A stretch of 64,000 bases of DNA from Bacteroidota bacterium (GTDB lineage: Bacteria > Bacteroidota > Bacteroidia > B-17B0 > Aurantibacillaceae): positions 1 to 64,000 of the forward strand of contig JABDCR010000008.1 in assembly GCA_013288015.1 (NCBI GenBank), given 5' to 3'. The position numbers were made by a program, and so were the translations under genes. Of this stretch, positions 1 to 64,000 are shown piece by piece; the stretch's first letter is position 1, and each line of letters begins with the position of its first letter. The notes below the pieces were generated by a model. That model was not told the DNA's origin. It was given only the letters and a program-made list of their open reading frames with translations, and searched no databases.

Positions 1-1
1 T

Positions 2-1045
2 GATAGTACTTGCATAAGTTTGTGGATTGACAGCGATTTAGGAAATTATCAGGATGATTATATTGGTTGCGACGTAACTAACGATTTTGGTTATACTTAT
101 AATGGCGATGCATATGATGATGATAACGGCTCAACACCCGGTTATCATACTAACTTACCGGTATTTGCCTGTAATATTTTGCAAGGCCCCATTGCCGATG
201 CCGGAGATGGAATAGATAACAACCATAACTGCCAAATTGATGAAACAGGCGAGCATTGTATGATGAGCGGCTTTACATCGTATAACAATACTGGAAGTCA
301 AAAAAATGGTATTCTACCAACTACTAACGGATATATTGTTTATGATAACCTGATGCGTGGTAAGTGGGAAGATGGTACACTAATGACCTATGGTAACCAA
401 GGGGTTAATGCAATTAATCAACCGAGCAAATATTTATACCCTGGTAATACCGACCCATATGGGTTTGCCTTGGGAGGTAATTGTAACAACCCCGTAACAC
501 CAACAGGCAGCTTTGGTACTACAGGATGGACAGAAAGACAAGCAGGCAATTTTCCGGGCGATAGAAGAATGATAGTTAACACAGGCAAGTTTACCATGCA
601 ACCCTATTTTAACGTAGTTTTTAAACCATACACATTAGATTGTGCATTTGTTTTTTCGCAAGATTCTGCCAACTGCGATACAAACAGTGCTTGCCTAATT
701 AACCGTGCTACGCAAGATAATATTAGGGTTAAAAAATGGTTTAACGCAAACAATTACCCAAGCTGTTCGAGCAATGTAGGTATTAAGAAAAATACTATGC
801 CACAGCTTGATTTAAATTTATATCCAAACCCTGCCAATATGAATGTGTATGTTGAATTTACAAACATGCAAAAAAATGTAACTATAGAAGTTTTTGATAT
901 GCTGGGCAATGTAGTGCAAGGCTTGCAATACAATGAGCTTAGCAAATATGCTATTATACCCGTTAGTGAATTACAAAGCGGTGTATATATGGTTAAAATA
1001 CAATCGGCTGAAGGAACTGCTAACAAAAAGTTTATTAAACAGTAA
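2..1045 (+). CDS. T9SS type A sorting domain-containing secreted protein, 5'-truncated by window edge
   Basis: Frame is open to base 2 (DSTCISLWIDSD...). C-terminus LNLYPNPANMNVYVEF...GVYMVKIQSAEGTANKKFIKQ is a type A sorting domain. Confidence 0.85.
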   Translation, partial: DSTCISLWIDSDLGNYQDDYIGCDVTNDFGYTYNGDAYDDDNGSTPGYHTNLPVFACNILQGPIADAGDGIDNNHNCQIDETGEHCMMSGFTSYNNTGSQKNGILPTTNGYIVYDNLMRGKWEDGTLMTYGNQGVNAINQPSKYLYPGNTDPYGFALGGNCNNPVTPTGSFGTTGWTERQAGNFPGDRRMIVNTGKFTMQPYFNVVFKPYTLDCAFVFSQDSANCDTNSACLINRATQDNIRVKKWFNANNYPSCSSNVGIKKNTMPQLDLNLYPNPANMNVYVEFTNMQKNVTIEVFDMLGNVVQGLQYNELSKYAIIPVSELQSGVYMVKIQSAEGTANKKFIKQ

Positions 1046-1117
1046 TTTAAAAACAGGTTAAATAAAAAGCCATTTCTTTCTCAAGAGCGACTTTTTTGCT
1101 TTTACTCACTACAAAAA

Positions 1118-2557
1118 TTAGTTAGCCATTTTTTTGCGGCGGTTTTCTAAAATTTTCAGAAAAGAACGGGTTCTTATTTCTTCCATAGTTAAACCTGTTG
1201 CTGTTACATCATCGGCTGAGATGGCACCGCAATTAATGGCACGCAGGAAATAGTTTAAAAGTCCTTGTCCGGTGGCGGCATCGTCAAACACATCATCGGT
1301 TAGGGTTGCACGCGCAGCTTTTTCTACAAAGGCTTTCAGGCGTTTAGCAGCATCCTCATAACTTTCTAAAAAGAAAGAATACACGGCGGCATAACGCATG
1401 GGGAATTGCGCGGGGTTTAAATCCCAACCCTGATAAAGGCCTTTCCATAACGAGTAGCGTGTGTGGTTGTATGCTTTTTTCCAAGAGCGTTGTACCACCA
1501 TTTTATTTTCGGCTAATTGAGCGGCGGTTAAATTATCGCCACGGTGCGGGCCGATAGGCATTACGTTTGTTGCCCCATCGGACAACCAAATGCCCGTTGC
1601 GCCAAGAGAAACTTTCATGAAATGATGCGCGAAATCGCAAACGGCGTGCCCCATATCCTGATACTTAGCAGTGATGTTGCAAGCCGCGGTATAATCATAC
1701 GTGCCAAACGCAGTTGCAATCATGCGGCCCTTGCTTGCTTCAACAAAAGTACGCAAGGGGTTTTTACCATCTTTATCAATAACGGCTTGTGTAGTTTCAA
1801 CCATCATTTCCATTTTAAGCGCGCCACTTGGTATTTGTGTGTTGGCTTCGATGGTTTCGAATAATTTTACGAGAGCACTTACCTGCTCAGGGATGCTAAC
1901 CTTTGGTAACATAACTACAAAGTTGTTGGGTAGTTTGCCGTTGGTTTGCTCAGATAATGTTGTTAGAAAAATATCGAGTGTGCGAACGCCGCGTTCTTTT
2001 AAATCTTCGGTAAAAGGTTTTATGCGTATGCCAATGAAAGGTGAAAGCGAATTTGCTTTCATGCCCTTGGCTACTTCGGTAGCGGCTTGTACGGCAGTTG
2101 CATCTTCTTCGTCCCACGAGCGGTTACCAAAACCATCTTCAAAATCGATACGAAAATCTTCTAAGGCTTCGGCTTTTAATTTTGCAATTACTTTGTTGTA
2201 CGTAGTATATGATAACCAAGCTGTTTCTTTTTTGCGGTCGGTTTCAGAAAGACCATCCATTTTTTTTATGAGCTTTTCTATTTCGGCAGCATTGCTTGGC
2301 AATGTTTCGTGACCAGATAACTCAATGGCTTTTGCAAACTCAACAAAGTTGGGTGCATTGTTTAAAAGAGTTTTTAAGGCTGCTTGTCCCATTTTTTCGG
2401 CTGAGTCGGCAGTGAATAAATCGGCACCACCATACACAGTGTGCACAGGTTGACGATCGGGTTTATCGCCGGGATAAATTTTTTGGAAAGCTTTGTTTGC
2501 TTTGCCTAATTCATTTAAGATACTTTCTTTCTCTTGAGCAGGAATAGATTGTTTCAT
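1118..2557 (-). CDS. HpcH/HpaI aldolase/CitE superfamily protein, DUF6986-like (malate-synthase-like fold)
   Basis: Motifs IDFEDGFGNRSWDEED, LKMEMMVETTQAVID, GTYDYTA and QGWDLNPAQFPMRYAA resemble CitE-like active-site and HPAQ motifs. Clustered with ureide catabolism genes. Confidence 0.65.
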   Translation of the reverse strand: MKQSIPAQEKESILNELGKANKAFQKIYPGDKPDRQPVHTVYGGADLFTADSAEKMGQAALKTLLNNAPNFVEFAKAIELSGHETLPSNAAEIEKLIKKMDGLSETDRKKETAWLSYTTYNKVIAKLKAEALEDFRIDFEDGFGNRSWDEEDATAVQAATEVAKGMKANSLSPFIGIRIKPFTEDLKERGVRTLDIFLTTLSEQTNGKLPNNFVVMLPKVSIPEQVSALVKLFETIEANTQIPSGALKMEMMVETTQAVIDKDGKNPLRTFVEASKGRMIATAFGTYDYTAACNITAKYQDMGHAVCDFAHHFMKVSLGATGIWLSDGATNVMPIGPHRGDNLTAAQLAENKMVVQRSWKKAYNHTRYSLWKGLYQGWDLNPAQFPMRYAAVYSFFLESYEDAAKRLKAFVEKAARATLTDDVFDDAATGQGLLNYFLRAINCGAISADDVTATGLTMEEIRTRSFLKILENRRKKMAN

Positions 2558-2599
2558 ATTATTTTGTGGTTAAAATATTTTGTTGCGTTTTAATATTGA

Positions 2600-2941
2600 T
2601 TAGCTACCACGGTAGGTTGAGTAACCGTAGGGGTTTAATAAAAGTGGTACATGATAGTGTGACTGATCGGTAGTTTGGAAAACGATTGTTACCGAAGGAT
2701 AAAATGCTTTTACACCTTGCGCTTTGAAATAAGATTGGGTATCAAACACCAAACGATAAATGCCGGGTTGTAATTTTATATCATCGGCCAACAAGCCCGG
2801 TAGACGGCCATCGGCATTTGTTTGTCCTTTACCTAAGAGAGACCAGGTGCCATCAGCATTTGGTTTTTCTAAAACGATAGAAACGTTTTGTGCAGGTTTG
2901 CCTATGGAAGTATCTAATATGTGTGTGGTGATGGCGCTCAT
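2600..2941 (-). CDS. uraH: 5-hydroxyisourate hydrolase (transthyretin-like)
   Basis: N-terminal THILDTSIGKPA and C-terminal YRGS signature. Confidence 0.95.
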   Translation of the reverse strand: MSAITTHILDTSIGKPAQNVSIVLEKPNADGTWSLLGKGQTNADGRLPGLLADDIKLQPGIYRLVFDTQSYFKAQGVKAFYPSVTIVFQTTDQSHYHVPLLLNPYGYSTYRGS

Positions 2942-2945
2942 CTTT

Positions 2946-3449
2946 TTATTCGATTAATTTTTCTAAACGTATGTGAGTGATTTTATTTTGTTCGTCCATT
3001 GCAATTTTAATTTCGATGTCGGGTGTGTTGCCCAAACGTGTGTTTAGTAAAGCTAACATTTCTTCGGCGGTTTTGCCTGTGGCACACACAATAAATATGT
3101 AGCCGAATTTTTTTAAGTAAGCTTCGTTACCATTTGCCAGTGCTACCAATGTATTTTGGGTGGCGGTGTTAACGCCTGCCTGTTCGCCACCGGCCCAATC
3201 TTTAGTAGAGGCGAATTTTTTTTCGAGGCTTTTTAAATCACCAATTTTTGGATGATGCGTAAAAGCTTCCAAACCATCCCGTACTGTACAGTTTTGCCAA
3301 ATCCAATTAGAGTTGTGTAATAAACTTATTTTGCTTTCAAACGGTTTTTTAGTTGCCAGTTGTTTTGCCCATGTGGTAGAGCCACAGCATTTGAACAACT
3401 CTTCGAAAGTTTTATCGGGCGGGAGGTTATTTAATTCTTGTATAGTCAT
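2946..3449 (-). CDS. uraD: 2-oxo-4-hydroxy-4-carboxy-5-ureidoimidazoline (OHCU) decarboxylase
   Basis: FEELFKCCGSTTWAKQL and HPKIGD motifs; adjacent to uraH. Confidence 0.93.
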   Translation of the reverse strand: MTIQELNNLPPDKTFEELFKCCGSTTWAKQLATKKPFESKISLLHNSNWIWQNCTVRDGLEAFTHHPKIGDLKSLEKKFASTKDWAGGEQAGVNTATQNTLVALANGNEAYLKKFGYIFIVCATGKTAEEMLALLNTRLGNTPDIEIKIAMDEQNKITHIRLEKLIE

Positions 3450-4550
3450 TTACTTTTTAATGTTACCAAATAAACGTAAACGACTAACACCGCCATCAGG
3501 AAAAATGTTTAAACGAATATGTGTGAAAGGACCATGATTAACAATTTCTTTATCAAAAAAATGTTCGTGGTCGGCTTGCAGTTTTTGTTTGGGTAAAATT
3601 TCTGTCCACTTGATATCGGGAGAGTTAATGTTTATTTCATCAAGTGCTACGGTTTCAATTTCGATAGTTGAACTGGTAGGTAAAACCTCTGCACGCGATA
3701 AACCAAGAGAACTTGCGCCAAGGTCTACGGTTTCTAAATCTATTCCTTCGATAGAACAGGTATCAGGATAATTGCCCTTGAAGTGACAAGTATCTACTAA
3801 AATTTTATTGATGTTACCCTGGTGTGCAAGTTTTACAATTACCCAATCGCGATTATTTGGTGTGCGGTTACGTTTGGTTTCCCAACCATCGCCCATGTTA
3901 ACGCCACGCCCCGGCATAATTAAATTATCCATGTGGCTAAAAAACATATCGTTGCACAGCACAGATTTTGCTCCGTTGGTTGCAGATGCTAAATCAATAA
4001 CATCGCTTTCTTTTACTGCATCCCAATTTTTGTAAACCTCGCCATATACTTTTAAACGTGCTACGCCACCATCGGGGTAAATGTTTAAACGCAAGTGAGT
4101 CCAAACAACATCACTATCAACTTCGTAAAAATTTTGACTGCCTGGGTTAAGCGGAGACTTAGCAAGAATTTCGGTCCAGCTTGCTTTTTGAAGCGCATCA
4201 GCCGAAGCATTATCAGCCATGTTGCAAGCCTCGATAGAAGCATGCGGCGGGTGATTGCCCAAAAAGAAATTAGTATCTATATCAAAACCTTTTATAATGC
4301 CCGATGCGCCGAGTTTAATAATGCACCAATCGTAACCCGGTACACGCTTTCTGCGAGACTCCCAACCATCCATCCATTTACCTCTGTCGGTATATTTATC
4401 TGCAATAAAAATTCCGCGGCCGGGTTTTAGTAAATTTTCTTTCTCGGCAAAAAAATCATCGCTGCAAATAATGGCTTTACCACCTAATCGCTCAGCAGCA
4501 AGGTCTATTAAGTTTGTAAATGCGGGACTGTTTGTTTTAGTGTTCTCCAT
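3450..4550 (-). CDS. alc: Allantoicase
   Basis: Duplicated allantoicase domains (GRGIFIADKYTDRGKWMDGWESRRKR / GRGVNMGDGWETKRNR; HLRLNIYPDGGVARLKVYG / HIRLNIFPDGGVSRLRLFG). Confidence 0.95.
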   Translation of the reverse strand: MENTKTNSPAFTNLIDLAAERLGGKAIICSDDFFAEKENLLKPGRGIFIADKYTDRGKWMDGWESRRKRVPGYDWCIIKLGASGIIKGFDIDTNFFLGNHPPHASIEACNMADNASADALQKASWTEILAKSPLNPGSQNFYEVDSDVVWTHLRLNIYPDGGVARLKVYGEVYKNWDAVKESDVIDLASATNGAKSVLCNDMFFSHMDNLIMPGRGVNMGDGWETKRNRTPNNRDWVIVKLAHQGNINKILVDTCHFKGNYPDTCSIEGIDLETVDLGASSLGLSRAEVLPTSSTIEIETVALDEININSPDIKWTEILPKQKLQADHEHFFDKEIVNHGPFTHIRLNIFPDGGVSRLRLFGNIKK

Positions 4551-4564
4551 ATAAATTTCTAAAA

Positions 4565-4882
4565 TTAGTTTCCTTTAAATTTTTCTTTTCCAATCAGTAT
4601 TTCAAAATACAATTTAAAATCGCCTTTAAGCGACATCCACGGATATTTGAACGTAGCAGGTTTATTTTTTTCGATAAAGAAATGACCTATCCATGCAAAA
4701 AAATAAGCGCATACAACACCTGCTAAAAGTATAAAGCCATTTATTTGTATGAGAGCCGTAATTGCCAAAATAAAAAACAAACTGGTGCCAATAAAATGCG
4801 TAACACGTGTACCCACCTGACGATGCTCGTTTAAGTAATAAGGGTAAAATTCCTCAAATGTTTTATACTCTTTATCAGCCAT
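4565..4882 (-). CDS. DUF962/Mpo1-like membrane protein
   Basis: FEEFYPYYLNEHRQVGTRVTHFIGT...YFFAWIGHFFIEKNKPATFKYPWMSL. Confidence 0.85.
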   Translation of the reverse strand: MADKEYKTFEEFYPYYLNEHRQVGTRVTHFIGTSLFFILAITALIQINGFILLAGVVCAYFFAWIGHFFIEKNKPATFKYPWMSLKGDFKLYFEILIGKEKFKGN

Positions 4883-4890
4883 TAAGCTTA

Positions 4891-6261
4891 CTATTTTTTT
4901 AAAAGGACTTTGCCTTGTGGTAAAGATATGAAATTCCCGTTTTCAAATACTTTTTTGCCAGCTAGGTAAGTTTGTTTAACAACACCTTGTAACTCTTCGC
5001 CTACATATGGACTTATTTTGTGGCGATAATGTATATCAGCACTTTGTACGGTAAATTTTTCAGTAGGGTTCCACACCACAATATCAGCATCGTAACCCTT
5101 TTTCAATTGTCCTTTTGAATTTTGAAAGCCAATAAACTTAGCCACATGCTCACTCATTAAAGCAGCAACCTCAGTAATGCCCAAACCTCTTTTTTGCGCG
5201 GCAGTAAAAACCACCGGCAACGAAAACTGAATAGAGGCAATGCCGCCCCAGGCTTCTTTTAAATTACCGGTTTCTATTTTTTTTAAAGTGGGAGTGGCAG
5301 GAGAGTGGTCGGTAACTACAAAATCAATTAAGTTGGTTTTTAAAGCCTGCCATAATTTTTCGTTATTGGCACGTTCGCGGATTGGTGGGGCGCATTTAAA
5401 AAGTGTGTTGCCATTTGGAATTTCTTCGGCGCAGAAATATAAATATTGTGGACAGGTTTCAACGGTTAAGGGCAAACCTTTTTCTCGTGCCGTTTTTATT
5501 TGCGCCAGTGAATCGGCAGACGATAAATGAACAATGTGTGTAGGGCAATTAAACTCCTGGCACAATTCAATCATCATTTCAACCGCGTTATCTTCCCAAA
5601 CTTTCGGGCGAGAATTTAAGTAGGCCATATAGTTAGTAGGATTTTTTTCAAAGCTTGAAATGCCCTCGTGCATTACATCCAACTCGGCATGTGCTAATAA
5701 AGGAATTTGATATTTGGCAATGGTTGCCATTCCTTTTTTTAAATCGGCCAGCGTAACATTAGGAAATTCATCAATGCCCGAATGCGTTAAAAATGCTTTA
5801 ATGCCAAGCACACCTGCTTTAATTAATTCATCCAACTTATCGGCATTGGCAGGCACCAAGCCACCCCAAAAACCACAGTTGCAGTAAAGTTTGCCTTCGG
5901 TAGCTTTTAATTTATCGTTAAATGTTTTTGCACTTATGGTTACCGGGCTAGAGTTTAAAGGCATATCAACCAAAGTAGTTATGCCGCCTGCAATGGCAGC
6001 TTTGGTCATGGTTTCAAAGCCTTCCCACTCGGTTCGTCCGGGCTCGTTAATGTGCACGTGTGAGTCAATCAAACCGGGCATAACCACCAAATCATCCACA
6101 TCTTCAATAGGGAAGTTGGCGGTGCTTGGTTTGCCTTCTAATATATCTATAATAATTCCGTCTTTAATTAAAAGTGTAGCGTTTTGTAATTTGTTTTGTA
6201 TAAGCACTTGCGTGCTGTGTAGGGCAAAATCGGGATGCTGGTTTATCATGCTGAGATACAA
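4891..6261 (-). CDS. allB: Allantoinase
   Basis: Cyclic amidohydrolase motifs VMPGLIDSHVHINEPGRTEWEGFETMTKAAIAGGITTLVDMPLNSSP, FVVTDHSP. Confidence 0.93.
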   Translation of the reverse strand: MYLSMINQHPDFALHSTQVLIQNKLQNATLLIKDGIIIDILEGKPSTANFPIEDVDDLVVMPGLIDSHVHINEPGRTEWEGFETMTKAAIAGGITTLVDMPLNSSPVTISAKTFNDKLKATEGKLYCNCGFWGGLVPANADKLDELIKAGVLGIKAFLTHSGIDEFPNVTLADLKKGMATIAKYQIPLLAHAELDVMHEGISSFEKNPTNYMAYLNSRPKVWEDNAVEMMIELCQEFNCPTHIVHLSSADSLAQIKTAREKGLPLTVETCPQYLYFCAEEIPNGNTLFKCAPPIRERANNEKLWQALKTNLIDFVVTDHSPATPTLKKIETGNLKEAWGGIASIQFSLPVVFTAAQKRGLGITEVAALMSEHVAKFIGFQNSKGQLKKGYDADIVVWNPTEKFTVQSADIHYRHKISPYVGEELQGVVKQTYLAGKKVFENGNFISLPQGKVLLKK

Positions 6262-6320
6262 TTTCCAACAAATTTATTAAACTTGTTTATATTTATGCTT
6301 TATTGTGAATAGATAAATTT

Positions 6321-7862
6321 ATGAAGCTGAATATACTTGCCAACCTTTTACAACGCGCCAAACTGTTTTTACTGTTTTTATTTATGCTATTTGCACAAGA
6401 TGCTTTTTGTGCCGAAAAATTCAGCACCAACTTTAGCAAAAGCAACGCCGTTTTTATTTTAATTTTTAGTGGCAGTGTTTTAATAATTATTTATGCCTTG
6501 ACATTGGTTATAAAAACATTTAATCATTTAATAGAAAAAAGCAGCGATGATGCCGAGAAAGAAAAATTGCATGATAAGATAGATGATGTTGCGCAGGCAA
6601 AAACGGTTTTGTTTTATTGCTCGTTGCTGTTTATTTTTTTATACGCCTGTTATGCTTTTGTAAAAGGAACGAACATGGAATCCCATGTAAGTGAGTGGAT
6701 GAATTTGGTGGTTAGATGGATGCATGTGGTGTTTGGCATTGCGTGGATTGGCGCATCGTTTTATTTTGTGTTTTTAGAAAACGCCTTAAACAGAACCCAT
6801 AATTTACGCGATGAACTTGCGGGTAACCTTTGGGCAGTGCACGGCGGTGGTTTTTATTATTTAGAAAAATATAAAGTTGCGCCTAAAGAAATCCCTAAAG
6901 ATTTGCATTGGTTTAAGTACGAGGCTTATTTTACCTGGCTATCGGGCTTTACGCTTTTGGTGATTGTATATTATTTAGATGCCAATATTTATTTGATTGA
7001 TAAAAGTGTGATGGACCTAACGCAAGGCGAGGCCGTTAGCATTGGCATTGGTACTTTGCTGGTGGGTTGGTTGGTTTACGATACATTGTGCAAATCATTT
7101 TTGGCAAAGCATCAGGTCTTGTTGTCAGTTATACTTTTAATTTTTATATCGGCGGTGGCGTGGTTTTTATCGCATGTGTTTAGCAGCAGGGCGGCTTATA
7201 TACATGTGGGTGCTATGCTTGGTACGCTGATGGCAGGCAATGTTTTCAGGATAATTATACCGGGACAAAAAGCGATGGTGAACGCCGCCAAAGAAGGCAA
7301 ACCTGTTGACCCAAGCTTGGGAAAAAAAGCACTCCTGCGCTCCTTACACAATAATTATTTTACGCTGCCTGTAATTTTTATAATGATTAGCAATCACTTC
7401 CCTAGTACCTACGGAAGTGCGTTTAACTGGATGGTGCTAATGGGTTTAACCATTGCAAGTGCTTTAATAAAACATTATTTAAACCTGAAAGAGAAAGGCG
7501 AAAAATCGGTTTGGATATTGCCTATTGGCATTGTGCTGATTATATCGCTGGCCTTTATTACACGCCCTATACCAAAATCGGTTTGTAAAAATGATAAAGC
7601 GGTTACCTTTAATGAAGTAAATGAGATTATACAAAAACGTTGTGTGGCTTGTCACTCGGCTAACCCTACCGATGATGTGCAAAAAGTTGCACCCAACAAT
7701 ATTATGTTTGATACCAAAGAAAATATTTTAAAATATGCCGAGCGCATAAACCAACGTGCCGTAATTACGAAGACCATGCCGCAGGGAAATAAAACAGGCA
7801 TTACACAAGAGGAACGCGATGCCATTGCTTGCTGGATTGAGAATGGTGCGAAGGGGGAGTAA
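6321..7862 (+). CDS. puuD: Membrane urate hydroxylase (PuuD-like) with C-terminal cytochrome c domain
   Basis: RWMHVVFGIAWIGASFYFVFLENAL, LAGNLWAVHGGGFYY, C-terminal RCVACHSANP; adjacent divergent ureide genes. Confidence 0.9.
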   Translation: MKLNILANLLQRAKLFLLFLFMLFAQDAFCAEKFSTNFSKSNAVFILIFSGSVLIIIYALTLVIKTFNHLIEKSSDDAEKEKLHDKIDDVAQAKTVLFYCSLLFIFLYACYAFVKGTNMESHVSEWMNLVVRWMHVVFGIAWIGASFYFVFLENALNRTHNLRDELAGNLWAVHGGGFYYLEKYKVAPKEIPKDLHWFKYEAYFTWLSGFTLLVIVYYLDANIYLIDKSVMDLTQGEAVSIGIGTLLVGWLVYDTLCKSFLAKHQVLLSVILLIFISAVAWFLSHVFSSRAAYIHVGAMLGTLMAGNVFRIIIPGQKAMVNAAKEGKPVDPSLGKKALLRSLHNNYFTLPVIFIMISNHFPSTYGSAFNWMVLMGLTIASALIKHYLNLKEKGEKSVWILPIGIVLIISLAFITRPIPKSVCKNDKAVTFNEVNEIIQKRCVACHSANPTDDVQKVAPNNIMFDTKENILKYAERINQRAVITKTMPQGNKTGITQEERDAIACWIENGAKGE

Positions 7863-7905
7863 GATTTTTACTTGTTGGTGATAAGTGAATGGGGAAAGTT
7901 GTATA

Positions 7906-8160
7906 TTATTCTTCTATCAAGTTCATAATCCAGTTAATCCATCTGAGTATAGTAGATGCTCTCCTAAAATATGTTGTATCGGAATCAATATTATACAAAT
8001 TAGATGATTTCATTAAATTAACAATTTCATCCTTCGATGGAACTCTACTCGTTTCTAAATATAAATCAAGGGTCTTTTTGAAAACCCCATGAGAGATAAT
8101 AAGTTTAACGAATTCAATTTGTCTACTCGCCAAAGAAAGATTAAATATTGGTTCGCCTTC
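7906..8160 (-). pseudogene. C-terminal gene fragment abutting a repeat element
   Basis: Only ~80 codons ending SDTTYFRRASTILRWINWIMNLIEE. The open frame runs upstream into repeat copy 1 without a convincing ATG. Confidence 0.45.
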
Positions 8161-8162
8161 TT

Positions 8163-8226
8163 CAGGGCGAGGACTTGAAGTGTAAAGCCCGACGGCGCGT
8201 GTTTACAAAGCACCGTAACGCCCTAA
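8163..8226. repeat. Dispersed hairpin repeat, copy 1
   Basis: gggcgaggacttgaagtgtaaagcccgaCGGCGCgtgtttacaaaGCACCGtaacgccctaa. Confidence 0.85.
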
Positions 8227-8227
8227 T

Positions 8228-8527
8228 TTATTTTTTTTTCTTTTTTTCTTTTAAGAAAGCCATTAGGCCATTGTTTACTTTGGTAAGTAAAGCTACTTGC
8301 TGTCGCAGGTGTTCGATTTCTTTATGCAGAGGATCGTACTCGTTGGCGAGTTTGTAATCGATTTTTAGTTTTAGTTTTTTTATTTTTTCTTTAAATACGG
8401 GTTTTATAATTTCTTGTTTGTAGAGGTTATACAATTGTCCGCGCGATATGCCGGTTATATCAATTACCTCATCGATGGTGTAGCTGCTAAAATCAACAGC
8501 TTGTTTGAAAATTTCGCCTTCTCTCAT
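8228..8527 (-). CDS. Small HTH/coiled-coil protein
   Basis: TIDEVIDITGISRGQLYNLYKQEII HTH-like segment followed by a coiled coil. Confidence 0.6.
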   Translation of the reverse strand: MREGEIFKQAVDFSSYTIDEVIDITGISRGQLYNLYKQEIIKPVFKEKIKKLKLKIDYKLANEYDPLHKEIEHLRQQVALLTKVNNGLMAFLKEKKKKK

Positions 8528-8545
8528 GATAGTTGTTTTGATTAT

Positions 8546-9637
8546 TTAATTGTTGTTATTTAATATATATATGTTAGCACTGCTGCAATTGTTACAGTTG
8601 GGTGTGTTGCTGTTAAAGCCACGACTTTCGCCGGGGTTAAGCTCATTATCATCAACTACATAAATTTTGTTGGCTTTGATGATTTGGTTTTTTGGGTTTG
8701 TGTATTTTATTTCGGCTTCGATAAATTTAACGGGATAGCCCGCATTGTTTTTAACTACACCCGTGCCCAGTACACTACCATTATTTATACGGTACTGCCA
8801 ATCGACAATTTGAAGGTTATTGGGAAGATCTTCCAGCGCTTCGGTTTTTTGGAGGTCGGTGGCATCGGTGGGAAAAAGAATTTTACCATCGTGAATGATG
8901 AGCAAGTTATAAGTGTCGATTATTTTATATTGGTCGTAATTTTTTTGTACCACTACGCCTACTTTTTGACTAAGCCAAGCACCTTTATTGTTGTGCCCGC
9001 TTATGTTGGCATACACAATATATTGGTTGTTACTTGCACGCTTTATGTTTTGTATGCTATAATGGGCAATTTTTGGGAATATGCTTTGACTGGTTTCTGT
9101 TATATAATTTGCCTGGGTTAAGTTACTATCTATATCGCCGGCCTGCACGCTGTTTAAAAACTGACGGGCAATTGCCTCTTCGCCATAAATGTATTTGGGC
9201 ACTATGTATAAATAGCAGGTTAAACAAATTAGCATGACGAACAACATAATGATTGCCGAAGCCATTTGTAATTTTTGTTTGGTTGATGCTTCAAAGCTTA
9301 ATGCATCCTGAGTTTGGTCGCCTAAAAGTTTTTGTTTTTGTCCGTCGAACTCCTCGTCGGTTAAAATGCCATCTTTACGCAGTTGGTTTAGTTTTTCTAA
9401 CTGGGCAATGGTGTTGGTGTTTATATTGCTTTCGACCTGGCTAAGTTTTTTTTGTTTTTTTATGGCCCGAATAAATAAAATTATCCAACCTAAGATTGTC
9501 CAGCCAAGTAATAGATTGAGGAAAAAATATTTTAATACATGGTGCTTTTTACGTGCCAGAATGGTTGGCAAAAAATAAATTACCAACGACACCAGCAGTG
9601 CTACAAAAAAAACTATCCAAGCGCTTGGTTTAATCAT
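8546..9637 (-). CDS. Superinfection-immunity-like TM domain + SHOCT-like motif + FxLYD-like C-terminal domain protein
   Basis: N-term IYFLPTILARKKHHVLKYFFLNLLLGWTILGWIILFIRAIKK; SHOCT-like AQLEKLNQLRKDGILTDEEFDGQKQKLL; third TM; C-terminal VKNNAGYPVKFIEAEIKYTNPKNQII. Confidence 0.7.
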   Translation of the reverse strand: MIKPSAWIVFFVALLVSLVIYFLPTILARKKHHVLKYFFLNLLLGWTILGWIILFIRAIKKQKKLSQVESNINTNTIAQLEKLNQLRKDGILTDEEFDGQKQKLLGDQTQDALSFEASTKQKLQMASAIIMLFVMLICLTCYLYIVPKYIYGEEAIARQFLNSVQAGDIDSNLTQANYITETSQSIFPKIAHYSIQNIKRASNNQYIVYANISGHNNKGAWLSQKVGVVVQKNYDQYKIIDTYNLLIIHDGKILFPTDATDLQKTEALEDLPNNLQIVDWQYRINNGSVLGTGVVKNNAGYPVKFIEAEIKYTNPKNQIIKANKIYVVDDNELNPGESRGFNSNTPNCNNCSSANIYILNNNN

Positions 9638-9649
9638 TACTTTGCGCGT

Positions 9650-10033
9650 TTACTTGCCATCGTTAGTGGCAGTTTTAACTTTAAAGGTTGTATCCATTAC
9701 CAACATTTGCCAGCTTTTTGTGCTAGCGTTTATTGATTTGTTTATATAATTGATAACGTAGTATTTTGTTTTAGGTGATGCAAGCAGGGTGCTGTATTTT
9801 TTTTGATTTGCTACGGTATCGTTTTTTAATAATAACTGACGCTGCGTTTCGGCTATTTGGCGTAAAATATCATCGGCATAATCAATAACGCTATCGAGTT
9901 TACTAAACTCAATATTTTGTGCATCGTTAATTTTTAAATAGGCCTGGGCGGCCTGCATAACTTTATCTTTATTGGTTATGGGTTTGCTGCAAGCAAAAAC
10001 GAAAAGAGATAGTATTAGGATAGTTTTTTTCAT
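9650..10033 (-). CDS. Small lipoprotein, paralogue of the next gene
   Basis: MKKTILILSLFVFACSKPITNKDK lipobox-like N-terminus. Confidence 0.7.
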   Translation of the reverse strand: MKKTILILSLFVFACSKPITNKDKVMQAAQAYLKINDAQNIEFSKLDSVIDYADDILRQIAETQRQLLLKNDTVANQKKYSTLLASPKTKYYVINYINKSINASTKSWQMLVMDTTFKVKTATNDGK

Positions 10034-10046
10034 ATGGCTAATGTAG

Positions 10047-10538
10047 TTAATTGGTGTCGATTATTTTAAAAGTGGTATCCATTTCGTAATTAATGGTGTT
10101 TCCTTCAAGGATGCCCTGTTTGTTTTTTGCCTGGTGTTTATCGCTTATGTAATAGTGTTTTTCTTTTGGGCTTGCTAAAAGGGTGTTTAATTTATTTTGA
10201 TATTGGATAAGTTTGTCTTTAAATTTTGTGCTGTTGGTATCGTTTTTTTGAGGAGGAATGCCCATTTGACTAAGCTGAGTCCGGATGGCAGACTGAACGC
10301 TATCGGCCTGATGTTCTATTAAAATGGCTTCGCGCAGGTCTTCTATTTGTATATCGAGGGTATCGGGGTACTCGTAAGCGCTATCTAATTTGCCGTACTT
10401 TATATTTTGGTAACTATCGGGATAAGGGAAATTAGTTTTTACGTACTGTTGAATGGATAGAATGGCTTTGTCGCGATTGCCGGTTGGTTTGCTGCATGCC
10501 ATTATAAAGACAGATAATAATAGGATGACCTTTTTCAC
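10047..10538 (-). CDS. Small lipoprotein
   Basis: MKKVILLLSVFIMACSKPTGNRDK; same layout as the 9650 protein. Confidence 0.7.
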   Translation of the reverse strand: MKKVILLLSVFIMACSKPTGNRDKAILSIQQYVKTNFPYPDSYQNIKYGKLDSAYEYPDTLDIQIEDLREAILIEHQADSVQSAIRTQLSQMGIPPQKNDTNSTKFKDKLIQYQNKLNTLLASPKEKHYYISDKHQAKNKQGILEGNTINYEMDTTFKIIDTN

Positions 10539-10644
10539 GCGAGGGTTTGTTTTTGATAAAGATAAAAATTAAATAATTACCGAGTAGAAATTTAATACTT
10601 TTTTGTATTTGTATGGAATGGTTTTGTTGCTTTAGCAGATAAAA

Positions 10645-11010
10645 CTACTTTACAATAACCATTTTTTTTGTTACCGAGCCCTGATTGCTAACTACATTAA
10701 GACTATAAACCCCTGCGTTTAAACTGCGGGCATCTATAATTGCCTGACCTTTTATAAATTGGTTAAACACCAGTTTGCCATCTACATCAAAAATAAAAAC
10801 TATTTGTTTTTCGGCTACGTTAGTTTCGATAGTAAACTTGCCGCTGCTTGGATTTGGGTTAACATCAATTTGCAGGTTGTTGTTGGTTGTTTTTTCGATG
10901 CCCTCTGTTAAATTAGTAGTTAAGCGTACTGAATCACCACATGGTCCGTTACACTGCGCTTTTACCTGCACCACATAAATCAGCAAAATAAAAAGCAAAA
11001 GTTTTTTCAT
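10645..11010 (-). CDS. Minimal T9SS substrate: signal peptide plus sorting domain with almost no cargo
   Basis: MKKLLLFILLIYVVQVKAQ + ~25 aa + IDVNPNPSSGKFTIE...GVYSLNVVSNQGSVTKKMVIVK. Confidence 0.8.
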   Translation of the reverse strand: MKKLLLFILLIYVVQVKAQCNGPCGDSVRLTTNLTEGIEKTTNNNLQIDVNPNPSSGKFTIETNVAEKQIVFIFDVDGKLVFNQFIKGQAIIDARSLNAGVYSLNVVSNQGSVTKKMVIVK

Positions 11011-11183
11011 ATCAGTAAACTGTGTTGCAATATATAAAAAAAGCTATCTGTTAAATATGGCAGCTGGTTGTTTTTACAATAAGTTAATAAACATACTATT
11101 GGTAGGTTAATTAATAGGTTTTACCGAAGTAAATAGCCCTATGGTAATTGATAAATAGTTTATGTGTTGATTAATTTAACGTT

Positions 11184-12641
11184 TTAGTATACAAAAACTC
11201 CATCATCTTCATCGCTATGTGAGCCTAAAAGATAAGTTGGTTTCTCGTTACCAAAGCGATAAAAGTTGTAATCATCTACAAAGGCGTAGCAGAGAAAGTA
11301 GCGAGTTAGGTCGATAAAATGCCCGAAGGGTTGATAGGTTTTACCGGTATCTTTATCTCTTATGGTTTGTTTATCAATTTTTCCGTTGGCATCCTCTTGG
11401 GCGTTTTCAAAATCCCTGATAGTTGTTTTGCAAGATTGGTTTACAAAAAAATGCAGGTCGTTAAAATTTTCTTCGAGCACGGTATTAAAAAAATCCAATG
11501 ACTGACGAACGGATGGATGTGATTTCAATACACGCAATTCGGGATTAAACTGCCGTAGCTCGTGTTGCATAATAAAAAACAAATGCTCGCCTGCTTGCAG
11601 TTTTACATCTTCTTTTTGTGATGCCGGGTCGCCATAGAGATACATTTTCTCGCGATGGTGACGGTAACGCCGTTTAATTTCATTGGCTACCCAGGAAGTT
11701 TTATTGTTTGGGTGATGCGCGGCAATTTCATCAATCAAATAAATATTTTTATCATCTACCTGAAAAATGCCGCAGGGAAAATATGGGTTTACGTTTTCAT
11801 CGAAACTTATATGCAATGCTAAATTTGGGTTGTAGGCATAATGCCCCACATGTTTTTCAAACTTAAAACATTTTAAAACCTCGCCCCCGCTTATGCGTTT
11901 GCCCCACAAACCTAAGGTGTACACCTGATAGTAATAAGGGTTGGTGGCCTTATAACTTTCGTGCCTGGCAATGCGCGCCTTGCTGCAATGCGTTAAATTA
12001 TTGTGGTAGGTGGTGTGGGTAGCGGTTATGCTGCGGTAATAAGTACTGCCATCGGGCATGGTGTAGGCCATGTTATCGGTAAAACTATATTCATTTTTTG
12101 GGATGTGGCGGGCAAAGTAATTTTTGTAGAGCCAAAAATCTTTATAATCGCCAAGGCACTCGGGGTTAAAAGAAAACCACTCTTGCACATCGCCAAAATT
12201 ATTGCGCAGGGTTGTGGAGGCAATTATGTAATCAGCCTCGCTTAGCTGGTTACCCTCTTCGTACCAAGCGCAACTTGGGTTGCTGATAGATTTTAGTTTG
12301 CCCGCATCATCGCAACCACGCGCCAAAAATTTGTTGCCGTTAAAACAATGTATTTCTAAAGGTTGTTGTTTAAAGGTAAAGAGGTGGTCGATTTTCCACT
12401 CGGTGCAAATATCTTTTATTAATTGCCACTGACTATCTTTTATACTTTCAAATGTTTTTTTAAACAGAATGCAACGAAAATATTTTTGCTGCAGACAATC
12501 TAAAATTAATTTTTGTGCAATGAAGTAGGATTTGCCACTATCTCTGCCACCCCACAAAAAATTGAGGCTTGCCTTGCTGTGCAATAGCGGGCGGTAGCAG
12601 GGCAGAAACATATCCTCCGCTATTTGCAGGTTTACATGCAT
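11184..12641 (-). CDS. Phage terminase large subunit (PBSX/Terminase_3-like)
   Basis: Walker A-like WGGRDSGKSYFIAQK, ATPase-like CAWYEEGNQLSE, nuclease-like HISFDENVNPYFPCGIFQVDD and YLYGDPASQ. Confidence 0.85.
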   Translation of the reverse strand: MHVNLQIAEDMFLPCYRPLLHSKASLNFLWGGRDSGKSYFIAQKLILDCLQQKYFRCILFKKTFESIKDSQWQLIKDICTEWKIDHLFTFKQQPLEIHCFNGNKFLARGCDDAGKLKSISNPSCAWYEEGNQLSEADYIIASTTLRNNFGDVQEWFSFNPECLGDYKDFWLYKNYFARHIPKNEYSFTDNMAYTMPDGSTYYRSITATHTTYHNNLTHCSKARIARHESYKATNPYYYQVYTLGLWGKRISGGEVLKCFKFEKHVGHYAYNPNLALHISFDENVNPYFPCGIFQVDDKNIYLIDEIAAHHPNNKTSWVANEIKRRYRHHREKMYLYGDPASQKEDVKLQAGEHLFFIMQHELRQFNPELRVLKSHPSVRQSLDFFNTVLEENFNDLHFFVNQSCKTTIRDFENAQEDANGKIDKQTIRDKDTGKTYQPFGHFIDLTRYFLCYAFVDDYNFYRFGNEKPTYLLGSHSDEDDGVFVY

Positions 12642-12865
12642 CAGTCGGCTTGCTTTTTTAGGATGGATATGTTTACGGTGTTTGGCTCCAGTAACTCCTG
12701 TAAATCATCGGCGGTAATAATTTTTACTGCCAGGGGGTAAAAGGCCGATGGGTTTGCTTTGCCCCATGCCAAGAGGCTTGACTTAGGGTCGGTTTGCATT
12801 TGGGCAAAGGCAAATTCAAAAGCTTCTTTAAGGGTGGGTGGTTTTTTATCATCAGACATGGGCAA
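12641..12865 (-). CDS. Small terminase-subunit-like protein
   Basis: Directly upstream of and overlapping TerL; SSLLAWGKANPSAFYPLAVKIIT resembles terminase-associated small proteins. Confidence 0.5.
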   Translation of the reverse strand: MPMSDDKKPPTLKEAFEFAFAQMQTDPKSSLLAWGKANPSAFYPLAVKIITADDLQELLEPNTVNISILKKQAD

Positions 12866-12963
12866 AATTTATATTACCCAAAAGTACAAATAATTTGGAA
12901 AAGTACATTGTGATAGTTTGGTACATTTTAGCATTATGAGGGAAGCATGATTGAAAAATTATA

Positions 12964-13000
12964 AAATAAAGATTTCTCCCTACAGTAGAAATGACAAGAG
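12964..13000. repeat. Isolated hairpin related to the 5' half of the dispersed repeat family
   Basis: aaataaagATTTCTccctacagtAGAAATgacaagag; the aaataaagatttctc...gaaatgaca frame is shared with copies at 46.05 and 55.62 kb. Confidence 0.6.
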
Positions 13001-13036
13001 ATTTAAACCTATATTTACTACACAAAAAAATGTTTT

Positions 13037-13825
13037 ATGGAAATTAAATACGAGCAAAAATATATAGCTTTTTTAGATGTATTAGGCTTTTCTTCTTTGG
13101 TTGAAAGTAACAATAAGGAAAAATTAGAAAAATATTTTTCTATTCTTGAAGAAGCTTTTAAACACTTGGATAATGATAGAAAAAACATAAAGAAGCTAAT
13201 TATTAGTGATTCCATCATACTTACGACTCCTGATACGGAAGAAAATTTTTTACACATAATAACTGCGATAAGGTTTTTACAAGCAGCATTAGCTCCACAT
13301 GGTATTTGGATTAGGGGTGGCTTCACATTTGGTGATGTGTATGATGATAATGATAAAAATATAATTGTAGGAAAAGGCTATATAAGAGCTTATTTATTAG
13401 AGCAACAGGCAGTTTATCCAAGAGTAATAATTGACCCAAGTATTTTAGCTAAGAAGAATTTAAATAGAAAACAGTTTTACGAGAGATACGATGACCACAA
13501 GTTAAGAAATCCTTTAAGTTTTAAGAGAATCCACGATTATGATTTTTATAATCATAAACGTTATACGCAAGATGATGCTATATTTATATGTTATGCAAGT
13601 ACAGTAATCGTACCTTGTTTTAATTGTGACGATATTGAAAGCATTGAAGATACATATGGTTATATAAGAAAAGGATTATATGGTGAGCAAAAACATTATC
13701 ATAAATATTTGTGGCTTAAAAAATATTTTCTTGAATGCTTAGAAGAAATAAATATGTATGCTGATAATAATTTCTCACAAAAAGCAAGTTTAGAGAAGTT
13801 AATTAGGGATTTCACCGCCTTGTAA
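13037..13825 (+). CDS. Class III nucleotidyl cyclase-like protein
   Basis: Order of motifs: FLDVLGFSSLV, LIISDSIILTTP, WIRGGFTFGDVY, GKGYIRAYLLEQQAVYPRVIIDP. Confidence 0.5.
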   Translation: MEIKYEQKYIAFLDVLGFSSLVESNNKEKLEKYFSILEEAFKHLDNDRKNIKKLIISDSIILTTPDTEENFLHIITAIRFLQAALAPHGIWIRGGFTFGDVYDDNDKNIIVGKGYIRAYLLEQQAVYPRVIIDPSILAKKNLNRKQFYERYDDHKLRNPLSFKRIHDYDFYNHKRYTQDDAIFICYASTVIVPCFNCDDIESIEDTYGYIRKGLYGEQKHYHKYLWLKKYFLECLEEINMYADNNFSQKASLEKLIRDFTAL

Positions 13826-13829
13826 ATCT

Positions 13830-14429
13830 TTATTTTTTAGTTGAAGTGTAATCATCATCCACCCCTTTGCCTTTAAGAATGTAGGGAATATATTTTTCAA
13901 TGCGTGCCTCGCGGGTTTTGGCTTGTTTGGCTGATGAAAAATAAAGCAAATAGCCTCTTTGTCGCCCGGGGGTTAGGGCCTTAAAAGCTGCTTTTAAAGT
14001 AGCGTCTTTAGCCAGTTTATTTTTAAACTCAGCAGGCATAGTAAATTCGGCGGTCTTTTTTAATTCTACTTTTAAACCTGCTTTTTCAACTTCTATGGCT
14101 TCAAAAATATAAGCCTTTAAAGTGGTTTTCATCTTCACTATTTCCTGTAAACCAGTAAACCTAATTTGCCTTGCCGCTTGTACATTTTTTGTTTGCTGTA
14201 TTAAAATGCCAGCAGCATCCTGCAACAAAACACCTTTCATAAACAAAAGCGCACAGTAGTTTTTAAACCCATGTATTAAAACAATGTTTTGCCCGTTATA
14301 ACTGTAACAAGGGCAACCCCACCTTAATTCTTCCGTCAGCCCACAATCAAGTATAAGGCTTCTTAATGTTTTATACTCTTGTTGCCACGGGGTGGGTTTA
14401 GTAAAGTAAAAATCAACTTTTGGGTTCAT
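13830..14429 (-). CDS. YdeI/OmpD-associated family (DUF1801-like) protein
   Basis: ELRWGCPCYSYNGQNIVLIHGFKNYCALLFMKG; C-terminal ALTPGRQRGYLLYFSSAKQAKTREARIEK. Confidence 0.85.
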   Translation of the reverse strand: MNPKVDFYFTKPTPWQQEYKTLRSLILDCGLTEELRWGCPCYSYNGQNIVLIHGFKNYCALLFMKGVLLQDAAGILIQQTKNVQAARQIRFTGLQEIVKMKTTLKAYIFEAIEVEKAGLKVELKKTAEFTMPAEFKNKLAKDATLKAAFKALTPGRQRGYLLYFSSAKQAKTREARIEKYIPYILKGKGVDDDYTSTKK

Positions 14430-14445
14430 GCTATTTGCTTATTAA

Positions 14446-14826
14446 TTAATTGGAAACTATTTTTCTATCAGCAGGTCTAAAGTACCAAGACAAAATTATG
14501 AAAACAGTTTGGAAAACAGGCCCCATAATTGATTTTGCAGCAAAATCGCCAATAAACAAATGCGAAAGTAAGGCGCCCGTCATTACAAAAAATAAACCTG
14601 CGTAGGCCCACTCTTTAAGTAATTTAAAGCCCGGTAGTAGAATGGCAATAACTGCTAAAATTTTCCAGGTACCAATGATGTAGAAAAAATACGAGGGGTA
14701 ACCCAATGGAATCATTAAATCCATTATGGTTTGTGTGTGCAGTACTTGTTGCAAGCCACTTGCAAACATACCCAATGCCAACAAACTTGTGGCAATCCAA
14801 TAAATTATTTTGTTTCTTTTTTCCAT
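14446..14826 (-). CDS. DoxX family membrane protein
   Basis: Four TM segments, LGYPSYFFYIIGTWKILAVIAILLPGFKLLKEWAYAGLFF. Confidence 0.85.
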   Translation of the reverse strand: MEKRNKIIYWIATSLLALGMFASGLQQVLHTQTIMDLMIPLGYPSYFFYIIGTWKILAVIAILLPGFKLLKEWAYAGLFFVMTGALLSHLFIGDFAAKSIMGPVFQTVFIILSWYFRPADRKIVSN

Positions 14827-14832
14827 GTTATG

Positions 14833-15297
14833 TTATTTTATTTGTTTTACTATTTCTTCTAATCGGTTATGCGCCATGTTTATGCCTTGAGTCATGCCCA
14901 TTTTCAGCATCTGGTCTCTTTGCTCGCCCGTTTCATACAAGGTGTGTATGGTAAGTTTGCATTTATCGTTGCTTAGTTTTTCGAAAGCTAAAAACTCAAG
15001 CTGAACACCGAAGGGCATATTTTCGAACTCGAAGGTGCGTGTGATTTTTTTGTTGGGGCTAAAATCGTGGATGGTGCCATTGAACCTGTGTTTGTTTCCT
15101 TGAGGGTCGGTGGTTTCGAACTGATAACTGCCGTGCTTTTTGTTTTCGAGTTTCAGCACTTTTGTTCCCATCCATTGTTCAACAATATCTGCCTCAACAT
15201 ACGCTTTAAAAAGTAGGTCGAGCGGCAAATCAAATTGGCGTGTAATTACCAAATCCTGTTTGCCGGATTCGGCTTTAATTTTTGTTCTTATTTCCAT
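14833..15297 (-). CDS. SRPBCC/AHSA1 family protein
   Basis: ITRQFDLPLDLLFKAYVEADIVEQWMG. Confidence 0.9.
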   Translation of the reverse strand: MEIRTKIKAESGKQDLVITRQFDLPLDLLFKAYVEADIVEQWMGTKVLKLENKKHGSYQFETTDPQGNKHRFNGTIHDFSPNKKITRTFEFENMPFGVQLEFLAFEKLSNDKCKLTIHTLYETGEQRDQMLKMGMTQGINMAHNRLEEIVKQIK

Positions 15298-15298
15298 G

Positions 15299-15619
15299 TT
15301 ATTTGTTTTTATACTTTTTCATTATGGCTTCTAATTTATTAAAACGGTCGTCCCACATTTTTGCAAAGGGAGTTAACCAATCGGCAATTTCTTTCATTTT
15401 TTTTGGATTTAAGTGGTAGTAAATTTCTCTTCCAGCTTCTTTTTGCTTTAGCAGTTGGCACTCGGTAAGAATTTGAATGTGCTTTGAAATTGTTTGACGT
15501 GATGAATCAAAATTATCGGCAATGGCACCGGGGGTCATTGCCTGCAAAGCCACCAAGGTTAAAATAGCCCTGCGGGTTGGGTCGGCTATGGCCTGAAAAA
15601 CATCTCTACGGGTTTCCAT
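15299..15619 (-). CDS. ArsR-family winged-helix regulator
   Basis: [17 protein letters not shown]...[31 protein letters not shown]. Confidence 0.93.
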
Positions 15620-15758
15620 TTTATGCAGTTATATGATTGCAAATATAATGCAGTTATTTAACTGCGCAAATTTATTTTTATTAAATTTTTAAGTTTAATA
15701 AATATTAAGGGTAATTTACACCTGCAATAATAAAGCATTTATTACGTTGTAAACTCAT

Positions 15759-16397
15759 ATGCAAAAAAAACACTGGGCAGTTTTACTTTTAGTTATTGTT
15801 TTTTTTACCTATGGTAAAGCCCAGCAAAGCAAATCAGACTCGTTACTGAATAGTCAGCCAAAATTTACCTATGGCATTAAAGCAAATGTTTTTTTGTTTA
15901 CCCGCTTACCCGGTTTTACACAAAGTGTGGCAAGTGAAGTAAATTCCGGTACCGATTATTCGGTTTATTTTAAATATAAAAGCGTTGGCGTTTTTGGCGG
16001 CTATACTGCCCTGTTTAGTTTTAATAACGATGCGCTTAATACAAACGCGGTATTTAATTGCACACACTTTGGTATAAGTTACCGATTTTTTCAGTTTAGT
16101 AAAACAGGTGCCATAACCTTATATTTTTATGATATAAGGGGCAATCAATCGAGAAAATATGAAAACGGGATGGGGCAGTTTGCTTATTATACCGAAAACG
16201 TAAATTTTATTGTTGCCAACCCCCGTTATACAGGCACTTTTTTAAACGGCATGTTAACGGTTGAAGCCGGTGTTTTTTTTAGCGCCTTGCGCGATAACCT
16301 TATGGATTTGCAAGGTTTAAACAGCACCAACTACCCCGCCATAGGTGCCAACGCAGCCTTGGCTTTAAACGTATCGGCATTGCTTGCCAAAAAATGA
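15759..16397 (+). CDS. Exported hypothetical protein
   Basis: Intact ORF with signal peptide MQKKHWAVLLLVIVFFTYGKAQ. Confidence 0.6.
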   Translation: MQKKHWAVLLLVIVFFTYGKAQQSKSDSLLNSQPKFTYGIKANVFLFTRLPGFTQSVASEVNSGTDYSVYFKYKSVGVFGGYTALFSFNNDALNTNAVFNCTHFGISYRFFQFSKTGAITLYFYDIRGNQSRKYENGMGQFAYYTENVNFIVANPRYTGTFLNGMLTVEAGVFFSALRDNLMDLQGLNSTNYPAIGANAALALNVSALLAKK

Positions 16398-16400
16398 ATT

Positions 16401-16979
16401 TTACCTTATTGTTTGACTATATAAGTAGTTAACTATATAGGTGTTGCGTGTGGCATCAAAACCCTTAATATCCTGATTGGTTTGTATATACGAATCGAGT
16501 ATGCTGGTAAGCGTTTGATTGTTTGGGTAAGTGGCTTTTAAATTAGCGGTGGTAAGTTTTTTAATTTCGCCATCTGCGCCATCGCTAAAATAGTAAATAG
16601 CATCTCTTTCGACAGCTATGCCACTTATTACAATTTTTTCGACCGCATAAATGTAAACGTTTTTGGCCTCCAATATTTCGTACTGGCGGTTGTTGTAAAA
16701 ACGCCAAACGCGGTTATTGCAATCGCGGTAAGCGTAAATGTCTTTTTTAAGGTAGGTTATTTTTGTGCCTTTATTCACGACCACAAACGATGCCTTCGCA
16801 AAAACATCGTGCTTTTTAAAAACTTCTTTGCTGTTTTTTTTGCACTCAACCTCATCGGCCAGTTTATTGTTTTTATAATCGGCGGCACTTATATACACAC
16901 CACTGCTATTATTTTGCGCCGCTACGTTTTTAGTGAGCAGAACAAACAATACTAAGGGTATGCCATTGATTATTTTCAT
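16401..16979 (-). CDS. Exported hypothetical protein
   Basis: Signal peptide-like N-terminus and intact ORF. Confidence 0.6.
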   Translation of the reverse strand: MKIINGIPLVLFVLLTKNVAAQNNSSGVYISAADYKNNKLADEVECKKNSKEVFKKHDVFAKASFVVVNKGTKITYLKKDIYAYRDCNNRVWRFYNNRQYEILEAKNVYIYAVEKIVISGIAVERDAIYYFSDGADGEIKKLTTANLKATYPNNQTLTSILDSYIQTNQDIKGFDATRNTYIVNYLYSQTIR

Positions 16980-17076
16980 TTAATTAAGCTAAATTTACAA
17001 AAAAAACCTGAGATTTAAAAAACGCGCTAATGTAGGCTAATTTAAGCTTGATGCCGTTTTTATATATAATTGCCTT

Positions 17077-17430
17077 ATGAAAGTAAAGATTATACGTACA
17101 AATGATATGCCAGTAAACTATTTTTTGGTTATAGTTGTTAGCCTGCTGTTTATACAATGCAGCAATAGCAAGCAAAACACAACCGTTATCAAGTCTAATT
17201 TGAACGATTTAGGCTGTAGAAAAGATTCTACTACCCCGAAAGATATAACGGCTATGCAATCGGTAATTACATGTCCGAAATGCGGGCACAAAAAAACCGA
17301 AACAATGCCCACCGATGTTTGTTTGCTTAAATATACCTGTACAACTTGTAAGGCCGAGTTGCGCCCCAGGCAAGGCGATTGCTGTGTGTTTTGTACTTAT
17401 GGCACACATAAATGTCCATCAATGCAATAG
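17077..17430 (+). CDS. Cys-rich zinc-ribbon-like hypothetical protein
   Basis: ITCPKCGHKKTE...YTCTTCKAELRPRQGDCCVFCTYGTHKCP. Confidence 0.7.
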   Translation: MKVKIIRTNDMPVNYFLVIVVSLLFIQCSNSKQNTTVIKSNLNDLGCRKDSTTPKDITAMQSVITCPKCGHKKTETMPTDVCLLKYTCTTCKAELRPRQGDCCVFCTYGTHKCPSMQ

Positions 17431-17552
17431 TTTTATTGTAGTTGTTTAAGTAATTTACCTATAATAATTATAATAAGTAGTTACACGTTTGTTACTTATG
17501 TAAATTAACGTTAATTTTATTCTACTTTTACTTGTTATACTAAATTTGCAAA

Positions 17553-18251
17553 ATGGATACGGAAAAAGTAAGGATTTTATTAGTAGATGACGACGAATTT
17601 TTTGGCTTTCTGATAAAAAAATATCTAGAAGAAAAAGATTTTTTGGTAGACAAAGCCAGTAGCGCGCAAGAAGGTTACGAGTTGTTTTGTAAAAACAATT
17701 ACAGTTTATGTTTATTAGATGTTATGATGCCTGTTAAGGATGGTTTTGCCCTTGCCCAAGAAATAAAAGCGAAAGATAGAAGCATGCCCATTATTTTTAT
17801 TACAGGCAATAAAACACCTGAACAAACCCTGATAGGTTTTGATGCGGGTGCCGACGATTATATTAAAAAACCTTTTGCCACCGAAGAATTATTGGTGCGT
17901 ATGAAAGCCATTTTGCGCCGTAGTTTGAAACATAATGGAGCAGAGGATTTTGTGAAATTTAATATAGGTAAATATATTTTTAACTACAGCATGCACACGC
18001 TTGCCTTTGATGATAAAATATACAGGTTAACTACTAAAGAAACACAACTGTTGCACCTGTTGGTGGTTAATGAAAATAAATTATTAAACCGATCGTTTGC
18101 ACTGCAAACAATTTGGAACGAAACCAGCTACCTTAACCGCCGGAGCATGGATGTGTTTGTTACCAAGCTGCGCAAATATTTTGTGCACGATAATGAGGTA
18201 AAAATTGTAAATGTACCCAAGCAGGGGTATATGCTATTTGTTAAATACTAA
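17553..18251 (+). CDS. OmpR-family response regulator
   Basis: Receiver RILLVDDDEFF...LLDVMMPVKDG...KKPF and C-terminal winged helix NRRSMDVFVTKLRKYF. Confidence 0.95.
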   Translation: MDTEKVRILLVDDDEFFGFLIKKYLEEKDFLVDKASSAQEGYELFCKNNYSLCLLDVMMPVKDGFALAQEIKAKDRSMPIIFITGNKTPEQTLIGFDAGADDYIKKPFATEELLVRMKAILRRSLKHNGAEDFVKFNIGKYIFNYSMHTLAFDDKIYRLTTKETQLLHLLVVNENKLLNRSFALQTIWNETSYLNRRSMDVFVTKLRKYFVHDNEVKIVNVPKQGYMLFVKY

Positions 18252-18387
18252 TTAGTCAGCAGGTATTTTTCTTATAAAGAATTTACAGTCCTTGCAAATT
18301 GCCGCTTTTTATTATGTAAGATTTTATTGCTTTTTGTTGCTTATTAATAAAAAAAATTGCCGTAGCTTTAATATAAATTTAAAAGCT

Positions 18388-18687
18388 ATGGCAAAAGTAA
18401 AAAACATAAACGGTACAACCGATAATGCCACTATTTGCAGTTGCGGTAGCTGGCTAGAACATTGGGAAACATTTAGCGGCATGCCGCGCCCGCATGAGTG
18501 CATTGTATCTGAGCCTGATTGTTTAGAAAAAGAAGTGACAGGTGCCCATGTACAAAAAGAAGGCGACAACCACACCTGGTACATTGCCCCCTTATGTAAA
18601 GCACACAGTAATACAAAAAACAAAGAGCTAATTGTATCGGATGCATGGCCTTTGGTTGAAGCTAACCGAGCCAACACCTGCGATTAA
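18388..18687 (+). CDS. Small hypothetical protein
   Basis: Start moved to MAKVKNING within the listed ORF; CSCGSWLEHWE...LCKAHSNTKN. Confidence 0.6.
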   Translation: MAKVKNINGTTDNATICSCGSWLEHWETFSGMPRPHECIVSEPDCLEKEVTGAHVQKEGDNHTWYIAPLCKAHSNTKNKELIVSDAWPLVEANRANTCD

Positions 18688-18714
18688 TTTACCTTAGCAT
18701 TTTTATAAATACCA

Positions 18715-18744
18715 ACCGTTTAATCAAAAAAGCATACTGTTTAC
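18715..18744 (+). promoter_or_regulatory. 21-bp-period 9-bp direct repeat (LytTR-like geometry)
   Basis: accgtttaa (18715) and actgtttac (18736), then 52 nt to TATATTTG (18797-18804), ATG at 18823. Confidence 0.65.
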
Positions 18745-18822
18745 TCAAAAAGCCTTGCCTTTTGTAAAATTGCCTATTAGTAAGTTGCTGTTTTTGTATA
18801 TTTGTTAAAACACAATTAACAA

Positions 18823-21144
18823 ATGAAGAAACTTTTACTTACCCTTTCCATTTTATTTTGTTTAACTGCTAATGCACAGTACACAAAGCTGTTAGATTTT
18901 AATGTTGTAACAAACGGGAGCAATCCACAAAGTAACTTGGTTTCTGATGGTACTTTTTTGTACGGTACATCATCAATTGGTGGCGCAAGTAGTTGTGGCA
19001 CAATTTTTAGAATTAAACCCGATGGTACAAGAGATACTACATTATTTACATTTAGCGGAGGAAACGGGAAAAATCCGCAGGGCTCTCTTTACTACGATGG
19101 TGCTTTTTTATACGGAATAACAGCTAACGGAGGCGCAAACTTATATGGCACATTATTTAAAATAAAAACCGATGGTACAGGTTTTACTACACTGATTAAT
19201 TTTGCTAACGATACTGTGCATGGTTGTTATCCATCGGGCGGGGTTATTTCTGATGGTACATTTCTTTATGGTTCTTCGGCAACCGGTGGTTTAACTGATA
19301 ACGGCACCATTTATAAAATAAAACCCGATGGTACAGGCTATACTAAGTTGTATGATTTTATGGGAATCTCAAATGGAGTATATCCTGCCGGAGCTTTTTA
19401 TAACGATGGCACTTTTTTTTACGGATCAACCATGCAAGGCGGTACAAACAATCAAGGAACTATATATAAAATTAAACCCGATGGTACAGGTTATACTGTT
19501 TTATATAGTTTTTCTGGTATAGAAAGTTCTTATACGGCTATAGGCACATTTATTTCTGATGGTACTTTTCTTTATGGTGCGCAAGGTTATGATGGCACAA
19601 GCAACAAAGGCAGAATATTTAGAATAAAACCAGATGGTAGCGGCGATACAACCTTATTTAGTTTCGCAAACACATACGGAACTTACCCAACAGGATCACT
19701 GGTTTCTGATGGCACCTATTTTTATGGAATGGCTCTATCGGGAGGCACAAACAATAACGGTGTAATTTTTAAAATTAAACCCGATGGCACAAGCTATACT
19801 AAACTACTTGATTTTTCAAGCGCAACAACCGGAAATCAACCTATAGGTTCTCTTATGTTAAGTGGTCCATTTTTATATGGCACAGCACAACTTGGTGGTG
19901 CAAACAATGATGGCGTTATTTTTAAATTCAACACAGCATGTACTCCGGTTACATTTACACAATCGCCAACTATATGTGCGGGGCATAGTATAACAGTTGG
20001 CACTAACACATATACCACAAGCGGCACTTATACAACTGTAATTCCTAATGGTACATCAACGGGTTGCGATAGTACAGTAATAACGAACCTAACCGTGCTG
20101 CCACTAAATACATTTACACAAACACCTACTATTTGTAGCGGACAAACATTAAGTGTTGGTACAAGCACCTATACTACAACGGGCACTTATACCGATGTTG
20201 TATCATCAGTTGTTACAGGTTGCGATAGCACCATTACTACGCACTTAACTGTGTTGTCAGCAGCATCGTCAACATCAAACACAATTTCAATTTGTTCGGG
20301 TCAATCAGTAAATGTTGGCACTGATGTTTATACAAGCAGCGGAACTTACACATTTACTTATAACGGTGGTGCTTGCGATAGTACAATAATAACTAACCTA
20401 ACAGTTAACCCAACACCAACCATAACCATTAATAGCAACAACCTTTGTGCTAATAATAACAATGGCACAACACTTACTACCAACGGTGCAACCTCATACA
20501 CCTGGAGCACAGGTAGTTTGTACGATACTACCATGGTGCACCCAACAACCACAGCAACTTATTCTGTAATTGGTACATTAGGCACTTGCACCGCTTCGGC
20601 AACAACTACGGTAACGGTAACCCATGTAACGGTAAATTTTGGGGTTTTATACTTAACCTGTCAATGTCCCGGTGTGGGTTTTGTTGACAGTAGCCATGTT
20701 AGTGCAGGAGATTCAATCGTGGCCTGGAATTGGGTTTTTACCGGAGGAATGCCTGCAACTTCTAATCAGCAAAATCCATCGGGTTTGGTAATTTTTGGGC
20801 AAGGTTATCATGTGGTTTGTTTAACCATAAGAACAGCTAATGGCTGTACCGATAGTATTTGTAAAAACGTATACGAGCCCACCGGTGGTATAAATAAATA
20901 TGAAAACTCATTAGATTTAAACATTTACCCCAACCCTGCTAAAGATATTTTGAATGTTGAATTAGAAATGTTGAATGGAAAAGCTGAATTAAAATTGTAT
21001 GATGTAAACGGCAAACAAGTTTTATGGCAAACCATAAATGGTAAAACAATTGTTGATGTAAGCAGCTTAGCTAACGGAGTTTACAACATTAGTGTTTCAA
21101 ATAGCGAGGGCGTGGCAAATAAAAAATTAATTATTGTAAAATAA
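18823..21144 (+). CDS. GloVer tandem-repeat (TIGR03803-like) T9SS secreted protein
   Basis: Repeated SDGTFLYGxxxxGGxxNxGTIFKIKPDGTGYTxLxxF; C-terminal sorting domain ...VYNISVSNSEGVANKKLIIVK. Confidence 0.9.
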   Translation: MKKLLLTLSILFCLTANAQYTKLLDFNVVTNGSNPQSNLVSDGTFLYGTSSIGGASSCGTIFRIKPDGTRDTTLFTFSGGNGKNPQGSLYYDGAFLYGITANGGANLYGTLFKIKTDGTGFTTLINFANDTVHGCYPSGGVISDGTFLYGSSATGGLTDNGTIYKIKPDGTGYTKLYDFMGISNGVYPAGAFYNDGTFFYGSTMQGGTNNQGTIYKIKPDGTGYTVLYSFSGIESSYTAIGTFISDGTFLYGAQGYDGTSNKGRIFRIKPDGSGDTTLFSFANTYGTYPTGSLVSDGTYFYGMALSGGTNNNGVIFKIKPDGTSYTKLLDFSSATTGNQPIGSLMLSGPFLYGTAQLGGANNDGVIFKFNTACTPVTFTQSPTICAGHSITVGTNTYTTSGTYTTVIPNGTSTGCDSTVITNLTVLPLNTFTQTPTICSGQTLSVGTSTYTTTGTYTDVVSSVVTGCDSTITTHLTVLSAASSTSNTISICSGQSVNVGTDVYTSSGTYTFTYNGGACDSTIITNLTVNPTPTITINSNNLCANNNNGTTLTTNGATSYTWSTGSLYDTTMVHPTTTATYSVIGTLGTCTASATTTVTVTHVTVNFGVLYLTCQCPGVGFVDSSHVSAGDSIVAWNWVFTGGMPATSNQQNPSGLVIFGQGYHVVCLTIRTANGCTDSICKNVYEPTGGINKYENSLDLNIYPNPAKDILNVELEMLNGKAELKLYDVNGKQVLWQTINGKTIVDVSSLANGVYNISVSNSEGVANKKLIIVK

Positions 21145-21149
21145 AAAGC

Positions 21150-22322
21150 ATGAAAAAAATTTTATTACTTCTTTCTTTTATTTATGTGGTGCAGTTGAGT
21201 GCGCAGTGTCCCATAAATATAACAGCCGAGTATGGCATTATTTGTAATAGTATGAAAGTTCAGCTAATAGCATCGGGGGCTACCAGTTATAGCTGGCATC
21301 CTCAGCCTTTTGTATCAACAAGTATAAATGGCGATACCGTTATAGCACAACCAAGTGCAAGCATTATTTACACCGTAACAGGTATAACGGGTACTTGTAC
21401 TGCCACCAACACGGTTGAAGTTATTGTTAATAATTGTATACCGCCACAAGTTGGTTTTACAAAAAGTACCGGCATTACGTGTGTAAACCATTGCATTATT
21501 TTTAATGATACAACACAATATCATAGTACCAAGCCTTTGTTTTACACCTGGGTTTTTCCGGGTGGTAGCATTATACCTGTTACAGGTGGTTCTATCATTG
21601 GCGATACACTTACTTATGCCATGACAAATAGCACGCCGCTTAACCCTGTAAAAGTTTGTTACCATGTAAACAGTCAGTTAAATGGTAATGGTTATTATCC
21701 GGTAACGCAAATAGTTAGAAATGGTATCAATCAAATAAATACTTATAACGATAGTGTAAAGGTTTTGCCGGGCCCTACGGTAAATTTTAGTTTAGCGCAA
21801 GATACCGCTCCGCACACCTGGGATGTTTATCCGACTTATTATAGTGCGGCACAGTCATCTTCGGCCATTTGGTATTGGGGCGATGGCACATCAACTGCGG
21901 GGCTTTATCCAAGCCATACATATGCAGTAGCGGGCAAATATACCATTAGCGTAAGCTTTACTGATATAACCGGATGCAGAGATAGTGTGTGGCAAACCGA
22001 TTCGGTTTATCGTTTAAGTAACAGTAGTATGGTTACTGTAAATGTTTTACAAAGCACAACAGGTATTTCAATATTTAAAACTCAAAATGCAAGCATTAAA
22101 ATTTACCCCAACCCTGCTAAAGATGTTTTGAATGTTGAATTAGAAATGTTGAATGAAAAAGCTGAACTAAAATTGTTTGATGTAAACGGTAAAATGGTTT
22201 TAAGTCAGAGCATAAACGGCACAGCAACAATTGATGTAAGCAATTTAAATGCGGGTGTGTATAATATTAGCATAGCAAATAACGAGGGCGTTGTAAATAA
22301 ACGCTTGGTTATTGTAAGGTAA
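21150..22322 (+). CDS. PKD domain T9SS secreted protein
   Basis: YWGDGTSTAGLYPSHTYAVAGKYTISV PKD motif plus sorting domain. Confidence 0.88.
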   Translation: MKKILLLLSFIYVVQLSAQCPINITAEYGIICNSMKVQLIASGATSYSWHPQPFVSTSINGDTVIAQPSASIIYTVTGITGTCTATNTVEVIVNNCIPPQVGFTKSTGITCVNHCIIFNDTTQYHSTKPLFYTWVFPGGSIIPVTGGSIIGDTLTYAMTNSTPLNPVKVCYHVNSQLNGNGYYPVTQIVRNGINQINTYNDSVKVLPGPTVNFSLAQDTAPHTWDVYPTYYSAAQSSSAIWYWGDGTSTAGLYPSHTYAVAGKYTISVSFTDITGCRDSVWQTDSVYRLSNSSMVTVNVLQSTTGISIFKTQNASIKIYPNPAKDVLNVELEMLNEKAELKLFDVNGKMVLSQSINGTATIDVSNLNAGVYNISIANNEGVVNKRLVIVR

Positions 22323-22485
22323 ATTTTGCTTTAATAGCCCAAACCACGGCAAGTTTATTAGCATAAATAGTTAAATAAGTTAACTATATGTTAAATCCAA
22401 CGATTTTATAAATTTATTTTTTTTGCCAATTAAACCTTTCGTTAATTTCAGTATCTAAACTTTATAAAACTTAAAAAAACAAACC

Positions 22486-23442
22486 ATGAAAACAACAAAA
22501 CTAACTTTAGCCCTTGCAGGATTGCTGATTGCCGGAGGAGCAATTGTTTCTTCTTGCAAAAAGAGCACAACAACACCTACGCCTGCACAGGATACGAATG
22601 CAAGTACGGCTTCGGATAATAACATGGCCGAGCAACACTCGAACGATGTTGAAAATATAGGTGCAGAAGCTGTTGATAACGGTAGTTTATCTACTTTCCG
22701 TTTAGCAAATGGCGGCCTAAGTGTTGCTTCAACAAATACATATAATGTTACCGGTTTTGGTACCGGTAATGTAACGGTTACTTTTTATAGTTATACAGGT
22801 GCTGATGGTCATACACGTAATGGTTCTATTAATTATACTATTACAGGTGGTACACATTATCGTGATATTGGTATGACTATAACTGTTTCAACATCTACAC
22901 TTAACCCTTATACAGTAGATAACAATACAGTTACGATTTCCAAAACAATATATAATGATGGTTTAGTTGCTGCTGGTGGTAACATGCAATGGACAATTAA
23001 TACTAACTTATCTATAGCAAAAGCAAGTGGTGGTACATTTACCTGGAATACAAACAACCGAACCCACGTACTTTTAAACACAAACGCTACTACTTATGAT
23101 GGCACAGCTTATGCTGCGGCTTATAACGGTGCTGCTACTCCTATTACATGGGGTAACACAGCAACTTCTGGCCCATTAAATGGTGCCATCATACAAATTG
23201 ATGGTACGGCAACCGGTACATCGGCTGATGGGGTAGCGTATAGCGTTACCACAAGCGGTGTGGTTCGTAACCATAACTGTACGCCTTTTCCTGGTCGTCT
23301 GCACTTTCATCCGTTTGTAGCGGGTACTATAACTTTTACCCCGGGCAACAAAACACCTCGTATTATAAATTACGGTAACGGTGCCTGCGATACAACTTAC
23401 ACAATTTCGATTGGTAGCTGGAGCATAACAATTACCTGGTAA
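22486..23442 (+). CDS. Putative lipoprotein
   Basis: MKTTKLTLALAGLLIAGGAIVSSCKKSTTT lipobox. Confidence 0.75.
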   Translation: MKTTKLTLALAGLLIAGGAIVSSCKKSTTTPTPAQDTNASTASDNNMAEQHSNDVENIGAEAVDNGSLSTFRLANGGLSVASTNTYNVTGFGTGNVTVTFYSYTGADGHTRNGSINYTITGGTHYRDIGMTITVSTSTLNPYTVDNNTVTISKTIYNDGLVAAGGNMQWTINTNLSIAKASGGTFTWNTNNRTHVLLNTNATTYDGTAYAAAYNGAATPITWGNTATSGPLNGAIIQIDGTATGTSADGVAYSVTTSGVVRNHNCTPFPGRLHFHPFVAGTITFTPGNKTPRIINYGNGACDTTYTISIGSWSITITW

Positions 23443-23462
23443 TTAAATTATAACTAATTTTT

Positions 23463-23489
23463 AAAAAGCCCTATTACATAGGGCTTTTT
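23463..23489 (+). terminator. Rho-independent terminator
   Basis: aaaaagcccta-ttaca-tagggcttttt plus T run after the 23442 stop. Confidence 0.9.
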
Positions 23490-23568
23490 TTTTGTTGAAC
23501 CTTAGCTGCTAAATAATTTTTATATATTTAAAAAAAGTTTAAACCTATTGGAGTGGATAGGTAAGTTT

Positions 23569-24600
23569 ATGAAAAAAATTATACTACTGGTTGCGTTTGC
23601 TTTTTTTAGTGCAACTGTTTTTGCGCAAAAAATTCCGGTAGATAGTTTAACGCATAAACAAAAAGTAGTTCGCAAAACTATTTTGTTGGGTGCTATGGGT
23701 GCTTATACGGCAGGCTCCATAACCTTTTTAGATTTAATTTGGTACCACCCCTATCAATCAACCTCGTTTCATTTTTTTAATGATAATTCGCAATGGTGCC
23801 AAATGGATAAATGCGGACATGCTTTTTCTACCTACAGCAGCGCACGACTTGTAATGGAGGCCATGGATTGGGCAGGCTTTGAAACAAACCCGTTTAATGC
23901 CAGTTTGGGGCACTTATCTACCGGGGGTTTACGATGGGCGGGTTTTTCGAAAAGAGAAAGCATTATTATAGGACAGGCGTTTGGACTTTTATATTTAAGT
24001 TCGGTTGAGATACTGGATGGTTTTTCGAAAGAGTGGGGCTTTAGCTGGGGCGATGAAGCAGCCAATTTTGTGGGTGGCTTTGCTTTTAGTTTGCAACAAT
24101 TTTATTGGAAAGAACAACGCATACAATTAAAATTTTCGGATCATCAAACTTCTTTTCCTCCTTATCGTCCAAATGTTTTGGGCAGTAACTTTGCCGAACA
24201 AATTATTAAAGATTATAACGGACAAACTTATTGGGTATCGTTTAACGTTGCCTCTTTTCTAAAAAAAGAAACCAAGTTCCCCAACTGGATAAACGTTTCG
24301 TTTGGGTACGGCGCCACCAACATGATAACAGGTAAAAACAACACCATTGTTTACCCTGATGGTACCACCGCCAACGACCCTGTGAAAAACCAAACAGCGA
24401 TTGTTAGTGCCAATGGCCACATAGATTATTTTTACCGTTATCGCAAATATTATTTTTCGTTAGATGTTGATTTTACCAAAATAAAAACAAAATCGCGCCT
24501 GCTTAAAAGTGTCTTCTCTGTTGTTAATGGTTTTAAATTACCTTTTCCTACTATCGAGTACGATAAATACGGCACACATTTTAAACCGTTTTATTTTTAG
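23569..24600 (+). CDS. DUF2279/YfiM-like protein
   Basis: MDKCGHAFSTYSSARLVMEAMDWAGF; start moved to MKKIILL. Confidence 0.8.
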   Translation: MKKIILLVAFAFFSATVFAQKIPVDSLTHKQKVVRKTILLGAMGAYTAGSITFLDLIWYHPYQSTSFHFFNDNSQWCQMDKCGHAFSTYSSARLVMEAMDWAGFETNPFNASLGHLSTGGLRWAGFSKRESIIIGQAFGLLYLSSVEILDGFSKEWGFSWGDEAANFVGGFAFSLQQFYWKEQRIQLKFSDHQTSFPPYRPNVLGSNFAEQIIKDYNGQTYWVSFNVASFLKKETKFPNWINVSFGYGATNMITGKNNTIVYPDGTTANDPVKNQTAIVSANGHIDYFYRYRKYYFSLDVDFTKIKTKSRLLKSVFSVVNGFKLPFPTIEYDKYGTHFKPFYF

Positions 24601-24741
24601 TCGGCTCTCCCTATTCTATTTATTAAATCCTTGTTGAAGTCCTCTTCAATTTTTAAAACAAAAACCTAAACTCACAACAAATGTTAATTAAACCGTTGTG
24701 GCACAAGCTTTGTTTTTTGCATTACATAATAAACAAACATT

Positions 24742-25917
24742 ATGAAAACAAAACACATCCTTCTGCTTTTGATTTGCCTTGGCATTCAAAATTTTTATGC
24801 CCAAAAAATAATGTTTACTAAGGGCAGCAATTATAACTCATCAGGCAAAAGAGTGCCGTATACGTTGTATGTAGTTGATGGAAAAACGTACACGCTATTT
24901 AGATCGAAACACGCCCCTTATGGCATTACAAACCCTACTGGCCTTATATCGTATTATGTTGGGTACGACTCGTTAAACCCACAACACGCAAAAGTATATT
25001 ATAATATGCCCTTTTTTATTAACACACAAAGTTACCCCAGCAGTGCGTCGGGTAAAATTATTTCGGCGGGCAATAATTTTTGTGAGTTTCAATTTTATGC
25101 AATTGATAATATTGGAAACAGAAAATTAAAAATTGCCTGGCAATCTGTTTCGGATGATGATATAAAAAAGAATAAGGTTATACCGGGTGCATGTTTTAAA
25201 GTAGTTTACTTGCCGCAAACACCTGAGGCTTCTATTATTTATTTTGACCAAACTGCCAGTGACAATGATATTAATTGGAAAAAACCTGAGCTATCGAAAC
25301 CCAACGGACTTACTATGGATTTTGAAACCAACCTACTTTTTACGAACCCTAGCAAAATTAACCAGTACTTAGCCAGTTATGCGCAACCACAAATAAAAAA
25401 TGTATTGCCTTATTTTATGTTAGATATGGGCTGGCAATATAAATCGGGGTTTTCGTGGATTTTAGGTTGGGGTGGCGCATCAAAATTATTTATGGGAAAA
25501 CTGGGTGTTGGTTATTTGCAAAAAATTAACCGCCGCATATACATAAACACTTCGCTAAACTTTACGAATATGTCGTATAGCAGACCCGGATTTGCAAACA
25601 AGGGAATTACGACACTGTCTGATACTGCACAGTTTACCTACACTAATTGGTTTTTTAACCCGAAGATTGATTTAATGTGGCGTATATCAAAAAATAATTC
25701 TCGTGCCTGCACGTTTCTTAAAGTTGGCGCAGGTGTTTTTTGTAACCTAAACCCAAACCGAAAATGGGTTTACGAAAAAGGTTATGCAACTACATACAAA
25801 GGCAACCCTACTACCGCTTATTCATATGCTGCTGATATAAACAGCTTGCCGCCCTTTACAAACTACATGGCTTATATAAGTGTGGGCATAGTGTTGCAAA
25901 GTATACGTAAACCTTAG
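24742..25917 (+). CDS. Exported hypothetical protein
   Basis: Signal peptide MKTKHILLLLICLGIQNFYAQ; intact ORF. Confidence 0.7.
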   Translation: MKTKHILLLLICLGIQNFYAQKIMFTKGSNYNSSGKRVPYTLYVVDGKTYTLFRSKHAPYGITNPTGLISYYVGYDSLNPQHAKVYYNMPFFINTQSYPSSASGKIISAGNNFCEFQFYAIDNIGNRKLKIAWQSVSDDDIKKNKVIPGACFKVVYLPQTPEASIIYFDQTASDNDINWKKPELSKPNGLTMDFETNLLFTNPSKINQYLASYAQPQIKNVLPYFMLDMGWQYKSGFSWILGWGGASKLFMGKLGVGYLQKINRRIYINTSLNFTNMSYSRPGFANKGITTLSDTAQFTYTNWFFNPKIDLMWRISKNNSRACTFLKVGAGVFCNLNPNRKWVYEKGYATTYKGNPTTAYSYAADINSLPPFTNYMAYISVGIVLQSIRKP

Positions 25918-26030
25918 TAATTGTTTTGGCTGTTTATGCAAAACCGTACCTATAGACATGTAAGATTTTTGCATTTTTTGTACTTTTTTTGAATATTAAA
26001 ATGTTGTAGATTTGAGTAAAGGAAAGTAAC

Positions 26031-26654
26031 ATGCGGAAACTGCCTTTACAATTAAACACCTATAGCCAAACAACCAAAGAAATTAATTTAGAGTTTGGCG
26101 AGGATTATATTTTTATACAACTACACCAATTTTTACCTCAGCACTTTATAAACGTTACTACAAAAATTCGCGGACAGGAAACTACCAAAATTGTAAAGTG
26201 TACCAAACTTATACGCTTTAATGTTTTTGGTTATACATCGTTTAAACTAAGCGGCAATTTAGTTGACGACGAAAAAATGGAAGGTGAAATTTGTATGGGC
26301 AGCTGGGACGAAATTTTAATTGAAGACCTGGCAAAAAATTTAAATCATCACTATCAATCGTATAACGATTGCAAAAATCATAGTTTTCAGATTGGATTAG
26401 ACACCTGCGCACATCTTAAAGTTGTTTCGCACGATGCCGAACATTATAATGTGGTGCGTAAAATTGCCTTGCCTAACGGCGGTGCTGCCGAAAAAGATAA
26501 ATTTATACCAAAACGAAGCGACATAGGTGTACAAATAGAACGCATTTATAAGCAGATAAAACAAAACCTGGAAGACGAAAATTTTGTAAAGCAACAATCG
26601 CACCGTGTAAACGAGTTGCAGCAAAAAACCATTGAGTTTTGTAAATTTTATTAA
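26031..26654 (+). CDS. Hypothetical protein
   Basis: Intact ORF between annotated neighbours. Confidence 0.65.
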   Translation: MRKLPLQLNTYSQTTKEINLEFGEDYIFIQLHQFLPQHFINVTTKIRGQETTKIVKCTKLIRFNVFGYTSFKLSGNLVDDEKMEGEICMGSWDEILIEDLAKNLNHHYQSYNDCKNHSFQIGLDTCAHLKVVSHDAEHYNVVRKIALPNGGAAEKDKFIPKRSDIGVQIERIYKQIKQNLEDENFVKQQSHRVNELQQKTIEFCKFY

Positions 26655-26659
26655 GTCGG

Positions 26660-27559
26660 CTACCTTACAATAACCAGTTTTTTAGTTAGCACACCCTCGT
26701 TACTTATTATGCTTAAACTGTACACCCCTGCGTTTAAATTGCCAGCATCAATAATAGTTTTTTCATTTATGGTTTGTGCTAAAACAAGTTTGCCATTTAC
26801 ATCAAACAATTGCAGGGTTTGTTTTTCGGTAGCATTGGTTTCAACCGTAAAATTGTTTTGCGCGGGGTTGGGGTATATTTTTAAGTAGTTGTTTGGTGTA
26901 AATTTATTTATACCCGCAAGCGGAATAGTACATGTAGCACCACCTACAACCGGAGGAGCTATTTGGTTATGATTAAAGCAACTTAATTCATAATAACCCT
27001 CAACCCCAAAACTAAAAAGACCCTTAAGCAGCCCTCCAGAACTTCCTACACCCTCTACCCAAAAACTTTGACGCTGGTCATAGGTGGTATCATAAAAGAA
27101 ATAACGTTTGCGGTAACTGCCATCAATTGACATGGAGTCGATTTTTTTTACTGTTACCGTACTCGTATTTGTTGATTGTACAACGGTACCCAGCTGCAAA
27201 TTAAAATCGTATAACAAATATTCAGGTGCGGTGCCCGATATAAAATACACTTTTTTTGCCGCGCTATCTTGTCTTAAAGCACCTATATATCCATAAGGAC
27301 CCGAAGGTGTAAAACAAGGTTGACTACTGCCACAACTCGGATAAATGGTGCCATATACTTCGTGCAGTTTTTTATAGGTAAGAGCATTAATTATAGTATC
27401 TCCGCTTTGGTAACCATAATAATACTGACAGCAATAAGAACTGCCGGCCTCATCACGTAACCAAGTGGCTCCATTTATATTTATAGGATGATACACGTTG
27501 GTTTGCGCTTGTGTTTGCATCAGGCAAACTAATAGCAATAAAAATAATTTGTTTTTCAT
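26660..27559 (-). CDS. T9SS secreted protein
   Basis: Signal peptide plus [32 protein letters not shown]...KKLVIVR. Confidence 0.85.
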   Translation of the reverse strand: MKNKLFLLLLVCLMQTQAQTNVYHPININGATWLRDEAGSSYCCQYYYGYQSGDTIINALTYKKLHEVYGTIYPSCGSSQPCFTPSGPYGYIGALRQDSAAKKVYFISGTAPEYLLYDFNLQLGTVVQSTNTSTVTVKKIDSMSIDGSYRKRYFFYDTTYDQRQSFWVEGVGSSGGLLKGLFSFGVEGYYELSCFNHNQIAPPVVGGATCTIPLAGINKFTPNNYLKIYPNPAQNNFTVETNATEKQTLQLFDVNGKLVLAQTINEKTIIDAGNLNAGVYSLSIISNEGVLTKKLVIVR

Positions 27560-27565
27560 ATTGTT

Positions 27566-29821
27566 TTATTTTACAATAATTATTTTTTTGGTCACCACAG
27601 CCTCCTTGCTTATTATGCTTAAACTGTACACCCCTGCGTTTAAATTGCCAGCATCAATAATAGTTTTTTCATTTATGGTTTGTGCTAAAACAAGTCTGCC
27701 GTTTACATCAAACAATTGCAGAGTTTGCTTTTCGGTAGCATTGGTTTCAACCGTAAAATTATTTTGCGCGGGGTTGGGGTAAATGCTAACAGTTTCTAAA
27801 TTGTTGTATTTGTTTATGCCTCCTGTTTGACCTAAGCAGTAATTACACGAATCGTTAAAATAATTGCCATAAGGCGGTGAGGTTGCCATTTTAAATAAAG
27901 TGCTATCAATGTAAACTTTAGTTCCGTTGTTCCATTTACAACCTAGCGCCTCGTTAAAATTTGATGCTGTGCACTCAGGCGATGGCGTCAATATAATGGC
28001 TGTACTAAAATTATAGTACAAAAATAACGGGTGACTAACGTTACCAACTCCTTCAACCATTTCCAATGTTTTATTATTTACTGAGCCATGATTGCGTAAA
28101 TAAAAATGTTTGTGGTAGTACGTTTTATAATCGTGCTGCAGTTTAACCGAATCTACAGTATATACACCGTTTGGCATATAGGGATTTGTATTGGTAAAAT
28201 TATAGTTGATAGTGCTGCCTTGTGTTAACGAAAAATCGTACAAAAGGTCTTCGGTAGTGTTGCAATACTGAATAAAATATACTTTTTTAGCCGCCGTATC
28301 TTCGCGCATTAAGCCTTGAAAATTGCCATTGTATTTTATTTTTTTATAGGCTTTGCCATTATACAAACTATCACCTTTGGCGTACCATGTACTTTGCATA
28401 AAAAGGTTAACATTAACACAATTGCTTAATGGTTGCGGATTGCCGTTACTTAAAACCCCGGGACAGGATACGTTAACATCAAATTCGGTTATAGAATCGG
28501 CTAACAATTTTTGATAAGCCAGTGCACCCGGTGTGCCGCTTTTTACATTTAGATTAACCATACTGCTATATGTACTATTATTTCCTAAACGAAAAACAGC
28601 ATCGTTTTGACAAATAGTTGATGAGCAACCAAAATTATCGACAACAGTGGCACAAATACTATAAGTGCCAGCTACACTATATGTATGTGTTGGATAAGCA
28701 ACATTTGAAGAAGAACCATCGCCCCAATTAAAAGTATAGTTATATGGTTGCGAGCCACCTGTGGTGGTATAAAATAAATCCCAAGTATGCGGTGCTACGT
28801 CTTGTACTAAAGTGTAGGTTATTATTGGTGATGGGTTAGCTACTAAAGAGAAGACCGCTGCATCAGCCGGATTATTTGAACAAGCTGTTGCACCATCTGT
28901 GCCATTAATTGTATAGGTTGTAGGAGTTGATGGGCTTACAGTAAAACTTGTTCCTGTTATGTTACCCGGATTTAAAGTATAAGTAGTAGCACCACTTGGT
29001 GTTATAACTACCGATGCGCCATTACAAACTACACTATTGCTTCCTAAGGGTGCTATACTAAGAGTTGGTGTTGGGTTAACCGTTAATGTTACCGTTAAAG
29101 GTGCGCTGGGTGCACAACCGCTAGCTGTGCCATAAACAGTATAAATAGTTGTTGTTAAAGGCAATGCAACCGGGTTAGCAATATTGGGGTTTGATAAAGT
29201 TGCTGCCGGAACCCAGGTATAAGTACTTGCCCCGCTTGCGCTTAACATTTGCGAACTTCCTTCACATATGGTGTATGAGTTTGCCGCTACACTTAAACTT
29301 GGTGCAGGCACCACGTTAACTGTTACCGTTGCCGGCGTTAGGTTAGTACAAGCATTTGCATCGGTACCTGTAACACTATAAACAGTTGTTGTGGTAGGGT
29401 TTGCTGTTGGGTTTACTATATTGCCATTATCTAAAGTTGCAACAGGGGTCCAAGTATAAGAACTTGCACCACTTACGTTAAATGTTTGCTGCCCACCGTT
29501 ACAAATTGTAAAAGCATTACCTGCTAAAGTATATGATGGAAGAGAATTAACTGTAACAGTAGTAGTTCCTGATGTTATGCAAGTACCCGTTGTAGCCGTA
29601 ACGGTATAAATAGTTGTAGTAGTAGGGCTTGCTGTTGGGTTAGCTATATTGGCATTATCTAAACTTGTGGCAGGTGCCCAGGTATAAGTTGTTGCGCCAC
29701 TTGCCGTAAAGGTTGTTGAACCCCCAACACAAATAGTTGCGCTTCCGCTTACAGTAATTGGGCACTGCGCATTTACCTGTGCCACATAAATAAATGATAG
29801 AAGTAGTAAAAGTTTTTTCAT
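27566..29821 (-). CDS. Ig-like/PKD repeat T9SS secreted protein
   Basis: Repeated SGATTYTWAPATSLDNANIANPTASPTTTTIYTVTAT; PKD motif; sorting domain. Confidence 0.88.
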   Translation of the reverse strand: MKKLLLLLSFIYVAQVNAQCPITVSGSATICVGGSTTFTASGATTYTWAPATSLDNANIANPTASPTTTTIYTVTATTGTCITSGTTTVTVNSLPSYTLAGNAFTICNGGQQTFNVSGASSYTWTPVATLDNGNIVNPTANPTTTTVYSVTGTDANACTNLTPATVTVNVVPAPSLSVAANSYTICEGSSQMLSASGASTYTWVPAATLSNPNIANPVALPLTTTIYTVYGTASGCAPSAPLTVTLTVNPTPTLSIAPLGSNSVVCNGASVVITPSGATTYTLNPGNITGTSFTVSPSTPTTYTINGTDGATACSNNPADAAVFSLVANPSPIITYTLVQDVAPHTWDLFYTTTGGSQPYNYTFNWGDGSSSNVAYPTHTYSVAGTYSICATVVDNFGCSSTICQNDAVFRLGNNSTYSSMVNLNVKSGTPGALAYQKLLADSITEFDVNVSCPGVLSNGNPQPLSNCVNVNLFMQSTWYAKGDSLYNGKAYKKIKYNGNFQGLMREDTAAKKVYFIQYCNTTEDLLYDFSLTQGSTINYNFTNTNPYMPNGVYTVDSVKLQHDYKTYYHKHFYLRNHGSVNNKTLEMVEGVGNVSHPLFLYYNFSTAIILTPSPECTASNFNEALGCKWNNGTKVYIDSTLFKMATSPPYGNYFNDSCNYCLGQTGGINKYNNLETVSIYPNPAQNNFTVETNATEKQTLQLFDVNGRLVLAQTINEKTIIDAGNLNAGVYSLSIISKEAVVTKKIIIVK

Positions 29822-30184
29822 TGTTAATTATTTTAAACAAAAGTAGACTATAAAAAGGTGTAAAAACTGAAGTTTTTACTTACTGAATTAAATATATGTA
29901 ATACAACAAAAAACCACGCGCTATGCTAAGGCCCTGCATTAAACTATTTATGTGTTAAGTTATACCACACAAGTTTTATTTTGCCGTAGGAGTTCCTTAT
30001 TTTGTTTGAAACTGTAATAGGATTAAACGTTAAGCACAATACAACAGCCAACGTAAAAAAAAAGAAATAAGCGCTGCAAAGAATTATTGAAAGCATGTGT
30101 GTAATTTGTTTTTATTAAACAACCCAGTACTAATAGTTATTAAGTACAAGTATAACCATGTTTAGCACGCTTTATTGGGCGTTT

Positions 30185-30237
30185 GAGTAAACGGTACGGT
30201 TTTTTGAGTAAACGGTATGGTTTTTTGAGTAAACGGT
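30185..30237 (-). promoter_or_regulatory. Three tandem LytTR-like units at 21-bp period
   Basis: gagtaaacggt at 30185, 30206 and 30227. Confidence 0.6.
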
Positions 30238-30326
30238 TTTTAACAACAAATAGTTTACAGAGCCATATGTAAGATTTTTGCGTTTTTTGTATGTTTTTTA
30301 ACCCTGAATTAGCAAAATTTACTGCG

Positions 30327-31682
30327 CTATTTTACTATAACCAACTTTTTAGTTAAGGTACTTTGGTTATCTATAATGTTTAAACTATATACACCTGCGT
30401 TTAAATTGTTTACATCAATTGCAGTTTTATCGGTTATGTTTTGCGTTAAAACAAGTTTGCCGTTTACATCAAATAGTTGCAGGGTTTGTTTTTCGGTAGC
30501 GTTTGTTTCAACCGTAAAATTGCTTTGCGCGGGGTTGGGGTAAATATTTACTACACTATTGTTTGCAAATTTATTAATGCCTGCAACAACAGGGCAGCCA
30601 TGTGCGTTGCCTGCTGCACATAATGGATAAGTTACGGTATCAACCCCCATAGCTGCAATATAATTTGGCAAACAAGTAAAAGGATTGGAGGCAATATTAA
30701 AAGTTGCCGGGTTAATAGAATTAGGAAAAACAGGAAAGCAACTTATGTTATTGTGGTCGCAGTATAAGTATTGCAATGTATTTGGTAATGCAGGTAAAGC
30801 AGTTAAGTTATTATAGTCGCAGCCTAAATTTATAAGAGATGTAGGCAGGGTGGGCAAACTTGCAATATGGTTATCAAAACAATATAAATATAAAAGTGAA
30901 TTAGGTAATGCGGGTAAAGCAGTTAGTTTATTGTACTGACAAGCTAAATCTACAATTGAACCTGGTAAAGGAGGTATACTGGTAATTTGGTTATCGCCAC
31001 ATAAAAAATATATAAGCGATGTAGGCAATGCAGGCAGGTAACCTAAACCATTATACTCGCAATACAAATATTTAATAGTATTGGGTAAAACAGTTGGTAA
31101 ACTTGTTAATTGATTGTGATAGCAGTATAAATATATAAGCGAGGGAGGCAATGCATTAGGCAGACTATCTAAATAATTATACCCGCAAATTAAATATTTA
31201 ATAGTGCCAGGTAACACACTGGGCAAAGTGGTTAAATTATTTCTTTCAACCTGAAAATTAACCAGTCCGCTAGGTAAAGGCGTGGGTATACTGTTAAGCT
31301 GGTTTGTATCGGCAAATAAAATTTGAAGAGAGCTGGGTAAAACAGGTAAACCCGTTAAAGCATTATTACTACACCATAGCCAAGTTAAAGAATTAGCTAA
31401 AGTGGGTAGACTACTTATTGTGTTTTGCGAACAATCTAAATTAGTTAATGATGTAAAATACTCAACGCCACTTAAATTTGAAATATGTTTGCTTCTAACA
31501 TTTATAGTATGTGTACTGCTTGTAACCAGGGTGTTGGTTATATCCATCGAATCACCCTGCATAGCACCCGGTACAATGGTGTGCAAATAAGTAACAAAAG
31601 CAGTATCGGGTACAACAAACCAAGTTTGTGCTTTTGTATGCAAACAAAATACGATGGCTAAAAGGGTAATTATTTTTTTCAT
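30327..31682 (-). CDS. LPX-type leucine-rich-repeat T9SS secreted protein
   Basis: Repeats such as LPALPNSLLYLYCFDNHIASLPTLPTSLINLGCDYNNLTA; sorting domain. Confidence 0.88.
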   Translation of the reverse strand: MKKIITLLAIVFCLHTKAQTWFVVPDTAFVTYLHTIVPGAMQGDSMDITNTLVTSSTHTINVRSKHISNLSGVEYFTSLTNLDCSQNTISSLPTLANSLTWLWCSNNALTGLPVLPSSLQILFADTNQLNSIPTPLPSGLVNFQVERNNLTTLPSVLPGTIKYLICGYNYLDSLPNALPPSLIYLYCYHNQLTSLPTVLPNTIKYLYCEYNGLGYLPALPTSLIYFLCGDNQITSIPPLPGSIVDLACQYNKLTALPALPNSLLYLYCFDNHIASLPTLPTSLINLGCDYNNLTALPALPNTLQYLYCDHNNISCFPVFPNSINPATFNIASNPFTCLPNYIAAMGVDTVTYPLCAAGNAHGCPVVAGINKFANNSVVNIYPNPAQSNFTVETNATEKQTLQLFDVNGKLVLTQNITDKTAIDVNNLNAGVYSLNIIDNQSTLTKKLVIVK

Positions 31683-31746
31683 TTAAAAATTACTAGTTTA
31701 TCTTACCAAAGATAAGCCAATAACAGATAACAATCTAACTAAATGT

Positions 31747-31776
31747 ACAGGCGCAATGCTATTACGTATAGGCGCA
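31747..31776 (-). promoter_or_regulatory. 21-bp-period direct repeat of a different sequence class
   Basis: gtacaggcgca and gtataggcgca offset by 21 bp; TATCTTTG box (reverse strand, 31707-31714) between repeat and the 31682 start. Confidence 0.45.
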
Positions 31777-31778
31777 CA

Positions 31779-34700
31779 TTATTTAACAATTACCAATCGT
31801 TTATTTACAACACCATCACTGCTAATTACGCTTAGGTTATAAACGCCCTGTGAAAGATTGCTTACATCAATTGTAGTTGTACCGTTTATGATTTGTGATA
31901 AAACTTGTTTGCCGTTTATATCGAAAATAAGAACCATTTGTTTATTGGTTGCATTTGTTTCGATTGTAAATATACCGTTGCTTGGGTTTGGAAGAATATC
32001 GACGTGCAGGTTGTTGCTTATTGTTTGGATGCCCGTAACGTACGATACAATAAATATACTGGCTGTATCACGGCAAGAACCATTGCTAGCTACTAAACTT
32101 GCTGTATACGAGTTTACAGTAGTGTATGTGTGAGTTGGATTTACGGCAGTAGATGTGTTGCCATCGCCAAAAATCCAAATATAACTTGTTGCACCAGTAG
32201 ATGTATTTGTAAAGTTAACCGTTAAGGGTGCCGGTCCGCTTGCTGTACTTGGGTTTGTTGTAAATGATGCAGCTACTGCTGCTGTTGCAGGAACAGAAAA
32301 AGTAGGAGACCCACCCACTATAACTGCAACACAACCGTTAGCATCGGCAACATGCAAACTATAAGTGCCTGCACCAACACCACTTAAACTTGGTGATGTG
32401 CCACCCGATACTGCATTGCTACCATTATACCATTGGTAATTATAGTTTGGTGTGCCACCTGTTATGTTGGAAGCACTAATGCCTGAAACGCCGCCTATAG
32501 TTAATCCGCACATGGCGGTATCTATTGTTGCCCCAGCAAGACTTAACGTAGGTGTTGGATTAATTGTTAAGCTTAGTGTTAAGGTGTTTGCTGTTGAAGA
32601 TGCATTAACGCAACCTGTAGTACTTACAGAATCTATAACACTATATGTGTAAGTGCCCACAGGTAAATTATTTGAAGGTGTATAAACCGAGCCCATATTT
32701 ACAACTGAGTTACCGTTATACCATACTGCTACATTGATACCTGAGTTTACAACTAAGGAATTAGGATGCCCCTGACAATAAGAGTTGTTGGCAGCTGTAG
32801 GAGACACTATAATTGGTGAAGGAGGTAATGAGTTAACAGTTATAGAAACTAATGCGGCATTGGCCGATTGATTTTGGCAACCTGTTGCAGCATCGGTGCC
32901 ATTTATAGTATACGTTGTTGGGCTTGATGGGCTTACTGTAAAGCTTGTGCCTGTTTGGTTACCCGGGTTTAATGTATAAGTTGTTGCGCCTGAAGGACTA
33001 ATAGTTGTTGAAGCACCCGAACAAATTGTATTGCTTGGAGAAACAAATATTGATAAAGTTGGTGTTGCATTAACGGTTACATTTATTGTATTTGTAACTG
33101 CACAAATGCCATTTGCACCTATTAAACTATATGTTGTGTTAGAGGAAGGATTAATGCTTACCGTATTTGTTGTTGCACTACCTGCATTAGCACTCCAGGA
33201 ATAAGTTGTTGCACCGCTTGCAGTTAAAATTGAACTGTTACCCGAACAAATAGTAGTAGCACCATTAATATTTAGCGAAGGAGTTGGAGTTACGTGTATG
33301 GTAACGCTTGCTACATCCATACAATTTCCGTTAGCGGCTGTAACTGTAAATGTATCATCGGTAGTAGGGCTTACATTTACGCTTGATGTTGTTACAGTAA
33401 AAGCACTTGATGCCCATGTGTATGAAGTTGCACCGCTTGCTGTAAGCGTTGTGTTATTGCCTGAGCAAAGAGTTGTATCACCACTTACGACAAGTGTTGG
33501 TGTTGTTGTTACACTTACTGTTATTGTATTTGTGCCAACACATGTTGCACCTGAACTTGATACCGTGTATGTTGTGTTGCTTGTAGGGCTAACATTTACT
33601 GTATTAGTAGTTGCACTACCCGCATTGGCACTCCAGGTATAGGATGATGCACCACTGGCCGTTAAAATTGTACCTGTACCAGAACATATACTGGTAACTC
33701 CGCTAAAACTTACAGGACACGGAGAAGAAACTTTACGGACACAGTTATTAGATCCATCGGTAAAGTACAAAGCACCATTGGCATCAAAAATAATTGCTTG
33801 AGGAAGATTAATTTCTGCTGCTGTAGCAAGCCCCCCATCACCTGTATAGCCTGCGGTGCCTGTTCCTACAATGGTAGTAATTATACCAGTTGCATCTACT
33901 TTGCGAACTCGGTTATTTGCTTTATCAGCAATGTAAAGATTACCTGAAGCATCTAATCGAATCTGTTCGCAATCACTTATTTTGGCCGCTGTTGCCTGAC
34001 CACCATCGCCACTATAACCATTTACTCCAGTTCCAGCTATAGTAGTTATAATTCCGGTAGATGCTGTTACCTTTCTAATTGCAAAATTATACTCATCGGC
34101 TATATATAAATTGCCATTATTATCAACAATAGGTTTACAAGGTTCGTTTAAAGAAGCCGCTGTAGCCTGCCCTCCGTTACCAGTATAAGCTGCTGTACCG
34201 TTACCTGCTATAGTTGTTATAATACCAGTAGTAGCAATTTTACGAATTACATTATTTTGATATAGACTAATGTATATATTGCCTACATTATCAATTGATA
34301 AAGTGTTTACATAAGATAATTCAGCTGCTGTAGCCTGGCCACCATCGCCGGTATAACCCGATACACCCGTACCGCCATAAGTTGATATAATGCCCGTAGT
34401 AGTTATTTTTCGAACTACATTATTAACCTCATCTGAAATATATAAATTACCTGCAGCATCACAAGCAAGGTCGGTTGGTCGGCTAAGTTTTGCAGCAGTA
34501 GCTTGCCCTCCATCTCCACTATAACCCGCGGTTCCTGTGCCGGCATAGGTTGATATAATGCCCGCAGTATTTACTACACGAATTCGGTTATTTAATGCAT
34601 CGGCAATATAAAGATTGCCAGCAGCATCGAAACAAGTACCATAAGCCGAGTGAAGCTCAGCAGCAGTTGCCGCGCCACCATCACCTAAAAAACCAGCTGT

Positions 34701-34784
34701 ACCATTACCTGCTACTGTAGTTATAATTTGTGCATTTGAAGTAAGGTAAAATGCAAAAGCCAAAAGGGTAGTAAATTTTTTCAT
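31779..34784 (-). CDS. NHL-repeat + Ig-like/PKD T9SS secreted protein
   Basis: About six GIITTIAGTGxxGYSGDGGQATAA...GNLYIADxxNNRVRKV repeats, PKD motif, sorting domain. Confidence 0.9.
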   Translation of the reverse strand: MKKFTTLLAFAFYLTSNAQIITTVAGNGTAGFLGDGGAATAAELHSAYGTCFDAAGNLYIADALNNRIRVVNTAGIISTYAGTGTAGYSGDGGQATAAKLSRPTDLACDAAGNLYISDEVNNVVRKITTTGIISTYGGTGVSGYTGDGGQATAAELSYVNTLSIDNVGNIYISLYQNNVIRKIATTGIITTIAGNGTAAYTGNGGQATAASLNEPCKPIVDNNGNLYIADEYNFAIRKVTASTGIITTIAGTGVNGYSGDGGQATAAKISDCEQIRLDASGNLYIADKANNRVRKVDATGIITTIVGTGTAGYTGDGGLATAAEINLPQAIIFDANGALYFTDGSNNCVRKVSSPCPVSFSGVTSICSGTGTILTASGASSYTWSANAGSATTNTVNVSPTSNTTYTVSSSGATCVGTNTITVSVTTTPTLVVSGDTTLCSGNNTTLTASGATSYTWASSAFTVTTSSVNVSPTTDDTFTVTAANGNCMDVASVTIHVTPTPSLNINGATTICSGNSSILTASGATTYSWSANAGSATTNTVSINPSSNTTYSLIGANGICAVTNTINVTVNATPTLSIFVSPSNTICSGASTTISPSGATTYTLNPGNQTGTSFTVSPSSPTTYTINGTDAATGCQNQSANAALVSITVNSLPPSPIIVSPTAANNSYCQGHPNSLVVNSGINVAVWYNGNSVVNMGSVYTPSNNLPVGTYTYSVIDSVSTTGCVNASSTANTLTLSLTINPTPTLSLAGATIDTAMCGLTIGGVSGISASNITGGTPNYNYQWYNGSNAVSGGTSPSLSGVGAGTYSLHVADANGCVAVIVGGSPTFSVPATAAVAASFTTNPSTASGPAPLTVNFTNTSTGATSYIWIFGDGNTSTAVNPTHTYTTVNSYTASLVASNGSCRDTASIFIVSYVTGIQTISNNLHVDILPNPSNGIFTIETNATNKQMVLIFDINGKQVLSQIINGTTTIDVSNLSQGVYNLSVISSDGVVNKRLVIVK

Positions 34785-34862
34785 TCGCTAATTATGTTTT
34801 AGCGAAGATACGAAAACAAGAGTTTAAAAATAGGTAATCGTTAAAACGAGGTCGTTTTTTGA

Positions 34863-34892
34863 GTAAACAGTAGGCTTTTTTGAGTAAACGGT
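34863..34892 (-). promoter_or_regulatory. 21-bp-period 9-bp direct repeat (LytTR-like geometry)
   Basis: gtaaacagt (34863) and gtaaacggt (34884); 52 nt to TATCTTCG on reverse strand (34803-34810); start at 34784. Confidence 0.65.
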
Positions 34893-34900
34893 TAAGTAAA

Positions 34901-36289
34901 TTACTTCACAATTACCAATCGTTTATTTACCACACCATCACTGCTAATTACGCTTAGGTTATAAACGCCTTGTGAAAGATTGCTTACATCAATTGAAGTT
35001 GTACTGTTTATGATTTGTGATAAAACTTGTTTGCCGTTTACATCAAATAGATGCAGGGTTTGTTTTTCGTTAGTTGAAACCTCAACCGTAAAATTATTTT
35101 GCGCGGGGTTGGGGTAAAGGTTTATTTGATTGTTTATTTTGGTTATTTGACTGATGCCTGTAATTTGTTTGACAACCGATATTTGTACTATTTGATTTGC
35201 AGATGAATTTCTTGAAAGTGAATCGGTTTGACAATAAGTTGAAGAATCGCCACAGGCCAGATATACTTTTACACAAATATTATAATTGCCAGCTGCGGCA
35301 TATGTATGTGATGGATATAAACCTGTGGATGAGGTTCCGTCGCCCCAAGTCCAAATTGCGTTTATAACCTGTGATGAATAATTTGGCACTGCAAACCAAG
35401 CATGCGCCTGCGATGAATTGGGTGAAAGAGAAAACGACGGTGTTGCTGTGCAAGTGTTTGGCGCATTGGTAATAGTAATGGTTTGCACGATGGAATCTTT
35501 ACATCTGTGATAATAATCAAGCATTTTAAGTTTTACATTATAAGTGCCGTTATATGCATAATTGTGCGAGGGTGAATTTGTGGTATCGGGTAAGGTGCCA
35601 TCGCCATAATACCAAATAGCTTTCATGTTTGATAAAACACCGGTGCTTGTGTTGTAAAAATCTGCCTGGCCGTTGTTGCGTAATGTATCGGTATAGTTTG
35701 CTACTAAATTACAAGTAAGTCCATTGGTTATATTAAATGTATCGGCAAAGGTGCTTGTGCAACCACCACCTGTTACGGTTAGTGTGGCTACATACTGTCC
35801 GTTGTATGGAAAAATGGAAACCATTGAAAAGCCCGGGCCGCCGTTAAAAATGCTACTTGTTCCATTTCCGGCATGAAGAGTATATGAAGCGTTGGGCCCT
35901 ATACCTGTAGATGTGTTAGTAAGAGTTACCATATATGCCGTATCATACGTAATGCTAAAGCTTGCATGTATGTTGCAGGGTACTGCGCTTGAAACTACAA
36001 CGGTATTTGTAATATAGCTACTACACCCGGTTGTAGAGTCGTTAATAGTAAGACTTACTGAATAAGTACCATTGTAGTAATAAGTGTGCGAAATTGAACT
36101 CCAGCCTACTTGAGCATAGTTATCATCCCAATTCCAAAAATAAGTTGTATTAGCTGTAGTACCAGTTGATGTGCTTGTAAATGTTACAGTACCGTTAGCA
36201 CCTTGTGAATATATAAAGCTTGCCTGACGAGTTTGCGCATTTACTTGTTTGATGCAAATTAGTAAGGCAATGATTAAAAGTTTTTTCAT
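34901..36289 (-). CDS. PKD domain T9SS secreted protein with mosaic sorting domain
   Basis: Multiple FxWxxGDGTSSTGLYPSHTY PKD motifs; sorting domain. Confidence 0.88.
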   Translation of the reverse strand: MKKLLIIALLICIKQVNAQTRQASFIYSQGANGTVTFTSTSTGTTANTTYFWNWDDNYAQVGWSSISHTYYYNGTYSVSLTINDSTTGCSSYITNTVVVSSAVPCNIHASFSITYDTAYMVTLTNTSTGIGPNASYTLHAGNGTSSIFNGGPGFSMVSIFPYNGQYVATLTVTGGGCTSTFADTFNITNGLTCNLVANYTDTLRNNGQADFYNTSTGVLSNMKAIWYYGDGTLPDTTNSPSHNYAYNGTYNVKLKMLDYYHRCKDSIVQTITITNAPNTCTATPSFSLSPNSSQAHAWFAVPNYSSQVINAIWTWGDGTSSTGLYPSHTYAAAGNYNICVKVYLACGDSSTYCQTDSLSRNSSANQIVQISVVKQITGISQITKINNQINLYPNPAQNNFTVEVSTNEKQTLHLFDVNGKQVLSQIINSTTSIDVSNLSQGVYNLSVISSDGVVNKRLVIVK

Positions 36290-36366
36290 AAATAATTATT
36301 TTTGGTAAAGATAGAAGGGTAAACGGCTATTAAACAGATATATTGTTAAATGGCCGTGTAAATTTT

Positions 36367-36396
36367 TTAAACGGTAGTGTTTTGCAATTAAACGGT
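36367..36396 (-). promoter_or_regulatory. 21-bp-period 9-bp direct repeat (LytTR-like geometry)
   Basis: ttaaacggt at 36367 and 36388; 53 nt to TATCTTTA on reverse strand; start at 36289. Confidence 0.6.
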
Positions 36397-36404
36397 TAAG
36401 TAAA

Positions 36405-38426
36405 TTACTTTACAATAACCAGTTTTTTAGTTAGCACAGCTTGGCTATTTGTAATGTTTAAACTATACACACCTGCATTTAAATTACCAACATCAATTGT
36501 AGTTTTATCAATTATGTTTTGCGTTAAAACAAGTTTGCCATTTACATCAAACAGTTGCAGGGTTTGTTTTTCATTTGCATTTGTTTCAATTGTAAAATTG
36601 TTTTGCGCGGGGTTGGGGTAAATATTTAGTTGATTATTTTTTATTGCTACATGATTAATGCCTGCTAAGGGTGGGCCGCAATAACCAACGCCAACCGAAT
36701 CGACACAATAATTATTATTAAGGCTGCTTGGAGCTGCTATAGTTAAACAGGTGTTTATTAAAGTATCGGTGTAGTTTGGTATATCAATATAAACATAATA
36801 GCAACCGGTATCTAAACCTGCAAAGGAATAGTTACCACTATTATCGGTTGTGGTACGTGCGGCACAACTGCCACCGGGGTTACGACCCAGTTTTACATCG
36901 ATGCCTTTTAATGGGGCACCCATTACTGTGTTGTTGCCTCCGCCTGCAAGTCTATGTCCAAAACTAGGCAGGGCTGTTACACTACCGCTAATAACACCCG
37001 AACCTGTTGATGGTGTCATTTCGTTAACGGTAATGTTGTAACCTGCAAAATGAGCAAAAGAACAACCGTGATGGCTTACAAAGATTGCAGAATCCCAGGT
37101 GTAACAATTTGGACGAGTGCCATAATATGTACCAATAGTATTTGAATAAGTTGTAACCGATGCTGATGCAACAGCTTCGATATAATAATCGCCCAGAGGC
37201 ACATTAGTGAAAGAGTACATGCCGTTTGCATTTATGGTGGCTGTGCCACAAGTATCTAATACACCAACGCTGTTTGCTTTTGGGCGGAACACATAAACAT
37301 TACCGCTAGCAACAGGCGCATGTGTTGGGTCGGTTATTAAACCCGAAATGGTATCGGGGGTTGTACAAATGTAGCGCACACAATTATTAAACTGATCTGA
37401 AATTATTAAATTACCTGTTGAAGTAAAATTTATACCACTTAAAAGATTTAAATCTGCAGCAGTAGCCAATCCGCCATCGCCCGTATAGCCTTGTGTACCA
37501 CTGCCCACAACGGTGGATATAATGCCCGAACTATTTATCATACGAACACGAAAATTATTTGCATCGGCAATGTAAAGATTGCCATGCGCATCGAAAGCTA
37601 AGCCGGCAGGGCCATTTAATTGTGCCGTGTTGGCTTGTCCGTTATCACCGCTATAACCACTACTTCCTCCTATTCCTGCAACGGAGGTGATGGTGCCCAT
37701 TGAATTTACCATACGAATGGCATGATAATTATCGGCTATGTAAAGGTTACCAAACGAATCAAAAACTATACCCTCGGGACCAAACAAACCGGCTGCAGTA
37801 GCCGGGCCGCCATCGCCGCTAAATGTTGTTACCGAGTAGTTGCCCGCTACGGTGGTTATAATGCCTGAATTATCTATTTTGCGAATAACATTAGCACCAA
37901 AGTCAGAAAAAAACACATTGCCCATTGGATCAACCGCTATACCCCAAGGCTCACTTAATAATGCGGCAGTAGCAGGGCCGCCATCGCCACTATAACCACT
38001 TGTGGATGTACCTGCAAAGGTGTTTATAATGCCTGCTGTATTTACTACCCGTATTCTATAATTATCTAAATCGGCAATGTATAAATTACCTGCGGCATCA
38101 AATGCTAAACCTTGCGGGTCCCATAATTGGGCAGCAGTAGCCGGGCCACCATCGCCGGTGCAAGCCCCACCTACACCATTGCCTGCATAGGTAGAAATAA
38201 TACCAGCACTATTTATTTTACAAACGCGAGCGTTTGCAGCATCTGATACATAAATGTTGCCTGCTGCATCGAAAGCAATGCCTGCCGGACTACTTAACAA
38301 AGTTGTATCGGCAAGACCACCTAGGCCATTATTACCGGCAAATCCGGTTCCGGCAATGGTGCTTATTGTTTGTGCGTTTATGTTTAAACAAAACGATATG
38401 GCTAAAAAAAGTAAAAGTTTTTTCAT
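36405..38426 (-). CDS. NHL-repeat T9SS secreted protein
   Basis: NHL repeats plus SdrD/B-like segment and sorting domain ...[10 protein letters not shown]. Confidence 0.9.
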
Positions 38427-38526
38427 GTTATTGTGATTGTAGAGTAAAGATAATAAAATTAGTTTTTCTTATTAGTTAATTAACAATTATCAACTAAAAT
38501 TAGATTTTACAAAAAATTAAAAACAA

Positions 38527-38554
38527 AAACGCCGCTTAATTCTAAGCGGCGTTT
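38527..38554 (-). terminator. Terminator for the 38578 gene
   Basis: aaacgccgctta-attc-taagcggcgttt perfect 12-bp stem; T-rich tract on minus strand. Confidence 0.9.
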
Positions 38555-38577
38555 GGTTTTAGTGTTGTAATTAAAAA

Positions 38578-40224
38578 CTATTTTTGGATAATGATGCGTT
38601 TGTTGGTTACGCCATTGTTACTAATAATGCTAAGGTTATATATGCCTGCATTTAAGTTGCCTGCATCAATTGTAGCTTTACCAATAATAATTTGGCTAAG
38701 CACTAATTTACCTGTTACATCGTATAGCATAACAGTATTTTGTTTTTCGTTACCATTTGTTTCGATAGTAAAACTACCATTGTTTGGGTTAGGGTAAACG
38801 TTTACAACATCACTAATTTTTGTACTTTCTATACCCATAGTTGTTGGGTTGGCTAATCGGTAGCCTTCTTCGTTACCACAAATATTAAAATTATCTATAG
38901 TGCCTGTTTGGGTTCGGCCACTATAACCTTGCGGTATACAACCGTGCTCAATAACATGTAAACCTGTTGTAGTTGCAGCAATAGGGAATGTTTGTGGTGA
39001 GCCTGCAACCTGAGCACTATGAGATGAGTTGGTGTACACAAATACTTTGCCCAGTGTAGAGCTTACCCGTTGTAGACTTAAATAATATTGTGTGCCCATT
39101 GCAATATGGATTCCTTTTGAAGGAGTACCCCAAGTGTTGCCCGATTTTGCGCGTCCAAAAATTGAGTCGGTACTTTGCGCGCCACTAGGAGGACAGTTTA
39201 AATACATGGCTACTGCATTTTGAGTTGATGATACAAGGCTACCAATAGGGCCCGAGTTCCAAGTATCTTGTGTGCCTGCTTGCACACCAAGTATAGTGTA
39301 CGCAGGGCCATAACTACTACGAGCTGTATAAATAAAATCTACGTTACTAACCCATGCACTATCAGATACGTAACAAGGTAAAGAATCGACAGCATAGTTA
39401 TATGCGCCACAAGGAGTTACACTAAAATTAAAAGTGCCACCCGAAATGCTTTCGGTAGATCCATTAAATGTCCATCCGGTTGAGTTTGAATATGGAATGG
39501 TATCACAACAAGGCGGAGGCGTTACTGTTGAATCGCAAATGTGCAAATTATCTAAAGTGGCTGTAAGTGTATCCGAACTTGGGTCTAAGGGAATAGAACC
39601 ACTTTGTACATTCCATAACCCTGTTGGGTTACTAGCTAATGGCCAAGTAAATGTTTTTGGCGAACCTGTAGCATGTGTAGTACGAGCTGCATTTGTAAAA
39701 ACACTTATTTGTCCTAATTGATGGCTTAATTTTTCTAAACGCAAATAATATTGTGTGTTCTCGGCAATATGAATTCCGCGCGAAGCCGTGCCCCAGGTTC
39801 CACCTTTTTTTGCGTTTCCAAAAATAGAGTCGGTGCTTTGTGCACCATTAGTAGGCGATTGTAGATACATAGCTACCGCATCTTGCACGGTTGATGAACC
39901 GCTTGTATACCATGCATTAGCAGTACCTGCTGCAGCCGCTAATATAGTATGACCTGTACCGCTGCCACGGTGTGTATAAATAAAATCTACATCGGCTTTC
40001 CAAGTTTGGTGTAGCGTACAGTTTAACGAACGCGTAGCATAATTGTACGCGCCATCGGGTGTTAAGGCAAAATTAAATGTGCCTCCTGCAACTGATAGGG
40101 TTGATCCGTTAAACACCCAAGGGGTGGATGAAGAATAAGAATCTGTTACACAGCACGATTGTGCTTGTGCGTTTAATGTTGCAGCTACAGATAAAACTGC
40201 AATTGCTTTTTTAATTGTTTTCAT
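38578..40224 (-). CDS. T9SS secreted protein with an internally duplicated ~200-aa domain
   Basis: Two copies of SSTPWVFNGSTLSVAGGTFNFALTPDGAYNYATRSL...; sorting domain ...RIIIQK. Confidence 0.85.
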   Translation of the reverse strand: MKTIKKAIAVLSVAATLNAQAQSCCVTDSYSSSTPWVFNGSTLSVAGGTFNFALTPDGAYNYATRSLNCTLHQTWKADVDFIYTHRGSGTGHTILAAAAGTANAWYTSGSSTVQDAVAMYLQSPTNGAQSTDSIFGNAKKGGTWGTASRGIHIAENTQYYLRLEKLSHQLGQISVFTNAARTTHATGSPKTFTWPLASNPTGLWNVQSGSIPLDPSSDTLTATLDNLHICDSTVTPPPCCDTIPYSNSTGWTFNGSTESISGGTFNFSVTPCGAYNYAVDSLPCYVSDSAWVSNVDFIYTARSSYGPAYTILGVQAGTQDTWNSGPIGSLVSSTQNAVAMYLNCPPSGAQSTDSIFGRAKSGNTWGTPSKGIHIAMGTQYYLSLQRVSSTLGKVFVYTNSSHSAQVAGSPQTFPIAATTTGLHVIEHGCIPQGYSGRTQTGTIDNFNICGNEEGYRLANPTTMGIESTKISDVVNVYPNPNNGSFTIETNGNEKQNTVMLYDVTGKLVLSQIIIGKATIDAGNLNAGIYNLSIISNNGVTNKRIIIQK

Positions 40225-40361
40225 GGTTTTATTTTTTTAGGGTTTTTATTAAATCAAAACTATGGCAATAAAAAACGCACATCATATTATGAATTTGTTA
40301 ATGTAAGATTTTTACGTTAAAAATGGCTGAACATCCTATAAACAAAGGAAATATATCTTTC

Positions 40362-40389
40362 GCAAAATCTTACATATGTAATATTTTGC
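40362..40389. promoter_or_regulatory. 28-bp near-perfect palindrome
   Basis: gcaaaatcttacatatgtaatattttgc. Confidence 0.5.
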
Positions 40390-40470
40390 AATTTTATGTA
40401 TTGTTTATATGTAAGGTTTTTTAATTTTATTTAAAAACCTACGTATAGAAATAGTGAATTATTATAAAAC

Positions 40471-40504
40471 AAAAACAGCCGCTTAATTCTAAGCGGCTGT
40501 TTTT
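40471..40504 (-). terminator. Terminator for the 40530 gene
   Basis: aaaaacagccgctta-attc-taagcggctgttttt perfect 15-bp stem. Confidence 0.9.
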
Positions 40505-40529
40505 TTTGAAGATAAAAAGTATAAAAAAT

Positions 40530-43500
40530 TTACTGCTTAATAATTTTTATTTTGCTATTATCAACTTGTAAGTAGTACATGCCGGGTGCTAAATTGCCCA
40601 GTGAAATTGTTTGAGTTGTGTTTTGTAAAACAAACTCGTTTATTTTATTACCTAACATATCGAACAACATAGCATTTGTTTTTGCAGTGCTTACAATAGT
40701 TAACTCGTTACTAAACGGATTTGGATACACCTGCAAATTGTTTGTTGCTGCATTATTTTGTGCTATGCCTTCGCAAATTGATACAGTTGTAGTTGCAGTG
40801 GTACTATTACTGCAAGTTGTTGCCGTATTGGTGTAGTTATAGGTTAACGTAAATGTGCCAATGCCCGCCTGATAGGGGCTAAATACATTGCCACTAACAG
40901 CAGTACCCGAAAAAGCACCTCCGCCTGGTGTAGCTGTTAAAGTATAGTTTGGAGTGTTACTAGCAGAACCCCAATCACATAAAATAATACCATTGTTTAT
41001 AACAAAGGTTAAACTTGGTAAACTGTTTACGGTTAAATTAGTTGTTACGGTGCTATCGCAACCGTTATGTGCAGAAAGCACATCGGTATAGGTGCCTGCT
41101 GTGGTGTAAGTGTGTGTGCCAACTGTAAAATACGAGCCAACACAAATGCTTGGCGATTGGGTAGTTGCTATTGCGTTAGGTTGGTTAACAGTAATAGTTG
41201 TTGTTGCTGAGCAATTGTTTGCATCGGTTACAGTGTAGGTATATGAATTTGCTGTTACAGTATAAGTGCTATCGCCTGTATAAGTTGGTGTACCACCCGT
41301 TGCAGAAACCGAAACTGTTGTTGCTGCACCGTTACAATTTATTGTACCCGCAGTGGCTGTAACCATTATTTGTGTTGGTTCGCTTACTGTAATAGTTGTT
41401 GTTACCGTACAATTGTTTGCATCGGTTACAGTATAGGTATATGAATTTGCGGGTACGTTAGTATATGTGCCCGTGCCCGAATAATTAGTTATACCACCTG
41501 TTGCCGATACGGTAACCGTTGTTGTACCACCATTACAAGCAATGGTGCCTGAGGTTGATGTTGCCATTAACGCCTGAGCAGGCTGGGTTATTGTAATAGT
41601 TGTTGTTGCTGCGCAAGCGTGTGCATCGGTAACGGTATATGTATATGAACCCGCTGTTACATTTGACATTATACCATCGCCACTATAAGATGTTGTACCA
41701 CCTGTTGCCGAAACAGTAACAGTTGTTGCACCACCGTTACAAGCAATAGTGCCTGATGTTGATGTTGCGGTTAAAACAGCGGGCTCGGTTATGGTAAAGG
41801 CTTGTGTAATGCTTGCACCGCAAGTGTTGCTAATGGTGCAAGTATAATTGTTTGCTGCTAAACCTGTTGCTGTATTAGTTGTGCTACCACCCGAAGACCA
41901 AGCATAGGTAAACGGAGTTGCCATGCTTGTTGCAGTAACACTTGCTGTGCCGTTTGCATTGCCGTTACAAGTTACGTTGGTTTGCGTTGGCACTACGTTA
42001 ATTGAATTTGTAAATGCGGTTACCATGCTACCGGTTGTTACTGCCCCCGGTGCTATAAAGTTTGACGTTGCACCTGTTAGTGCAAAGTTGCTAAGTGTGC
42101 CTGTGTTGGTACCCGTAGCATCGGTTAAGGTGGTTATGGCTGAGTTATCTGAACCATTATAACCCTGGTTAAATTTATAATAGGCTACTAAGCTGTTTGC
42201 GTTAGTGGCTACTTCGCCAGTCATGTTGTGTTGAATTTCTTGAGCACATAAAGTACGGTTCCAAATACGAAACTCATCCATGCTGCCCTGAAAAAACTGA
42301 TTATTGTTTCGGCTACCCAAGTACACATTACTTGTACCAGTGGTTATGGTACCCGTAAGCGGAGTTGAATTATCTAACAGACCATCTACATAAATGCTCA
42401 TTGTTACACCATCGTATGTGCAAGCAATGTGATGCCAATTGTTATCATTAAGCGTGGTTGAGTTACTATATAACCAACTTGATGATACACCATTAAGATA
42501 AAAACTAACCTGCCCAACAGCACCGGCAACATTTAAACCTACATAATATGAGTCGTCGTTTTTAGTAACGATATATTGCTCGGCTGTAGGTGAGCCTGTT
42601 GTTTTAATCCAACTCTCAATAGTTATTACGTTGCTTATATTAAGCGCTGCGTTGTTAGGAATAGAAACATTATCATCTACGCCATCAAAATTAAGTGCAG
42701 CAGCATTTACAAATATTGTTAAGGTATCTGTTAAGGTGCAAGTGCCATCAGAACCTGCAATGGTATAAGTAGTAGTTACTGTTGGCGATACTACTATTGA
42801 GGTTGTTGTTGCGCCGGTGTTAGTCCATGTATAGCTGGTAGCTCCGCTGGCGGTTAAAGTAGTTGTATTTCCGACTGAAATAACCTGACTGCTTGCGCTT
42901 ATGTAAACCCTTGACAAAATTAAACCGCAAGAAACGCCTGAAGTAACTCCGCCCGGTGCAATCCAGTTAGATGTAGTGCCGCTTAAAGCAAAGTTGTGCA
43001 TGGTACCATTAAAGCCGTTGCCTGATGAATCGGCCACGGTAGTAATTGTATTTGTGCCAGCAGCTATGCCTTCGTTAAATTGGCAATATAAAATTAAACC
43101 TGCTTTTGATTGCAATTCGCAATTTAGGCCCGCCTGAATTTGACATGGTGTTAGGGTGTACTTGTATAAACGTAATTCATCAATAGAGCCGTTATACACA
43201 AAACGTGGTGTTTGATTGCAAGCAAGGTTTGGATCGGCACCAATTTTTAAACTTGAGTTTGTGGCAACAGGAATATAATGACCTGTTAATGTATTATCTA
43301 ACACCCCATTTATATACATTTTTAATGCAGTACCATCGTTGGTAACGGCAACGTGTGTCCATTGCCCTATGGGTAAATTACTTAACTGGTCTAACTGATA
43401 ATAGTTATTATCGACAGATGACAAGACATAGAAAGATAATTTTCCGGGGTTTGGTGTTCCTGATGCGGTAAAATCTCCACCATTATAACTTAATCCCCAT

Positions 43501-43745
43501 CCACCACTCATAACATTACAAGCACCGTTAAATAAAATCAATTGTCCGCCACTGCCGCCGGCAGGCTTTACCCAGGCTTCCATACTAAAAGCAGTTGATT
43601 GCAAGCCAAGGTCTACATTGCTTCCAAAATCTACAAATGTGGCATTGCCATCTAAATTTAAGGCCGCGCCAGCTTGTGCCTTTGTTTGGTTTATACAACC
43701 AAAGGTGCAAAGGGCTGTAATAAGTACTAGTAATTTTTTCTTCAT
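40530..43745 (-). CDS. LamG + Ig-like + SprB-like repeat T9SS secreted protein
   Basis: Two LamG-type domains, three ~76-aa SprB-like repeats (TATSTSGTIACNGGATTVTVSATGG...), sorting domain. Start moved to MKKKLLVLITALCTFG. Confidence 0.88.
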   Translation of the reverse strand: MKKKLLVLITALCTFGCINQTKAQAGAALNLDGNATFVDFGSNVDLGLQSTAFSMEAWVKPAGGSGGQLILFNGACNVMSGGWGLSYNGGDFTASGTPNPGKLSFYVLSSVDNNYYQLDQLSNLPIGQWTHVAVTNDGTALKMYINGVLDNTLTGHYIPVATNSSLKIGADPNLACNQTPRFVYNGSIDELRLYKYTLTPCQIQAGLNCELQSKAGLILYCQFNEGIAAGTNTITTVADSSGNGFNGTMHNFALSGTTSNWIAPGGVTSGVSCGLILSRVYISASSQVISVGNTTTLTASGATSYTWTNTGATTTSIVVSPTVTTTYTIAGSDGTCTLTDTLTIFVNAAALNFDGVDDNVSIPNNAALNISNVITIESWIKTTGSPTAEQYIVTKNDDSYYVGLNVAGAVGQVSFYLNGVSSSWLYSNSTTLNDNNWHHIACTYDGVTMSIYVDGLLDNSTPLTGTITTGTSNVYLGSRNNNQFFQGSMDEFRIWNRTLCAQEIQHNMTGEVATNANSLVAYYKFNQGYNGSDNSAITTLTDATGTNTGTLSNFALTGATSNFIAPGAVTTGSMVTAFTNSINVVPTQTNVTCNGNANGTASVTATSMATPFTYAWSSGGSTTNTATGLAANNYTCTISNTCGASITQAFTITEPAVLTATSTSGTIACNGGATTVTVSATGGTTSYSGDGIMSNVTAGSYTYTVTDAHACAATTTITITQPAQALMATSTSGTIACNGGTTTVTVSATGGITNYSGTGTYTNVPANSYTYTVTDANNCTVTTTITVSEPTQIMVTATAGTINCNGAATTVSVSATGGTPTYTGDSTYTVTANSYTYTVTDANNCSATTTITVNQPNAIATTQSPSICVGSYFTVGTHTYTTAGTYTDVLSAHNGCDSTVTTNLTVNSLPSLTFVINNGIILCDWGSASNTPNYTLTATPGGGAFSGTAVSGNVFSPYQAGIGTFTLTYNYTNTATTCSNSTTATTTVSICEGIAQNNAATNNLQVYPNPFSNELTIVSTAKTNAMLFDMLGNKINEFVLQNTTQTISLGNLAPGMYYLQVDNSKIKIIKQ

Positions 43746-43855
43746 GTTTTTGGCCTTTTTAATATAACGCAAAAATACTAAACTAAAAGCGCCCAACAAG
43801 GAGGTTTAACTTTTTTGTTTGCTTTTTTTAGTTGAAGAGAAACAAAAAACTCCGC

Positions 43856-44242
43856 TTAATTTTTAAGCAGCGGTTTTTTTGAAGGGGTTTTACTTTTTAC
43901 ATCAGCTAAACGGAATTTTACTATTTTTTTAATGAGGGCAAGGGGCAATTTTTTATCTAAAGGAAATTGTATGGCGCCTTTTGAGGTTTTGTATTTTGTT
44001 AGTTCATCTTTAAAAACTACCATAGGTTTTGCTGTGGGATAAAAACCAATGTGCGCTGTGTGTGCTGCATAATAAACCAACACTTTGTTTTGTTTAAAGG
44101 CGGGCATGTTGTAGCTGATAACTTCATCGGCTTTTGGGGCGGCTTGTTTAATGGTGTTGTGCAAGGTGTTTAAAATAGTTTGCACATTTTTTGGAAACAT
44201 TGCGTGATATTGTGCTATGGTTTTAAATTTTGTTGCTTGCAT
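43856..44242 (-). CDS. DUF1801/iron-chaperone-like (YdhG-type) protein
   Basis: IKQAAPKADEVISYNMPAFKQNKVLVYYAAHTAHIGFYP. Confidence 0.85.
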   Translation of the reverse strand: MQATKFKTIAQYHAMFPKNVQTILNTLHNTIKQAAPKADEVISYNMPAFKQNKVLVYYAAHTAHIGFYPTAKPMVVFKDELTKYKTSKGAIQFPLDKKLPLALIKKIVKFRLADVKSKTPSKKPLLKN

Positions 44243-44264
44243 GTTTACTTGGTACTGTTTGAAT

Positions 44265-45182
44265 TTATTTTGCGCTAGGCTCCTCTTCAAAGTTTAAGTT
44301 GACGGGTTCGGTTTTATCCTCTTTTCCGGTAGTGGGTACGGTTTTATCAACTATTTCAAATTTTATATTATCGAACCAAATTTGCCCTGTGGTACCCAGC
44401 ATTACACCAAAGGCAATGTTGTTTGCTTTTTCGGGCACATCTAAAACTATCTCGTATTTTTTCCAATCGGTGGTGCCTTTAATGGGACGTTTTTCTTTAC
44501 CATCCATCATGTTATCAAAAGCAAGTGATTGCTTAGAGCCGCTTTGATCGACACGAAACCAAAAGCTTGCCCAATCTACATCTTTTGATTTCATGTAACC
44601 CGACATGCGCACACGTTTGTTTATATACTTATCGGGCGAAAAATTTTGCATTAAGTTGCCAAAGCCAGTAATTCCTTTGTCGATAACTTTAATAGTGGCG
44701 GCATTTTTTCCATCTTGCCCCGAGCCTTTTTCGACACCAATGATATATTTATTTTTATCCTCTTCGGTACCTGCAATAAACCAACCTTCGGGCACTTTAT
44801 GTTGGTCGTACATTTTTTGCAAATCTACTAATGCCTGCCAACGCTTATCAGTATGTAGCGGAGTAAAATCTTTTTCGTTAGTTAAACTATCAACACTCGA
44901 AAAATATCTTCGTTTAACGATACGGTTAAGACAATCAAATGCACTATCGGGTGTGTTAGATTGTGCCCAAGCACAAGCCGCGTGATAACGGTCGGGCAGA
45001 TACCCTTTCCAGCCATTGGTTTTAAATGCGGCTGAGTAAGCTAAAGCGGCATTTTTATAATTTTTTGCCTTGTAAAGCGAATCGGCTTTGTTTATAAAGG
45101 TGTAGTATGCCGGCGGATTAGTTTGTGCAAACAAAAAGTTAGTTGCTATAAGTAAAATTAAAAGAGCTGTTAGTTTTTTCAT
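44265..45182 (-). CDS. Exported TPR-containing hypothetical protein
   Basis: Signal peptide, TPR-like N-terminal part, beta-rich C-terminal part. Confidence 0.7.
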   Translation of the reverse strand: MKKLTALLILLIATNFLFAQTNPPAYYTFINKADSLYKAKNYKNAALAYSAAFKTNGWKGYLPDRYHAACAWAQSNTPDSAFDCLNRIVKRRYFSSVDSLTNEKDFTPLHTDKRWQALVDLQKMYDQHKVPEGWFIAGTEEDKNKYIIGVEKGSGQDGKNAATIKVIDKGITGFGNLMQNFSPDKYINKRVRMSGYMKSKDVDWASFWFRVDQSGSKQSLAFDNMMDGKEKRPIKGTTDWKKYEIVLDVPEKANNIAFGVMLGTTGQIWFDNIKFEIVDKTVPTTGKEDKTEPVNLNFEEEPSAK

Positions 45183-45206
45183 GATGCGGATTTTGCTTAA
45201 GCTAAT

Positions 45207-45956
45207 TTAGTTATTTAATTTTTGTATGCGCCCTACCCTTAGTAATAAAGGAAAATTTACTTTATGAGTTTCGGCTTGCCCCCAGGCTTGTTTTAAATCG
45301 GTATACATTAAATCGATGGGGTTTTGGTTTTTACTTTTTATATAATGCTGCACCGCCGACCAAGTGCTTATGTAACCAAGCAATTGTTCAAAGGTCCAAC
45401 TATATTGATTTTGAAATGCGGGTGTTTTTATTTGCCGGAACGGAAAGGGGATGGTTAAATAATTTTCGTCGATATATTTTCTTTCCTTATCCCAATAGCT
45501 GCCAATGATGTTTTTATAAAAGTTGTTTATGATGGCATCTACAGGTTGGTTGATATTGAGTAAACCATAACCAATAATTACTATAAGCGCATTATTTTTT
45601 GCGGTGCGTGTTACCTCGGCATAAAACCGGTTAAAATTAAACCAATGAACTGCCTGTGCTACAATTACTAAATCGAAAAAATTGTTGGGGAAATTTGTTT
45701 TTTCGGCAGCTTCCAGCGAGTAAAAAATGTTGGGTAGTTTTTTGGCGTTATCTAATTGCGACTGACTAATATCGGTAGCATAAACGTTTTTAAATTGAGC
45801 AGCTAATTTTACAGCTACTTGTCCGTTACCGGTACCGCAATCCCAACAGTTGTCGAAATTTGTTTGCAGGGTTTTTAAGTACTCGAAAAAAGTATCGGGA
45901 TAAGTTGGGCGGTATTTTGCATAATTAGCCGAGCGTGCCGAGAAATTATCTTTCAT
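45207..45956 (-). CDS. Class I SAM-dependent methyltransferase
   Basis: NCWDCGTGNGQVAVKLAAQFKNVYATDISQSQL. Confidence 0.92.
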   Translation of the reverse strand: MKDNFSARSANYAKYRPTYPDTFFEYLKTLQTNFDNCWDCGTGNGQVAVKLAAQFKNVYATDISQSQLDNAKKLPNIFYSLEAAEKTNFPNNFFDLVIVAQAVHWFNFNRFYAEVTRTAKNNALIVIIGYGLLNINQPVDAIINNFYKNIIGSYWDKERKYIDENYLTIPFPFRQIKTPAFQNQYSWTFEQLLGYISTWSAVQHYIKSKNQNPIDLMYTDLKQAWGQAETHKVNFPLLLRVGRIQKLNN

Positions 45957-46019
45957 TGAAATAAGCTTTAGGGTTTTGCTTAATTTTATTTAAAGATAGT
46001 AAAATTGTTTTTTGTTTGT

Positions 46020-46201
46020 AGTAGGGATTGAAACGAAAACTCGCAGTTTGCAAATAAAGATTTCTCAGTCGTGCCTTCTTCGAAATGACAAACGCGAATA
46101 AATGCGTTAGGGATTGCAACGAAAAGCTTTTTGCTGTAATCAGTAAAAACTTGCAGTGTAAAGCCCGACGGCGCGTGTTTACAAAGCGCCGGAACGTCCT
46201 G
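46020..46201. repeat. Dispersed hairpin repeat, copy 2 (long form)
   Basis: aaataaagatttctcagtcgtgccttcttcgaaatgaca...gcgttagggattgcaacg...cccgaCGGCGCgtgtttacaaaGCGCCGgaacgtcct. Confidence 0.88.
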
Positions 46202-46208
46202 ACTATTA

Positions 46209-47180
46209 TTAGCCGCCGATTTTTATCATGCTGCGGTTCTCGATATTTTCAAAATCGAAACGACCACCAAGGGCTTCTTTTTTATCGGCAAGGCAAGAGA
46301 GAATTAGAGGTTCGATATTTTGTTGCTTACGAAAAGCAGCAAGTATATCGGTTTCGGTTTGAGAGAATAAACAGTTTTTCATTTTACCATCTGCCATTAA
46401 GCGCAAGCGGTTGCAAGTGCCGCAAAAAGGCTCGGTAACGGTGGTTATAAAACCAAAAGTACCCAGGTGATTTGTGGCGCGGTATTTTTTTGCGGTATCG
46501 GATGGCTCGTCGGCAATTTTTTGGAAGTTGTATTGCGTTGCAATAACATCTAACATTTGTTGGTAGGAAAAAACTTTATCGCGTAGCCAAGCGTTACCTT
46601 CAAAGGGCATAAATTCGATAAAGCGAATATCGAGCGGAAAATCTTTTGTCCAGTTAATAAAATTTAGGATGGCGTGCTCGTTTACTCCTTTTATTACCAC
46701 CATGTTTACTTTTACCTTAAACTGATTGGTGAGCAACAAATTTATGTTGGAGATTATTTTTTGAAAATCGCCACGCTTGGTGATAGCTTGAAACTCATCG
46801 GCATTAAGGGTATCTAAACTTACGTTTATGGTTTTAATGTTGGCTTGTTTAAAAACATCGATAAACTCATTGACCAAAACAGCGTTGGTAGAAATGCTAA
46901 GCTCTACAGGGAGTTTTGAAAGTTGAAGGATAATTTGTGCGGCATCTTTACGCATAAGAGGCTCGCCACCCGTAAGGCGAATTTTTTTAACGCCCAGTTT
47001 TACAAAGATGCTGGCAATTTCAAAAATTTCATCAACGTGCATTAATTTGGCAGAAGGGGTAACGGCAATTTTTTCGTTGGGCATGCAATAAGCACAACGC
47101 AAGTTGCAGGCATCGGTAAGTGAAATGCGCAGGTAATTGTGTAAGCGCCCGAAGGTGTCGTATAGTTGAGTTGCGGCCAT
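46209..47180 (-). CDS. moaA: GTP 3',8-cyclase MoaA
   Basis: Radical SAM LRISLTDACNLRCAYCMP; C-terminal CGTCNRLRLMADGKMKNCLF. Confidence 0.97.
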   Translation of the reverse strand: MAATQLYDTFGRLHNYLRISLTDACNLRCAYCMPNEKIAVTPSAKLMHVDEIFEIASIFVKLGVKKIRLTGGEPLMRKDAAQIILQLSKLPVELSISTNAVLVNEFIDVFKQANIKTINVSLDTLNADEFQAITKRGDFQKIISNINLLLTNQFKVKVNMVVIKGVNEHAILNFINWTKDFPLDIRFIEFMPFEGNAWLRDKVFSYQQMLDVIATQYNFQKIADEPSDTAKKYRATNHLGTFGFITTVTEPFCGTCNRLRLMADGKMKNCLFSQTETDILAAFRKQQNIEPLILSCLADKKEALGGRFDFENIENRSMIKIGG

Positions 47181-47254
47181 GTTGCGTGCTCAAAGTTAAC
47201 ACATATATAGTAGCTGGGGGGCTAAATTATTTTCTAAATTTGGTACTTTAAGCG

Positions 47255-47989
47255 ATGGGCGAATTAATTCAGATTTTATTTTTACTTTTTATTGTCGCGT
47301 TTTTTTACTCGACCGTGGGGCATGGTGGTGCCAGTGGTTATATAGCGGTGCTGACTTTGATGGGCATAAGTGCCACGCTGATAAAACCATCGGCTTTGTT
47401 ACTGAATATTTTTGTGGCATCAATTTCGTTTTACCATTATTATAAGCAGGGGCATTTTAAGTGGAGGTTGTTTTACCCGTTCGCCATTTTATCGGTACCG
47501 ATGGCCTATGCAGGCTCGTTTGTGGTGTTAGACCCTACCTGGTACAAACGCATTTTAGGCATTTGCTTGCTAATTGCCATACTTAGAATTGTTGGTGTGT
47601 TTAACAAAAAAGAAAACAGTAAAACAAAACAAGTACCGCTTGTAACAGGACTTTTGATTGGTGCTGCTTTGGGTTTTTTAAGTGGGATGATTGGCATTGG
47701 AGGGGGAATTATTTTGAGCCCGATAATTTTAATTTTTAATTGGGGAAATTTGAAAGAAACATCGGCTGTATCGGCATTGTTTATTGTGGTAAACTCAATT
47801 GCGGGGATGATTGGTTTATTTAAGCAAGGAATTAATTTGCCAAGTGAAGTCTTTTTATGGATAGCCGTTGCCATAGCAGGCGGATTTTTAGGAGCTTATT
47901 GGGGAAGTAAAAAAGCTACCAACGTAACTTTACGAAATGTGTTGGCAGCCGTACTTTTGGTGGCGGCCTTTAAACTTATTTTTATTTAA
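47255..47989 (+). CDS. TSUP (TauE/SafE) family transporter
   Basis: STVGHGGASGYIAVLTLMG, IGAALGFLSGMIGIGGGIILSPIIL. Confidence 0.92.
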   Translation: MGELIQILFLLFIVAFFYSTVGHGGASGYIAVLTLMGISATLIKPSALLLNIFVASISFYHYYKQGHFKWRLFYPFAILSVPMAYAGSFVVLDPTWYKRILGICLLIAILRIVGVFNKKENSKTKQVPLVTGLLIGAALGFLSGMIGIGGGIILSPIILIFNWGNLKETSAVSALFIVVNSIAGMIGLFKQGINLPSEVFLWIAVAIAGGFLGAYWGSKKATNVTLRNVLAAVLLVAAFKLIFI

Positions 47990-49173
47990 TGATTAGCGTA
48001 GGAGAAGCAAAAACAATTTTGATGCAAGAGGTTATTGCATATCCAAAAAAAACTAAAGTGCAGCTTGCTGATGGCTTGGGTTGTATGTTGGCAGATGATG
48101 TTTTTGCTCCCTTGGATTTGCCGCCCTTTAATCAGTCTAACGTAGATGGATATGCGGTACGACATTTAGAAAATAAAATCTGGAAAGTTATTGGAGAAGT
48201 AAAAGCAGGAGATAATGCTGAAATTGAATTGCAAAAAGGAGAAGCTGTGAGAATTTTTACCGGAGCGATGGTGCCCGCAGGAAGCGATTGCGTTATTATG
48301 CAAGAGCGAATAACAAGAGATGGAGCTAACATAAAATTTACAGAAGCTGAATTAAAGCAAGGAGAGCATATACGAAAGGCAGGTGCGCAAATAAAAAAAG
48401 GAGCATTAGCCCTGCCGCAAGGAACGTTTATTAACCCAGCTATACTTGGTTTTTTAAGTGGATTAGGCTTAGCTGAAGTAATTGTTTATGCAAAACCAAA
48501 AATTACCTTGATTGTTACGGGTAACGAATTGCAAACGGTGGGGAGTGATTTGGAAGTGGGAAAGGTTTATGAATCTAACTCGTTTGCTTTGCAAGGCGCT
48601 TTGCAAATGATGGGATTGAAAGTTGATGCCTTACATTTTGTAAAAGATGAAAAAGAAAAATTGAATGCTTGTGTGGCGAAGGCAATTTTAGATACTGATT
48701 TGTTACTGATATCGGGAGGGATATCGGTTGGCGATTATGATTTTGTGAAAGAGGTGTTGGATGAAAACAAAACAGAAACCCTATTTTATAAAGTAGCGCA
48801 AAAACCGGGTAAGCCTTTATACTTCGGCAAAAACGCAACCTGTTTTGTGTTTGGATTGCCGGGTAACCCCGCATCGGCATTAACTTGTTTTTACGAATAT
48901 GTTTATACCACACTGCGAATTATGCAAGGGAAGGAAAGTATATTTTTGAATTCGGCAGAATTGCCGACATTAAAAAACATTACAAAGAAAAAAGGTTTGG
49001 CACATTTTTTAAAAGCTGAAATAACACACAGCGGAGTGATGCCCTTGGAGGGACAGGAATCGTTTATTATGAAATCGATGGCGGGTGCCGGGGCTTTTAT
49101 ATATTTACCTACCGATAAAGAAGATGTTGCCGAGGGTGAATTAGTTGAAGTACATGTGTTGCCTAATTTTTAA
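47989..49173 (+). CDS. moeA: Molybdopterin molybdenumtransferase
   Basis: PPFNQSNVDGYAVR, ISGGISVGDYDFV, GLPGNPASALTCF. Confidence 0.96.
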   Translation: MISVGEAKTILMQEVIAYPKKTKVQLADGLGCMLADDVFAPLDLPPFNQSNVDGYAVRHLENKIWKVIGEVKAGDNAEIELQKGEAVRIFTGAMVPAGSDCVIMQERITRDGANIKFTEAELKQGEHIRKAGAQIKKGALALPQGTFINPAILGFLSGLGLAEVIVYAKPKITLIVTGNELQTVGSDLEVGKVYESNSFALQGALQMMGLKVDALHFVKDEKEKLNACVAKAILDTDLLLISGGISVGDYDFVKEVLDENKTETLFYKVAQKPGKPLYFGKNATCFVFGLPGNPASALTCFYEYVYTTLRIMQGKESIFLNSAELPTLKNITKKKGLAHFLKAEITHSGVMPLEGQESFIMKSMAGAGAFIYLPTDKEDVAEGELVEVHVLPNF

Positions 49174-49181
49174 ATGAAGAA

Positions 49182-49415
49182 ATGGAAATAAGTGTTTTGT
49201 TTTTTGGGGAGTTGGCAGAAGTTGCAGGAGCAAATAAAATGACTCTGCGCGATATAAAGGATACGCAATCTTTAACAGAGTGGATGGAAGAAAAATATCC
49301 CGCACTAAAAAACAGAACATACAGCGTGGCTGTAAATAAAGAAGTGATTAGCGAAAAAAGAAATTTAAACAATGGGGATGAAGTAGCTTTGCTTCCACCC
49401 TATGCCGGAGGTTAA
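49182..49415 (+). CDS. moaD: Molybdopterin synthase small subunit
   Basis: Ubiquitin-like length; C-terminal LLPPYAGG. Confidence 0.93.
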   Translation: MEISVLFFGELAEVAGANKMTLRDIKDTQSLTEWMEEKYPALKNRTYSVAVNKEVISEKRNLNNGDEVALLPPYAGG

Positions 49416-49887
49416 GATGGAAGAGAAAAAACACAAAGTACATAAAGTAATACAACAAGGTGCTATAAGCGGCGAGTTTATTGCTACATCAATAAATAAG
49501 CATAGTAGTAAAACCGGCATTGGTGCACACACTATTTTTTTGGGTCAGGTGCGGAGTGATAAAAAAGATGGTAAAGAAGTTGTTGCAATAGATTATAGCG
49601 CTTACGAGGAAATGGCCGAGAAAGAATTTCATGCCATACGTGAAGAAGCCTTTGCAAAATATAAACTTACCTGCATGCACATACACCATAGCATTGGCTT
49701 GGTTAAGACGGGTGAGATTTCTTTATTTGTTTTTGTATCGGCGGTACACAGAGATGAAGTGTTTATTGCCTGCGCCGATATTGTAACACAAATAAAAGAA
49801 CGCGTGCCCATTTGGGGCAAAGAAATTTTAGATGACGGAACACACCTTTGGAAAGTGAATAACAAATACGTAGATAAAAATGGTTGA
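49402..49887 (+). CDS. moaE: Molybdopterin synthase large subunit
   Basis: GAHTIFLGQVRSDKKDG, HHSIGLVKTGEISLFV, RVPIWGKE. Confidence 0.95.
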   Translation: MPEVKMEEKKHKVHKVIQQGAISGEFIATSINKHSSKTGIGAHTIFLGQVRSDKKDGKEVVAIDYSAYEEMAEKEFHAIREEAFAKYKLTCMHIHHSIGLVKTGEISLFVFVSAVHRDEVFIACADIVTQIKERVPIWGKEILDDGTHLWKVNNKYVDKNG

Positions 49888-50788
49888 TATAACACATAAA
49901 ACAAATACACTTAGACAGGCAACCGCGCAGGCTATTGTAAAAGTGAGCTCACAAAAAACGATAGATACTATTGTAAATAAAACGGTACCCAAAGGTGATG
50001 TTTTTGAAATAGCAAAAACAGCAGGCTTGTTTGCGGTGAAAAGAACGAGTGATATGATTCCTGATTGCCACCCGCTGCCAATTGAATTTACTGCGGTGCG
50101 TTACGAAATAAAAAACCTGGAAGTGTTTATTGAAATGGAAGTAAAAACCATTTACAAAACCGGTGTAGAGGTTGAGGCCATGCATGGCGTATCGGTAGTG
50201 GCACTTACCATGTACGATATGCTAAAGCCTATTGATAAAGGAATTGAAATAAACGCCATTAAATTGCTGAATAAAAAAGGCGGCAAATCGGATTTGAAAA
50301 TAGATGGGCTTAATTTAAAAGCTGCGGTGTTGGTTGTATCAGATTCTGTTTCGGCAAGAAAGAGCGAAGATTTATCGGGTAAATATATTGTAGAGAAGTT
50401 GAAAGGATTAAATTTTACATCGGTTGATTATTATATCGTACCTGATGAAATAACTGAAATTCAAAGCCAAATTAAAAAATGCTGCGCAGGGGGAATTGAT
50501 TTGATAATCAGTACAGGCGGCACAGGGCTTTCTTTACGCGATGTAACACCCGAGGCTGTAAAACCTTTGTTGGAAAAAGAGATAGCGGGGATTATGGAAA
50601 CATCGAGAAATTATGGACAAGACCGAACGCCCTACGCCATGCTATCGCGGGGACTTGCAGGGTTTATTGGTAAAACTTTGGTGCTGACTTTACCCGGCTC
50701 CGTAAAAGGCGTTACTGAAAGCATGCAGGCTTTATTTCCGCAACTGTTGCATGTGTTTAAAGTTAGAGAGGGTGCAAGGCATGAGTAG
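49880..50788 (+). CDS. moaCB: Bifunctional MoaC-MoaB/MogA fusion
   Basis: MoaC part LFAVKRTSDMIPDCHPL, AMHGVSVVALTMYDM; MoaB part VLVVSDSVSARKSEDLSG, STGGTGLSLRDVTPEA. Confidence 0.95.
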   Translation: MVDITHKTNTLRQATAQAIVKVSSQKTIDTIVNKTVPKGDVFEIAKTAGLFAVKRTSDMIPDCHPLPIEFTAVRYEIKNLEVFIEMEVKTIYKTGVEVEAMHGVSVVALTMYDMLKPIDKGIEINAIKLLNKKGGKSDLKIDGLNLKAAVLVVSDSVSARKSEDLSGKYIVEKLKGLNFTSVDYYIVPDEITEIQSQIKKCCAGGIDLIISTGGTGLSLRDVTPEAVKPLLEKEIAGIMETSRNYGQDRTPYAMLSRGLAGFIGKTLVLTLPGSVKGVTESMQALFPQLLHVFKVREGARHE

Positions 50789-50846
50789 TGCCAAGTTGTT
50801 GAGATTGCTTGTTGATGATAATAACAACAAGGGCGGAAGTACTGTT

Positions 50847-52595
50847 TTAAACTGCTGTTTTTATTTCATTTAATTTGTCAACCAAGTCCTTTGGGAATAT
50901 ATTTAATTTTCTTAATGCTTTAAATAAGGTCGAAAAATTAATTAATGTACTTGAAAAAATTTGGTTGTAAACTTCATTAATAATCGTTTTACCACGTCGT
51001 GAGATTAACCATTTTGGATATAACAATACTACTCCATTTGTAAATGTTATTTGCACTCTTTCTGTTTCCTTCAACTGATCAAAGTCAGAGAAATAGTCTT
51101 TCAACTTTGGTTCTATTGCATTAATCATTGTATCAGCAACTAACTGCAAAGTTTCACTTGAAAGTGATTTTAATTTATATTCTTCTCCAATTGTTAATCT
51201 TAGTCCTTCAATTATTGGGTGTTTTTCTTTATCGATTAGAGTAGCATAAACTAAAATAGGATCTGCTAAATAATTTTCTATACTATACCTATCTATTTTG
51301 TAGACACCTTTTGAGACAACATTACCACTATCAGCATCTATAAGTCCTTGTAAAATGTTTACCATTCCAGATTCTTGTAGTTTATTAACCCAATTTTGAA
51401 CAACATCTTTTCCGCCTGAATTATCTTTTGTTGATGCAGGTATAAAAACTAAAGGAATATCTGCATCAATAAGATTTTCAGATCTTAATTGATCATATAC
51501 ATATGAATAAAACTTAACATCATCGTTATCTTCGACGAGAAAATACTTTGTTCCCTCACCAACATACACTAACCCTGCTGTTAATAATGAAACAGAATGA
51601 TTTCTTGACGGAGATTTTCTAATACGAGGAACAAGTCTTGACATTTCATATATTGATTCATCTGGAGCAAGAATAACAGTTGAAGGAGAATGAGTTGTCA
51701 TAATTACTTGAACTCCAAACTTATCCACCAGTACATTTTTTATAACATTTAAGAATTGTTGCGACATGGAAGGATGGAGATGTGCATCAGGTTCATCTAA
51801 TAATAGCAATTTCGGAAATGTTTTTTTTTCTTGAGAGTTATACAGATAGAATACAAGTGCAATTAAAACCCTTTCTCCAGAAGATAAATCATTAAAATCT
51901 ATCGGTTCTTTTAATACTTGATGAGTTAGCACCAATTTAAAACCATCTCTTATGCCATTAGTTGAAGGGTCATTAATATCAAATGGAAGTTTAGATTCTT
52001 TAATAATGTCTCTGAGAACAACCCAAGGTTTTTCTCCAATTTCTTTTTGTATTTCTTCTTTTGGTTTATTTTTTGCCTGTAATTCTATCTCTGATAATCT
52101 ATAGTTATAGAAAATTTCACCGATCTTTTGACTTAGCTGGCTTTCTTGTTCAATTAATATTTCAGGAAAATATTCGTCAAATTCTTCTTTAGTTATCTGA
52201 TTTGGAGATTTACCAATCTTACTTAAAACTTCTTCATATGCTGCATAAATTTTAATTTGACCTTCTATTCCTCCTTGATTTCTATAATTATTCTCATTCT
52301 TAAAATTATTATAATGTTGATCTCTTTCTCGTTGTATCGTTGATAGATTAATATTGGCTGTATTTACAAGTTGCCATTCACCTTTCAAATAAATGACTTC
52401 ATCTTTTTTAATTGTTTGACCAACCATAGAAACTCTTTCGGTTGTTCCGCGTTTATTTATAAGTGTATTATAAATTAAATCTAACAATTGCGATTTTCCT
52501 GTTCCGTTTGGCCCAGTAATTACAACAAAATTAGGGATTTCGAACCAATCAAAATCGGTTATTGATTTATATTTACCTTTAAAATGTATTTCCAT
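50847..52595 (-). CDS. AAA/ABC-type ATPase with C-terminal DUF4435/TOPRIM-like region
   Basis: Walker A VITGPNGTGKSQ, signature LSSGERVLIAL, Walker B LLLLDEPDAHLHPSM; C-terminal LVEDNDDVKFYSYVYD, LIDADSGN, KIDRYSIENYL. Confidence 0.85.
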   Translation of the reverse strand: MEIHFKGKYKSITDFDWFEIPNFVVITGPNGTGKSQLLDLIYNTLINKRGTTERVSMVGQTIKKDEVIYLKGEWQLVNTANINLSTIQRERDQHYNNFKNENNYRNQGGIEGQIKIYAAYEEVLSKIGKSPNQITKEEFDEYFPEILIEQESQLSQKIGEIFYNYRLSEIELQAKNKPKEEIQKEIGEKPWVVLRDIIKESKLPFDINDPSTNGIRDGFKLVLTHQVLKEPIDFNDLSSGERVLIALVFYLYNSQEKKTFPKLLLLDEPDAHLHPSMSQQFLNVIKNVLVDKFGVQVIMTTHSPSTVILAPDESIYEMSRLVPRIRKSPSRNHSVSLLTAGLVYVGEGTKYFLVEDNDDVKFYSYVYDQLRSENLIDADIPLVFIPASTKDNSGGKDVVQNWVNKLQESGMVNILQGLIDADSGNVVSKGVYKIDRYSIENYLADPILVYATLIDKEKHPIIEGLRLTIGEEYKLKSLSSETLQLVADTMINAIEPKLKDYFSDFDQLKETERVQITFTNGVVLLYPKWLISRRGKTIINEVYNQIFSSTLINFSTLFKALRKLNIFPKDLVDKLNEIKTAV

Positions 52596-52680
52596 AGCTT
52601 TAATTATTTGTTTTTAAAATGTTTGTGTATAGGAATTATAAGTGTATTCTATGTAAAGCTAATTTAAATATTTTGTATTT

Positions 52681-52780
52681 GCGTTAGGGATTATAGTGGA
52701 AAGCCCACAGCACGTAATCGGGCGAGGACTTGTAACGGAAAGCCCGACGGCGCGTGTTTACAAAGCGCCGGAACGCCCTG
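52681..52780. repeat. Dispersed hairpin repeat, copy 3
   Basis: gcgttagggatt...gggcgaggacttgtaacggaaagcccgaCGGCGCgtgtttacaaaGCGCCGgaacgccc. Confidence 0.88.
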
Positions 52781-52784
52781 GTAA

Positions 52785-53597
52785 CTATTTGTATTCGGAA
52801 AAAGCGATGCGCGTTATATTGTCGGTGGCTTTTGGGCTTTCGGTAATTACACCGTTTAAATTGTCGGTATACTCTTGGTTGTTTGCATCTAAGTTGTGGG
52901 CTTTATAAAAATCTTTAGTGGCATCATCTAATTTATTTAAGTGCGAGTAAGCTAAGCCACGCGAAAAATAAAGTCGGGCGTTTTGCCAATCGTATTTTAG
53001 GGCTTTGGTGTAATCGCTAACAGCACCTTCAAAATCTAAGGTTATGTATTTTGCATTAGCACGGCGTTTTATGGCTTGCAAATATTTTGGGTTACACATA
53101 AGGGTGGTATCGCAATCGGCAATAACGGCTTTATAATCCTGGAAATGATAGTTGAGTACGCTGCGGTAATAATAAGATTCGGCATGGTGGGGCTCTAATG
53201 CAATGGCATGGTTTATATCGGCAAAAGCAGCTTTATAATTGCCCGAATAAAATTCGCATAAGGCTTTACAGTTATAGCCCAGTGCATAATTAGGTCGGTC
53301 GGCAATTACTTTATTGAAATCGGCGATGGCATCATCAAACTGCTTATCCATATATTTAGCATAACCGCGTTTGTAATAAATGTCGGAATAATTGGCTTGT
53401 GAAATATAGTTAGGTTCGTTTAAGGCTTTAGTAAAACATTGAATTGCTTTTTGATAGTTGCCGAGACGTAAATAATAATTACCCAATGAATAATTATTGT
53501 TACTAATGTATCTTCTGCCATAACCACCACGAAATTGTGCTTGTGCGTGAAAGGCGAAAAAGAAAAACAGGATGGGAATAATAACAAATTTTTTCAT
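52785..53597 (-). CDS. Exported TPR protein
   Basis: Signal peptide and repeated TPRs (YKRGYAKYMDKQFDDAIADFNKVIADRP...). Confidence 0.9.
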   Translation of the reverse strand: MKKFVIIPILFFFFAFHAQAQFRGGYGRRYISNNNYSLGNYYLRLGNYQKAIQCFTKALNEPNYISQANYSDIYYKRGYAKYMDKQFDDAIADFNKVIADRPNYALGYNCKALCEFYSGNYKAAFADINHAIALEPHHAESYYYRSVLNYHFQDYKAVIADCDTTLMCNPKYLQAIKRRANAKYITLDFEGAVSDYTKALKYDWQNARLYFSRGLAYSHLNKLDDATKDFYKAHNLDANNQEYTDNLNGVITESPKATDNITRIAFSEYK

Positions 53598-53714
53598 GGC
53601 TTTGTTTAGTTATATAAATGTAATACAACAAAGGTGCCACGTTATAGATGTTGCTACATAAGAGCGTTAAAAAGCCTTAAATTTTGGAGATTTTAAGAGA
53701 AAGTAATTAAAAAA

Positions 53715-54668
53715 CTAAACCGAAAGTTTTAGCATGAAGCTTTGAAGGTTTTGGTTGATGGAACGGATTTCGGCTTTTAGCTGGTTTAACATACTGGTGC
53801 GTGTATGTAAATCGTTTGCGAGATACTTGCCACCTGAGCCAAAAAATAAATCTTGTTTTTTGGCTTTTTTAGTAGTGTCAACCAATTCTTCTTCTATCCA
53901 TCTAGATTTTAGTGATTGTATAGTTGTAGATGATTTATCATCGTTAAACTCTTTTGCGGTTAAAACAAACCATATAAAGGGTGGGTAAACTGTAGATGTT
54001 TTAGGATTTTGCCAAATATCGGCTAAGAGGTTTCGGTTGTGGGTAAGTGTAATGCTTTTGTGTGAAGAAAATACTGCCAAGCCACCAAATATGGCACTAA
54101 TAATGCTACCGTTTACTCCAACAGATATTTGTGTGCTTTGTTTAGAACTTACGGAAGTTATAATGGCAGTTGCGGCACCCGTGATAACAGAAAGAATGGT
54201 GAGCCGTTGAACGCGCGTATCGTTAATTTGATCGAGATAGTTGGCGAGTTGTTTTGAGCGCTCTGATTCGCAATCTAACTCGGCTGCTATACTGGCAAGT
54301 TCGGTTGAGGCTAAAAGCAAACGATTAAAAATTTGTTGTTTTTTTACCATGCTGTATATGATACTATCTTCATCGTCGGTTTTACTTTGTTGCAAGTGGT
54401 TTAATTCCAGCAATAAAAAAAATGAACCGCTTGCATTTGCCAAAAGCAAATCTTGATAGGAATATTTTTTTAATAAGCTTTTGTTTTTAGCGAGATAGGG
54501 GTTTATATCAATTAGGGGAATGTAAGCAGAATCGTAGATGTAGTTACTTGTAGGGGCGCAGTAACTTAATTGCGACACGCGAAGATTTGATTTGGTTAGT
54601 GAACAGGAAGTTATAGCAAGAAAAATGGAAAAGGGAATGAGTACTTTTATTTTTATACATTTAAGCAT
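53715..54668 (-). CDS. Putative lipoprotein with internal hydrophobic segments
   Basis: LIPFSIFLAITSCSLTKS lipobox; LTILSVITGAATAIITSV. Confidence 0.6.
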   Translation of the reverse strand: MLKCIKIKVLIPFSIFLAITSCSLTKSNLRVSQLSYCAPTSNYIYDSAYIPLIDINPYLAKNKSLLKKYSYQDLLLANASGSFFLLLELNHLQQSKTDDEDSIIYSMVKKQQIFNRLLLASTELASIAAELDCESERSKQLANYLDQINDTRVQRLTILSVITGAATAIITSVSSKQSTQISVGVNGSIISAIFGGLAVFSSHKSITLTHNRNLLADIWQNPKTSTVYPPFIWFVLTAKEFNDDKSSTTIQSLKSRWIEEELVDTTKKAKKQDLFFGSGGKYLANDLHTRTSMLNQLKAEIRSINQNLQSFMLKLSV

Positions 54669-54748
54669 AGGCGTTTTTTAACTATGCCTAAAAGTACTTT
54701 TACATTTTATAGTTTACAAAACTTTAACGTATTTTTTGATTTTTTGCG

Positions 54749-55039
54749 TTAATCAACAATTAGTTTTTTTATCATCTCTTCAACAGCCGGATAAATAAAG
54801 CTGTACACGTTTTTTTTGCTTTGAGGGATGTCGGACTCTTCTAATCCGTAAAAATAAATTATGGTTTCGGGCACTTCGAGTGCGCGGCAAATTTTTTGAA
54901 GGTTTTTTTGACTGGGTCTTTTTATACCTTTTTCGATTTGCGAAATAGATGTTTGCGAAATAACGGTTAGTTTTGATAAATCGCCTTGGGTAAGTTCTTT
55001 ACCGGTTCGTATTTTTTTTATTGCAACGCCTATATTCAT
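54749..55039 (-). CDS. XRE-family HTH regulator
   Basis: IKKIRTGKELTQGDLSKLTVISQTSISQIEKGIKRPSQKNLQKICRAL. Confidence 0.93.
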   Translation of the reverse strand: MNIGVAIKKIRTGKELTQGDLSKLTVISQTSISQIEKGIKRPSQKNLQKICRALEVPETIIYFYGLEESDIPQSKKNVYSFIYPAVEEMIKKLIVD

Positions 55040-55060
55040 ATATTTTAATTTTAAAAGGGT

Positions 55061-55291
55061 TTATGGTAATGTGTTATAAGGAATTGAAATGTAATTGGTG
55101 TTTTTACTTAAGGCAAACCTAAGTTGCAAATTGGTTGTGGTTAGTAATGCGCAATTTGATGCGGGAACGTGTATTAGTTTGGTAAAATCGGTTTCGGTTT
55201 TAAAATTTTCGATAAGAGCTGAAAGTTCTTTATAGAAAAATTCTAATTTGGTTTCGGTGTTGGGTTTAATTTGCAATAAGTACGAACTCAT
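55061..55291 (-). CDS. Small hypothetical protein, probable operon with the HTH gene
   Basis: 22 bp upstream of the HTH gene, same strand. Confidence 0.55.
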   Translation of the reverse strand: MSSYLLQIKPNTETKLEFFYKELSALIENFKTETDFTKLIHVPASNCALLTTTNLQLRFALSKNTNYISIPYNTLP

Positions 55292-55425
55292 ATTTTTTAT
55301 TTTTTTTAATTATTTTGTTGTTACAAATTTACAGCATTAAGAATTGGTTATTAATTTAAAACAGCGAAAAACTGTTAAATAAAAAAGGAAAAATGTATTT
55401 TTTATGAACAAGAATAGGTGCTTTA

Positions 55426-55453
55426 ACCTAGTTACTAGGTAGTTTAACCTAGT
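55426..55453. promoter_or_regulatory. Operator-like ACCTAGT array
   Basis: ACCTAGT-t-ACTAGGT inverted repeat (55426-55440) plus a third ACCTAGT at 55447, 21 bp from the first. Confidence 0.5.
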
Positions 55454-55548
55454 GCATGTTTTTGTAACAGTAAGTTATAAATTATGTAAGCAGGTTTTTA
55501 GTTTTTGATTTTTTTGCGATGAAAAAAACAAATTGATGAAGGAAAAAT

Positions 55549-55598
55549 TTACTTTACAATAACTAAAGGTTTGTTTGAGGAAAAATATTTGAAGTGGA
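55549..55598 (-). pseudogene. Remnant of a T9SS sorting-domain C-terminus
   Basis: Reverse strand reads ...FKYFSSNKPLVIVK* with no parent ORF. Confidence 0.5.
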
Positions 55599-55599
55599 A

Positions 55600-55749
55600 A
55601 GTTCGTGTTTGTAAATAAAGATTTCTCAGTCGTGCCTTCTTCGAAATGACAAACGCGAATAAATGCGTTAGAGATTGCAACGGAAAGCTTTTTGGTAATC
55701 CGAAAACTTGCAGTGTAAAGCCCGACGGTGGTAAACCACCGGAACGCCC
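55600..55749. repeat. Dispersed hairpin repeat, copy 4 (long form)
   Basis: gtaaataaagatttctcagtcgtgccttcttcgaaatgaca...cccgaCGGTGGtaaaCCACCGgaacgccc. Confidence 0.88.
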
Positions 55750-55795
55750 AAAAGAAATATTTTGTACTTGGTAAAACGGAGCTTAAAGAAAAAAC

Positions 55796-56533
55796 CTAGT
55801 TAATTGTAATGCCGTATTTGTTATAACTGCATCCGTTTTGAAAGCTTATAACTTTGCCACCTTGCAGGCTATTTTCATTAACTGAACCTGAAATTTGTAT
55901 GCTTGCGCCACTATTTGTTGCACCCAGTGCTGTCATCATAGCGGGTGTAAACGTAAAGCCGGTAGAAGAGTTACCAACTACTTTAGTAGCCATGTTGCTG
56001 TTGTTATCAATAATGGAGTACCTAATGCTATCGGCATAAATTACAGGATGCGTTATTACTACATTGCCCGAGCGGGTAACGGTGCTTGTGCTTACATGTA
56101 AATCGCCAAAATAAGGAACGCTTTTAACTGTTGTATACGTAAAAGCACCAAAGCCACTGCCACCAGTTACCTGCCAGGTGGGTTTGCCACGCACAGGTGC
56201 TATAACACCCGTTGGAATATAATAACTAGTGTATGAAAAAGTTAAGACAGTATTATTAAGGCTAACAGTGCCAATGTTTAATGCGCCAAAAATAATTGTT
56301 GCGGCCGAGCTGGTTGAATCTTTTGTGCCGGTGCTAAGTGTGTTATCGTCAAACTGGTTGTTTACCTGAAGCTGAGCTACATAAGGGCCAAGCACCACGT
56401 TAGTGGTTGATGATGTTGATGTGGTTGATGTTGTGGTTGACGATGTTGATGTAGTGCTGCTGCTTTTTTTACAAGCCATAATAATTAACGAAGCAACGAT
56501 ACAAATGGTAATTGCGGAAAATAATTTTTTCAT
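55796..56533 (-). CDS. Putative lipoprotein with Ser/Thr-rich linker
   Basis: CIVASLIIMACKKSSSTTSTSSTTTSTTSTSSTT. Confidence 0.7.
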   Translation of the reverse strand: MKKLFSAITICIVASLIIMACKKSSSTTSTSSTTTSTTSTSSTTNVVLGPYVAQLQVNNQFDDNTLSTGTKDSTSSAATIIFGALNIGTVSLNNTVLTFSYTSYYIPTGVIAPVRGKPTWQVTGGSGFGAFTYTTVKSVPYFGDLHVSTSTVTRSGNVVITHPVIYADSIRYSIIDNNSNMATKVVGNSSTGFTFTPAMMTALGATNSGASIQISGSVNENSLQGGKVISFQNGCSYNKYGITIN

Positions 56534-56591
56534 GTTTGTGTTATTAAACGTTTAATAACCAAATGTAGTAATTTTTGGTTTAAGGCTTAGG

Positions 56592-57083
56592 TTAAGCCGC
56601 TATAGCTGTGGGTTTGAGCAAATAATTATCGGCGCCGTTAGAAATGAAAAGTATTAGGTGGCTGCGTTTTGCTAACTGTATGTTTAGGGGTTGGTTGCGG
56701 TTAATGTGGGGTATATGGTCGGCATCAATGTGTATGCGCTTGTAGTTTGGCACATCGGATACTAAATAGTGGTTGTGTTTTTTGCTTACAATTTTATATT
56801 TGTTTATGGTTAGTATAATTTTTTTGCCTGCTATTAAATCTAAATAATGGTTGTAGTACGATACGGCTACTATGCAAACAATAAAAAAACAAAAACCAAA
56901 AGTAATTAGTATACGCTTAAGCCAATTTGCATGGTGACTTAAACCAAACAAGGCAAAACCCGAATGGGTTATGGCCATAAACAACAGTACGGCTGCTAAA
57001 AAACCAAAGCCGGCAAGGAACGAGTTTTTAAGATCGTAGAGGATGTATTTGCGGTCGGCGGGTGTAAGTTTTTCTTCGGTCAT
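56592..57083 (-). CDS. Two-TM hypothetical protein
   Basis: Two hydrophobic stretches and a soluble C-terminal part. Confidence 0.6.
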   Translation of the reverse strand: MTEEKLTPADRKYILYDLKNSFLAGFGFLAAVLLFMAITHSGFALFGLSHHANWLKRILITFGFCFFIVCIVAVSYYNHYLDLIAGKKIILTINKYKIVSKKHNHYLVSDVPNYKRIHIDADHIPHINRNQPLNIQLAKRSHLILFISNGADNYLLKPTAIAA

Positions 57084-57406
57084 GGTTTAACAGAAGTAAA
57101 TATATTATATATCTAATATACAACTTTATTTTTATTATGTCAAATTGTTAACAGGTGTTTTTACACAGCATGTTGTTTATGGTTTTTAATGAGGGATTTA
57201 AAAAACAAGAAAGTTCTTTCACCTTCATTTCTTTGCATGCCCAAAGAAACGAAGCAAAGAAAAGGCACCACAAAAGCCAACCTGCGTTTTGTTCGGCGCA
57301 CTGTCTGCCCACCTATACTGCCCAACAAAACTTAGGTTCGCGCCTTTCGTGGACGCCTGCCCCGGATAAATTTGTACGTGTTTGCTTAAACTAATTACCC
57401 CTTAAA

Positions 57407-57793
57407 CTACAGGTGAAACTGTGCCTCGGCACTATGTTTGCCTGCACTGTAATATTTTCTTACTCCGTTTATATATACGGTAACTCTAAAGCTATCGGTG
57501 GTTGCATTTATGTTTGATGCAACATCTTGCGCTAAGGCTGTGTACAGTCTGTTTCCGTTAGTAACCGTATAGGTAACTGTTACGCCTTGTGTTGCAGTGC
57601 TATCATTTAAATTTGTTTGTGCAGCAGTAGTATATAAATATTGATAAGGAAACACCGGAGAGTAAATGACCATTTGTATTTGCGATGTTGTAGCCGCCGG
57701 TGGCGTAGTGGTAGTTTGTGTTGATGTGCTGCTTGATTTTTTACAAGCAAACAACGTAATTACCAGGCCAATAATAAGTAATGAATTTTTCAT
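57407..57793 (-). CDS. Putative small lipoprotein
   Basis: LLIIGLVITLFACKKSSSTSTQ. Confidence 0.65.
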   Translation of the reverse strand: MKNSLLIIGLVITLFACKKSSSTSTQTTTTPPAATTSQIQMVIYSPVFPYQYLYTTAAQTNLNDSTATQGVTVTYTVTNGNRLYTALAQDVASNINATTDSFRVTVYINGVRKYYSAGKHSAEAQFHL

Positions 57794-57895
57794 GAAATAA
57801 ATTTAGCAAACCAAAGATACAAATTAATTACTTGGTTGTTTTTTGGGGTAAATATTTTACACTTGGTTAAAAGAGTTGCAGGCTTAGCATAACAA

Positions 57896-57956
57896 TTACT
57901 TTACAATAAGCAGTTTTTTGTTTTTCTGAAAAGTTGACTGAGCTTTACTGGCTTGA
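57896..57956 (-). pseudogene. Remnant of a T9SS sorting-domain C-terminus
   Basis: Reverse strand reads ...QASKAQSTFQKNKKLLIVK* without parent ORF. Confidence 0.5.
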
Positions 57957-57993
57957 AACAAAGTGTTTTAAGCACGCAAAATGCGGCCTTAAA

Positions 57994-58737
57994 TTAATTA
58001 ATAATTTCGCCTTTGTTGTTGGCTAGTTTTTGACGCCATTGTTGAATTTGCTCGGGTGTTTGTTTTAGCCACTCAGTTACTTCGCCAATTATTTTTAAGG
58101 ATGCTGTGGTGCGATAGGAACGTGTTGGGTTACCCGGAAATTTTTTATCGGTAACGTTGGGGTCGTTTTCAAAACTGCCGGTTGGTTCAACAATATAAAC
58201 ATGTTCGGCGCCATCGCCTTTGGCAAGTGCGGCGGCAAGCCCTGCACCATTAACCAGTGCGGTAAAATAAATGTGATTCATTACCAGGTTGGCTTTGTAG
58301 TTAGATTTTGCCCCTACCGTTAATAAATCGCCAATTTGCAAGGCTGCTTTTGTGCCATGATAAAAAGGACCTTTATCGCTTGGCGCGGCGGCGGGCGATG
58401 CTGCTAATTCGTAATTAATTTTTGCTTCTTGGTGGTTGCCCAACTCTTCATAACATTTGGCGCGGTCTACATACAGCGCAGGTAAAGCACTATGAACAGA
58501 ATCATCATTTATTTTTAAGGCAAGCTGCAAGGTTGTTTCTATCCATTTTAATTTATTGGCAGTGTTGCTTTGATGGCGGCTTACATAATAAGCGGCAATA
58601 AATTTTTCGAAATCGGCGGTGGCCTTGTGCCATGCCTGCATAAATAATTTGCTTGCTTCCTGGGGTTTGTTATTTGCCTCCATGTCCATTGCCTGAAGAC
58701 ATAGTTTAACAACAGGGTTACTTGGGTCGAATGCCAT
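57994..58737 (-). CDS. arr: Rifampin ADP-ribosyltransferase (Arr-like) with TPR-like N-terminal extension
   Basis: FYHGTKAALQIGDLLTVGAKSNYKANLVMNHIYFTA...VYIVEPTGSFENDPNVTDKKFPGNPTRSYRTTASLKIIGEV. Confidence 0.85.
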   Translation of the reverse strand: MAFDPSNPVVKLCLQAMDMEANNKPQEASKLFMQAWHKATADFEKFIAAYYVSRHQSNTANKLKWIETTLQLALKINDDSVHSALPALYVDRAKCYEELGNHQEAKINYELAASPAAAPSDKGPFYHGTKAALQIGDLLTVGAKSNYKANLVMNHIYFTALVNGAGLAAALAKGDGAEHVYIVEPTGSFENDPNVTDKKFPGNPTRSYRTTASLKIIGEVTEWLKQTPEQIQQWRQKLANNKGEIIN

Positions 58738-58838
58738 TTTTATTGCATTATTAAAAGCAAGGCAAATATAATTTTAAAATTAATTGGTTGTTTGTTTAGG
58801 GGTGCGGTGGCTTGTGCGGTTGGTAAAAGATAAATTTG

Positions 58839-59285
58839 CTAAGGAGTGTCTGGTTCGGTATTTTGTTGCGGTATGTTTTTTAAATAGTTTTTTGCCGACT
58901 GGCCTAAGACAATTATTAAAATAATTATTTGAAAAATTGGAAAACCATTACCAAAACCAAAAACCAAATCAATAATTACAATAGTTAAAACAATTTTAAA
59001 TTGCCTAGTTTTAATATAGGCAAGTATAGCCATGGTAAAAAATATAGCAAAAGAGAGTCTGCCAAAAATATAACCAATTTGCTCTGCACTGCCTAACGAG
59101 CCTATTTCAAACCTTGCGGCTATGCCTTGCTTTAAACCCGATGCAAAACTATGTTGTGAGGGGTCGGTATCCTGAACTACAATAAAGGCAACAATAAGTA
59201 ATGCTATTAAACTAAGTCTAATAATTAATAATGCTTTTAAAATTTTTATCGATTTTGGGATTTGGTCACTCATGTTATATAGCAC
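58839..59285 (-). CDS. Multi-TM hypothetical protein
   Basis: Four hydrophobic stretches; 3 bp from the HTH gene. Confidence 0.55.
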   Translation of the reverse strand: MLYNMSDQIPKSIKILKALLIIRLSLIALLIVAFIVVQDTDPSQHSFASGLKQGIAARFEIGSLGSAEQIGYIFGRLSFAIFFTMAILAYIKTRQFKIVLTIVIIDLVFGFGNGFPIFQIIILIIVLGQSAKNYLKNIPQQNTEPDTP

Positions 59286-59288
59286 TAA

Positions 59289-59522
59289 TTAATTACCTGT
59301 TTCTTTTAGGAGGTCTGACATTTTAATTTCCAAAGCTTCGCAGATGCGCTTTAGGGCTTTTATGGATATATTTTGTTGCCCCTGTAAAATACGACGAATG
59401 GTACTTTCGTTTAAATCGCATACATTGGCAAACTCAACATTTGATTTAAATTTTACTTTAGCCCGCTTACCAATATTATCTGCTAATTTAACGAGTACAT
59501 CCTTTTCTTTCGACATACTCAA
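59289..59522 (-). CDS. XRE-family HTH regulator
   Basis: FANVCDLNESTIRRILQGQQNISIKALKRICEALEI. Confidence 0.9.
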   Translation of the reverse strand: MSMSKEKDVLVKLADNIGKRAKVKFKSNVEFANVCDLNESTIRRILQGQQNISIKALKRICEALEIKMSDLLKETGN

Positions 59523-59585
59523 AAGTCGGCGTAAAGGCCAAAATTATATCGCCATATATGACGAATTATTTTTATATTTGAATAA

Positions 59586-59732
59586 GCGATTTTTGCAGAT
59601 GCAACCACCGTTTATAATTTAAACGCATTATCAGGTTTTAATAATCGCAGTCATATTTTAGCTGCCGGATATGCGATACAAGAACCATCACCAAACAACT
59701 GGGGTGCAAAAATACAATATCAATCTGCCTGA
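59586..59732 (+). pseudogene. Headless ORF fragment upstream of a phage-like gene
   Basis: AIFADATTVYNLNALSGFNNRSHILAAGYAIQEPSPNNWGAKIQYQSA* with no start, preceded by an in-frame TAA. Confidence 0.35.
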
Positions 59733-60420
59733 TTTAATTACTATAGATACCAACCAAAAAGCGGCGGATATAAACGTGCCTATTTTGCGGCAGCCAAAAT
59801 TTATGGCTTTGTTATTAGCTTATTTAAGTCCGACACAAAAACTGCAAAACGATATATCAAATAATTATTTAGGCAATTTAACTTATGCTGCTTATGCAAG
59901 TGGAACGACTTATAATTTTGGTGATAGAGTAACCTATGGCATCGCATCCTACGAGTATATAAATACTGTTTCGGGTTCGGGTAATTTACCAACTAATATT
60001 AATTATTGGTATAAAATAGCAAATGACAATATTGGCTTAAGCGAGCGATTAAATTACAATTGCCAAACAATGGAGTTAGAATTTATTTTGAATAGACGCT
60101 TTAATACTATTAGTAGCATTTATCCGCCTTATAATTCTATTGCAGGAAACATATATATAGTAACTAACCCAAGTTTACCACGCATTGCCTGGTTAGGCAG
60201 AAACAATGCTGTAAGCTCATACGTAAAAACAAAAAGCTCTACAAAATTTAATTATCACCCCAAAGCACTTAGCAGTTTAGGCTCAAATAATTATACTATT
60301 TGGGTGCCTGGTGAATTAATAACTCCTTTAGGTGGGCTCTCAATTTACCAGCAAGTAATTATAAACGAGGTAAATAAATACAATGCAGTAGGTTTAACAT
60401 TTGATATTGCTCCTTATTAA
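59671..60420 (+). CDS. Phage-structural-like protein with CBM5/12-like motif (start uncertain)
   Basis: YAAYASGTTYNFGDRVTYGIASYEYINTVSGSGNLPTNINYWYKI. The first ~25 codons overlap the fragment above, so the true start may be downstream. Confidence 0.5.
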   Translation: MRYKNHHQTTGVQKYNINLPDLITIDTNQKAADINVPILRQPKFMALLLAYLSPTQKLQNDISNNYLGNLTYAAYASGTTYNFGDRVTYGIASYEYINTVSGSGNLPTNINYWYKIANDNIGLSERLNYNCQTMELEFILNRRFNTISSIYPPYNSIAGNIYIVTNPSLPRIAWLGRNNAVSSYVKTKSSTKFNYHPKALSSLGSNNYTIWVPGELITPLGGLSIYQQVIINEVNKYNAVGLTFDIAPY

Positions 60421-60459
60421 AAAGTATAATTCAAATTTATTTTTTCATACATTTGCTAT

Positions 60460-60962
60460 ATGAAAAATTTTACAATTTCTTTATTGCTTTTTATTTCAGT
60501 AAATTGTTTTGCTCAAATACCAAATGCAGAAATTGATAGTATAAGACCCAACGTGATTTGCTATAATGAAACTGTTAAGTTTTATGCCCATTTTACAGGC
60601 ACTTGGGGCGCCACAAATAACGCTCCAATAAAGGATAGCTTAAGCAGTTTTAATAAAAATATTACCTATCAGCATGGGTAGATAGTAATTTTATTGTATC
60701 TATAATAATTTATACTTCTGATTTAACTGTTGGTACTCATAAAATATACACTCCATCTTCTACCGGTTTTCGTGCGGTAAACCTAACAGTAAACAACTGC
60801 ACCTATGCTATAGAGCATTACAACAGCCAAGAAGATTTACTGAGCACGCAATATTATAATTTACTTGGGCAGTCTGTAAAAGAACCTGATGGTGTTACTA
60901 TTGAGGTTAAAACTTATGTTGGCGGGCAACGTGAGGTTAGGAAAATTGTAACGAGTAAATAA
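60460..60962 (+). pseudogene. Frameshifted exported protein
   Basis: 60460-60681 ends ...KNITYQHG*. The other frame continues AWVDSNFIVSIIIYTSDLTVGTHKIYTPS...YYNLLGQSVKEPDGVTIEVKTYVGGQREVRKIVTSK* to 60962. Confidence 0.6.
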
Positions 60963-60964
60963 GC

Positions 60965-61135
60965 ATGGAGATTTTATTAATACTTGTAGTACTACTTATT
61001 TATTTTTTACCTACTATAGTAGTTGGCAAAAAAACGTTTGCCATGCAAGTTTTTTTGCTTAACCTTTTTTTGGGCTGGACTTTTTTAGGTTGGGTTATTG
61101 CGCTTGTGTGGGCTGCTAAAAAAGAGGATAGATAA
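60965..61135 (+). CDS. Superinfection-immunity-like small membrane protein, tandem copy 1 (not in ORF track)
   Basis: MEILLILVVLLIYFLPTIVVGKKTFAMQVFLLNLFLGWTFLGWVIALVWAAKKEDR*. Confidence 0.8.
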   Translation: MEILLILVVLLIYFLPTIVVGKKTFAMQVFLLNLFLGWTFLGWVIALVWAAKKEDR

Positions 61136-61150
61136 TAAAAAATAAGTACT

Positions 61151-61327
61151 ATGGATATCAGTATGGCTGCGGGAAGCGCATTATTGTTTTTTCTTTACTT
61201 TTTACCTACGGTTGTGGCTTGGAAAAAAACGTTTGTGATGCAGGTGTTTTTACTAAACTTTTTACTTGGCTGGACTGTTTTGGGTTGGATTATTGCCCTT
61301 ATATGGGCTGCTAAAAATGAAAACTGA
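61151..61327 (+). CDS. Superinfection-immunity-like small membrane protein, tandem copy 2 (not in ORF track)
   Basis: MDISMAAGSALLFFLYFLPTVVAWKKTFVMQVFLLNFLLGWTVLGWIIALIWAAKNEN*. Confidence 0.8.
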   Translation: MDISMAAGSALLFFLYFLPTVVAWKKTFVMQVFLLNFLLGWTVLGWIIALIWAAKNEN

Positions 61328-61337
61328 TAAAATAAAC

Positions 61338-61514
61338 ATGGAAGGATTTTTAATAATGCTAGTTTTAGGGCTAGCCATTTATTTTTTACCCAGTATTGTA
61401 GTTGGCAAAAAATCGTTTGCGTTGCAAGTGTTTTTGCTTAACCTTTTACTTGGCTGGACTTTTTTAGGCTGGGTTATTGCCCTTGTGTGGGCTGCTAAAA
61501 AAGAGGATAGATAG
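61338..61514 (+). CDS. Superinfection-immunity-like small membrane protein, tandem copy 3
   Basis: MEGFLIMLVLGLAIYFLPSIVVGKKSFALQVFLLNLLLGWTFLGWVIALVWAAKKEDR*; the listed ORF start at 61266 lies inside copy 2. Confidence 0.8.
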   Translation: MEGFLIMLVLGLAIYFLPSIVVGKKSFALQVFLLNLLLGWTFLGWVIALVWAAKKEDR

Positions 61515-61550
61515 TTTGCTTGTGGGTGATAACACCCGCAAGGGTGGAGT

Positions 61551-61979
61551 TTATATTTTTGTTGGCTTTGAAAAGTACAGGCCAATGGGGAAAAAAATAA
61601 ATAACGAAAGTACAAATGCCATAACTTCAAATACAATCGTCAACATATCTCCTCCGGCGAAAGCAGATAAAAACCAATTAAATGTATAAGGCACAAAAAT
61701 GTAAGATAATATACTATCGAATTTAATTGCTTGAATTGAAACAAAATATCCAACAAAATTACCTATTATGAAATACGATACTGCAATCATTAATGTAATT
61801 CTTTTGGCCTTATTTTTATTAAACTTTATTTTGTCAGAGTATAGTAAAGAAAATAATAAAGCAATTAGTCCAATTAAAATTATTATAGGCTGCCAACTTA
61901 TATCGGTAATTAACCAAATTAGTGAAAGCAATATCCCAATGACAGTAAATATTATTTGTCCTTGTTTTCTTGTAGTCAT
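61551..61979 (-). CDS. Multi-TM hypothetical protein
   Basis: Four hydrophobic segments; intact ORF. Confidence 0.6.
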   Translation of the reverse strand: MTTRKQGQIIFTVIGILLSLIWLITDISWQPIIILIGLIALLFSLLYSDKIKFNKNKAKRITLMIAVSYFIIGNFVGYFVSIQAIKFDSILSYIFVPYTFNWFLSAFAGGDMLTIVFEVMAFVLSLFIFFPIGLYFSKPTKI

Positions 61980-62021
61980 GAAGTAATTTTTTAGTTTTTA
62001 AATGTACAAAATTGCTTTGTG

Positions 62022-62120
62022 TTGCGTTAGGGATTGTAACGGAAAGCTTTTGCGGTAATCAGCAAAACTTGTAGTGTAAAGCCCGACGGTGCGTGTTTAC
62101 AAAGCACCGGAACGCCCTAA
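62022..62120. repeat. Dispersed hairpin repeat, copy 5
   Basis: gttgcgttagggattgtaacggaaagc...cccgaCGGTGCgtgtttacaaaGCACCGgaacgccctaa. Confidence 0.88.
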
Positions 62121-62252
62121 ATTTTTTTAGGGTTATAAACATTTTATGAAAAAAAACAATATTGATGTTTTTTACTAAACTAAAAGTAACTATTTGATAA
62201 TGTATAAAGCTTGTATGACGATATATATTTGTAAAAACAAAACCCAAACAAA

Positions 62253-62531
62253 ATGAATGCACAATACAAAACTTTTGAAGAAGCTGAAAAAGCTTTAAGT
62301 AATAACAAGCATTTAAAAAATAACGAAATTATTGAAACAGAAACTAATACAACTTACGTTGTATCTTCTATGGTTATATTTCCGAGTACAATGTTTGATG
62401 GTAGGAGCGAGGCAAAAGTTGGTTATGATGTAGCTGTGTTTTTTAAAAACGAAATGAGTTTTATTTTATTACACGAAATTGGCGAACGATTTTTTGTGAT
62501 GACGAGTAAAGCCACTTTATCGTTAGCATAA
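62253..62531 (+). CDS. Small hypothetical protein
   Basis: Intact ORF with ATG; YDVAVFF motif similar to WDVAIFF in the next gene. Confidence 0.55.
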   Translation: MNAQYKTFEEAEKALSNNKHLKNNEIIETETNTTYVVSSMVIFPSTMFDGRSEAKVGYDVAVFFKNEMSFILLHEIGERFFVMTSKATLSLA

Positions 62532-62590
62532 GTTGTAATTAACAAAAATTGACATTAAAAAAACAAAAATTATTATATTTTTGTTTTATC

Positions 62591-62673
62591 TAAGGTGAAC
62601 ATCCTAGGGGGTAAAAACTCCTAACCGCAATTAGATAGCGGAGCTTTTAATTTATTAAAAACTAGGTAGGATG
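62591..62673 (+). promoter_or_regulatory. Structured 5' leader that could sequester the start codon
   Basis: CATCCTA (62600-62606) complements TAGGATG (62667-62673, containing the ATG); internal hairpins TAGGGG/CTCCTA and CCGC/GCGG; TATTTTTG box at 62576-62583. Confidence 0.45.
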
Positions 62674-62901
62674 ACTTTAGATAGTGCGCAGCAAAAAGCA
62701 GCCCAGCTTTTTTCGTTAGTGGGCAGAAAAACAAAAAAATTTAAGAACGATAAAATTGAAGTAATAAGCCGTGTAACTGCTTTTAAAAAAACAGTTGAAG
62801 ACTGGGATGTTGCTATTTTTTTTGTACACAAACAAAAAGCAAACATTAATAAACCCGATTGCTTTTTAGCCGACTTTACCGAAAAATACGAGATAGTGTA
62901 A
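62671..62901 (+). CDS. Small hypothetical protein
   Basis: MTLDSAQQKAAQLFSLVGRKTKKFKND...; ATG placed by the leader. Confidence 0.55.
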   Translation: MTLDSAQQKAAQLFSLVGRKTKKFKNDKIEVISRVTAFKKTVEDWDVAIFFVHKQKANINKPDCFLADFTEKYEIV

Positions 62902-62944
62902 AGCCCATGCTTGCTCTTTCATAATAACAACATTTGGGCGTTAC

Positions 62945-63025
62945 CACTTATTGTTGCAACAAACAGTAAAAGGCATATTAATTTTTTCCTGGTGTTGGTT
63001 GTTTTATTATATAACTAAGTTAAAA
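62945..63025. repeat. Degenerate copy of the 5' end and upstream region of the 63932 gene
   Basis: acaaacagtaaaaggcatattaattttttcctggtgttggtt...ataactaagttaaa matches 63886-63963 closely; start codon lost (cat to cct). Confidence 0.8.
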
Positions 63026-63083
63026 AAATTACCACACAAAAACGTGCAACATTTTTAAAAGACGGCATTTTTTTCATAAACGG

Positions 63084-63932
63084 TTATTTAATTATAATCA
63101 TTTTTTTACCTGCACTATTAACACCTGAAGCTTGTAGTTGATAGTAATAAGTGCCTGCTTCCAAATCGCTGGTGCTTATAAGTATATCCTTAAACGCATT
63201 ACTTACTTTAAAGCGTTTAACCTCTTGCCCTGTTATGTTGTAAAAAACTAAATCAGCACTTGTAACTCCTGGTGGCAAATCATAAGCAACTGTTGTTTCG
63301 TTTTTTGCAGGGTTTGGGTAATTTGTAATTCCGTTGTTTTGTAAATTATTGTTTTCTGTTCTGCTGCTGGTTATACTATTAGTACAATCACTACAAACTA
63401 AACTACCCGGTAAATTATAAACATAAACAGAATCTGAAGCCAGTGCGGTTAGTAAAAGTTTTACGCCCGATGTGGTGTAAAAAAGAGACGTAGTTGGGGA
63501 TGGATACATTCCAGGATTAGTACCTGCAATATAAACAGAGTCTTTGAAAAATAATTGGGCACCATTTTCTTCAAAAACATAAACGCTACTATTTCCATTA
63601 TTAGTTTGTCTATTAATTAAAAATTCAACATTACTTGGGTTATTGTCAAATAATGTTTCGGAAATAAAATATAATAAATCGCCTCCACCTGATGGAATTG
63701 GAGGGTAAGTAAGTGTTTTAAAAATAGTATGATTTAAATTATATAAAATTATATTGCCATTCCGCAGAAAAGGGTTAACATATTTGTACCCTGAGTTTGA
63801 AAGATTAACTACTGTGAATCCAGTGTTATTTATTCCAGCATTAAAGTATGAATTATATGTATTGTCAAGTGTAATTTGAGCATTACTGCTTATTGTTATA
63901 ACAAACAGTAAAAGGCATATTATTTTTTTCAT
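63084..63932 (-). CDS. T9SS secreted protein
   Basis: Signal peptide; NYPNPAKNETTVAYDLPPG...AGTYYYQLQASGVNSAGKKMIIIK. Confidence 0.85.
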   Translation of the reverse strand: MKKIICLLLFVITISSNAQITLDNTYNSYFNAGINNTGFTVVNLSNSGYKYVNPFLRNGNIILYNLNHTIFKTLTYPPIPSGGGDLLYFISETLFDNNPSNVEFLINRQTNNGNSSVYVFEENGAQLFFKDSVYIAGTNPGMYPSPTTSLFYTTSGVKLLLTALASDSVYVYNLPGSLVCSDCTNSITSSRTENNNLQNNGITNYPNPAKNETTVAYDLPPGVTSADLVFYNITGQEVKRFKVSNAFKDILISTSDLEAGTYYYQLQASGVNSAGKKMIIIK

Positions 63933-64000
63933 GGTGTTGGTTTTTATTATAACTAAGTTAAACTAATATTTTGCAAAAACAAATATAGGTCTCCGCCCTT

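Follow-up and report, generated by a model that had tools for sequence, protein, structure and literature searches.

A tandem trio of predicted small membrane proteins of the Imm superinfection-immunity family in a Bacteroidota chromosome

The trio and its genomic surroundings

Three short open reading frames (ORFs) follow each other on the forward strand of the window—the whole 64,000-nucleotide stretch of DNA analyzed here—and are separated by 15 bases (copies 1 and 2) and 10 bases (copies 2 and 3; Table 1). On the DNA level, they form a direct repeat of 154 nt in three copies with 73–88% identity to copy 1; on the protein level, identity to copy 1 amounts to 62% for copy 2 and 84% for copy 3. 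Three consecutive ORFs of 56–58 amino acids had been claimed in an earlier note on this DNA, and all of them are indeed present as one repeat family, with copy 3 appearing in the program-made ORF list as an 82-aa ORF that starts with TTG at 61266. Judged from their sequences, they most likely form a small operon kept on the chromosome of a Bacteroidota host, encoding three paralogs from the T4 Imm family that would reside in the inner membrane.

Table 1. Features of the window that are referred to in the text, in order of position.
Feature	Positions	Strand	Description
Flavo-1-like core sequence	about 8184	+	
Cassette	8228–10538	−	Two lipoproteins, PF14373-SHOCT protein, HTH gene
Fourth PF14373 member	8546–9637	−	363 aa: PF14373, SHOCT and a long C-terminal part
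Terminase large subunit	11184–12641	−	Lone phage gene beside the fourth PF14373 member; PHROG 3717, 128.6 bits
Flavo-1 RNA (RF01705)	46096–46174	+	
moaB-like gene	49880		Synteny probe
PARIS-like candidate defense gene	50847–52595	−	582 aa: AAA ATPase and DUF4435-like part; PADLOC fused AriAB model, 95.9 bits
Flavo-1-like core sequence	52681–52750	+	
XRE-type HTH protein	54749–55039	−	Full-length match to PADLOC HTH_VI (retron type VI, 71 bits); no reverse transcriptase noticed nearby
Flavo-1-like core sequence	55665–55728	+	
TPR-Arr protein	57994–58737	−	TPR-like N-terminus and rifampin ADP-ribosyltransferase (Arr-ms) domain, 156.6 bits
Gene with marginal matches	59671–60420		PHROG E = 0.004, CBM_5_12 E = 0.007, nothing stronger
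Frame-broken gene	60460–60963	+	Split over two frames; type IX secretion C-terminal sorting tail (by eye)
Copy 1	60965–61135	+	56-aa PF14373 protein, two TM helices predicted
Copy 2	61151–61327	+	58-aa PF14373 protein, two TM helices predicted; most diverged of the trio
Copy 3	61338–61514	+	58-aa PF14373 protein, two TM helices predicted; AlphaFold2 helical hairpin, pLDDT 95
Likely intrinsic terminator	61517–61558	+	Follows copy 3
Gene beside the trio	61551–61979		Synteny probe
Flavo-1 RNA (RF01705)	62019–62092	+	

A single base separates the stop codon of the frame-broken gene from the ATG of copy 1, and the likely terminator after copy 3 consists of a 10-bp stem (CTTGTGGGTG/CACCCGCAAG) that is followed by a T-rich stretch (−20.2 kcal/mol, z −3.3). 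A Bacteroidota-type promoter (TTG...TAnnTTTG) was not found in 59.3–61.6 kb with the patterns used. The earlier description of the block as sitting beside phage-like and frameshifted genes is accurate for the frameshifted neighbor, whereas the phage-like character of the surroundings is weak and comes down to the marginal matches listed in Table 1.

The contig is chromosomal. Its part left of 50.8 kb bears genes for ureide degradation, T9SS-sorted proteins, and molybdopterin synthesis—assigned by eye, with the T9SS tail Pfam-checked in one gene. The part from 50.8 to 64 kb is A+T-richer (G+C 0.339 versus 0.379) and holds the PARIS-like AriAB gene, HTH genes (Cro/C1-like), and the TPR-Arr protein. 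Genes for integrase, portal, or capsid proteins were not recognized near the trio, which can hence not be called phage- or prophage-encoded; a prophage reading was rejected on the same grounds. The gene beside the trio is unique to the window genome within the genus and the moaB-like gene has a different neighbor in genome G004, which marks the region as variable. With these two synteny probes, a clean empty site for the trio region was not obtained in the genus.

Family membership and predicted structure

All three copies match the PF14373 (Imm_superinfect) profile, with 44.0, 51.7, and 46.7 bits for copies 1, 2, and 3, respectively, at a curated cut-off of 27.9 bits, and the alignment spans profile positions 1–41 of 42. 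PHROG 1039, "immunity to superinfection," likewise matches all three (53–58 bits). T4 Imm itself (from AF158101) scores 58.7 bits against PF14373 and, thus, falls inside the same family. The assignment of the trio to PF14373 is well supported: the profile search confirms the membership proposed in the earlier note, and the structure prediction agrees with it.

T4 Imm (gene imm, 83 aa, AF158101 26373–26624) and the trio are both small hydrophobic proteins of similar size that share the core YxLP...W(S/T)xxGWxxxxxW(A/S). The trio proteins are shorter, however, and carry LGW where T4 Imm has FNW. Unlike T4 Imm, they are encoded by three tandem copies at a site of a bacterial chromosome where a prophage is not evident. 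Close homologs of the trio were found neither among named phages (50,697 records) nor among plasmids (72,556 records; tblastn, E ≤ 0.01 for both), an exact 25-base pattern of copy 3 is absent from IMG/VR, and PADLOC 2.0.0 holds no defense model that matches copy 3 or the 363-aa PF14373 member.

For copy 3, AlphaFold2 predicts hydrophobic helices at residues 2–15, 17–22, 28–38, and 42–52 (pLDDT 95.3) from an input alignment of 60 sequences, all of them family members. We read this model as a two-pass hairpin that would be kinked at the conserved P18 and at G39-W40. The two-helix hairpin of PF14373 is, thus, present in the model, for which a membrane location is predicted. Y15, P18, N35, G39, W40, and W45 are invariant across the 60-sequence alignment; T4 Imm, which is absent from it, deviates at some of these six residues. 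In Foldseek, four of the five viral structure matches carry superinfection-immunity names with a probability of 1.00, at E-values of only 0.02–0.05, the best one being a protein of Serratia phage PS2 (TM 0.87/0.88). Neither a sequence-profile search nor a fold search gave a match in the PDB. Since the AlphaFold2 alignment was built from family members, the fold match does not count as evidence separate from that of the sequences.

Divergence and selection of the copies

Over a 40-codon core, dS amounts to 0.79 between copies 1 and 2, 0.37 between copies 1 and 3, and 0.55 between copies 2 and 3. The corresponding dN/dS values are 0.20, 0.21, and 0.34—exact ratios that are rough due to small counts and A+T-rich composition. 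Fisher tests show a synonymous excess for each pair (p = 0.0004, 0.005, and 0.02 in the same order). The copies diverged long ago yet are held under purifying selection. A dS of about 0.4–0.8 makes the trio too old for an assembly duplicate, which argues against an assembly artifact. Relaxed selection, named in the earlier note as an outcome that would speak against its proposal, is not seen: dN/dS of 0.20–0.34 together with the significant synonymous excess argues against it. The same ratios led us to reject diversifying selection. Of the suggestion that local amplification with divergence reflects selection for dosage or diversity, the amplification with divergence, hence, stands, and selection for diversity gives way to purifying selection. 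As reasons for keeping three copies, dosage and division of labor both fit; positive selection for diversity does not.

Relatives in phages and within the genus

A tree of 181 domains—weak, as it is based on 61 columns—groups the trio with two same-genus members of the SHOCT type (98/70, loosely supported). Together, they join a phage clade (98/82) that comprises the viral contigs L117, L118, L178, and L121 plus an Algoriphagus gene (L057). T4 Imm sits far from the trio clade on a very long branch (2.24). The nearest phage relative, L117, is a 57-aa protein on the 157-kb viral contig IMGVR_UViG_3300007735_000803, which resembles the trio by 61% identity, equal length, and stand-alone architecture. 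It differs by its single copy, its viral contig, and its neighborhood: the gene comes just after two clamp-loader-family genes (PHROG 168, 266 bits; PHROG 225, 78 bits) and an exonuclease family gene. T4 imm, for its part, adjoins gene 43 (DNA polymerase), in a DNA replication cluster continuing with regA, 62, 44, and 45.

The two same-genus proteins, namely the fourth PF14373 member of the window and L005 in genome G003, share about 50–57% domain identity and a genus-level branch with the trio. Unlike the trio, they bear a SHOCT domain (just below the Pfam cut-off in the G003 copy) and reside in a lipoprotein–HTH cassette. This cassette looks mobile; in G003, it lies by exopolysaccharide genes. 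Around the terminase gene beside the fourth member, other phage genes were not recognized.

Within Bacteroidota, PF14373 is found in 50 of 396 genomes, the window genome included, and in 2 of the 100 nearest relatives; among the six other genomes of the genus, a single one carries the family, in the form of the PF14373-SHOCT protein. The distribution is patchy on both levels. None of the 49 other Bacteroidota carriers has neighboring copies, as multiple copies lie far apart or on different contigs. Among 195 loci with recognized members (three of them the trio), adjacent copies occur only in the window and in Granulicella S156 (L105), as judged from one genome per species and flanks of 1.5–4 kb, which more distant second copies would escape. 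Tandem PF14373 copies are rare, and the triplication described here is both real and rare.

Cellular members of the family and alternative explanations

In Acidobacteria, panB lies directly upstream and on the same strand in 12 of 17 PF14373 loci (e.g., L075, L091, and L097; panB and panC identities were Pfam-checked in one acidobacterial locus each). In Dehalococcoidia, cobalt-transport genes are found near the PF14373 gene in 5 of 10 loci. Both groups look vertically inherited, and fusions with SHOCT, zinc-ribbon-like, and TPR-like tails can be made out by eye in the family. The conserved link to panB is an unexplained tie of the family to pantothenate synthesis. A survey of Acidobacteria came across Imm_superinfect genes that were not part of intact prophages and put forward that hosts keep them for immunity (PMC5900883). 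Like the trio, these are host-chromosomal PF14373 genes that need not lie within an intact prophage (PMC5900883); unlike it, they are usually single, many of them beside panB, with one Granulicella genome bearing an adjacent pair. Since the family also holds vertically inherited cellular members, PF14373 membership does not prove superinfection exclusion.

The trio might, hence, be part of a cellular PF14373 branch whose role lies in housekeeping or in the envelope, such as that of a small membrane scaffold or stress protein, with a name taken over from T4 but no shared function. The vertically inherited members, the fusions, and the purifying selection on the trio are in line with this explanation, which we regard as possible but rather unlikely: the Bacteroidota distribution is patchy, viral contigs occur in the sister clade of the trio, with T4-like replication genes on one of them, and a core function would not be absent from five of six same-genus genomes, several of them more than 90% complete.

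Alternatively, the three genes could be moron genes, a cargo left over from a prophage or mobile element that has decayed; they would have been duplicated in the course of this decay and have little function now, as the frame-broken neighbor, the solitary gene for a terminase large subunit next to the fourth member, and the A+T-rich variable region with its Cro/C1-like HTH genes might suggest. Three intact frames and a significant synonymous excess at dS of 0.37–0.79 speak against decay of this kind, nor were integrase, portal, or capsid genes recognized near the trio, which makes this origin improbable. Small hydrophobic immunity proteins are common and contact-dependent toxins have tandem immunity-gene arrays, but an antidote against a toxin or bacteriocin rather than a phage is a very remote option here, as a toxin gene was not recognized beside the trio and the family link runs to phage proteins.

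A possible barrier to phage DNA entry

T4 Imm reportedly keeps phage DNA from entering the cell, and it protected wild E. coli hosts in a phage accessory gene screen (PMC12373910; see also PMC11436027). By homology, we favor the interpretation of the trio as an Imm-like barrier that the host has retained against incoming phage DNA, with a probability of roughly 0.55; from the sequences, a superinfection-immunity function is plausible. It is supported by PF14373 in all copies and T4 Imm in the same family, by the phage matches in Foldseek, and by dN/dS of 0.20–0.34. The phage-borne sister clade, with L117 placed beside clamp-loader genes much like T4 imm in its replication cluster, the patchy occurrence in the genus, and the PARIS-like AriAB gene 8 kb away point in the same direction. 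Against it speak the long branch of T4 Imm, the 61-column tree, the chromosomal members with conserved nonphage neighbors, and the lack of both a PADLOC model and a close homolog in named phage or plasmid records.

In such a scenario, a single-copy gene of presumably phage or mobile origin would have been duplicated twice in tandem. Extrapolating from T4 Imm, each protein would insert into the inner membrane as a two-helix hairpin, and the proteins—either assembled into an oligomer or through a change at the contact site between phage tail and inner membrane—might stop DNA from crossing into the cytoplasm. Dosage, or targets that differ slightly between the copies, may be what has preserved all three. 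A more specific version, in which three specialized paralogs act as a host-owned anti-phage entry barrier, either as a hetero-oligomer or with a phage range that differs per copy, is doubtful. To our knowledge, no Imm-type system has been tested in Bacteroidota.

For the family as a whole, many genes that bear the annotation "superinfection immunity protein" look like cellular genes passed on vertically, and the automatic name, hence, needs caution. If the trio does block phage DNA entry, it would be an example of a superinfection-immunity locus domesticated on the chromosome of a Bacteroidota bacterium, would account for the persistence of such phage genes in their hosts, and would offer a case where dosage could be tested by varying the copy number.
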